DNA of 38,149 nucleotides from Gammaproteobacteria bacterium (GTDB taxonomy: Bacteria; Pseudomonadota; Gammaproteobacteria; UBA6429; Thiohalophilaceae): NCBI GenBank assembly GCA_026197095.1, contig JAPHTF010000134.1:1-38149 (forward strand), read 5' to 3'. Shown piece after piece: positions 1-38,149 of the stretch. A model generated the notes under the pieces. The model did no database searches and was not told the origin of the DNA. It saw only the letters and a list, made by a program, of their open reading frames with translations. Numbering within the stretch: the stretch's first letter is position 1; each line of letters begins with the position of its first letter. The position numbers and the translations under genes are program-made.

Positions 1-272
1 GCTTCAATGGGTTGGCCCGCGGCAATCCGCCCGACTAACGGGAGGGTTGTGGAGTTACTCAGTGCATCATCAGCAAGACGAATGCCGCGCCAGCCACGCT
101 CGGGTTGTGCCAACATACCCTTATTTCGTAGATTTTGAACATACCGGTGGATTGTCCCTTTTGAATTAATATCCATAGCCTTTCCAATTTCAACCAAAGT
201 GGGGCTATGCCCATGTTTAATAATGAAAGCATGAATGAAATTCAAAATACGTTTTTCAAGTAAGGTTGGCAT
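1..272 (-). CDS. lexA: LexA SOS repressor (5' part, runs off the left edge)
   Basis: The reverse strand encodes the first 90 residues of a LexA-type repressor from an ATG at 272; the rest lies outside the window. Residues 1-66 form the winged-helix DNA-binding domain. The start of the self-cleaving S24 domain follows, with LPLVGRIAAG at 77-86, where cleavage is expected between Ala85 and Gly86. LexA represses DNA-damage genes and cleaves itself when RecA filaments form. The putative recognition helix (INSKGTIHRYVQNL, 35-48) is unlike the E. coli type (RSPNAAEEHL) and resembles the SKSGIHR pattern of alphaproteobacterial LexA. The gene has its own promoter, with two GTTC-type boxes suggesting autorepression. 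The family call is sure; the catalytic Ser and Lys cannot be checked because the gene is cut. Confidence 0.93.
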   Translation of the reverse strand, partial: MPTLLEKRILNFIHAFIIKHGHSPTLVEIGKAMDINSKGTIHRYVQNLRNKGMLAQPERGWRGIRLADDALSNSTTLPLVGRIAAGQPIE

Positions 273-275
273 TTT

Positions 276-290
276 GTTCTCTAATTGTTC
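276..290 (-). promoter_or_regulatory. probable LexA operator 1 (GTTC-N7-GTTC)
   Basis: The plus strand reads GTTC-TCTAATT-GTTC, an exact match to the GTTC-N7-GTTC direct-repeat SOS box known from Alphaproteobacteria. It lies just downstream of the predicted transcript start and 3 bases upstream of the lexA ATG. A bound repressor here would block transcription of lexA. The match is exact; the binding is inferred. Confidence 0.6.
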
Positions 291-301
291 TCAACGAGTT
301 T

Positions 302-330
302 AGTGTAGAGGACAAAAAGAGAACTTTCAA
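302..330 (-). promoter_or_regulatory. sigma70-type promoter of lexA
   Basis: Reading the minus strand, a -35 TTGAAA (330-325) and a -10 TACACT (307-302) are separated by exactly 17 bases. This puts the transcript start near 295, about 23 bases upstream of the lexA ATG. Seen directly by pattern; not tested experimentally. Confidence 0.7.
310..324 (-). promoter_or_regulatory. possible LexA operator 2 in the promoter spacer
   Basis: On the minus strand GTTC-TCTTTTT-GTCC matches GTTC-N7-GTTC with one mismatch. It fills most of the 17-base spacer between the -35 and -10 of the lexA promoter, and its orientation is opposite to operator 1. The position is typical of a repressor site that blocks RNA polymerase. 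Confidence 0.4.
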
Positions 331-388
331 GCTGTTATTTAAAACTTATCACTCTTTATGTCAGTAAATCCTTACAAAGATTTCATCG

Positions 389-419
389 ATATCTGATAGA
401 TATTATTTGCTGCCGGCAG
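389..419. promoter_or_regulatory. two perfect palindromes in the lexA/DUF6316 divergent gap
   Basis: ATATCT-GAT-AGATAT (389-403) and CTGCCGGCAG (410-419) are perfect inverted repeats 38-68 bases upstream of the ATG at 457. They could be operator sites for the plus-strand gene. No family-specific site is recognised and no clear promoter could be fixed around them. Confidence 0.25.
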
Positions 420-456
420 GTAATATGAAATGAAATAAAAAAGGATAAAGTGAAAT

Positions 457-690
457 ATGGAAAACAGAGAACATAAACGTGCTAGTGACGATCAACAAGC
501 TCACTTTCGTTCTGGACGGTTTTATTCTGTCGCAAATGAATGGTATTTTTGTGTGAGAGAAAAAGAGGATCAGGGTCCCTTTTCAAGTAAAGCATTGGCA
601 GAAGAATCCTTAATAACATACCTTATGGATTATGAATCTTTCAATACAAAAAATATAAAATTTGATCTTAATAAAATTAAGATTAATTAA
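457..690 (+). CDS. small DUF6316-like protein
   Basis: A 77-residue cytoplasmic protein with no signal peptide or membrane segment. The core HFRSGRFYSVANEWYFCVRE (residues 16-35), followed by GPFSSKALAEESL (40-52), resembles the short DUF6316 family found in Pseudomonas and other gammaproteobacteria: R-S-x-R-F, then W-Y-F-x-x-R-E, then G-P-F. No biochemical function is known for that family. It starts at an ATG with AAGGA 11 bases upstream. It is divergent from lexA and ends 16 bases before the convergent stop of the next gene, with no clear terminator between them. The family call is from memory of the motif and could be wrong; that it is a gene is more secure. Confidence 0.65.
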   Translation: MENREHKRASDDQQAHFRSGRFYSVANEWYFCVREKEDQGPFSSKALAEESLITYLMDYESFNTKNIKFDLNKIKIN

Positions 691-706
691 ATCCGATAAG
701 AATACT

Positions 707-2536
707 TCAGAAATTATTCCATATGTTATCAGTCAACTCGGTTTGAGTGTTTGATTCAGCTTTATTATATGATCCATTTGCAAGTTCAGGTTGATTAATA
801 TTTTGGCTTGTTGAGTGTTCTTTCGTGTGTGGCTCATGTATTTCATAAACATCAAATGCAGGTGTGGTTAATAACCTGTTTTTTAAATGAATATGTGAGT
901 GTTGCTCATGATGCTCCAGCTGGAGTTTTTTACCTTTAAGGTTGGTAGGTAATGTGGGTACAAAAAGCATTAAGTTTTTGCGGTCGAGGCCAAGTAAGCA
1001 AGGTAAAGGTTTGCTTAAAGTTTGATTTGCATGATAGCGAATATGAACAGGAAGAACGTGGTGAGTTAAAATTCGCAAGCCAAATTGAACATCTCCTATG
1101 CTGGAAAAATGTAACCATTTAACTTGTGCAAGCGCCCAGGGAGCCAGTGCATGTTCACGAACAGCAACAAGTTCGTTATGTTTTAAGCTATTTATTGTCT
1201 GTGCATTAACACTAAGCCGATAACCATCTTTGCTGTAGTCTAAAAGAATACTTTTTGAAAAATTAAAAATTTTATGTATTCCACTGTCCGTCCAGTGTGC
1301 TTCAGGTATGGTTGTGTTGACATTGTTTTGATAAACCTTGTCCCAGATATCTTCCGCTTGATCAGACTTACCTAAAAAATGACTTAGACCTAATTTGTCA
1401 TTATTAGGGATGTTGCTTATAGGTTCGATGGTTAATGTTGATTCAAAGTCGATAATATCATCAGGTAAATTACTAGAAACTTCATCATAGGCAGGCTGAT
1501 CTTGCTGGTTAAGAACATAGTGAATAGCGGTTATACCCGTAATGATATCGACAAAACCTGTTCCAGTTTTTCTGACTTCTTTTCGCAAATGGTTACGTGA
1601 CCATACTGATAACAATGATTGAATGGTTGCTTTAGATAAAATATTGTTTCCAATTTTTATTGCGCCATCATCATCGATTTTATTTACGTAACCTATTAAT
1701 AATTGCTGTAACTTAAAGGTTGAAAAATAATGGTGATTCAGTGTGTGTTGAGTATTATCGCTTCGAGTACCAATTAAGTATGGTGGAACATCACTTAATA
1801 AATTAAGCGTAAAGCAGGTTTTTTTATCGGCTGGTTCTTTTGACAATATTTCAGAATGTTTAATCCATAAAGGCATCAAGTTATGCACTTCCTGCATATT
1901 TTTTTGGCCCAGAGCATTGGCTGATAAAAGTGATAACAAGATGAGTCGCTTGAATTCATATTCGATTGACGTTTTTTCCTGATTGTTTGAGTAATTAGGA
2001 TAACTTTTATGGAGTAATTTTAATTTATCAGCCTGTTGATAACACCAGAAAATATCCCGCCATGCCCCTTTTGAATACGGTTGATAGCTTAAGTGTTGGG
2101 TACAAAAAAGTTGCGAGGTATAAATTAAAGTTCGATGCAATGCGAGAGTAAACGGTTTTTTCCAGCCAAAAGGCTTTTTTGCAATAAGAGATTTTATAAT
2201 TGACTGATAGCCAATTAAAATTTCAGTTAACAAAGAATGTGCAACATGAACAACATTACGCGTTTTTGTATTTAAGGGTAATGCTACATCTGTAAAATAT
2301 TGCGATAGCCTTGGGTAAAGTAAAGCGACAGTTGGGCTGATCGTTTCTAGAAATTCAATATGGTGATCTAAAGAGTTATTTTGTTTGTTGACTTGATTTA
2401 AAGCATGATAAAGCTGTTTGCTTGATTCGCCTGTGCTGCCAAGTGGAAGGTCGTTTACCCATTTTTTAACAGCTGCAGGCTGAATATTAAAACCCGCCTG
2501 AGTATTTTTTTGCTGTTGTGTTTCCTGCGCAGTCAC
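707..2536 (-). CDS. 609-residue protein of unknown function, possible PilZ-like C-terminus
   Basis: A large soluble protein starting at GTG (2536-2534), a start supported by AAGGA 5 bases upstream. The first 340 or so residues look helical. The N-terminus (KKWVNDLPLGSTGESSKQLY, 24-43) resembles the W-x-x-x-L-P-L-G/A opening of large uncharacterised proteobacterial proteins. Around residues 430-570 the pattern changes: LLDYSKDGYRLS, then LVAVREHALAPWALAQVKWL, then QFGLRIL. This looks like the beta-barrel PilZ fold that binds cyclic di-GMP, but I do not see a clear RxxxR switch. The tail after about 570 is polar and low in complexity. No neighbour suggests its job. The PilZ resemblance is tentative. 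Confidence 0.7.
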   Translation of the reverse strand: MTAQETQQQKNTQAGFNIQPAAVKKWVNDLPLGSTGESSKQLYHALNQVNKQNNSLDHHIEFLETISPTVALLYPRLSQYFTDVALPLNTKTRNVVHVAHSLLTEILIGYQSIIKSLIAKKPFGWKKPFTLALHRTLIYTSQLFCTQHLSYQPYSKGAWRDIFWCYQQADKLKLLHKSYPNYSNNQEKTSIEYEFKRLILLSLLSANALGQKNMQEVHNLMPLWIKHSEILSKEPADKKTCFTLNLLSDVPPYLIGTRSDNTQHTLNHHYFSTFKLQQLLIGYVNKIDDDGAIKIGNNILSKATIQSLLSVWSRNHLRKEVRKTGTGFVDIITGITAIHYVLNQQDQPAYDEVSSNLPDDIIDFESTLTIEPISNIPNNDKLGLSHFLGKSDQAEDIWDKVYQNNVNTTIPEAHWTDSGIHKIFNFSKSILLDYSKDGYRLSVNAQTINSLKHNELVAVREHALAPWALAQVKWLHFSSIGDVQFGLRILTHHVLPVHIRYHANQTLSKPLPCLLGLDRKNLMLFVPTLPTNLKGKKLQLEHHEQHSHIHLKNRLLTTPAFDVYEIHEPHTKEHSTSQNINQPELANGSYNKAESNTQTELTDNIWNNF

Positions 2537-2752
2537 TGTAATCCTTATAACCAGGTAATTTAAATAAAATAGTTAGCGTATTTTGTTCGGTTAGTTAAGG
2601 AGCAATTAGTGTGCATGCATTAATATCGAAATACTTGCTTATATTTTCGTTAATTTTAGTATTGCCATTTATATAACCACAAGCTATGTCAGTGATATTT
2701 AACACAAATTTGCAAAGTACATATATTTTAAGCAGAAAAAGTAAAATGTTGT

Positions 2753-2781
2753 TTGGCTAAACTTTAAGCAGTACGTACAAT
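2753..2781 (+). promoter_or_regulatory. probable mnmG promoter
   Basis: A -35 TTGGCT (2753-2758) and a -10 TACAAT (2776-2781) have a 17-base spacer. The transcript start would be near 2788, about 35 bases before the mnmG ATG. It lies in a 286-base gap (2537-2822) otherwise without recognised features. Confidence 0.55.
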
Positions 2782-2822
2782 AGCGGCCTTTATTTTCAAC
2801 CCATTCACAGGTATTTAAGCTC

Positions 2823-4739
2823 ATGTTCTATCAGCAGCAATTTGATGTAATTATTGTCGGCGGTGGTCATGCTGGTACGGAAGCGGCACTTGCCGCCGCC
2901 CGAATGGGATGTTCAACATTATTATTGAGCCATAATATCGAAACATTAGGGCAAATGAGCTGTAACCCGGCAATTGGTGGTATTGGTAAAGGCCACTTAG
3001 TTAAAGAAATAGATGCCCTGGGTGGCTTGATGGCAAAGGCCATTGATAAAGCCGGGATTCAATTTCGAATACTCAATGCCAGCAAGGGCCCGGCCGTTCG
3101 TGCTACACGTGCTCAAGCAGATCGTGTTTTATACAAACAAGCGGTGCGTGAAGCTCTGGAAAATACTGAAAATTTAACCCTTTTTCAACAAGCTGTTGAT
3201 GATTTGATTGTTGAGAATAATCAGGTTACCGGCGTGGTGACACAAATGGGCTTAAAATTTAAAGCAAAATCAGTAGTGTTAACTGTTGGTACATTTTTAG
3301 GTGGTCTTATTCATATCGGTGAAGCGAATTTTGAAGGCGGACGCGCCGGTGATCCCCCATCAAATGCCCTCTCGCGTCGATTACGCGAATTACCGTTTAA
3401 TGTTGAAAGACTTAAAACGGGAACACCACCTAGAATTGATGGAAAAACCATTGATTTTAGCCAGATGGAACAACAACCTGGTGATACTCCAACACCTGTT
3501 TTTTCATTTTTAGGTAAACAAGAAGATCATCCCGAGCAGATCAGTTGTTTCATTACGTATACCAACGAAAAAACCCATGACATTATTCGTGGTGGACTTG
3601 ATCGATCACCCATGTACAGCGGTGTAATTGAAGGGGTGGGGCCACGCTATTGTCCTTCAATTGAAGATAAAGTGGTGCGATTTGCTGATAAAATTTCCCA
3701 TCAGCTATTTGTTGAGCCGGAAGGTTTAAATACTCATGAAGTCTATCCAAACGGAATTTCGACCAGTTTACCTTTTGATGTGCAATTAGATTTGGTTCAC
3801 TCCATTAAGGGGTTTGAAAATGCTTTCATAATGCGGCCGGGTTATGCGATTGAATACGATTACTTTGATCCGCAAGATTTATTACCATCATTAGAAACCA
3901 GGCACATGAAAAACCTCTTCTTCGCAGGTCAAATCAATGGAACAACAGGTTATGAAGAAGCCGCCGCACAAGGTTTAATTGCGGGCATGAATGCGGCATT
4001 AAAAGTTCAGGGTAAAGAGTCCTGGACCCCACGGCGTGACGAAGCTTATATCGGTGTGCTGATTGATGATTTGATTACACGTGGAACACAAGAACCCTAC
4101 CGCATGTTTACCTCGCGCGCAGAATATCGCCTGATGTTACGTGAAGACAATGCCGATTTACGCTTAACAGAAAAAGGGCGTGAACTGGGTTTGGTTGATG
4201 ATGCGCGTTGGCAGCATTTCGAAGCAAAACGAAATGCAATCGCAACAGAACAACAGCGTTTACACAATGTTTTTGTGCGACCTGAAAAAATATCAAAAGA
4301 AGAGCAAGAACGTGTCTTTGAAAAACCACTTATTCGTGAAGCACGTTTAGAGGAGCTATTACGCAGACCCGATGTCAGCTATAACGATCTCATGAGTTTA
4401 CCCACAGTAGATAATCCTGACATTGATCCCGTTGTTGCCGAGCAAGTTGATATTCAGGCGAAATATGCAGGTTACATTGAGCGTCAGCGCGATGAAATTG
4501 AACGGCAGCAACGCCATAATGAAAAAGAAATTCCGGAATCGTTCGATTATTCTATTATTTCGGGTTTGTCTGCTGAAGTTCAGGAAAAATTGAAAAAAGT
4601 CAGACCGACCACGATTGGACACGCTTCACGTATTCAAGGCATTACCCCCGCCGCAATTTCATTATTATTGGTGTTTTTAAAGAAACAAAAAAGAAATGGT
4701 AGTGTGCAAAATGCAAATAATGATCTCAAAGAGGCCTAA
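2823..4739 (+). CDS. mnmG: MnmG (GidA), tRNA wobble-uridine modification flavoprotein
   Basis: A 638-residue enzyme (E. coli 629). With MnmE it installs the (carboxymethyl)aminomethyl group at C5 of wobble U34 in certain tRNAs, using FAD, methylene-THF and NADH. The FAD Rossmann motif GGGHAG is at 13-18. The family signature [11 protein letters not shown] carries Cys277, the same number as in E. coli. The helical C-terminal part (about 550-625) binds MnmE and tRNA. The start follows only a weak CAGG ribosome site. mnmE is not adjacent, as is common. It leads the plus-strand run mnmG, DUF302, rsmG, parA, parB. Confidence 0.98.
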
Positions 4740-4749
4740 TATCTGAAAA

Positions 4750-4779
4750 TTGACATTTAAAGGAAAATTTAGGAATAAA
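4750..4779 (+). promoter_or_regulatory. possible promoter of the DUF302 gene
   Basis: A perfect -35 TTGACA (4750-4755) is followed, after 18 bases, by AATAAA (4774-4779; 4 of 6 matches to TATAAT). It lies just after the mnmG stop and would let the DUF302 and rsmG genes be transcribed without mnmG. Confidence 0.4.
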
Positions 4780-4832
4780 CTCATTATCGAGTAGTCACCG
4801 ATACGGATATAAAAAACACTAAGGAGAAGATT

Positions 4833-5291
4833 ATGAAACGGTTATGTTTATTTTTGAGTTTATTTGCATTAATACCTGTTATGTCGAGCGCCACAGAAGA
4901 CGGCTTAATTAATAAAAAGAGTGATTTTAGCGTTAAAGTCACATTAGATCGTTTAGAAAACGTATTGCGTAAAAAAGGCATCACCATTGTCACTCGCTGG
5001 AGTCATCATGCCGGCGCTAAAAAAGCAGGGATTCCATTACGCCCTACTGAATTATTGATTTTTGGTAATCCTAAAATGGGTAGTCATTTTTTTACCAGTA
5101 ATCAAACGGCAGGGATTGATCTGCCGATGAAAGCTTTAGCCTGGAAAGACGATAAAGGGCAAGTTTGGTTAACGTATAATGATCCGGTATATATTGCGAA
5201 TCGTCATGGCATTAATGATCGCCCTGCTATAGTTAAAAATATGACAGGGGCACTTAACAACTTAACAAATGCTGCAGTCAGAAAAAAATAG
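4833..5291 (+). CDS. secreted DUF302 domain protein
   Basis: A 152-residue protein with a Sec-type signal peptide (KR, then LCLFLSLFALIPVMSSA, cleavage near residue 21), so periplasmic. The mature part fits the DUF302 family: a short alpha/beta domain with GITIVTRWSHHAGAKKAG, then ELLIFGNPKMGSHFF, LPMKALAWKD and WLTYNDP. Known family structures are dimeric; the function is unknown, although some relatives accompany redox or metal proteins. The ATG follows a strong AAGGAGA. It sits between mnmG and rsmG, which usually adjoin, so it is likely a lineage-specific insertion. Family call confident; no function claimed. Confidence 0.85.
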   Translation: MKRLCLFLSLFALIPVMSSATEDGLINKKSDFSVKVTLDRLENVLRKKGITIVTRWSHHAGAKKAGIPLRPTELLIFGNPKMGSHFFTSNQTAGIDLPMKALAWKDDKGQVWLTYNDPVYIANRHGINDRPAIVKNMTGALNNLTNAAVRKK

Positions 5292-5307
5292 AAGGCATAA
5301 ATAATTT

Positions 5308-5949
5308 GTGAATCAGTCTGATTTAAAAGAAATTTTATCAAAAGGGTTGCGTCAACTTAATTTGGCGCAGCCGATTGATGATAAACAACAATCCTCATTG
5401 ATTCAGTATGTGGATTTATTAAACAAGTGGAATAAAACGTACAACCTCACCGCAGTACGAAAACCCGATCAAATGGTTACGCGTCATATTATTGATAGTT
5501 TATCGATTTGTCCCTATCTTCGTGGAAAACATATCTTAGATGTTGGAACTGGTGCGGGTTTGCCAGGTATCCCCCTTGCAATAGCTTTTCCTGAACGAAA
5601 TTTTACCCTGCTTGATAGTAATAATAAAAAGACAAGATTTGTCACTCAAGCTGTTTCAGAGCTCGAGTTATCTAATGTAGATGTGGTACAGTCGAGAGTA
5701 GAAAATTTCCAGACTTCAGCGCTTTTTGACACCATTACGACTCGAGCATATTCCGCAATGGGAGATATGGTGAAACAAACATCGCATTTATTAGCGGCAG
5801 ATGGAACATTTCTGGCAATGAAAGGAACGAATCCTGTTGCTGAAATGGATGGATTACCTTCAAATTATAAAATTGAAGAAAATCATATAATAAAAGTGCC
5901 TGGACTTGATGAAGAAAGGCACTTATTGGAAATCCGGGTCATTAATTAA
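5308..5949 (+). CDS. rsmG: RsmG (GidB), 16S rRNA m7G527 methyltransferase
   Basis: A 213-residue class I SAM-dependent methyltransferase (E. coli 207) that methylates N7 of G527 in 16S rRNA; loss of the enzyme gives low-level streptomycin resistance. The SAM-binding loop is DVGTGAGLPG at 78-87, preceded by the family motif HIIDSL. The start is GTG with GAAGG 12 bases upstream, and alignment with E. coli supports this N-terminus (short helix, then LLNKWNKTYNLTAVR). It lies 16 bases after the DUF302 gene and 44 bases before parA. Confidence 0.96.
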   Translation: MNQSDLKEILSKGLRQLNLAQPIDDKQQSSLIQYVDLLNKWNKTYNLTAVRKPDQMVTRHIIDSLSICPYLRGKHILDVGTGAGLPGIPLAIAFPERNFTLLDSNNKKTRFVTQAVSELELSNVDVVQSRVENFQTSALFDTITTRAYSAMGDMVKQTSHLLAADGTFLAMKGTNPVAEMDGLPSNYKIEENHIIKVPGLDEERHLLEIRVIN

Positions 5950-5993
5950 TAATTGTATACCACCATACTAATTACTAAAGGGGAGTGGTCTAA

Positions 5994-6785
5994 ATGAGCA
6001 AGATAATTGCCATTGCTAATCAAAAAGGCGGCGTAGGTAAGACAACGACCTGTATTAATCTTGCGGCTTCTTTAGCTGCAACTCACCGCAATGTTTTGCT
6101 GATTGATTTGGATCCACAAGGTAATGCCACTATGGGAAGTGGTATTAACAAAAATGAAATTGAATCAACAACATGTGATTTGTTGTTAGGTGATGTGAGT
6201 TTGGCAGATTTGGTCATGAAAAATAATGAAGTGGCCTATGATATTTTGCCTGGCAATGGTGATTTAACGGCAGCTGAAGTCGCATTAATGAATATGCCAA
6301 ATCGTGAACGTAAGTTACGTGATGCACTGGCTGATGCGCATGATAAATATGACTATATATTAATAGACTGCCCACCTTCTTTGAATATGCTGACATTAAA
6401 TGCTTTAGTCGCAGCCAATTCAGTCATGATTCCTATGCAATGTGAATATTATGCCCTGGAAGGTTTATCAGCTTTAATAGAAACTGTTGAAAGTATCCGT
6501 AGTTCTGTAAATCCTGATCTTCAAATAGAAGGTTTACTGCGTACCATGTTTGACCCCCGTAATAATTTGGCTAATGATGTTTCTGGTCAATTATTGCTGC
6601 ATTTTCCTAAAAAAGTGTACCGTACCATTATTCCACGTAATGTTCGTTTAGCTGAAGCGCCAAGTCATGGCATTCCTGTGCTTAATTATGATAAATCATC
6701 ACGTGGCGCCCTCGCCTATTTAGCCCTGGCTGGTGAGATACTACGAAATGAAGAAAATGCAGCATTAATAGGTGCGAGCGCTTAA
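5994..6785 (+). CDS. parA: ParA (Soj) chromosome partition ATPase
   Basis: A 263-residue deviant Walker-type ATPase. The P-loop KGGVGKTTT (11-19) carries the signature lysine Lys11 and the catalytic Lys16. The switch region DIDLDPQGNAT-like segment (IDLDPQGNAT) and the Walker B YILIDCPPSL follow. It binds non-specific DNA as an ATP dimer and is stimulated by ParB bound at parS, so that origins segregate. A strong AGGGGAG ribosome site precedes the ATG. Adjacent parB, mnmG and rsmG mark this as the chromosomal, origin-proximal locus rather than a plasmid one. Confidence 0.97.
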   Translation: MSKIIAIANQKGGVGKTTTCINLAASLAATHRNVLLIDLDPQGNATMGSGINKNEIESTTCDLLLGDVSLADLVMKNNEVAYDILPGNGDLTAAEVALMNMPNRERKLRDALADAHDKYDYILIDCPPSLNMLTLNALVAANSVMIPMQCEYYALEGLSALIETVESIRSSVNPDLQIEGLLRTMFDPRNNLANDVSGQLLLHFPKKVYRTIIPRNVRLAEAPSHGIPVLNYDKSSRGALAYLALAGEILRNEENAALIGASA

Positions 6786-6825
6786 TTAGCGTTGCCCAGT
6801 ACGAACAGGTTAAGGCAAAGTTTCA

Positions 6826-7725
6826 ATGGTTAAAAAACGTGGATTAGGTAAAGGGCTGGAAGCATTATTAGGCTCAGGCGTGACGAACTTAAAAGATGAT
6901 GTTGTTCCTGCAGCAACAGTTAAATCTACTGCTTCAGACACAGATTCAGAATTTCAACATTTAGCAATTGATGTTATTCAGCGTGGCCGTTATCAGCCAC
7001 GAACAAACTTTAATCTTGATGCACTTCAAGAATTAGCAGATTCCATTAAAGCGCAAGGCGTGGTGCAACCGATTGTGGTGCGTCCACTATCCGCGACGCC
7101 GGGTCAATATGAATTAGTGGCGGGTGAAAGACGTTGGCGTGCAGCACAACTTGCTGAGTTGCATGTAATTCCTGCTATCGTGCGTGATATTTCTGATCAA
7201 GAAACCATGGCGATTGCATTAATTGAAAATATTCAACGTCAGGAACTTAATCCGCTTGAAGAAGCAAAAGCATTAGTACGTTTAGTCGAAGAATTTGGTT
7301 TAACACATCAGGAAGCTGCCGACGCAGTTGGCCGTTCACGCGTATCGGTTTCAAATCTTTTACGTTTGTTAACACTAGAAACTGATGTGCAGCATATGCT
7401 GGAAGATGGCCAAATTGAAATGGGTCATGCGCGCGCGATTTTGGGTTTAGAATCAAAAAAACAATTACAAGCGGCAAGAGAAGTAGCGAACAAAGGTTTA
7501 TCTGTACGTGAAACTGAACAACTCGTACGTCGTTTAAATAAACCTGAAAGTGACAAACCTGAAAAAACGGGTACAGATCCTGACACACGGCGCTTACAAG
7601 AAGACTTGTCTGAAAAGCTCGGTGCTAAAGTTGTGTTCCAACATGGCGCAAATGGTAAAGGTAAAATGCTGATTCATTATAATAGTATTGATGAACTCGA
7701 TGGCATTTTAGATCACATTAAATAA
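6826..7725 (+). CDS. parB: ParB (Spo0J) parS-binding CTPase
   Basis: A 299-residue chromosomal ParB. Residues 1-10 are basic (KKRGLGKGLEALLG), the ParA-stimulating end. The CTP-binding ParB/Srx domain includes GERRWRAAQ (box I/II type) and ENIQRQELNPLEEA. The helix-turn-helix LTHQEAADAVGRSRVSVSNL binds parS. The C-terminal part is the dimerisation domain. It is 40 bases after parA and surely co-transcribed. I found no convincing parS (consensus TGTTTCACGTGAAACA) inside the window, so sites are probably to the left or elsewhere. There is no clear terminator after the stop. Confidence 0.97.
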   Translation: MVKKRGLGKGLEALLGSGVTNLKDDVVPAATVKSTASDTDSEFQHLAIDVIQRGRYQPRTNFNLDALQELADSIKAQGVVQPIVVRPLSATPGQYELVAGERRWRAAQLAELHVIPAIVRDISDQETMAIALIENIQRQELNPLEEAKALVRLVEEFGLTHQEAADAVGRSRVSVSNLLRLLTLETDVQHMLEDGQIEMGHARAILGLESKKQLQAAREVANKGLSVRETEQLVRRLNKPESDKPEKTGTDPDTRRLQEDLSEKLGAKVVFQHGANGKGKMLIHYNSIDELDGILDHIK

Positions 7726-7920
7726 GCGTGATTTTTTCCTTATATCTATCTAACTATTATTTCTTTATTGCTTCATTAAAATAGATATTAACAATTTACT
7801 CTTGTTTTCATATCCTTTTTATTATGCGATGTACTCCACATAATTTGCTTGATCGATACTATATATTTCATCTCACTTCATAATATAAAAATTAAAATTA
7901 AGGACTAAAGAGGAAACAGG

Positions 7921-8289
7921 ATGAAAAATATAATAAAAGCATTTTTAGCAATTTCAATTTTAAGTATGGGTCAATCAGCATTGGCCGAAACAAAAATTGA
8001 AGCAATGGTGGGAACCTGGAAATGGGCAGACTTTACTATTCGTGTTGGAAAATGTGATAAAACAAAAGTATGTGCAAAAGTTGTTTCAGGCCCCAAAAAT
8101 GTTGGCTTGCAAATGATTCAATCAAAACTCACTCCAGCTGATGGAAGTTTTGTTGGGAAGATTGCGCATCCACAAACAGGCAATACTTATAATTCTAAAA
8201 TATCAATGTTAAGTACGGATGTTTGGCATATTGATGGTTGTACAGATGCAAATGTTTGCGCAAGCGGGGATTTTAAGCGCGTTCAATAA
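7921..8289 (+). CDS. secreted DUF2147-like small protein
   Basis: A 122-residue protein with a signal peptide (KNIIKAFLAISILSMGQSALA, cleavage near 22), probably periplasmic. The mature part resembles a short DUF2147-type beta-barrel: MVGTWKW near the start, a Cys pair (KCDKTKVC), then GKIAHPQTGNTYNSKISM and a final Cys pair (GCTDANVC). The four cysteines could make two disulfides. The function is unknown for the family. A good AGAGGAAACAGG lies just before the ATG. It follows parB by 195 bases and ends in a strong terminator, so it is a separate unit. The family assignment is moderate. Confidence 0.7.
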   Translation: MKNIIKAFLAISILSMGQSALAETKIEAMVGTWKWADFTIRVGKCDKTKVCAKVVSGPKNVGLQMIQSKLTPADGSFVGKIAHPQTGNTYNSKISMLSTDVWHIDGCTDANVCASGDFKRVQ

Positions 8290-8305
8290 GTATTATTTGT
8301 TAAAT

Positions 8306-8336
8306 AAAAAACCGGGTTTATCTACCCGGCTTTTTT
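8306..8336. terminator. intrinsic terminator between convergent genes
   Basis: The stem CCGGGT (8312-8317) / ACCCGG (8324-8329) has a 6-base loop and is followed by C and T6. A-tracts on the left side make it usable from the minus strand too, where the 121-residue membrane gene ends at 8363. Confidence 0.85.
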
Positions 8337-8362
8337 ATACCTGGAATTATTTTATTCAAAAT

Positions 8363-8728
8363 TTATGCAGGGGTGTTATGTGAAACGTTTATAGATGCCA
8401 GGTATTTTATAATTAAAGTTGCAGCAAGCAATGATGCGCCAATTTGCCAAAAGCTCACTAAAATAAATTCGAATTTAGTCGAGTCACCAAAGTTAACGGT
8501 TGGCGGCATGTTTAAGAAATATCCTGCTACTTGCGCGACTAAAAAGAACACCGCTGTTGTTAAAGCAATTCGAACCGACCAAAGAATGGTTTTTTGCGTA
8601 TCCATTTTTAAAACGATATTTGCAATAACAAAGAGTAAACCTATTGTTGCAACAACAATCCCTACCCACATAACCGGCTTCATAAACGGCATCATTGCAA
8701 CCATCATATCTATCAGTATATCTTTCAT
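8363..8728 (-). CDS. three-helix inner-membrane protein of unknown function
   Basis: A 121-residue hydrophobic protein. Three membrane segments are visible: about 15-40 (VMWVGIVVATIGLLFVIANI), 48-73 (SVRIALTTAVFFLVAQVAGY) and 87-111 (ILVSFWQIGASLLAATLIIK). The ATG is preceded on the minus strand by AAGGAA at good spacing. This favours it over an overlapping plus-strand frame at 8373-8780, which has no ribosome site. It is convergent with the DUF2147-like gene and divergent from the Crp/Fnr regulator. I do not recognise the family. Confidence 0.7.
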   Translation of the reverse strand: MKDILIDMMVAMMPFMKPVMWVGIVVATIGLLFVIANIVLKMDTQKTILWSVRIALTTAVFFLVAQVAGYFLNMPPTVNFGDSTKFEFILVSFWQIGASLLAATLIIKYLASINVSHNTPA

Positions 8729-8947
8729 ACTATTTCCTTATTTATTATTAGTTTTTATTCAATTAAGCATATTAACGTAGCTATTAGAAAGGATTAATGT
8801 ATAAGGTGCTGAAAGGAGAAGTAGTTCACTAATAAATTTAATGGTACCTGTTTTATTAATAGATGTAATAAAAATCACAGACGCTTGATTAATATTCAAT
8901 CATGCTATACAAGTAACATCGTTGGAAAAATCAATATTAAAGCGACT

Positions 8948-9706
8948 ATGCCCTCTTCTGATTTAAATAATTTACAAGCCAATATTGCAGGACCATGCAT
9001 GGATAAACCTGCCGATATTCGTTGTGCCACATGCATTATGGATACATCATACTATTTTAATGAATTAAGTTTGCAGGCCAAGCACGATTTACAGCCTAGC
9101 TTAAGTCTTAAGCATTTCAAGAAGAAAGACATGTTATATAAAGAAGGCGATGCCAGTAGCCATTTATATATTTTATTAACGGGTGAAGTGAAAGTTTATA
9201 AAACATTTCCGAATGGTAAACAGCAAATCCATAAACTGGTTCAAATTCCCGGTGATCTTATTGCGTGTGAAGATTTATATTTACATGCTCATGGCAGTTC
9301 TGCTGAAGCACTAAATGATGTGAGCGTGTGTTACTTAAAAAATGAAGATTTACAAAAAAGTATAGAACGGTATAAAGAGATTTCAGATACCATGATGCAG
9401 GCTATGTCGCGTAGTTTAAATGCATATATAAGGCATATTGCTAATCTTGGGCAGAAAAATGCATTGGAACGTTTAGCATCATATATCGTGTTTTTAAGTG
9501 AATCACATCATGAACGTCAATTGAAAAGTAATGACTTAAATGATTCTTTATCCCGTGTTGAGTTGGCGGATATGCTGGGTGTGACACAAAGAACATTAAT
9601 AAGAAGTATCAAGCAGCTTGAATTAGCAAATTATATAAGTATTAGTAAAGAAGGTTTTTGCATACTTGATTTACAGGCATTGGAAAACATCAGTTCCGGA
9701 ATATAA
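8948..9706 (+). CDS. Crp/Fnr-family regulator with FNR-like cysteines
   Basis: A 252-residue regulator (FNR of E. coli is 250). The start chosen is the ATG at 8948; a longer frame from TTG at 8885 adds 21 residues but has no ribosome site. N-terminal cysteines Cys17, Cys26 and Cys29 (C-X8-C-X2-C), plus Cys128 in DVSVCYL, which aligns with FNR Cys122, suggest an oxygen- or NO-sensing Fe-S cluster. The spacing differs from FNR (C-X2-C-X5-C). Residues 50-150 form the cyclic-nucleotide-type barrel and a long dimer helix follows. The C-terminal HTH is SRVELADMLGVTQRTLIRSI. In the recognition helix FNR's Glu209 and Ser212 are replaced by Arg and Ile, so the DNA target is probably not the standard TTGAT box. 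It likely regulates the downstream molybdoenzyme. Confidence 0.88.
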   Translation: MPSSDLNNLQANIAGPCMDKPADIRCATCIMDTSYYFNELSLQAKHDLQPSLSLKHFKKKDMLYKEGDASSHLYILLTGEVKVYKTFPNGKQQIHKLVQIPGDLIACEDLYLHAHGSSAEALNDVSVCYLKNEDLQKSIERYKEISDTMMQAMSRSLNAYIRHIANLGQKNALERLASYIVFLSESHHERQLKSNDLNDSLSRVELADMLGVTQRTLIRSIKQLELANYISISKEGFCILDLQALENISSGI

Positions 9707-9829
9707 TATCTCTCCCCCCGCTTCATTACTTCATTTTAATCTTGTCATGAATAATACCCGATTATATAGACAAAGATTGCTGTGTATAAAAACAAACAGT
9801 TAAATAAGATTTCATTAATATTTAGAATT

Positions 9830-9843
9830 TTGATCTGGATCTT
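9830..9843 (+). promoter_or_regulatory. FNR/ANR-box-like site upstream of the molybdoenzyme gene
   Basis: TTGAT-CTGG-ATCTT matches 8 of the 10 defined bases of the FNR consensus TTGAT-N4-ATCAA. It lies 177 bases before the ATG at 10020, inside the 313-base gap (9707-10019). It may anaerobically activate the molybdoenzyme operon. Binding is inferred. Confidence 0.4.
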
Positions 9844-9878
9844 GTTTTTAAAATTATTTTTATATTTTGTTTAACAGA

Positions 9879-9890
9879 TGACATTTGTCA
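9879..9890 (+). promoter_or_regulatory. second Crp/Fnr-type palindrome
   Basis: TGACATTTGTCA keeps the TGA-N6-TCA core common to Crp/Fnr sites and extends to TGACA / TGTCA arms. Its centre is about 42 bases upstream of a start that would follow a weak -10 AATTAT (9915-9920). That is the usual place for an activator site. Suggestive only. Confidence 0.35.
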
Positions 9891-9934
9891 TTGATCACAT
9901 TCTTCCATCTACGTAATTATCAATTCACATTGAA

Positions 9935-9968
9935 ATTAAAGCTTAAAATTTTTAAGCGAAGCTTTAAT
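9935..9968 (+). repeat. inverted repeat with two competing hairpins in the leader
   Basis: ATTAAAGCTT (9935-9944) pairs perfectly with AAGCTTTAAT (9959-9968) over 10 bases. An alternative 7-base stem GCTTAAA (9941-9947) / TTTAAGC (9951-9957) uses part of the same left arm. The two exclude each other. The element ends 51 bases before the molybdoenzyme ATG and could act as an RNA switch or as an operator. There is no T-run, so it is not an ordinary terminator. Confidence 0.4.
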
Positions 9969-10019
9969 CATCATAACCAAATAATGCTTTTAAATTTAAA
10001 TGGGTGTAGGTGGAGTACT

Positions 10020-12491
10020 ATGGATTCAAATGACAAAAGTATAAATGTAAAGGTGTTCGATAAAGACGAACTGGAAAAACTGAAAAAAGATCCAAATATT
10101 TGTAATCACGGGCGACGCAGTTTTTTGAAATGGAGTGCAATTGTTTCATCACAAGCCGTTATTGGTGGTGGCTTAGTCAGTTTAATTAGCAAAGAAGTAA
10201 GAGCGGATGATAATTTTGATAACGTCACACAATGGATATATTCCGTTTGTGGTTATTGTTCATTTGGTTGTGGATTAAATATTGGTGTTAATGCAGAAGG
10301 AAAAGCGGTTGCTGTACGTGGTAATGAAAAACATCCAACCAATAATGGCCGGGTTTGTGTTAAAGGGTTATTTGAAGACAAAATTTTAGAAGCTCCTGAT
10401 CGAGGTAAGTGGCCGTTAATCAGAGACGCCAATGGTGACTGGAAAAAAATTACCTGGGATGAAGCTACGACTATTTTAAGTCAAAAAATCATTGATGGTG
10501 TTGATGCTAAAGGGGCTGATTCAATAGCAACGTATAATACGGGCCAATGGACGCTCGAAGAATATTATGCCTTTGGTAAGCTGGCAAAAGGCGGTATTGG
10601 TACCGGCACCATGGATTCGAATACCCGTTTATGCATGGCCGCGGCGGTTGTGGGTTACTTAACCACGTTTGGCTCTGATGGTCCCCCCGGTTGTTATGAT
10701 GATGTAGAAGCAACAGATTGTTTGTTTGTTTTTGGTATGAATCCCGCAGAGATGCATCCTCAGCTCTGGCGAAGAATAGCTAAAGCACGTCGAAGTTTAA
10801 ATCCTCCCAAACTCATTGTTGTTGATCCTCGTCGCACACAAACGGCACGTAGTGCGGATTTACATCTGGCATTAAAACCAGGCACTAACCTGGCTCTGAT
10901 TAATGGTATTGCTCAGCAGATTATTGCGAATAACTGGACTGATAATACTTACATCAATGCGCACACCCGAAATTATGATGCTATGGCAGCAACTGTGGCT
11001 AAATATACGCCTGAGTATGTTTCTGAAATTACAGGATGTCCTGCAGCGGATATTGCCTTGGCCGCGAAATGGATTGGTGAATCTCCCGAAGTCTTATCGT
11101 TATTTATTCAAGGTGTTTACCAGTCGATGGGTGCCACTGATACGGTACGTATGATTTGTGCCATACATTTGATTATGGGCAAGATTGGTCGTCCCGGTTC
11201 AGCGCCTTTTAGTATTACGGGCCAGGCGACCGCAATGAGTAATCGTGAAGCCGGTGCCTCTTCGGCATTGGCAGGCTACCGTAATTATTACAACCCCGAT
11301 CATGTGGGCTGGTTGGAAGATTTCTGGAATGTGCCAAGAGGCAAAATTCCCCCGCATAAACCCACTGTTATTACGTCGAACAAAGATTACCAGGATATTA
11401 ATAGCCAGGTAGAAATGATGCGTAACGGTGAGCTCAGTATGTTCTGGGTTCAGTGTACTAATCCGGCGGTAACCTTACCGGATCTCAATAAACTCTATTC
11501 CTATATGGATTTTAATAATCCTAACCGGCCTTATATCGTGGTGCAGGATATTTATGAACCGATGGAGTGTACTCATTTTGCTGATATGTTTTTACCCGCT
11601 GCTATGTGGGGTGAAAAAACGGGTGTTTACACTTGCTCGGAACGTAAAGTGAATTTGGGTCGACAAGCAGTCCAGCCTGCTGGTTATGAATTACGAGCTG
11701 ATGGTTATGGCGCTTATGCAGATTTGGAAATAACCAAAATGGTCGCAGAAAAAATTGCCTCCATGGATTCACGTTTTGCCACTAAAAACGGCCAGCCATT
11801 AGTCACCTTTAATTCATATGAAGAAGCCTTTGAAGAGTGGAAACAATGCTCAGCTGGAACAATTTGTGACATGAGTGGTATGACTTATGATCGTATAGAA
11901 GCCAATCAAGGGATTCAGTGGCCCTCAACCCCAGGTAATATTTACGGTGGAACACGCCTGTACACGGATGGCAGATTTAACACCAACTGGGCCGATACCC
12001 AGGGTGGTACGCAGGATCAACCCTGGATAGATCCCGATAATTTGAGCCGGGCCTATTTATGGGCCAGGGACTATATCGAAGCACCGGAAGTACCTGATAG
12101 CCAATATCCTTTCTGGTTAATCACGGGGCGGGTCATTGAGCATTTCCATAGCCGGACTAAAACCAAGCGTGTGCCGCAATTACATGAAATGGTACCGGAA
12201 AATTATGTTGAAATGCATCCAGAAGATGCCGCTGCTATGAATGTGGTCTCCGGAGATATGATTCGACTGAACACACGTCGTGGTGAAATCGTTATCAAGG
12301 CGTTGGTGGTAGGAACGGTACAAAAAGGTCAGGTATTTGTGCCGATGCACTTTGCAGATCTTGATCCGCAAGATAAAGCACAAAATGGCGGTCGATTAAC
12401 AGCCACAAACCGTTTAACCATGAACTGGGTCGATCCGGATTGTAAACAACCTATCTATAAACACTGTGCCGTTAGTCTGGCTAAGGCGTAA
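10020..12491 (+). CDS. NapA-family periplasmic molybdopterin oxidoreductase (nitrate reductase-like)
   Basis: An 823-residue enzyme (E. coli NapA 828) from the ATG at 10020, which has GGTGGAG upstream; a longer TTG-started frame from 9885 has no such support. A Tat signal GRRSFLKW (31-38) follows an unusually long polar lead. The 4Fe-4S motif is Cys77, Cys80, Cys84, Cys113 (C-X2-C-X3-C-X28-C), followed by Lys115. NTRLCMA holds Cys205, the expected Mo ligand. Further NapA-like blocks are SITGQATAMSNREAG, FLPAAMWGEKTGVY, TGRVIEHFHSRTKTKRVPQL and the end NRLTMNWVDP...KHCAV. NapA reduces nitrate to nitrite using two Mo-bis-MGD pterins. The GQPSA and nearby residues differ, so the substrate is uncertain. 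No napD, napB or napC is present in the window; a tetraheme cytochrome gene follows 12 bases later. Confidence 0.9.
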   Translation: MDSNDKSINVKVFDKDELEKLKKDPNICNHGRRSFLKWSAIVSSQAVIGGGLVSLISKEVRADDNFDNVTQWIYSVCGYCSFGCGLNIGVNAEGKAVAVRGNEKHPTNNGRVCVKGLFEDKILEAPDRGKWPLIRDANGDWKKITWDEATTILSQKIIDGVDAKGADSIATYNTGQWTLEEYYAFGKLAKGGIGTGTMDSNTRLCMAAAVVGYLTTFGSDGPPGCYDDVEATDCLFVFGMNPAEMHPQLWRRIAKARRSLNPPKLIVVDPRRTQTARSADLHLALKPGTNLALINGIAQQIIANNWTDNTYINAHTRNYDAMAATVAKYTPEYVSEITGCPAADIALAAKWIGESPEVLSLFIQGVYQSMGATDTVRMICAIHLIMGKIGRPGSAPFSITGQATAMSNREAGASSALAGYRNYYNPDHVGWLEDFWNVPRGKIPPHKPTVITSNKDYQDINSQVEMMRNGELSMFWVQCTNPAVTLPDLNKLYSYMDFNNPNRPYIVVQDIYEPMECTHFADMFLPAAMWGEKTGVYTCSERKVNLGRQAVQPAGYELRADGYGAYADLEITKMVAEKIASMDSRFATKNGQPLVTFNSYEEAFEEWKQCSAGTICDMSGMTYDRIEANQGIQWPSTPGNIYGGTRLYTDGRFNTNWADTQGGTQDQPWIDPDNLSRAYLWARDYIEAPEVPDSQYPFWLITGRVIEHFHSRTKTKRVPQLHEMVPENYVEMHPEDAAAMNVVSGDMIRLNTRRGEIVIKALVVGTVQKGQVFVPMHFADLDPQDKAQNGGRLTATNRLTMNWVDPDCKQPIYKHCAVSLAKA

Positions 12492-12503
12492 TGGAGGAGA
12501 AGA

Positions 12504-12950
12504 ATGATGAAACATATAAATAAATCCATTAAATCTGTACTGGCTAGCTTAATGATCATGGCATTGGCTTCACCATTAATAGCTGCTCCGCCGACATCAT
12601 CACCAACGCCTGTTTTTGATACCAGTTTTGCGATTGAATTTAGCTACTCATGTTTAAGTGGTGGCTGTCATGAAACTAATCAAACACTTGTCGATGAACA
12701 TGCAGCATCAAAAATGACGCATACCATGGTGAAATGTAATGCCTGTCATGGTACGCATACTGCTGAAACGGTTGGATTGGAAAAACCTAATCTTACTGGT
12801 TATTACCCTGGTATTGGAGCAACGGGTTATAAGGTAGATACCGATCGTTGCAAAGCGTGCCATAACAATGAACACACTGGTGGAGGGAAAAAATCAGGTG
12901 ATAATTGCTATAGTTGTCATACACCACATGTTTTTGATGCAGGTAGATAA
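12504..12950 (+). CDS. periplasmic tetraheme cytochrome c, partner of the NapA-like enzyme
   Basis: A 148-residue protein with a signal peptide (cleavage near residue 27, after LASPLIA). Four heme-attachment motifs are present: CLSGGCH (50-56, a CX4CH form), CNACH (78-82), CKACH (116-120) and CYSCH (135-139). Several other His residues could be distal ligands. It probably carries electrons to the preceding molybdoenzyme, with which it shares an operon (12-base gap, GGAGGAGA ribosome site). The arrangement recalls NapM of some deltaproteobacterial nap operons. It is not diheme NapB, nor membrane-anchored NapC. Either of two adjacent ATGs (12504, 12507) could start it. Confidence 0.9.
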   Translation: MMKHINKSIKSVLASLMIMALASPLIAAPPTSSPTPVFDTSFAIEFSYSCLSGGCHETNQTLVDEHAASKMTHTMVKCNACHGTHTAETVGLEKPNLTGYYPGIGATGYKVDTDRCKACHNNEHTGGGKKSGDNCYSCHTPHVFDAGR

Positions 12951-12983
12951 AACGTATAGGTAATTTGGCTATCATTTGCGGGA

Positions 12984-13015
12984 AGCCAGATCAGGTAAAA
13001 TGATCTGGCTTTTTT
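12984..13015 (+). terminator. strong intrinsic terminator of the molybdoenzyme operon
   Basis: A perfect 10-base stem AGCCAGATCA (12984-12993) / TGATCTGGCT (13001-13010) with a 7-base loop runs straight into a T-run. It separates the accessory block from the ATP synthase operon. Confidence 0.93.
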
Positions 13016-13157
13016 ATGAAAAAGAGCAGAATTATTTTATGAAATAAAAGTAAATTATTGAGTAAAACTTAAACATTTTAAAATTATGTGTATTTGGCAC
13101 TGTTATTTAAGACTTTGCTAATATTCCGCCTAATTTATTGGGTTATTAAACAATTTA

Positions 13158-13186
13158 TTGACCCCTATTCGTGGCTCGATTATAAT
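13158..13186 (+). promoter_or_regulatory. strong sigma70-type promoter of the atp operon
   Basis: TTGACC (13158-13163) and a perfect TATAAT (13181-13186) are 17 bases apart. Transcription would start near 13193, about 57 bases before atpI. The rest of the gap 12951-13249 holds only the terminator above and AT-rich sequence. Confidence 0.85.
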
Positions 13187-13249
13187 TCGCGCGCCTTGAG
13201 CCTATAGGTAAGCTAGGCAAATCTGGTGGTGTGGAGAGTCTCTTTTACA

Positions 13250-14615
<1,366 letters not shown>

Positions 14616-14654
14616 AACATTTTTTTTAATTTTAAATTTTAAGTATAGAAATAG

Positions 14655-14906
<252 letters not shown>

Positions 14907-14958
14907 GTAACGATTAAGCTTATTGAATCCAACTTTAATTAAAGTAAGGCTTTTATAA

Positions 14959-15429
14959 ATGAATATAAACCTCACTCTTTTCGGTCAATCGATTACATTT
15001 ATTTTCTTCGTCATTTTTGTGATGAAGTATGTCTGGCCTCCGTTGGTTGCGGCATTAGAAGAACGTAAAGCAAAAATTGCCGATGGACTCGCTGCTGCTG
15101 AAAAAGGCAAGCACGACGGCGAACTGGCTAAACAGCGTGTTCTTGATACCTTGAAAGAAGCGAAAGAAAAAGCTCAAGATATCATTAACCAGGCTGAAAA
15201 ACGTGCCAGTGAAATTGTTGAAGAGTCAAAAGATAATGCACGTGTAGAAGGCGAACGAATTCTTGCCGCTGCAAATGCTGAAATTGAACAGGAAGTAAAT
15301 CGAGCTCGCGAACATTTACGTGGCCAGGTTGTAACTCTTGCAGTTGCTGGTGCTGGTAAAGTACTGAAACGTGAAATCGATGAAAAAGCTAACGATGATC
15401 TTCTTCAAGATCTGGTTGCTCAACTCTAA
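14959..15429 (+). CDS. atpF: ATP synthase Fo subunit b
   Basis: A 156-residue peripheral stalk subunit, the same length as in E. coli. One N-terminal membrane helix (about 5-25) includes FGQSITFIFFVIFVMKYVW, followed by a long charged coiled coil that reaches F1 and binds subunit delta. TAAGG lies upstream of the ATG. It is 52 bases after atpE and 17 bases before atpH. Confidence 0.97.
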   Translation: MNINLTLFGQSITFIFFVIFVMKYVWPPLVAALEERKAKIADGLAAAEKGKHDGELAKQRVLDTLKEAKEKAQDIINQAEKRASEIVEESKDNARVEGERILAAANAEIEQEVNRAREHLRGQVVTLAVAGAGKVLKREIDEKANDDLLQDLVAQL

Positions 15430-15446
15430 TTAGGGGACGCTGAACA

Positions 15447-15983
15447 ATGGCAGAAAAAAGCACAATTGCTCGCCCCTATGCCCAGGCTGCATTTGATATC
15501 GCGCAAGGAAAAGGCGAATTAAAAGCATGGTCTGATATGTTGCAACTCATTGCAGCAGTATCTGCTGATAAAGCGATGCAAAATATGATTGCTAATCCTA
15601 CTATCGAAAGAGAAAAGATTATCGATATTATTCTTGGTGTTTGTGCAGACAATTTAAACGATGCAGGTAAAAGCTTTGTCAAAGTTTTAGCTGAGAATGG
15701 TCGTTTAAATGTTACGAATGAAATTGCAGAACGTTATGAATGGCACCGTGCAGAAGCAGAAAAAACAGTTGAAGCAGAAGTTACTTCCGCATTCCCGTTA
15801 AGTGAAACACAGATTCAACAAATGACTAAAGCGTTGAAAAAACGTTTAGGTCGCGAAGTAAACCTTGTTACTCACGTCGATGATTCTATTGTCGGCGGTG
15901 CCATTATTCGTGCAGGTGACATGGTTATTGACGGTTCTGTGAGTGGTCAGCTAGATAAACTTGCTACCACATTAATGCACTAG
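15447..15983 (+). CDS. atpH: ATP synthase F1 subunit delta
   Basis: A 178-residue subunit (E. coli 177) that joins the top of F1 to the b stalk. The N-terminal helical bundle begins STIARPYAQAAFDIAQ; the C-terminal domain ends with VDDSIVGGAIIRAGDMVIDG, the family signature. AGGGGA precedes the ATG. Confidence 0.97.
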   Translation: MAEKSTIARPYAQAAFDIAQGKGELKAWSDMLQLIAAVSADKAMQNMIANPTIEREKIIDIILGVCADNLNDAGKSFVKVLAENGRLNVTNEIAERYEWHRAEAEKTVEAEVTSAFPLSETQIQQMTKALKKRLGREVNLVTHVDDSIVGGAIIRAGDMVIDGSVSGQLDKLATTLMH

Positions 15984-16026
15984 CATTAATAGACTAAAGT
16001 TTTATTAAATTTTAAGGATTACAACT

Positions 16027-17568
16027 ATGCAATTGAATCCATCTGAAATCAGCGAACTGATTAAGAAACGGGTCGAAGGCTTTGATGCAGGCACTGAAGC
16101 CCGCAACGAAGGTACCGTTGTTAGTTTGGCTGATGGTGTTGTCCGTATTCACGGATTAAACGATGTTATGTCTGGGGAAATGATTGAATTCCCGGGAAAT
16201 ACTTACGGTATGGCGCTTAATCTTGAGCAAGATTCTGTAGGTGCGGTAATCTTGGGTGATTACGAGCAAATTTCTGAAGGCGATAAAGTTAAATGTACGG
16301 GTCGAATTCTGGAAGTACCAACAGGTGAAGCAATGCTTGGCCGTGTTGTTGATGCTTTAGGTTCTCCAATCGACGGTAAAGGCCCAATTAATGCTGAATC
16401 ATCAGCACCCATAGAAAAAGTTGCACCGGGTGTTATTGCACGTAAATCTGTTGATCAACCTGTGCAGCTAGGTCTGAAATCAATTGATGCCATGGTACCT
16501 ATTGGTCGTGGTCAACGTGAATTAATCATCGGTGATCGTCAAACAGGTAAAACAGCTATTGCTATTGATGCCATTATCAACCAAAAAGGTACAGGTGTTA
16601 AATGTATCTATGTTGCGATTGGCCAAAAAGCCTCTTCAGTAGCTAACGTTGTACGTAAGCTGGAAGAGCATGGCGCAATGGACCATACTATTATTGTTGC
16701 GGCAAACGCATCTGATTCAGCCGCGATGCAATTTATTGCACCATATGCCGGTTGTTCAATGGGTGAATACTTCCGCGATAAAGGCGAAGACGCTTTAATC
16801 GTTTATGATGATTTAACCAAGCAAGCCTGGGCTTACCGTCAAGTATCATTATTATTACGTCGTCCTCCTGGTCGTGAAGCGTATCCTGGTGATGTATTCT
16901 ATTTACATTCACGTTTATTAGAACGTGCTGCACGTATCAACGTCAAAGAAGTAGAAAAACTCACTAATGGCGCTGTAAAAGGTAAAACAGGTTCTTTAAC
17001 TGCATTGCCAATTATCGAAACACAAGCCGGCGACGTATCTGCATTCGTACCGACTAACGTTATTTCAATAACGGACGGTCAGATTTTCCTGGAGTCTGAT
17101 TTGTTCAATGCGGGTATTCGTCCTGCGATTAATGCGGGTCTTTCAGTATCGCGTGTTGGTGGTGCTGCTCAAACTAAAATCATCAAGAAGCTAGGTGGTG
17201 GTACTCGTTTAGCACTCGCTCAATATCGTGAATTAGCCGCATTCGCACAGTTTGCTTCTGATTTAGATGAAGCTACGCGTAACCAGATTGAACGTGGTCA
17301 ACGTGTTACTGAGTTAATGAAGCAAAAGCAATACTCGCCAATGACTGTTGCAGAGCAAGCGTTTTCTTTATACGCGGCGAACGAAGGTTACCTTGATGAT
17401 GTTGAAGTTAACAAAATCGTAGATTTTGAAGCAGCAATGCAAGCTTACATTAAATCAAATAGTGCTGACTTAATCGCCAAGATCAATGAATCTGGTGATT
17501 TTAATGACGAAATCGAAGGCGCGATGAAAGCTGCACTCGATAAATTTAAAGAAAGCAGCACCTGGTAA
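16027..17568 (+). CDS. atpA: ATP synthase F1 subunit alpha
   Basis: A 513-residue subunit, the same length as in E. coli. The P-loop GDRQTGKTA starts at Gly169 with Lys175 and Thr176. The non-catalytic nucleotide site, the arginine-finger region (ISVSRVGG-like [11 protein letters not shown]) and the C-terminal helical domain are intact. It alternates with beta in the F1 hexamer. AAGGA lies upstream of the ATG. Confidence 0.99.
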
Positions 17569-17597
17569 TCGGCGAGGCTTAATCGGAGAGTTAATCC

Positions 17598-18458
17598 ATG
17601 GCAAGTGGAAAAGAGATCCGTACACAGATCAAGAGCGTTCAGAATACGCAAAAAATTACTCGCGCAATGGAAATGGTTGCCGCGAGTAAAATGCGCAAAG
17701 CACAAGATCGTATGGCAGCATCTCGTCCCTATGCGGACAAGATGCGTGCTGTAATTAATCATCTTGCGTTTGCACATTCTGAATACAAACATTCTTATCT
17801 TGAAGTCCGTGATGTTAAACGTGTTGGCTTTATTGTTATTTCTTCAGACCGTGGTTTATGTGGCGGTTTAAATAACAACATGTTTAAAGCTGCGCTTTCA
17901 TCAATGAAAGAGTGGCAAGATAAAAATGTTGATATTGATTTATGTACAATTGGTACAAAATCAACGGGCTTTTTTAAACGCATTAATGACCTGAAGGCGT
18001 CTGCTACACACCTGGGTGACTCACCCAGCGTTACTGATTTGATCGGTACCGTAAAAGTGATGTTAGATGCTTATGATAATGGTGAGATTGATCGTTTATA
18101 TGTTGTGTATAACCGTTTTGTAAATACCATGACACAAGAACCCACAGTTCTTCAAATGTTGCCAGTTACTCAGGCAGAAGAAGATAAGGAACTTGTACAT
18201 CACTGGGATTACATCTATGAACCTGATGCAAAAGTTGTATTAGATGGTTTATTAGTTCGTTATATTGAGTCACAAGTGTATCAAGGTGTTGTTGAAAACA
18301 TCGCCTGTGAAATGGCGGCCCGAATGGTTGCGATGAAAGCCGCATCTGATAATGCCGGTGATCTTATTGGTGACTTACAACTGGTTTACAACAAAGCACG
18401 TCAGGCTGCGATTACACAAGAGCTGTCAGAAATTGTTGCTGGTGCATCTGCTGTTTAA
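17598..18458 (+). CDS. atpG: ATP synthase F1 subunit gamma
   Basis: A 286-residue rotor shaft (E. coli 287). The N-terminal helix [20 protein letters not shown] and the C-terminal helix ([20 protein letters not shown]) form the coiled coil inside the alpha-beta hexamer. [13 protein letters not shown] marks the Rossmann-like part. GGAGAG precedes the ATG. Confidence 0.98.
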
Positions 18459-19886
<1,428 letters not shown>

Positions 19887-19915
19887 ACGAGTCGCAATAA
19901 TACTGGAGAAAGCGT

Positions 19916-20338
19916 ATGGCCATGACCATGCATGTTGATATAGTTAGTGCAGAATCGGAATTATTTTCCGGCGTCGCAGAAGTTGTTGTGGCACCTGCAG
20001 TAATGGGTGAAGTGGGTATTTACCCACGTCACACTCCATTGTTGACGCCACTTAAGCCCGGTGAAATTCATATCACCAAGCAAGGTGGTGAGGATGAATA
20101 TATTTATGTCTCTGGTGGCATGATGGAAGTTCAACCTCACACAGTCACCATTTTGTCAGACACTGCGGTTCGTGCACATGATCTTGATGAAGCGGCTGCA
20201 ATGGAAGCAAAACAAGCTGCTGAAGATGCTATTGCTGATCGTGAAGGTGATATGGAAATAGCTGAAGCTCAAGCTAAGTTAGCTGAAGCTGTGGCACAGT
20301 TACAAATGATTGATAATCTACGTAGACGCAAGCGCTAA
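19916..20338 (+). CDS. atpC: ATP synthase F1 subunit epsilon
   Basis: A 140-residue subunit (E. coli 139). It has an N-terminal beta-sandwich ([33 protein letters not shown]) and two C-terminal helices that can latch F1 and inhibit ATP hydrolysis. GGAG lies 9 bases before the ATG. It is the last gene of the operon, followed by a terminator. Confidence 0.97.
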
Positions 20339-20369
20339 ACGTCCGAGTTTACAGTAGTTCTATCAGTAG

Positions 20370-20396
20370 AAAGGGCAGTGTATACTGCCCTTTTTT
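20370..20396 (+). terminator. intrinsic terminator of the atp operon
   Basis: The stem AAAGGGCAGT (20370-20379) / ACTGCCCTTT (20384-20393) is perfect over 10 bases, with a 4-base loop, and its right arm runs into a T-run. Confidence 0.93.
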
Positions 20397-20713
20397 CATT
20401 TTAGGATTCATATTTTCCGTATTAGGTGGGGTACGACAAAATGCCTTCAAAATGCTCATGGATCGCTTGTCCATTCCGCTTTTTCAGGCATTATCGCCTT
20501 GTTCTGACGAAAACTATTTTTCCTACATACTTTTTTTGAATATTGGAACTTGAAATATCAGATTTGAAGGTCGAAATACTCGAGAATGTGCAAGAGCTAC
20601 CTTAGCTAGATGCGCTTGTTTACCTCCATCTTCTACTTTGTTCTGATAATATGCTTGAAAGAATAATAATTAGTGTCGCTTTGTTTTAAAATCTAGTTGA
20701 AAACGGTATTTGT
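20397..20713. other. intergenic stretch without recognised gene
   Basis: About 317 bases between the atp terminator and the SlyD-like gene. No RNA gene, strong promoter or clear stem was recognised. Short frames exist on both strands but are broken by stops and lack ribosome sites. Base composition around 20430-20520 is less AT-rich than a typical spacer here, so a decayed gene is possible. Confidence 0.4.
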
Positions 20714-21211
20714 ATGTCTGATGAAGTTGTTGAAAAAAATAAAGTAGTAACGTTTAAGTGCACTATTCTTGATGAAGAGGACAATATCGTCGAGCAGAAT
20801 GATGTGCCCGTGAGTTATGTACATGGTGGTGAAGCCGGCGATTTCCTGGAAGATATGCAGGTGATGGAAGGGGCAAAAGTCGGAGATACAAAGCGAGTTA
20901 CCGTCAGTGCGGCACAGGGATTTGGTGAGTATGATGAAAAGCTGGTTATCCGTGACAAACTTGAAAATGTCCCTGAGGAGTATCACAAAGTTGGTGCAGT
21001 TTGTTCGTTTCAGAATGATCAGGGTGAACCCATGTCGTTCATGGTGAAGTCGGTCGAAAATGGAGAAATTATCTTTGATGGAAACCACCCATATGCGGGT
21101 AAAGCAATGACGTTTAAAATGACCATAACGGATATTCGTGATGCCACAGTTGATGAGGTTGGTTCTGGTCGCCCGGCTGAGAACCAACCGGTAAATTCAG
21201 AATTACATTAG
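20714..21211 (+). CDS. SlyD-type FKBP peptidyl-prolyl isomerase
   Basis: A 165-residue cytoplasmic FKBP of the SlyD class, which combines prolyl isomerase and chaperone action. The barrel shows PVSYVHGGEAGDFLEDM, MEGAKVGDTKRVTV, AAQGFGEYDEKLV and, closing the fold, DGNHPYAGKAMTFKMTITDI. The region between (about 70-120) is the insert-in-flap domain. E. coli SlyD (196) ends in a metal-binding tail rich in His and Cys; here the tail is short (GRPAENQPVNSELH) and lacks it, so a nickel role is unlikely. The ribosome site is weak. It precedes glmU by 35 bases and may share its transcript. Confidence 0.9.
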   Translation: MSDEVVEKNKVVTFKCTILDEEDNIVEQNDVPVSYVHGGEAGDFLEDMQVMEGAKVGDTKRVTVSAAQGFGEYDEKLVIRDKLENVPEEYHKVGAVCSFQNDQGEPMSFMVKSVENGEIIFDGNHPYAGKAMTFKMTITDIRDATVDEVGSGRPAENQPVNSELH

Positions 21212-21246
21212 GACAAAGCAACATTAGAATATGACGAAACTAGACT

Positions 21247-22620
21247 ATGATGAATCAAAGCCACATTAACGTCGTTATCCTTGCAGCTGGCCAGGGAACG
21301 CGGATGAAATCTGACAAACCAAAGGTATTGCATGAACTAGCAGGCGCACCACTTGTTCAGCATGTAATTAATACCTCAAAAGAGCTTAAACCAAAATATA
21401 TCAATGTTGTATATGGTCATGGTGGCGAGCAAGTTCAAGAAATAATTAATGATGCAGATATAACCTGGATCCTTCAAAAAGAACAGCTTGGTACTGGCCA
21501 TGCTGTTGCACAAGTTTCAGATTATTTAAATGATGAAGAGTTAGTATTAATTCTTTATGGTGATGTTCCGCTTATTCACATCGACACATTAGCTGATTTA
21601 TTGAATCAAGCAGCAGATGGCATCGCATTACTCACAGTGCATCTTGATAATCCGCAAGGCTATGGTCGTATTGTTCGTGATAAATCCGGTAAAGTAAAAA
21701 ATATCACTGAAGAAAAAGATGCTACTGATGATGTTAAAAAAATACATGAAGTAAACACGGGTATACTAGCAGTAAAAGCAAATTTGTTAAAAAATTGGTT
21801 AAGCCAACTTAATAATAATAATGCACAAGAAGAATATTATTTAACGGATGTTATTGCGATGGCAGTGAAAGATAATTTTACTGTACATACCACACAGCCT
21901 GATAATGAATTTGAAGTAATGGGCGTAAACAATCGTATTCAACTTTCAGAATTAGAACGCTATTACCAAAAAGAACAGGCGAATAGAATAATGGCAGCGG
22001 GAATTACGCTTGCCGATCCCGCAAGGATTGATATTCGTGGCAAACTGACCCATGGCAAAGACATCTTTATTGATATTAATACAGTAATAGAAGGTAATGT
22101 CTCTATTGGAAATAATGTCTCTATTGGTGCAAATTGTGTAATTAAAGATTCAAAGATTGCAGATGATGTTACGGTATTACCGATGAGTATTTTAGACAAC
22201 GCCTCAGTTGGTAAAGGAAGTAAGGTTGGACCTTTTGCTCGCTTAAGACCAGGAGCGGTTTTGTCAGACAATACACATATAGGTAATTTTGTAGAAATCA
22301 AAAAAAGTTTTATTGGTGTTGGCAGTAAAATAAATCATTTAACCTATGTGGGTGATTCATTAGTTGGTAAAAACGTGAATGTTGGTGCAGGCACTATTAC
22401 CTGCAATTATGATGGTGCGAATAAACATCAAACGATAATTGAAGATAATGTCTTTATTGGTTCTGCGACACAGCTCGTAGCCCCTGTAAAAATAGGTAAA
22501 AATGCAACTATTGGCGCAGGTTCAACGATTACAACAGATGTAAATGAGGGCGAGTTAGCCATAACGCGTGTTAAACAAAAAAGTATTAGTGGCTGGATGC
22601 GGCCCGTAAAAAAGCAATAA
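21247..22620 (+). CDS. glmU: GlmU, bifunctional UDP-GlcNAc synthesis enzyme
   Basis: A 457-residue enzyme (E. coli 456). Residues 1 to about 230 are the uridylyltransferase domain with LAAGQGTRMKSDKPKVLH (12-29). The C-terminal left-handed beta-helix (about 255-457) carries hexapeptide repeats such as IEGNVSIGNNVSIGANCVI and acetylates glucosamine-1-phosphate. The product feeds peptidoglycan and lipopolysaccharide. The active-site histidine region (FVEIKKSFIGVGSKINHLTY) is present. Two adjacent ATGs (21247, 21250) could start it and the ribosome site is weak. glmS follows after 19 bases. Confidence 0.98.
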   Translation: MMNQSHINVVILAAGQGTRMKSDKPKVLHELAGAPLVQHVINTSKELKPKYINVVYGHGGEQVQEIINDADITWILQKEQLGTGHAVAQVSDYLNDEELVLILYGDVPLIHIDTLADLLNQAADGIALLTVHLDNPQGYGRIVRDKSGKVKNITEEKDATDDVKKIHEVNTGILAVKANLLKNWLSQLNNNNAQEEYYLTDVIAMAVKDNFTVHTTQPDNEFEVMGVNNRIQLSELERYYQKEQANRIMAAGITLADPARIDIRGKLTHGKDIFIDINTVIEGNVSIGNNVSIGANCVIKDSKIADDVTVLPMSILDNASVGKGSKVGPFARLRPGAVLSDNTHIGNFVEIKKSFIGVGSKINHLTYVGDSLVGKNVNVGAGTITCNYDGANKHQTIIEDNVFIGSATQLVAPVKIGKNATIGAGSTITTDVNEGELAITRVKQKSISGWMRPVKKQ

Positions 22621-22639
22621 GGTTAACTGAGACAAAATT

Positions 22640-24472
22640 ATGTGCGGCATTGTAGGTGCAGTTTCAAAAAGAAATATTACTCCCATATTACTTCATGGCT
22701 TAAATCGTCTTGAATACCGAGGCTATGATTCTGCAGGTATTGCCGTTTTAGATAGCGACAGCAGAATTCAGCGTGTAAGAGCCGTTGGTAAAATAAAAAA
22801 TTTAGAATCTGCATTATCTGTTACTCCGGCTACTGGACACATTGGTATTGGCCATACTCGCTGGGCTACACATGGTGAGCCATCAGCAAAAAATGCTCAT
22901 CCACATGTTTGTAATGACTGTGTAGCAATTGTACATAATGGCATTATAGAAAATCATGAAAGGTTACGCGAAGAACAAATAAAAGCAGGTTTTACTTTTA
23001 CTTCAGATACCGATACCGAAGTAATTGTTCATCAAATTCAAAAATACATGAATGAAGGACATTCATTATTTAATGCCGTGAAAAATTCAATAGCTGACCT
23101 GGATGGCGCCTATGCATTAGGTGTTATCAGTACATCTGAACCTGATACCTTAATTTGTGCACGAAAAGGAAGCCCGCTTGTTATAGGGATTGGGGAAAAT
23201 GAGAATTTTATTGCTTCAGATATGGCTGCATTATTATCTGAGACAAATAATTTTATTATCCTGCATGAAGGTGATATGGCGATAGTAAAGTCAACGGAAG
23301 TTGATGTTTTTAACGAGCAAGGTCATAAAACGGTTAGAGAAATTCATGAGAGCCAGCTTTCAGGTGATGCAGTTGATAAGGGTGAATATGCACATTACAT
23401 GCTGAAAGAAATTTATGAGCAGCCAAGTGCGATTGCAGAAACATTAGAAGGTCGTCTGGGCAAAGATAAAGTTTTAGATTCAAGCTTTGGTCCAAAAGCG
23501 ATTGAGATTTTTGATAAAATTAAATCTATTCAAATTTTGGCGTGTGGTACGAGTTATCATGCGGCATTAATCGCGAAGTACGGCATTGAATCAGTAACAA
23601 GCTTGCCGGTGAATGTAGAAGTGGCCAGTGAATTTCGTTACCGAAAGGTGGTTGTACAGCCTGATACATTAGTTATCACAATATCTCAATCAGGGGAAAC
23701 AGCTGATACTTTAGCGGCATTACGTAAAGCAAAAGAGATTGGCATGGAACACAGTTTAGCTATTTGTAATGTGCCAGAAAGTTCTTTAGTGCGAGAATCA
23801 GAACTCCGCATGATGACACGTGCAGGCCCTGAGATCGGTGTTGCCTCAACAAAGGCATTTACGACTCAGCTTGTTGTTATTTTATTATTGGTTACTGTAC
23901 TCGCACGTCGCTTTGGTTTCCCTGCTGAAACAGAAGCCAAGGTTGTTGAACAGTTACGGTATCTGCCCGGCATTATTGATGATGTTTTAAAACATGAAGA
24001 TGAAATTAAAGAAATCGCAAAGGACTTTGCTGATAAAGATCATGCTTTATTTTTAGGTCGTGGAATGCACTACCCTGTTGCGATGGAAGGCGCATTAAAA
24101 CTTAAAGAAATTTCTTATATACATGCAGAAGGTTATCCTGCCGGTGAATTGAAACATGGACCCATCGCATTAGTGGATAAAAACATTCCTATAGTGGCGG
24201 TAGCACCGAATGATAAGTTAATTGATAAATTGAAATCGAATTTGCAGGAAGTCAGGGCACGTGGTGGCAGACTTTATGTTTTTGCGGACAAAGGTACTAA
24301 TTTAAAATCTGAAAATGGTATTAAAGTCATTGAAGTTGCGCCAGTTGATATTGCGGTATCACCGATTATTTTTTCTGTTCCTCTGCAATTGTTGGCTTAC
24401 CATGTTGCTGTATTGAAAGGAACAGATGTCGATCAGCCCAGAAATTTAGCTAAATCTGTCACTGTTGAATAA
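22640..24472 (+). CDS. glmS: GlmS, glutamine:fructose-6-phosphate amidotransferase
   Basis: A 610-residue enzyme (E. coli 609) that makes glucosamine-6-phosphate, the first committed step to UDP-GlcNAc. Cys2 after the initiator Met is the glutaminase nucleophile (MCGIVGAV), with HTRWATHG and HNGIIENH nearby. Two SIS isomerase domains follow (ILACGTSYHAALIAKYG; LFLGRGMHYPVAMEGALKLK), and the end DVDQPRNLAKSVTVE is the classic C-terminus. I see no GlmS ribozyme in the 19-base leader. It is convergent with trkH; the 96-base gap has no convincing terminator. Confidence 0.98.
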   Translation: MCGIVGAVSKRNITPILLHGLNRLEYRGYDSAGIAVLDSDSRIQRVRAVGKIKNLESALSVTPATGHIGIGHTRWATHGEPSAKNAHPHVCNDCVAIVHNGIIENHERLREEQIKAGFTFTSDTDTEVIVHQIQKYMNEGHSLFNAVKNSIADLDGAYALGVISTSEPDTLICARKGSPLVIGIGENENFIASDMAALLSETNNFIILHEGDMAIVKSTEVDVFNEQGHKTVREIHESQLSGDAVDKGEYAHYMLKEIYEQPSAIAETLEGRLGKDKVLDSSFGPKAIEIFDKIKSIQILACGTSYHAALIAKYGIESVTSLPVNVEVASEFRYRKVVVQPDTLVITISQSGETADTLAALRKAKEIGMEHSLAICNVPESSLVRESELRMMTRAGPEIGVASTKAFTTQLVVILLLVTVLARRFGFPAETEAKVVEQLRYLPGIIDDVLKHEDEIKEIAKDFADKDHALFLGRGMHYPVAMEGALKLKEISYIHAEGYPAGELKHGPIALVDKNIPIVAVAPNDKLIDKLKSNLQEVRARGGRLYVFADKGTNLKSENGIKVIEVAPVDIAVSPIIFSVPLQLLAYHVAVLKGTDVDQPRNLAKSVTVE

Positions 24473-24568
24473 GTAAATTTTTACCATAGAGTTCACGGAG
24501 GTTCATTTCTGTTGATCTTTCTTAATTTGAACCTGGCATTATTGGTGTGAAAGACATATTGATGACTT

Positions 24569-26023
24569 TTAACGTCGCCAGAATGCTGGGGTGAGTAATA
24601 CTAATAAAGTAAATATTTCCAAACGCCCTAGTAGCATGGCAAAAGATAAAATCCATTTTGCTGAATCAGTCACTCCCGCATAATTAGAACCCACTTCATT
24701 TAAACCCGGGCCAAGATTATTCATGGCAGCGGCTGTTGCTGAAAAGGCACTGATTTGATCTAAACCCGTGAGCATTAGCAGAAGTAATATAATAGAAAAG
24801 GCGGCGACATAAGCAGAGAAAAATCCCCATACGGCCTGGATAATACGATCTTCTAAAGGTTTTCCGCCTATCTTAATGACAAATACCGCATTAGGATGAA
24901 TAAGACGTTTTATTTCACGCATACCTTGTTTAAGTAAGAGTAAAAAGCGGATCATTTTCATGCCACCACCGGTTGAGCCTGCGCATGCACCGATAAAACT
25001 TGTGAAGAGTAATAATACGGGCAAGAAACCAGGCCAGTTATGGTATTCGTAGGTAGTAAATCCTGTAGTGGTACCAATGGACACAGCCTGGAACATGCCA
25101 TGGAGCAAAGCCCTTTCAGGTGCAATGAAATAGTCCATGTAATACAAATAAACAGCAGATATTAGTGTAATGAGTAATAACAGGCTTATGTATATTTTAA
25201 ATTCCGAGTCCTGAAAATAAGCCTTAAGAGAGCGACTGCGCCATGACAGGAAGTGTAAAGAAAAGTTTACACCAGAAAGAAGCATAAAAATAATGGCGAC
25301 AAGTTCAACCATAGGTGTTCCATTAAAATAGCCCATACTCGCGTCATGAGTTGAAAAGCCACCAATAGCAACAGTTGAAAAACTGTGTCCTATCGCATCA
25401 AAGGTATTCATGCCTGCTGCCCAATAGGCAAAGGCACATGCTACGGTTAAGGCCAAGTAGATATACCAGAGTGCCTTTGCAGTTTCAGTAATCCGGGGAG
25501 TAAGCTTAGTATCTTTCATCGGACCCGGTGTTTCAGCTTTATACAGCTGCATCCCTCCAATACCTAACAACGGCATAATGGCAACCGCTAAAACAATAAT
25601 ACCCATGCCACCCAGCCATTGCAGTTGTTGTCTGTAATAGAGGATTGATTTTGGTAATTGATCTAGCCCCTCTATAACCGTCGCCCCGGTAGTGGTTAAC
25701 CCCGATAAGGATTCAAAAAATGCATCAGTGATGGATATGTCGACTTGTGCTGATAATATAAAAGGTATGGCACCAAAAGAAGCAAGAACAGTCCAGAACA
25801 AAACAACAATTAAAAATCCATCACGCAAGCGCAATTCATTTTTGTAGTTTTTAACAGGAAGCCAGGCAATCATGCCTGTAATAAGCGTGACTGCAAATGC
25901 ATCAAAGAAGGGTTCAAATGCACCATCAAGATAAATGACGGAAACCGCCATGGGGGGAACCATGGAAAAACTAAAAACCATTAATAGTATTCCAAGGATG
26001 CGTTGTATGACAAAAAATTGCAT
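24569..26023 (-). CDS. trkH: TrkH potassium channel subunit
   Basis: A 484-residue membrane protein (E. coli 483) with many hydrophobic helices. It has the four pore repeats of the Trk/Ktr/HKT family, for example SLSGLTTTGATV, FSTVAIGGFSTHD and SIGTTTGFTTYEY, with conserved filter glycines, and a gate-forming loop GACAGSTGGGMKMIR. It imports K+ together with the TrkA ring. It is the last gene of the minus-strand operon, 11 bases after trkA. Confidence 0.96.
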   Translation of the reverse strand: MQFFVIQRILGILLMVFSFSMVPPMAVSVIYLDGAFEPFFDAFAVTLITGMIAWLPVKNYKNELRLRDGFLIVVLFWTVLASFGAIPFILSAQVDISITDAFFESLSGLTTTGATVIEGLDQLPKSILYYRQQLQWLGGMGIIVLAVAIMPLLGIGGMQLYKAETPGPMKDTKLTPRITETAKALWYIYLALTVACAFAYWAAGMNTFDAIGHSFSTVAIGGFSTHDASMGYFNGTPMVELVAIIFMLLSGVNFSLHFLSWRSRSLKAYFQDSEFKIYISLLLLITLISAVYLYYMDYFIAPERALLHGMFQAVSIGTTTGFTTYEYHNWPGFLPVLLLFTSFIGACAGSTGGGMKMIRFLLLLKQGMREIKRLIHPNAVFVIKIGGKPLEDRIIQAVWGFFSAYVAAFSIILLLLMLTGLDQISAFSATAAAMNNLGPGLNEVGSNYAGVTDSAKWILSFAMLLGRLEIFTLLVLLTPAFWRR

Positions 26024-26034
26024 ATTATTTAACG

Positions 26035-27408
26035 TTAGATGAAAGTAATGCCAACTTGGAACAATTTTTCAACATCGGATATATATTTCTTATCAATCAG
26101 AAAAAGAATAACGTGGTCTTCAGTTTCAATAACAGTATCATGATGCGCAATAATGACATCATTGCCACGCACGACGGCCCCGATTGTTGTTCCAGGTGGT
26201 AATTTCAGCTCGCAAATCTGTCTGCCAACAACTTTTGATGTTGTATTGTCCCCATGTGCTACCGCTTCGATGGCCTCAGCTGCGCCACGTCGTAGTGAGT
26301 GAACTTTAACAACATCACCTCGTCGCACATGGGCCAATAAACTACTAATGGTTGATTGTTGAGGGGAAATCGCAATATCAATTTCGCCACCTTGAATAAG
26401 ATCAACATAAGCCGCCCGATTTATAAGTGCCATCACTTTTCTCGCACCTAACCGTTTAGCCAGCATGGCGGACAGTATGTTGGCTTCTTCATCATTGGTC
26501 ACTGAACAAAAAATATCCGTATTATCGATATTTTCTTCAGTTAATAAATTTCCATCAGAAGCATCACCATTTAAGACAATCGTATTGTTCAGTTCTTTAG
26601 CAAGCTTACGAGCACGTGCATGATTATGATCGATAATTTTAACCTGGTAGTCATTTTCCAGGGCTTCCGCTAAGCGCTTACCAATATTACCCCCACCCAC
26701 AATCATAATGCGTTTATAGGGTTTGTCTAAACGGCGCAGCTCACTGATCATGGCGCGGATAGATTTTGGCGTGGCGACAAAAAATACTTCATCATCGGCT
26801 TCGATAACAGTTGTGCCGTGTGGAATAATGGCGCGATTTCGGCGATATATGGCTGCAACGCGTATTTCGACAGTGGGCATGTGTTTTTTAATTGTGCTTA
26901 ATTCATGGCCGACTAATGGGCCACCATAATAAGCGCGCACACCCACCAGCTGCACTTTTTTATCTGCAAAATCAAGAACTTGCAAAGCGCCTGGATGGGT
27001 AATTAAGCTCTGGATATATTCTGTTATGAGTTGTTCCGGACTGATTAGAACATCGACAGGTAATGCTTCTTGCTGAAAGAGCTGCGGATGAGACAAATAC
27101 CCTAACGCACGTACGCGTGCAATTTTAGTTGGCGTGTGGAATACCGTATAAGCCACCTGGCAGGCGACCATATTGGTTTCATCACTATCGGTCACAGCGA
27201 TAAGCATATCTGCATCATCTGCACCAGCGGCTCTTAAAATATCAGGATGGGATGCGTGGCCAGCAATAGTGCGTAAATCCAGGCGATCCTGAAGAGCATG
27301 TAAGGTTTTTTCATCCTTATCAATAACGGTAATATCATTCGCTTCACTGGTAAGATTTTCTGCCAGTGAGCTACCTACTTGCCCTGCACCCAAAATTATA
27401 ATTTTCAT
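26035..27408 (-). CDS. trkA: TrkA, NAD-binding regulator of K+ uptake
   Basis: A 457-residue protein (E. coli 458) with two tandem RCK units. The first Rossmann motif is [13 protein letters not shown] (7-19) and the second [13 protein letters not shown] (about 238-250). Each is followed by a TrkA-C domain. It forms the cytoplasmic nucleotide-sensing ring on TrkH. Location in one operon with NtrYX and trkH is common in gammaproteobacteria. It is 21 bases after ntrX. Confidence 0.97.
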
Positions 27409-27429
27409 TGTTTTATGTCGTTATTATAT

Positions 27430-28860
27430 TTATCTAGTTTCAATTAATAATGTTTTTGGATCAATATTTAATGCACGTAATTTACGATAAAGATGGGTAC
27501 GTTCCATACCGATGAGATTTGCTACTTTACCAATACTGCCGCCACTTTTTATTAGATGGTGAACTAAATAATCTCGCTCAAAAAGTTCACGTGCTTCGCG
27601 CATCGGGAGATCATAAGCAACAGAAATGCCTTCACGTGGGCCAGGTATATTCACTTTTTGACTAATGGCAGATTCAACTTCTTCGAGGCTTATCTCATTA
27701 CCCGATGCAGTGATCAATAAGTGTTGCACAAGATTAGTGAGCTCACGAATATTCCCTAGCCATTCATAATTTCGCAGCCGATTTTGTGCAGCCAGACTGA
27801 AATGACGATAAGGGAGTTTTTCCTGGTCAACTAACACGTTTGTATAATAATTGAGTAAATCTGGAATATCTTCATGGTGCTCACGTAATGCAGGAATATG
27901 CAGTGGCACAACATTAATTAAATAATATAAATCTTTTCTAAATTTATTTTCTTCAACGAGTTTTTCAAGATTTTTATGACTTGAACAAACAATCCTTGCT
28001 TTAAAACTTAGGGTTGTTGAATCACCAATATGTTGATAAGTATTATTTTGTAAAAAACCCAGTAAAAAATTTTGCGTAGCTTCATCGGCTTCATCAATAT
28101 TGCACAAAAATAAAGTTCCGCCCTGGGCTTTATCAAAAAGTCCCTGAGTAACAGAATGCCCGGATGATTGGCCAACAAAATCTTCCGGATTTTTATCGTA
28201 ACTTAAAGAAGAAAGGTTAACTTCAACGAAGTTTTTATCATGCTGATGGCTGTTTGCATGCAAATAGTAGGCGGCAACACGTATTCCGCTACCTGCTTCA
28301 CCGTTTAATAAAACCCAGCTGTCATGTTCTGAGATACGTTTTATTTGTTCGCGTAATCGTTGCATAACCGGACTTCGCCCCTGCGGTTCTGAAACAATCA
28401 GTCCTTGATAAGAATGAACAGCAGGTTCACGTAATGCTTTTTCTGTATTAAGTACTTGTTCAACGGTGAGCAAAAGTTTGGCCAGGGACAGTGGCTTTTC
28501 AATAAAGTCATATGCGCCTAAGCGTGTAGCCTCAACAGCTGTTTCAACAGTGCCATGGCCAGACATCATAATAACCGGTACAGGTAAATTGCCGTCGGCA
28601 GCCCATTCTTTTAATAACGTGATGCCATCTACATCAGGCATCCAGATATCAAGTAGAATGAGGCTAGGTTGCTGTTGCTTATAAGCGAGGCGTGCAGTTT
28701 CACCATTTTCAGCTACTTTAACGTCATAGCCTTCATCTTCAAGAATTTCCTGAACTAAATGACGAATATCAGGCTCATCATCGACCACTAAAATATAAGG
28801 CACGTTGGCAACATTATTTTGAGCGGTATCATCTTCCATAGGATTAAGCGGCTGCATCAT
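27430..28860 (-). CDS. ntrX: NtrX-type response regulator with degenerate AAA+ domain
   Basis: A 476-residue protein. The receiver domain (about 22-140) has Asp27/Asp28, phospho-acceptor Asp71 (LLDIWMPDVDG) and Lys122. A sigma54-type AAA+ domain (about 160-400) follows, then a Fis-type HTH (GSIGKVANLIGMERTHLYRKL). The Walker A reads GEAGSGIR (187-194), lacking the ATP-binding lysine. The Walker B reads TLFLCNID with Cys253-Asn254 where Asp-Glu is expected, and there is no GAFTGA loop. So it very likely cannot act as a normal sigma54 activator ATPase, but may bind DNA as a phospho-controlled regulator. It overlaps ntrY by 14-17 bases depending on which of two ATGs is used. Confidence 0.93.
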   Translation of the reverse strand: MMQPLNPMEDDTAQNNVANVPYILVVDDEPDIRHLVQEILEDEGYDVKVAENGETARLAYKQQQPSLILLDIWMPDVDGITLLKEWAADGNLPVPVIMMSGHGTVETAVEATRLGAYDFIEKPLSLAKLLLTVEQVLNTEKALREPAVHSYQGLIVSEPQGRSPVMQRLREQIKRISEHDSWVLLNGEAGSGIRVAAYYLHANSHQHDKNFVEVNLSSLSYDKNPEDFVGQSSGHSVTQGLFDKAQGGTLFLCNIDEADEATQNFLLGFLQNNTYQHIGDSTTLSFKARIVCSSHKNLEKLVEENKFRKDLYYLINVVPLHIPALREHHEDIPDLLNYYTNVLVDQEKLPYRHFSLAAQNRLRNYEWLGNIRELTNLVQHLLITASGNEISLEEVESAISQKVNIPGPREGISVAYDLPMREARELFERDYLVHHLIKSGGSIGKVANLIGMERTHLYRKLRALNIDPKTLLIETR

Positions 28861-31111
28861 TATTATTCTGTTTTAAGGTTTCTGGTTCTAAAAAAAGACT
28901 GGTTGATTTTTTAACCGGTAGTTTGATTATAATACTTGCGCCGCCATTTTCAGCATTTTCAGCAAATATCATTCCGCCGTGTTCTTCTACAATCTTTTTA
29001 ACTATTGCTAAACCAAGACCACTACCTTTAGGTTTGGTGGTGACATAGGGTTCAAATAACTGATCAAACATATCATCTGCTATACCGGGCCCTGTATCGG
29101 TAATTTTTAGTTCAACATAACGGCAGGCGTGCTCTTCTGCACAACGTGTCGATATATACACCTTCTCTTCTTTTGTTTTTTGTTGTGAATCAGTGTGGGT
29201 TTCCTGATTGGCTTCCAGGGCATTTTTAATCAGGTTGTGCAGTAATTGCCGTAACCTGCCGATATCAGCCTCAATGGTTGGATTACTGGAATCGAGCGTA
29301 ACTGAAAAAAGAGTTTCATTATTTGCTGAGAGATATAAATCAAGGACTTCGGTGATAATTTTATTGAGCTCGATAGTATTCAGGTTTAATGATGGCATCC
29401 GCGCATAATCTGAAAACGCCTTTACCATTTCTTTAAGTGTTTCAACTTGTTGCACTATAGTATGGGTGGAACGATCAAGAATATCTGCCTCTTTAGCATT
29501 CATTTTATCCAGGTATTTGTGACGAATACGCTCAGCAGAGAGCTGGATAGGTGTGAGTGGGTTTTTAATTTCATGCGCAAGTCGGCGAGCGACTTCACCC
29601 CAGGCAGCATTTCTCTGTGCTTTAACAAGTTCCGTGACATCGTCGAAAACAATAATATTACCGTCTTCATGTATTTCACTGTTCATTGATAAAGAAATTA
29701 ATGTACCCCGGCAGATTAAAATTTTTCTAGTACTGCCAATAAATAAAACAACCTCTTCTTGCCACTGCGTTTCCTTTGCATCGATATGTGGATAAACCGC
29801 ATCGACAAAGTGTTGCAAATGGGGATTTTCTTCAATTGCATCATCGAGAAAATGACCAATAAAAGGTGTTAATGTTGCATTAAGAATCTGATTTGCGGCA
29901 TGGTTGGTGGTTTGTAAAAAATTATGTGTATCAAGGGTAATAACGCCTGACGATAAGTTACCTAATACTGTTTCAAGATACCCATGTTGCGCCTCGGCTT
30001 GTTGTTGACTCACCCGCGCGCTATCTTGTGCGATAGAAATTTTTTGTGTCATCTCATTAAATGAACGTACAAGAAAACCAAGTTCATCTTTTCCGGGTAA
30101 AGGCAGTCGCTTTTCATAATTACCTGCAGCAACTGCACGTGTACCTTCAACTAAATCTGAAATAGGCGCGACCATACGTCGAGCAGCAAAAAATGCCGCC
30201 CAAATAGAGGTTAAGATGCTGAGCAATAATATGAGTGATAACGTTAATATAAAACTGTATTTAAGGGGTAAACGTAAAACGGTTAATGATCTGACCACGC
30301 TAAATGCCTGCTGGACATTTTCAGCAAGCTGATTGATTCGGGGCGTTATTGGATAAAGCAATTGCAGGATGCGGCCATCCAAAACAGGATCGGGATTTGC
30401 CATATTGATCGCAATTCGAATGTGTAATCCAATTTCAGGAATGGGTACCAGGCCAAAATCATCATGACCCTGACGTAAACGTTGCAAGGTACTGTCTTCT
30501 AATTGTTGCGGTAAAAGACGCGTTGTTTCGCTAATGCTGGATGCAACGATACGGCCATCATTGGTAAATAAAGTCAGTTCATTTGCGCCACTTTCTGTGC
30601 GGAGCTCATTTAAGGTTAATGTTGCCAGCTCGTTAGAAATAGCATTGAGTCTTGGAGACATCTGTTGAGTTTGTCGCAATAGTTCGCGCATACGTACACC
30701 GAGTGAGGCTTTACTCAGTTCAAGTGCATCATTGAGGGCGTTTTCAACACGGACGTCAAACCAGCTATCAATACCGCGCTGTAAGAAATCAAGCGAGAAG
30801 TAATAAACAACAGAAACAGGTGTGGTCGATAGAATAACAAACATCACTACAAGTCGCGTGGTTAAACGTGAACCGGTTTTGCCTTGTCGATATTGTTGGA
30901 TAAGGTGCCAGACACTTTTGCCAATAAGCACAAAGAGTAAAATTACAGCGAGTAAATTAATGCCAATTAATAAAGAATAAAGTCGGCCAAATAATAGTGA
31001 GTTATGAGTGGCGATACTCATTAAATAAAGGGACGTTAATAATAAAATCACCACCACCGCAATGGGGGCGTTACTGGCAAAAAATCGTTTAATTAATGCT
31101 TTAATGGCCAT
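28844..31111 (-). CDS. ntrY: NtrY-type membrane sensor histidine kinase
   Basis: A 755-residue kinase. Membrane helices lie near residues 15-75 and 85-110, then an extracytoplasmic sensor segment and another helix near 285-310. A HAMP domain follows (MVAPISDLVEGTRAVAAGNY), then a PAS-like region. His513 sits in RRLAHEIKNPLTP. The ATPase boxes LHNLIKNALEA, DTGPGIADDM and GSGLGLAIVKKI are intact. It should phosphorylate NtrX. The start is the ATG at 31111; a TTG at 31120 gives three more residues. It overlaps the DUF4390 gene by 19 bases and ntrX at its end. Confidence 0.95.
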   Translation of the reverse strand: MAIKALIKRFFASNAPIAVVVILLLTSLYLMSIATHNSLLFGRLYSLLIGINLLAVILLFVLIGKSVWHLIQQYRQGKTGSRLTTRLVVMFVILSTTPVSVVYYFSLDFLQRGIDSWFDVRVENALNDALELSKASLGVRMRELLRQTQQMSPRLNAISNELATLTLNELRTESGANELTLFTNDGRIVASSISETTRLLPQQLEDSTLQRLRQGHDDFGLVPIPEIGLHIRIAINMANPDPVLDGRILQLLYPITPRINQLAENVQQAFSVVRSLTVLRLPLKYSFILTLSLILLLSILTSIWAAFFAARRMVAPISDLVEGTRAVAAGNYEKRLPLPGKDELGFLVRSFNEMTQKISIAQDSARVSQQQAEAQHGYLETVLGNLSSGVITLDTHNFLQTTNHAANQILNATLTPFIGHFLDDAIEENPHLQHFVDAVYPHIDAKETQWQEEVVLFIGSTRKILICRGTLISLSMNSEIHEDGNIIVFDDVTELVKAQRNAAWGEVARRLAHEIKNPLTPIQLSAERIRHKYLDKMNAKEADILDRSTHTIVQQVETLKEMVKAFSDYARMPSLNLNTIELNKIITEVLDLYLSANNETLFSVTLDSSNPTIEADIGRLRQLLHNLIKNALEANQETHTDSQQKTKEEKVYISTRCAEEHACRYVELKITDTGPGIADDMFDQLFEPYVTTKPKGSGLGLAIVKKIVEEHGGMIFAENAENGGASIIIKLPVKKSTSLFLEPETLKQNNNDAAA

Positions 31112-31698
31112 GTGAACCAATCACTTTCGAGTTGCCATTGTGATGATATATATGCAATTGGGCGCATGGGTGCGGGTAATGATTCAATATCAAGATAGGT
31201 ACGAATGCGTGCGTAATACTCATCACCTGCTTCAAGCAAATTTTTGTCGATTAAAGGAAATTCATGAATATTACTTAAAGAATACAATGCGGCGTTTAAG
31301 CTACCGTAGTTTTTTTGAGCGCCGCTGTTTAAATTATGAATAATATATTTTTCGGATAAAGCATGATAAAGCAGTAAATAACCTTGTTCGAGTTCTGCAA
31401 CCGTTTTATCCCACCACCAGTTTCTGTCCTTGAGAACTTCAATATTTAGCAGAATAATTAAAGGTACACCACTACGAAGCGCTTCAAGTGCATCGTCTGA
31501 AAAATTTAAATTAATTTTTGCTTCAAGCTGAAAGACATTTTTATTGAGATGCGTACTGGCAGAAAGAATTCTAAAGCCATTAGCTTGTTCAGCCTGGCTT
31601 TGTGCTGGCATAAAAACACTGATTAGAATGCACAGTAAAGCAGCGAATAATATTTGATGAGTATTATTGCTTTTGTATAAGTGCATAAAAGAAACCAT
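31093..31698 (-). CDS. secreted DUF4390 protein
   Basis: A 201-residue protein starting at the ATG at 31698, which has AGAGGGA just upstream; a longer frame from 31755 lies deeper inside rsmB and would spoil the signal peptide. The signal peptide (QILFAALLCILISVFMPAQSQA) suggests periplasmic or membrane-attached location. The mature part fits DUF4390, a family usually found beside rsmB and ntrY: SGVPLIILLNIEVLKDRNWWWD, then a paired-strand region and APMRPIAYISSQWQLESDW. The function is unknown; its constant neighbour suggests a role with the NtrY sensor. It overlaps rsmB by 35 bases and ntrY by 19. Confidence 0.88.
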   Translation of the reverse strand: MVSFMHLYKSNNTHQILFAALLCILISVFMPAQSQAEQANGFRILSASTHLNKNVFQLEAKINLNFSDDALEALRSGVPLIILLNIEVLKDRNWWWDKTVAELEQGYLLLYHALSEKYIIHNLNSGAQKNYGSLNAALYSLSNIHEFPLIDKNLLEAGDEYYARIRTYLDIESLPAPMRPIAYISSQWQLESDWFTWPLKH

Positions 31699-32980
31699 CC
31701 ATTCCCTCTTCGCCGTTTTTACCGCCTTCGCCAGGTAAGATCTGTTTTCCGGCAATTTGCTGTTGTCCCCAATCTGAAATTATGGGTTGAAGTTCGGCAT
31801 CTGCATGTTGTTGAAGAAAGTGTTGTATTTGTAATGTATTTTCTTCTGCTAGTACGGAACATGTTGCATATAAGAGCATACCCCCTGACTTCAATAGAGG
31901 CCAGAGTGCATTGAGAATTTGCTCTTGATCCTGAATTAATTTGGGAATGTCACTCTCATGTCGGAGTAATTTAATATCAGGATGACGGCGAATAACACCA
32001 CTGGCACTACAGGGAGCATCAAGCAGAATACGATCAAACGGTTTTTTGTCCCACCATGAATCAGGATCAAACGCATTGGCCGCGAGTAGCTGAGCTTTTA
32101 GCTCAGTGCGATCAAGATTTTCCTGTACTCTTTGTAAGCGGCTTTTTTCGATATCCAGTGCAAGTAGATCTATTTTACTTTCGCGTTCAAGCAGGTGAAT
32201 GGTTTTACCACCCGGCGCAGCACAGGCATCAAGTATGCGATCCCCTTTTTGTGGGTTGAGTAATATTGCTGCAAGTTGAGCAGCTTCATCTTGTACAGAA
32301 ACTTTACCCTCTGCAAATAAAGGAAGCTGGCTTACTTGAACGGGTTTTTCTAAATAAATAGCATCGGGTGAATATTTGGCTTCGGTTGCAGTGATCTCAT
32401 TTTTATTTAATAAATCAATGTAATCTTTTCTGCTTATATGGCTTGTATTTAAGCGCAAGGTCATCGGTGGGTTTTGATTATTGGCAAATAGTACTTGCTC
32501 CCACAATTGATTTTCAGGCCAGGTTTTTTTAATTAATTTTATCCACCAAAAAGGGTGAGCAAATTTTGCTTCAGCATTTTTTTCAATTTTATTATTTATT
32601 AGTTCAGCCTGGCGTTGGTAATTTCGTAATACAGCATTAACTAAATTTTTTGCCCAGGGCTTTTTTAATGACTTGGTGATTTTTACTGTTTCGGAAACTG
32701 CAGCATGATCAGGTATTCTCATTTCAATCAGCTGGTAAAGGCCGCTCAGAATGAGCATAACAATGTCTTGATCCTTTGTTTTAAGGGGTTTGCTGATAAG
32801 TTGATCAGCAATAAATTTTAGCCTTGGGAAAAGTCGAATAACACCATAGCTCATTGCCTGGATAAGACCACGATCATTTTCATCTATACTATCTGCGTAG
32901 TATGCGATTGCATCGGGGAGGTTACGGCCATGCTGTGTGACTTGCAGTAAAATTTTTACAACAGCGAGTCGGCTATTCAT
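31664..32980 (-). CDS. rsmB: RsmB, 16S rRNA m5C967 methyltransferase
   Basis: A 438-residue enzyme (E. coli 429). The N-terminal part (1 to about 140) is a NusB-like RNA-binding domain. The SAM-dependent domain has DACAAPGGKTIHLL, LDAPCSASGVIRRHPDI and the catalytic YATCSVLAEEN. It methylates C967 of 16S rRNA. Its ATG overlaps the fmt stop in ATGA, typical of translational coupling. Confidence 0.97.
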   Translation of the reverse strand: MNSRLAVVKILLQVTQHGRNLPDAIAYYADSIDENDRGLIQAMSYGVIRLFPRLKFIADQLISKPLKTKDQDIVMLILSGLYQLIEMRIPDHAAVSETVKITKSLKKPWAKNLVNAVLRNYQRQAELINNKIEKNAEAKFAHPFWWIKLIKKTWPENQLWEQVLFANNQNPPMTLRLNTSHISRKDYIDLLNKNEITATEAKYSPDAIYLEKPVQVSQLPLFAEGKVSVQDEAAQLAAILLNPQKGDRILDACAAPGGKTIHLLERESKIDLLALDIEKSRLQRVQENLDRTELKAQLLAANAFDPDSWWDKKPFDRILLDAPCSASGVIRRHPDIKLLRHESDIPKLIQDQEQILNALWPLLKSGGMLLYATCSVLAEENTLQIQHFLQQHADAELQPIISDWGQQQIAGKQILPGEGGKNGEEGMDGFFYALIQKQ

Positions 32981-33948
32981 GTTGATGATGGATTCTGTAA
33001 TAAACTGCCAGCAGGAAGTTGCTTTGCATGACCATTCATAAATGCGGCCACATCCATGGCTTTGCTGCCTGAAGGTTGCAGATTAAGTATACGTAACGTT
33101 CCTTCTCCACAGCTGACATCAATGCCCTTTTTATCACATGAAATAACGGTGCCGGGTTTAGAATTTGCTTTAATATTGGAATCAAGCGTTAAGACCTGAG
33201 CTTGCCAAATGCGCAATGTTTTATCTTCAAACTGGGTATAGGCAACAGGCCAGGGGTTAAAGGCGCGAATTAAACGTTCGATTTCAATAGCTGAGTTTTG
33301 CCAGTTAATTTGCGCTTCTTTTTTATCAAGCTTATGAGCATAAGTTGCCAGCGCATCATCTTGAGCGACTGGTTTTAATTTACCGCTCTCCAGATTATTC
33401 AATGTTTCTAAAATTGCCGTGGCGCCAATTTCCGCAAGCCGATCATGCAAGTCGCCGCCCGTATCTTTCTCGGTAATGGGACATGAAAAGAGCTGTAAAA
33501 TATCACCAGTGTCCAGCCCGGCATTCATTTGCATAATGGTAATGCCTGATTCTGTATCACCGGCTGCGATGGCACGTTGAATGGGTGCGGCACCACGCCA
33601 ACGAGGTAACAAAGAAGCATGAATATTTAAACAGCCAAGTCTCGGTATATCCAGGACGGCCTGTGGCAAAATTAATCCATAGGCGGCGACAACCATGACG
33701 TCTGCATCAAAAGATCGCAGAACGTCTTGTGCTTCAGAGTCTTTTAAGTTTTCAGGCTGAAAAACGGGAATATCATTTTTTAGCGCAACGTCTTTTACCG
33801 GGCTAGCACGTAATTTACGCCCTCTTCCTGCTGGACGATCTGGTTGGGTATACACAGCGACAATCTTATGCTCAGTATTAAGCAATGCAGTGAGTGAGCT
33901 AGCCGCAAAATCAGGAGTGCCAGCAAAAATAATTCGAAGTGAGGCCAT
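32977..33948 (-). CDS. fmt: Fmt, methionyl-tRNA formyltransferase
   Basis: A 323-residue enzyme (E. coli 315) that formylates initiator Met-tRNA with 10-formyl-THF. The active-site Asn and His lie in NIHASLLPRWRGAAPIQRA, and the catalytic Asp in GLDTGDILQL. The C-terminal OB-like domain (about 205-310) binds tRNA. It is paired with def 45 bases upstream, so N-formylation and deformylation are made together. Confidence 0.98.
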   Translation of the reverse strand: MASLRIIFAGTPDFAASSLTALLNTEHKIVAVYTQPDRPAGRGRKLRASPVKDVALKNDIPVFQPENLKDSEAQDVLRSFDADVMVVAAYGLILPQAVLDIPRLGCLNIHASLLPRWRGAAPIQRAIAAGDTESGITIMQMNAGLDTGDILQLFSCPITEKDTGGDLHDRLAEIGATAILETLNNLESGKLKPVAQDDALATYAHKLDKKEAQINWQNSAIEIERLIRAFNPWPVAYTQFEDKTLRIWQAQVLTLDSNIKANSKPGTVISCDKKGIDVSCGEGTLRILNLQPSGSKAMDVAAFMNGHAKQLPAGSLLQNPSST

Positions 33949-33993
33949 AGTTGAGTTCGTTAGGATTGGGCTAAGACAGCGTTAAAAGCCAAC

Positions 33994-34497
33994 TTACATA
34001 GCACTTCTTTGTTGTTTTTCGAGTTTTTTACGGATGCGTTGTTTTTTAAGCTGTGATAAATAATCAACAAAGAGCGTGCCTTCCAGATGATCCATTTCGT
34101 GCTGAATACAAACCGCAAGTAAGCCCTCGGCATTCATTTCGAAACTTTCACCCTCTTTGTCTAGCGCTTTAACACGGACTTTTTCAGCACGATGCAGTGT
34201 TTCATAAATGCCTGGTACAGATAAGCAGCCTTCATCAAATTCCTGATCACCTTCTTTTTCCAGAATTTCAGGGTTTATAAGTACAATTGGCTGATTTTTC
34301 TCTTCAGAAATATCAATAACTAAAATGCGCTCATGAACATTGATTTGAGTCGCCGCCAGGCCAATTCCAGGTGCGTCATACATTGTTTCAAGCATATTCT
34401 TGATTAAGATGCGATGTTTATCGGTCACTTTAGCAACGGGTTTTGCTTTAGTACGCAGTCGCTCATCGGGAAAATGTAAAATATTTAAAATAGTCAT
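33994..34497 (-). CDS. def: Def, peptide deformylase
   Basis: A 167-residue metalloenzyme (E. coli 169) that removes the N-formyl group from new proteins. Motif 1 GIGLAATQ (44-51), motif 2 EGCLSVP with metal ligand Cys91, and motif 3 HEMDH (133-137) with both His ligands and the catalytic Glu134 are all intact. It is the first gene of the minus-strand operon. A TATAAT-like -10 lies at 34554-34559 on the minus strand, but no good -35 is seen. Confidence 0.98.
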
Positions 34498-34700
34498 GAT
34501 TTTTCTAAATAGTCAGGTGATGTTTTTAATATAGGGGCGTAATTTATTATTTCATTATATTTTGTCACGCCATTTTACACCAGAACCTATTTTATTAACT
34601 TTATCGCAGGTTTCTCTAGTATTTTTGTAGGAAAAGCTGCTAACATCATGATACTAATAGATAAGAAGGTGCTGAGGAGAAGGAAAAAGAACTGGATTTT

Positions 34701-34715
34701 GTGTAATTTTTACAC
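34701..34715. promoter_or_regulatory. palindrome in the def / LysM divergent gap
   Basis: GTGTAA-TTT-TTACAC is a perfect 6-base inverted repeat 62 bases before the LysM gene ATG, within a 279-base gap (34498-34776). It could be an operator. No other firm signal was found in the gap. Confidence 0.25.
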
Positions 34716-34776
34716 TAAATACTAAATAATCCTTCAATTTAACTTCACATTAGTACCTCGATTTAAGGGAAGCATA

Positions 34777-35982
34777 ATGAATAATAAAATGACCGGCTTG
34801 CGACTCGCGTCTGTTCTCTTACCTACGCTAATCATATTTGGCTCAATTAGCTTAAGCGGTTGTAGTACTTCTCAGCCTACTACTATCCAAGAAGAACCCA
34901 TGGTTCAAGAAGAGCCTATGGAACCTACCCAGGAAATTGAGACCCAGCCTGAAGCTCCAGAAGTAGCATATGATTACCCTGAACGTTATGTTGTCGTAAA
35001 AGGCGATACCTTATGGGATATCTCAAAACGTTTTCTTAAAGACCCCTGGCGCTGGCCTTCTGTTTGGCATATTAATCCCGGCATTAACAATCCACATTTA
35101 ATTTATCCTGGTGATGTTATTGTCATGTACATTATCAATGGAAAGCCCTATATCACTCTGGATGGTAAAGCGGGTGTGCGTCCGACTGGCAACCAAACAC
35201 CCAAACTGCCACCAGAAATTAAGCCTGGATTAAAAGTAGTGAAGTTATCACCCTCTGCGCGAGTCAGTGGTATCCATAAAGCCATTACTACGATTTCCAT
35301 GACTGCCATTCGTCCATTCTTGGATCGTCCTCGTGTCGTAACTGAAGATATGCTCGATGATGCTCCTTATATTGTTTCAAGTTATGAAGAACATTTAATC
35401 AGTGGCACGGGAAACCGTGTTTATGCCAAGAATATGGAAAATCCAATCAGTGCATATAACATAGTACGCCCAGGTAAACCTTATGTTGATCCTGAGTCAG
35501 GCGATACGTTGGGTTATGAAGCCATTTACCTGGCCGATGCACGTTTGGTAAAAGCGGCTGAAGATGATAAACCCGCAACATTGGTAGTCACTAAAGCGTT
35601 ACGTGAAGTACTAAACAATGACGTATTAATTCCCTATGAGCAGCGTGAAGAAATGTTTCAATTTACACCACGTTCTCCAGAAGCGAATATTAAAGGCCAA
35701 ATTATCGATGTCTTTAATGGTGTATCGCTCATTGGCCAACATATGGTTGTGGTATTAAACCGTGGTGAGGATGATGGCTTAGCGCCTGGGCATGTGCTTG
35801 CCGTCATGAAAAAGGGTGCTAGAGTCCATGACTCACAGGCTTGGCTATTTACCGGCGTTGATCTACCCGATGAACGTGCAGGCATCATGATGGTCTTTAA
35901 AACGTATAAAAATTTAAGTTATGCGTTAATTATGGAAGCGAATCGGGCGATGAGTGTAAATGATCGTTTCGAAAAACCCTGA
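34777..35982 (+). CDS. LysM-domain lipoprotein
   Basis: A 401-residue envelope protein. A lipoprotein signal ends at SLSGC with Cys29 as the lipid site; residue 30 is Ser, which favours the outer membrane. A Glu/Pro/Thr-rich linker (33-65) precedes one LysM domain (71-118: YVVVKGDTLWDISKRFL, then INPGINNPHLIYPGDVI) that binds peptidoglycan glycan strands. The remaining 280 residues have no domain I can name. The gene holds the same place between def and dprA in Pseudomonas (PA0020-like). AAGGGAA precedes the ATG. Confidence 0.92.
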   Translation: MNNKMTGLRLASVLLPTLIIFGSISLSGCSTSQPTTIQEEPMVQEEPMEPTQEIETQPEAPEVAYDYPERYVVVKGDTLWDISKRFLKDPWRWPSVWHINPGINNPHLIYPGDVIVMYIINGKPYITLDGKAGVRPTGNQTPKLPPEIKPGLKVVKLSPSARVSGIHKAITTISMTAIRPFLDRPRVVTEDMLDDAPYIVSSYEEHLISGTGNRVYAKNMENPISAYNIVRPGKPYVDPESGDTLGYEAIYLADARLVKAAEDDKPATLVVTKALREVLNNDVLIPYEQREEMFQFTPRSPEANIKGQIIDVFNGVSLIGQHMVVVLNRGEDDGLAPGHVLAVMKKGARVHDSQAWLFTGVDLPDERAGIMMVFKTYKNLSYALIMEANRAMSVNDRFEKP

Positions 35983-36016
35983 TTACAGATAACGAGAGAC
36001 TCGATTGCGGTGTTTA

Positions 36017-36045
36017 CCCTCTAATTATAATTTTGTATTAGAGGG
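36017..36045 (+). terminator. hairpin after the LysM gene, weak terminator candidate
   Basis: CCCTCTAAT (36017-36025) pairs with ATTAGAGGG (36037-36045) over 9 bases with an 11-base loop. No T-run follows, so termination may be partial. Confidence 0.45.
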
Positions 36046-36133
36046 GCATTACAAAAACGTTATCTGGTTGATTTAAAAATTAAAATCAGTGGTACACTCT
36101 TCTTTACCAAAAGGATTTGGTGAGGAAAAATAA

Positions 36134-37294
36134 ATGACACAAACAGAACAATCTTTACGTAACTGGTTAGCTTTAACTCACATCCCCAGTCTTGGGCCGG
36201 TTCGAATACACTCCCTTCTTGACGTTTTTGAAACTCCGTCAGAAATACTTAATGCTGGTAATTCTATTTGGAAAGAGGTGGGTTTATCTGAAAAAATTAT
36301 TCAGGGCTTATCTGTTCCAGATTGGGATAAAGTCGATGTGGATTTAAAGTGGGCTGAACAGGAAGAAAACGCCTGTATTCTGACGTTGGATGATGAACGT
36401 TATCCATCATTGTTGAAAGCGATTCCCGATGCACCTCCTATTTTATACGTTCTTGGTCAGCCTGAAATTTTAAGTTTACCTCAGTTTGCGATTGTAGGAA
36501 GTCGTAATCCTACGCATGCGGGGCAAGATATTGCGCATGATTTTGCTGCCTATTTAACAAAAATGGGCATGACGATAACCAGTGGTATGGCATTAGGAAT
36601 TGATACAGCCGCACATCAAGGTGCGCTTGATACAATGCAAAGTGATTATCATGGCCATGGCTTTACGGTTGCGGTAACGGGCACAGGTTTAGATCGTGTA
36701 TATCCCGCTAAAAATCGTGAAATTGCACATAAAATTGCTGAAAATGGAGTGTTAGTGTCAGAATATGCCCCTGGAACCCCTCCTTTGCCAGGTAATTTCC
36801 CACGTCGAAATCGGATTATTAGTGGCCTCAGTATGGGTGTTTTAGTGGTAGAAGCGGCTTTACAAAGTGGCTCTTTAATCACCGCGCGACTCGCAACTGA
36901 GCAAGGGCGTGAAGTTTTTGCGGTTCCGGGTTCTATTAACCATCCATTGGCAAAAGGCTGCCATGCGTTAATACGGCAGGGTGCAAAATTGGTAGAAACA
37001 GCCGATCATATTCTTGAAGAATTAGGTGGATTTGTTGCGATGCTAGATAAATCTGCGGATGAGAGCAAAATAGCCAATAAAGAAGGCAATGAAAGAGAAT
37101 TTGCTGCATATCAAAATGTGGATGATGAATACAAACAGGTCTTAAAATGTGTTGATTTTGAGCCCACATCAGTAGATAAAGTGGTTGAAAGAAGTGGATT
37201 GACTGCAGATGCTGTTTGCTCCATGCTATTGGTACTGGAATTGCAAGGGTATGTAACAGCCTTATCGGGTGGCTACTACTGTCAAGGCAGGTAA
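36134..37294 (+). CDS. dprA: DprA (Smf), DNA processing protein
   Basis: A 386-residue protein that loads RecA on incoming single-stranded DNA during natural transformation. It has a helical N-terminus (LTHIPSLGPVRIHSLLDVFE), the Rossmann-like core with GSRNPTHAGQDIA, SGMALGIDTAAHQGAL and GSLITARLATEQGREVFAVPG, and a C-terminal winged helix (about 335-385, VDKVVERSGLTADAVCSMLL). All parts look intact. The ATG follows AAAGGATTTGGTGAGGA. It is 11 bases before smg. Confidence 0.97.
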   Translation: MTQTEQSLRNWLALTHIPSLGPVRIHSLLDVFETPSEILNAGNSIWKEVGLSEKIIQGLSVPDWDKVDVDLKWAEQEENACILTLDDERYPSLLKAIPDAPPILYVLGQPEILSLPQFAIVGSRNPTHAGQDIAHDFAAYLTKMGMTITSGMALGIDTAAHQGALDTMQSDYHGHGFTVAVTGTGLDRVYPAKNREIAHKIAENGVLVSEYAPGTPPLPGNFPRRNRIISGLSMGVLVVEAALQSGSLITARLATEQGREVFAVPGSINHPLAKGCHALIRQGAKLVETADHILEELGGFVAMLDKSADESKIANKEGNEREFAAYQNVDDEYKQVLKCVDFEPTSVDKVVERSGLTADAVCSMLLVLELQGYVTALSGGYYCQGR

Positions 37295-37305
37295 TAGGAC
37301 GTAAA

Positions 37306-37782
37306 ATGAAAGAAAATATACTCGAAGTGTTGATGTATCTGTTTGAAAACTACATGAATGATGAAATTGAGTTTGATACAGATGAAGAATCACTCAGAAC
37401 TGAGTTAGAGCAAGCGGGTTTCCATAAAGCGGAGATCAGCAAAGCATTCTTATGGCTTGAAGGTTTAGCGGGCTTACAAGACGGAACAGAGCAACTTGCT
37501 TTCAACGCTGAATCCATTCGGCTTTATACCGCTGAAGAAGTTGAAAAACTTGATTTAGATAGCCGCGGTTTTTTAATGTTTTTAGAGCAAACGGGTGTTT
37601 TAGATCACAACACACGTGAAATGGTCATCGATCGTGTTATGGCATTAGAGTCAGAAGAAATTGATCTTGAACAACTTAAATGGGTTGTGTTGATGGTGTT
37701 GTTTAATCAACCAGGTCGTGAAGCGGCTTATGCCTGGATGGAAGATTTAGTCTTTGAAGAAATGCCAGGCATCTTACACTGA
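37306..37782 (+). CDS. smg: Smg (DUF494) protein
   Basis: A 158-residue acidic, helical protein of the Smg/DUF494 family (E. coli 157). The start is the ATG at 37306; an upstream frame from 37216 lies inside dprA. The family pattern is MKENILEVLMYLFENYM at the start, then RGFLMFLEQTGVLDHNTREM and VIDRVMALESEEIDLEQLKW. The function is unknown; genetically it always lies beside dprA and topA. Confidence 0.95.
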   Translation: MKENILEVLMYLFENYMNDEIEFDTDEESLRTELEQAGFHKAEISKAFLWLEGLAGLQDGTEQLAFNAESIRLYTAEEVEKLDLDSRGFLMFLEQTGVLDHNTREMVIDRVMALESEEIDLEQLKWVVLMVLFNQPGREAAYAWMEDLVFEEMPGILH

Positions 37783-37834
37783 GTGTGCATTGAAAGATGC
37801 ACTGGGCTTAAATGCTAGCAATAAAAAAATTCAG

Positions 37835-37860
37835 TGCCCGCCTTATGCGGGCATTTCCTT
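37835..37860 (+). terminator. hairpin terminator after smg
   Basis: TGCCCGC (37835-37841) pairs with GCGGGCA (37847-37853) over 7 bases with a 5-base loop, followed by a T-rich run interrupted by CC. A smaller stem GTGCAT / ATGCAC at 37785-37802 lies just after the smg stop. Confidence 0.7.
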
Positions 37861-37881
37861 TTATGTGATGGTTTAAAAGTT

Positions 37882-38149
37882 ATGTCAAAGAGTCTCGTCA
37901 TTGTAGAGTCACCGGCTAAGGCCAAGACAATAAAAAAATACCTGGGTAAAGATTTTGAAGTGCTGGCTTCGTATGGTCATGTGCGTGATTTATTACCTAA
38001 AGAGGGTGCCGTAGATCCTGCTAATGATTTTCAGATGAAGTTTCAACAGATTGAGAAAAATGAAAAACATGTCGATGCTATTGCCAGGGCATTAAAAAAA
38101 GCTGATGCGTTATATCTTGCGTCAGATCCGGATCGCGAAGGTGAGGCCA
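37882..38149 (+). CDS. topA: DNA topoisomerase I (5' part, runs off the right edge)
   Basis: The first 89 residues of a type IA topoisomerase that relaxes negative supercoils. The TOPRIM domain opens with SLVIVESPAKAKTIKKYLG, and DPDREGEA with metal-binding Asp residues appears at the right edge. The catalytic tyrosine lies outside the window. The ribosome site is weak (AAAAG). The dprA, smg, topA order is common in gammaproteobacteria. Confidence 0.97.
   Translation, partial: MSKSLVIVESPAKAKTIKKYLGKDFEVLASYGHVRDLLPKEGAVDPANDFQMKFQQIEKNEKHVDAIARALKKADALYLASDPDREGEA

Follow-up and report, generated by a model that had tools for sequence, protein, structure and literature searches.

A NapA-like molybdopterin oxidoreductase and a tetraheme cytochrome in a putative FNR-controlled cassette, a candidate accessory periplasmic nitrate reductase

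The window, that is, the whole stretch of 38,149 nucleotides that was analysed (contig JAPHTF010000134.1, assembly GCA_026197095.1, Gammaproteobacteria bacterium), encodes a molybdopterin oxidoreductase resembling the periplasmic nitrate reductase NapA next to a tetraheme cytochrome. The locus raises the question of whether this enzyme is a NapA and what reaction it carries out with such a partner. The features of the locus are as follows:

8885 to 9706, forward strand: FNR/CRP-type transcription regulator (cNMP_binding and HTH_Crp_2 above cut-off, Cys motifs conserved; start codon uncertain, with a TTG start in the mechanical open reading frame)
9879 to 9893, forward strand: conserved palindromic operator TGACATTTGTCATTG (TGA-N6-TCA), an exact match in 16 of 21 loci
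9915 to 9920, forward strand: possible -10 hexamer AATTAT, about 30 bp past the operator centre, its columns partly conserved
10020 to 12491, forward strand: NapA-like molybdopterin oxidoreductase of 823 amino acids (Pfam domains, alignments, residue check and trees)
12504 to 12950, forward strand: tetraheme cytochrome c of 148 amino acids (all 20 distinct homologs carry the heme motifs)

The regulator, enzyme and cytochrome genes share one direction and are flanked by parB (6826-7725, assigned by eye) and by ATP synthase genes (13226 onward; the ATP synthase I chain was assigned with Pfam on the congener's copy). The open reading frames at 7921 and 8363 may also be part of the insert. The longest mechanical open reading frame of the enzyme begins at 9885; comparison with homologs and the place of the operator favour the ATG at 10020 as its start. 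Enzyme GC exceeded that of the flanks in all 13 loci measured. The cytochrome start fell between a 1-base overlap and 15 bases past the enzyme stop in 19 of 20 distinct loci, the exception being G133, measured from its mechanical open reading frame start. Judging from the same four heme motifs in 20 distinct cytochromes and from a gene order that recurs across differing neighbourhoods, the enzyme-cytochrome pair is no chance finding. A tblastn search with genes from the window's own genome or a congener, which included a positive control, detected none of the genes napB, C, D, F, G and H within the window, in agreement with an earlier note that described a compact module without adjacent nap accessory genes. 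The same note regarded the cytochrome as the only partner of the enzyme, which was too narrow: the unit appears to comprise regulator, operator, NapA-like enzyme and tetraheme cytochrome, with regulator and operator travelling together.

The cytochrome carries one CX4CH motif, which comes first, and three CXXCH motifs. These four motifs were found in all 21 aligned cytochromes, 20 of them distinct (L041 is the reverse complement of L014), and the four heme-motif histidines were kept in 20 of 20 distinct sequences. Candidate distal ligands His 73, 85, 124 and 142 were kept in 20, 20, 19 and 19 of the 20. Assignment to NapB (PF03892) or NapC/NirT (PF03264) was rejected as neither family matched; the only matches were MtrC-like and cytochrome c3 matches below cut-off. 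The AlphaFold model of the cytochrome (mean pLDDT 45) was set aside.

The regulator was compared across 21 loci, comprising 18 contig loci, the window, G175 and G133. It lay upstream in 16 of these (14 of the 18 contig loci, two of them cut by the contig end, plus the window and G175); the contigs of L005, L014 and L017 end ahead of the regulator position, and the regulator was absent from L012 and G133. All 13 full-length copies contain the pattern GPC-x8-C-x2-C and two further Cys motifs, and the L009 regulator also carries GPC-x8-C-x2-C. The FNR profile gave 85 of 228 bits, and at least four cysteines are conserved, spaced C-x8-C-x2-C with a later Cys; the spacing in Escherichia coli FNR differs (C-x2-C-x5-C plus C122). 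The operator sequence TGACATTTKTCATTG between regulator and enzyme was exact in 16 of the 21 loci and had one mismatch in L009; L017 lacks upstream sequence. The operator was missing in L011, where the regulator is present, and in the deep-branching loci L012 and G133, where it is not. Genome-wide, the operator occurred exactly once each in the window's own genome (G000), G012 and G175, and was not found in G133 or in six non-carrier congeners; a reversed control pattern had no occurrence in the same 10 genomes. Since 0.43 sites with up to two mismatches are expected by chance in the window alone, where one was found, the weight of the operator lies in its recurrence across loci. TGA-N6-TCA has the spacing typical of FNR-family sites. 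The hexamer AATTAT, a possible promoter -10 element, lies about 30 bp past the operator centre, the distance usual for activator sites of the FNR type.

The enzyme contains the Pfam domains Molybdop_Fe4S4, Molybdopterin and Molydop_binding. The Cys205 molybdenum ligand and Fe-S motif reported in the earlier note were confirmed, with Met206 following the ligand and Fe-S cysteines at 77/80/84/113. A twin-arginine motif (R32-R33) was present, and the Tat assignment is based on this motif alone. Residues C205, D220, Q368, G401, Q402, A405, R409 and E410 were invariant in 21 aligned proteins that included the genome's own NapA, its own NasA-like enzyme, and cassette, G210 and NirBD-linked rows. The closest solved structure in both sequence and fold was Desulfovibrio desulfuricans NapA (2nap). 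Compared with that protein, the cassette enzyme carries Gly221 in place of Glu156, and Gln364 in place of the Met of the MGxNQ block, Gln being found likewise in NasA rows. Tyr367 occupies a position where the other nitrate reductases shown carry Asn; of the 22 rows displayed, only those of the cassette, G210 and Deinococcus have this Tyr. The counterpart of R409, Arg354 of D. desulfuricans NapA, was proposed as a nitrate-binding position in a passage of PMC13223375. The block GQATAMSNREAG, which had been singled out as an oddity, has comparable blocks in NasA-type rows (GQPNAMGGREVG) and in the NirBD-linked clade (GQCNAMGTREW), with G401, Q402, A405, R409 and E410 invariant, and is thus no peculiarity of the cassette. 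The AlphaFold model of the enzyme was of moderate quality (pLDDT 72) and weak near the active site.

Profile scores and trees place the enzyme apart from the named families. NapA profiles were the best NCBIfam matches, but at 451.5 bits (TIGR01706, cut-off 930.55) and 472.3 bits (NF010055, cut-off 904) against 1548.5 bits for the genome's own canonical NapA. The formate dehydrogenase model TIGR01591 gave 442 bits (cut-off 666.25), and the NasC profile gave 400.7 bits (cut-off 1100), below which the own NasA-like enzyme likewise fell. In a 48-row tree, 19 cassette enzymes formed one clade, sister to the G210 and Deinococcus proteins (98/98), and a wider group that added the NirBD-linked clade and a single long row from Cetobacterium had support of 99/98; four formate dehydrogenase rows made a clade of their own. 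The same sister group was recovered at 100/98 in a 30-row tree from which 18 rows, five of them long branches, had been removed. Approximately unbiased (AU) tests rejected forcing the cassette with NapA (p 0.0006) and with NasA (p 0.001), on trees with only five rows on the NapA side that both warn of meeting long branches, including the cassette-G210/Deinococcus join. The earlier description of the enzyme as clearly of the NapA family was accordingly not upheld, the enzyme falling outside NapA in both trees. Under this thin sampling the enzyme does not appear to be a NapA by score or tree, and it seems to fit neither NasA/NasC nor formate dehydrogenase by score, tree or motif. A cytoplasmic NasA-type identity was rejected, being contradicted by the twin-arginine motif, the AU test and the NasC score.

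The nearest clades, which have no visible Tat motif, appear to lie mostly next to nitrate or nitrite genes. L047, in the NirBD-linked clade, adjoins NarK, NirB and NirD, all above cut-off, and further a Fer4-DmsC fusion and a NasA-like enzyme; seven more NirBD-linked loci (L046, L048-L053) resemble it by eye, in whole or in part. L054, a Deinococcus aetherius plasmid protein annotated as nitrate reductase, adjoins a formate/nitrite transporter and an HPP-family protein. HPP-family neighbours were also found at L105 and beside the G706 protein, which matches the cassette enzyme at 41%, has a similar N-terminus and is not among the tree rows. HPP proteins include a plant nitrite transporter candidate, according to a passage of PMC4137279. 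No nitrate gene was found among the neighbours of the G210 sister protein, and a literature search on HPP and Deinococcus returned nothing on the sister enzyme.

The genome search proposed in the earlier note, for napD, napC and nitrite reductases, found a napD-position open reading frame, a NapC-family fragment and a cd1-domain protein. In the window's own genome napF, the napD-position frame, napA, napG and napH lie on one contig, which then ends, and the NapC-family fragment lies at the end of another; the NapC-family matches are on contigs other than that of the cassette. This nap operon has its own napA; the arrangement that the note had named as refuting its reading, a nap operon using the cassette subunit, was not found. 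Congener G012 and G133 share the gene order napF-D-A-G-H-B-C, several genes being named by order, size and heme motifs; the napB-position frame of G012 scored 126 of 230 bits. No NapB match was found in the own genome. A NapB-less nap system there was considered and dropped, as G012 has genes at the napB and napC positions; an assembly gap is the simpler reading, because the contig with napH ends just past it and another ends inside a napC-like gene. The own NasA-like enzyme, named by tree clade and below all NCBIfam cut-offs, has a C-terminal NifU-like match, and the cd1-domain protein also has a cytochrome c domain.

Eleven carrier genomes were compared (G000, G012, G175, G133 and seven further genomes from among the 18 contig loci, where L014 corresponds to G012). 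Each of them holds canonical NapA above cut-off, a NapC/NirT-family protein and cd1-domain proteins, the last family extending beyond NirS. With both canonical NapA and cd1-domain genes, the carriers are probably denitrifiers. Class-wide, NapA was above cut-off in 69 of 369 genomes, and the carrier-NapA association had a Fisher p of 1.4e-8, computed without the three carriers in the class sample and ignoring relatedness and niche. Denitrifiers simply holding both systems may also explain the co-occurrence.

The distribution of the cassette was patchy. The cytochrome was detected in two of 40 genomes of the order, several of them incomplete, both within the eight of the genus; close enzymes occurred in three of 369 class genomes, from three families, and a search of 398 phylum genomes at E 1e-160 gave no match beyond the own genome and the G706 protein (41%). 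A plasmid home was rejected, as all 1125 plasmid records matching the enzyme were below 60% identity (best 40.6% among the matches listed). In the window and G012 the unit sits ahead of atpI, and congeners G013 and G014 and same-family G001 have an empty site, with parB followed by atpI and 105-141 bp between (mechanical open reading frames); other genes occupy the site in G008, G011 and G009. Trees of canonical NapA (99/98) and NuoG (100/98) placed G133 with G000/G012 and with G000 and two congeners, respectively. The cassette tree rejected the grouping of G133 with G000/G012 (p-AU 0.018), the group having been picked after identities were seen and the inner branches of this tree being weak.

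Identity to the window's enzyme was 91% in congener G012, 86-89% in seven carriers from other families or unplaced, 78% in G133 and 75% in G405, and NuoG identity was 46-59% in the eight of these carriers with a usable NuoG. Recent transfer on identity alone was nevertheless dropped: between these genomes canonical NapA is nearly as conserved (mostly 78-83%, but 73% in G405 and 50% in G409), the cassette enzyme exceeded it in only 41 of 55 pairs, and four-fold sites were 31-45% identical, near saturation. The conservation of NapA and the four-fold sites also suit old vertical inheritance with many losses; we regard this explanation as rather unlikely, since the cassette is in two of eight congeners, G013, G014 and G001 have nothing at the site, and the cassette tree conflicts with the host grouping. 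Old transfer and old duplication with losses are both possible, and patchiness and the cassette-host tree conflict favour transfer.

These results led us to propose, with slightly better than even confidence, that the cassette encodes an FNR-controlled accessory periplasmic nitrate reductase, in a clade apart from NapA and with its own tetraheme carrier. The regulator would probably respond to low oxygen, or to NO, by means of an Fe-S cluster held by its cysteines and would bind the single operator just upstream of the enzyme promoter. Enzyme and cytochrome would be co-expressed, and Tat would export the enzyme in its folded state. Electrons would pass from quinol through a host NapC/NirT-type quinol dehydrogenase to the tetraheme cytochrome, the 4Fe-4S cluster and Mo-Cys205, where nitrate would be reduced to nitrite; host NapC and NapD are perhaps borrowed. 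We infer the substrate, the electron path, the oxygen sensing and the use of host NapC and NapD. The suggestion in the earlier note of a different electron route is probably right. The nitrate assignment draws on nearest-clade neighbours and shared residues: it is supported because anion-site Asp220 and Arg409 are invariant with the own NapA and NasA-like enzyme, and because the nearest clades adjoin nitrate or nitrite genes (NarK, NirB, NirD, transporters). However, the sister clades are only about 40% identical, so their substrate need not apply, the G210 neighbours gave no nitrate gene and the cassette is without NapD. Also against the proposal, L012 and G133 have neither regulator nor operator, and in L011 the regulator occurs with no operator.

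A broader version of the nitrate-reductase proposal, which we hold only tentatively and judge possible though not probable, is that the cassette represents a line of periplasmic nitrate reductases that evolved independently and differs from both NapA and the Asp-ligated NarG. Equipped with a regulator, operator and tetraheme carrier of its own, it would have spread as a satellite working only in canonical-Nap hosts, whose NapC and NapD chaperone it would borrow. Such dependence agrees with the presence of NapA in every one of the 11 carriers and with a cassette that contains neither napC nor napD; a shared niche would fit as well.

With canonical NapA already in all carriers, a second nitrate reductase looks redundant, and this redundancy is the chief reason to consider a different substrate, or a different niche, for instance low nitrate. 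The enzyme could reduce a different oxyanion or oxide (e.g., chlorate, selenate, nitrite or an N-oxide) with the same fold and tetraheme carrier while NapA takes nitrate. Gly221 and Tyr367 set its pocket apart from D. desulfuricans NapA and from the other nitrate reductases shown, respectively, and Campylobacter jejuni NapA also reduces chlorate and perchlorate, as stated in a passage of PMC12769810. We consider a different substrate rather unlikely, as Arg409, Asp220 and the Cys ligand are retained, the sister clades adjoin nitrate or nitrite genes and no neighbour at a cassette locus points to another oxyanion, most of these neighbours being unannotated. An alternative in which the enzyme is a diverged form of NapA that performs the usual Nap function through another carrier, by analogy with the two Nap isoforms found in most Shewanella (PMC6308320), is improbable: NapA profiles are the best NCBIfam matches of the enzyme and D. 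desulfuricans NapA its best structural and sequence match, but the score is half of the NapA cut-off and the AU test (p 0.0006) speaks against it, in a tree with five NapA-side rows and long branches meeting. A periplasmic formate dehydrogenase sending electrons out through the cytochrome is very improbable, the 442-bit score being near that for NapA but under the cut-off of its own model, the formate dehydrogenase rows forming a separate clade, and the residue after the ligand being Met, as in NapA and NasA rows, and not His (two of three) or Gln (one of three), as in the formate dehydrogenase rows shown.

The usual marker for periplasmic nitrate reduction is napA, and enzymes of the cassette clade would be missed or mislabelled as NapA in profile or primer surveys. 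A second enzyme in likely denitrifiers could alter their nitrate use, and if the cassette enzyme reduces nitrate, the move of this reaction to the periplasm happened more than once. As a compact unit, the regulator, operator and enzyme are open to testing in a laboratory strain.

An open-access literature search found no apparent description of the unit. The passages of PMC12769810 and PMC10100899 on NapA/NasA evolution that were consulted make no mention of it, and Sporomusa NapA, unlike the cassette enzyme, belongs to an ordinary napGHCAD cluster in a passage of PMC12780646. The enzyme shares with the Deinococcus L054 and G210 proteins the motif QGVYQSM and a sister-clade relationship (98/98 and 100/98), but identity is about 40%, no twin-arginine motif was seen in them and they have Cys-Thr, not Cys-Met; L054 has transporter neighbours where the cassette enzyme has its cytochrome. 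It resembles NasA/NasC in a similar GQ-NAMGGRE block and Gln at position 364, but is 30% identical to the own NasA-like enzyme, has a twin-arginine motif and falls in a separate clade. Like canonical proteobacterial NapAB it is a periplasmic-type Mo-bisMGD enzyme with a Cys ligand and a 4Fe-4S cluster, but it is 31% identical to the own NapA and scores 472 against 1548 bits, and a tetraheme carrier replaces the diheme NapB. D. desulfuricans NapA is the best sequence and fold match, likewise of Tat-type periplasmic character with a Cys ligand. Its operon, napCMADGH, has no NapB and includes the small multiheme cytochrome NapM. The role of NapM is unclear (as given in a passage of PMC13223375). 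The cassette differs from this system in an identity of about 33%, a separate clade, no adjacent napC, D, G or H, and an FNR-type regulator and operator of its own. In kind, the cassette enzyme would be a Mo-bisMGD reductase of the periplasm with a Cys ligand, served by a multiheme carrier.

The content of the junction between parB and atpI (window 7726-13225) differed among genomes of the genus, and its states were as follows.

Empty, within the genus
Window 7726-13225: cassette of regulator, NapA-like enzyme and tetraheme cytochrome
G008 and G011: OmpA-family gene (Pfam run on the G011 copy)
G009: gene for a 149-aa product

The tetraheme cytochrome carried an added N-terminal stretch in three of the 20 distinct cassette loci, giving a total length of 261-318 aa, and in two other loci a lipobox-like LLSCG was seen by eye in the signal region.

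L006:6038-6823, N-terminally extended cytochrome
L009:4791-5645, N-terminally extended cytochrome
L042:9330-10286, N-terminally extended cytochrome
L007:6115-6627, cytochrome with LLSCG
L016:10485-11000, cytochrome with LLSCG

In two of the three loci, the extension resembles Ig-type repeats; a Pfam search with the L042 cytochrome named no Ig-type repeat domain. Because of the LLSCG motif in their sequences, the L007 and L016 cytochromes may be lipoproteins. Two cassettes with differing neighborhoods (L005 and L008) were detected in a single MAG (JAOUQA, isolate 8_1_Oct_SF_Bin73), representing either two copies or a mixed bin.

The canonical nap operon of the window's genome (G000) is divided by an assembly gap between the ends of contigs C38 and C183 (L039 and L103). 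napB was not found in this genome and probably falls within that gap. On contig C21 of G000, a 590-aa protein (L102:5600-7372) fuses a NapC/NirT domain to an ethylbenzene-dehydrogenase-type heme domain and adjoins a cytochrome c-cd1 protein. NapC/NirT-domain frames of 571-622 aa were present in eight of the 11 cassette-bearing genomes examined, G000 included.

A NapA/NasA-related enzyme of the NirBD-linked clade (L046-L053; 726-741 aa, approximately 37-41% identity to the window's enzyme) was grouped at L047:1879-14192 with NarK, NirB, NirD and a Fer4-DmsC fusion protein, as checked by profiles in L047; by eye, L046 and L048-L053 show a similar gene set, complete or partial. A NasA-like enzyme was frequently present at these loci too. 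The NapA/NasA-related enzyme of L046-L053 is perhaps a quinol-linked cytoplasmic nitrate reductase.
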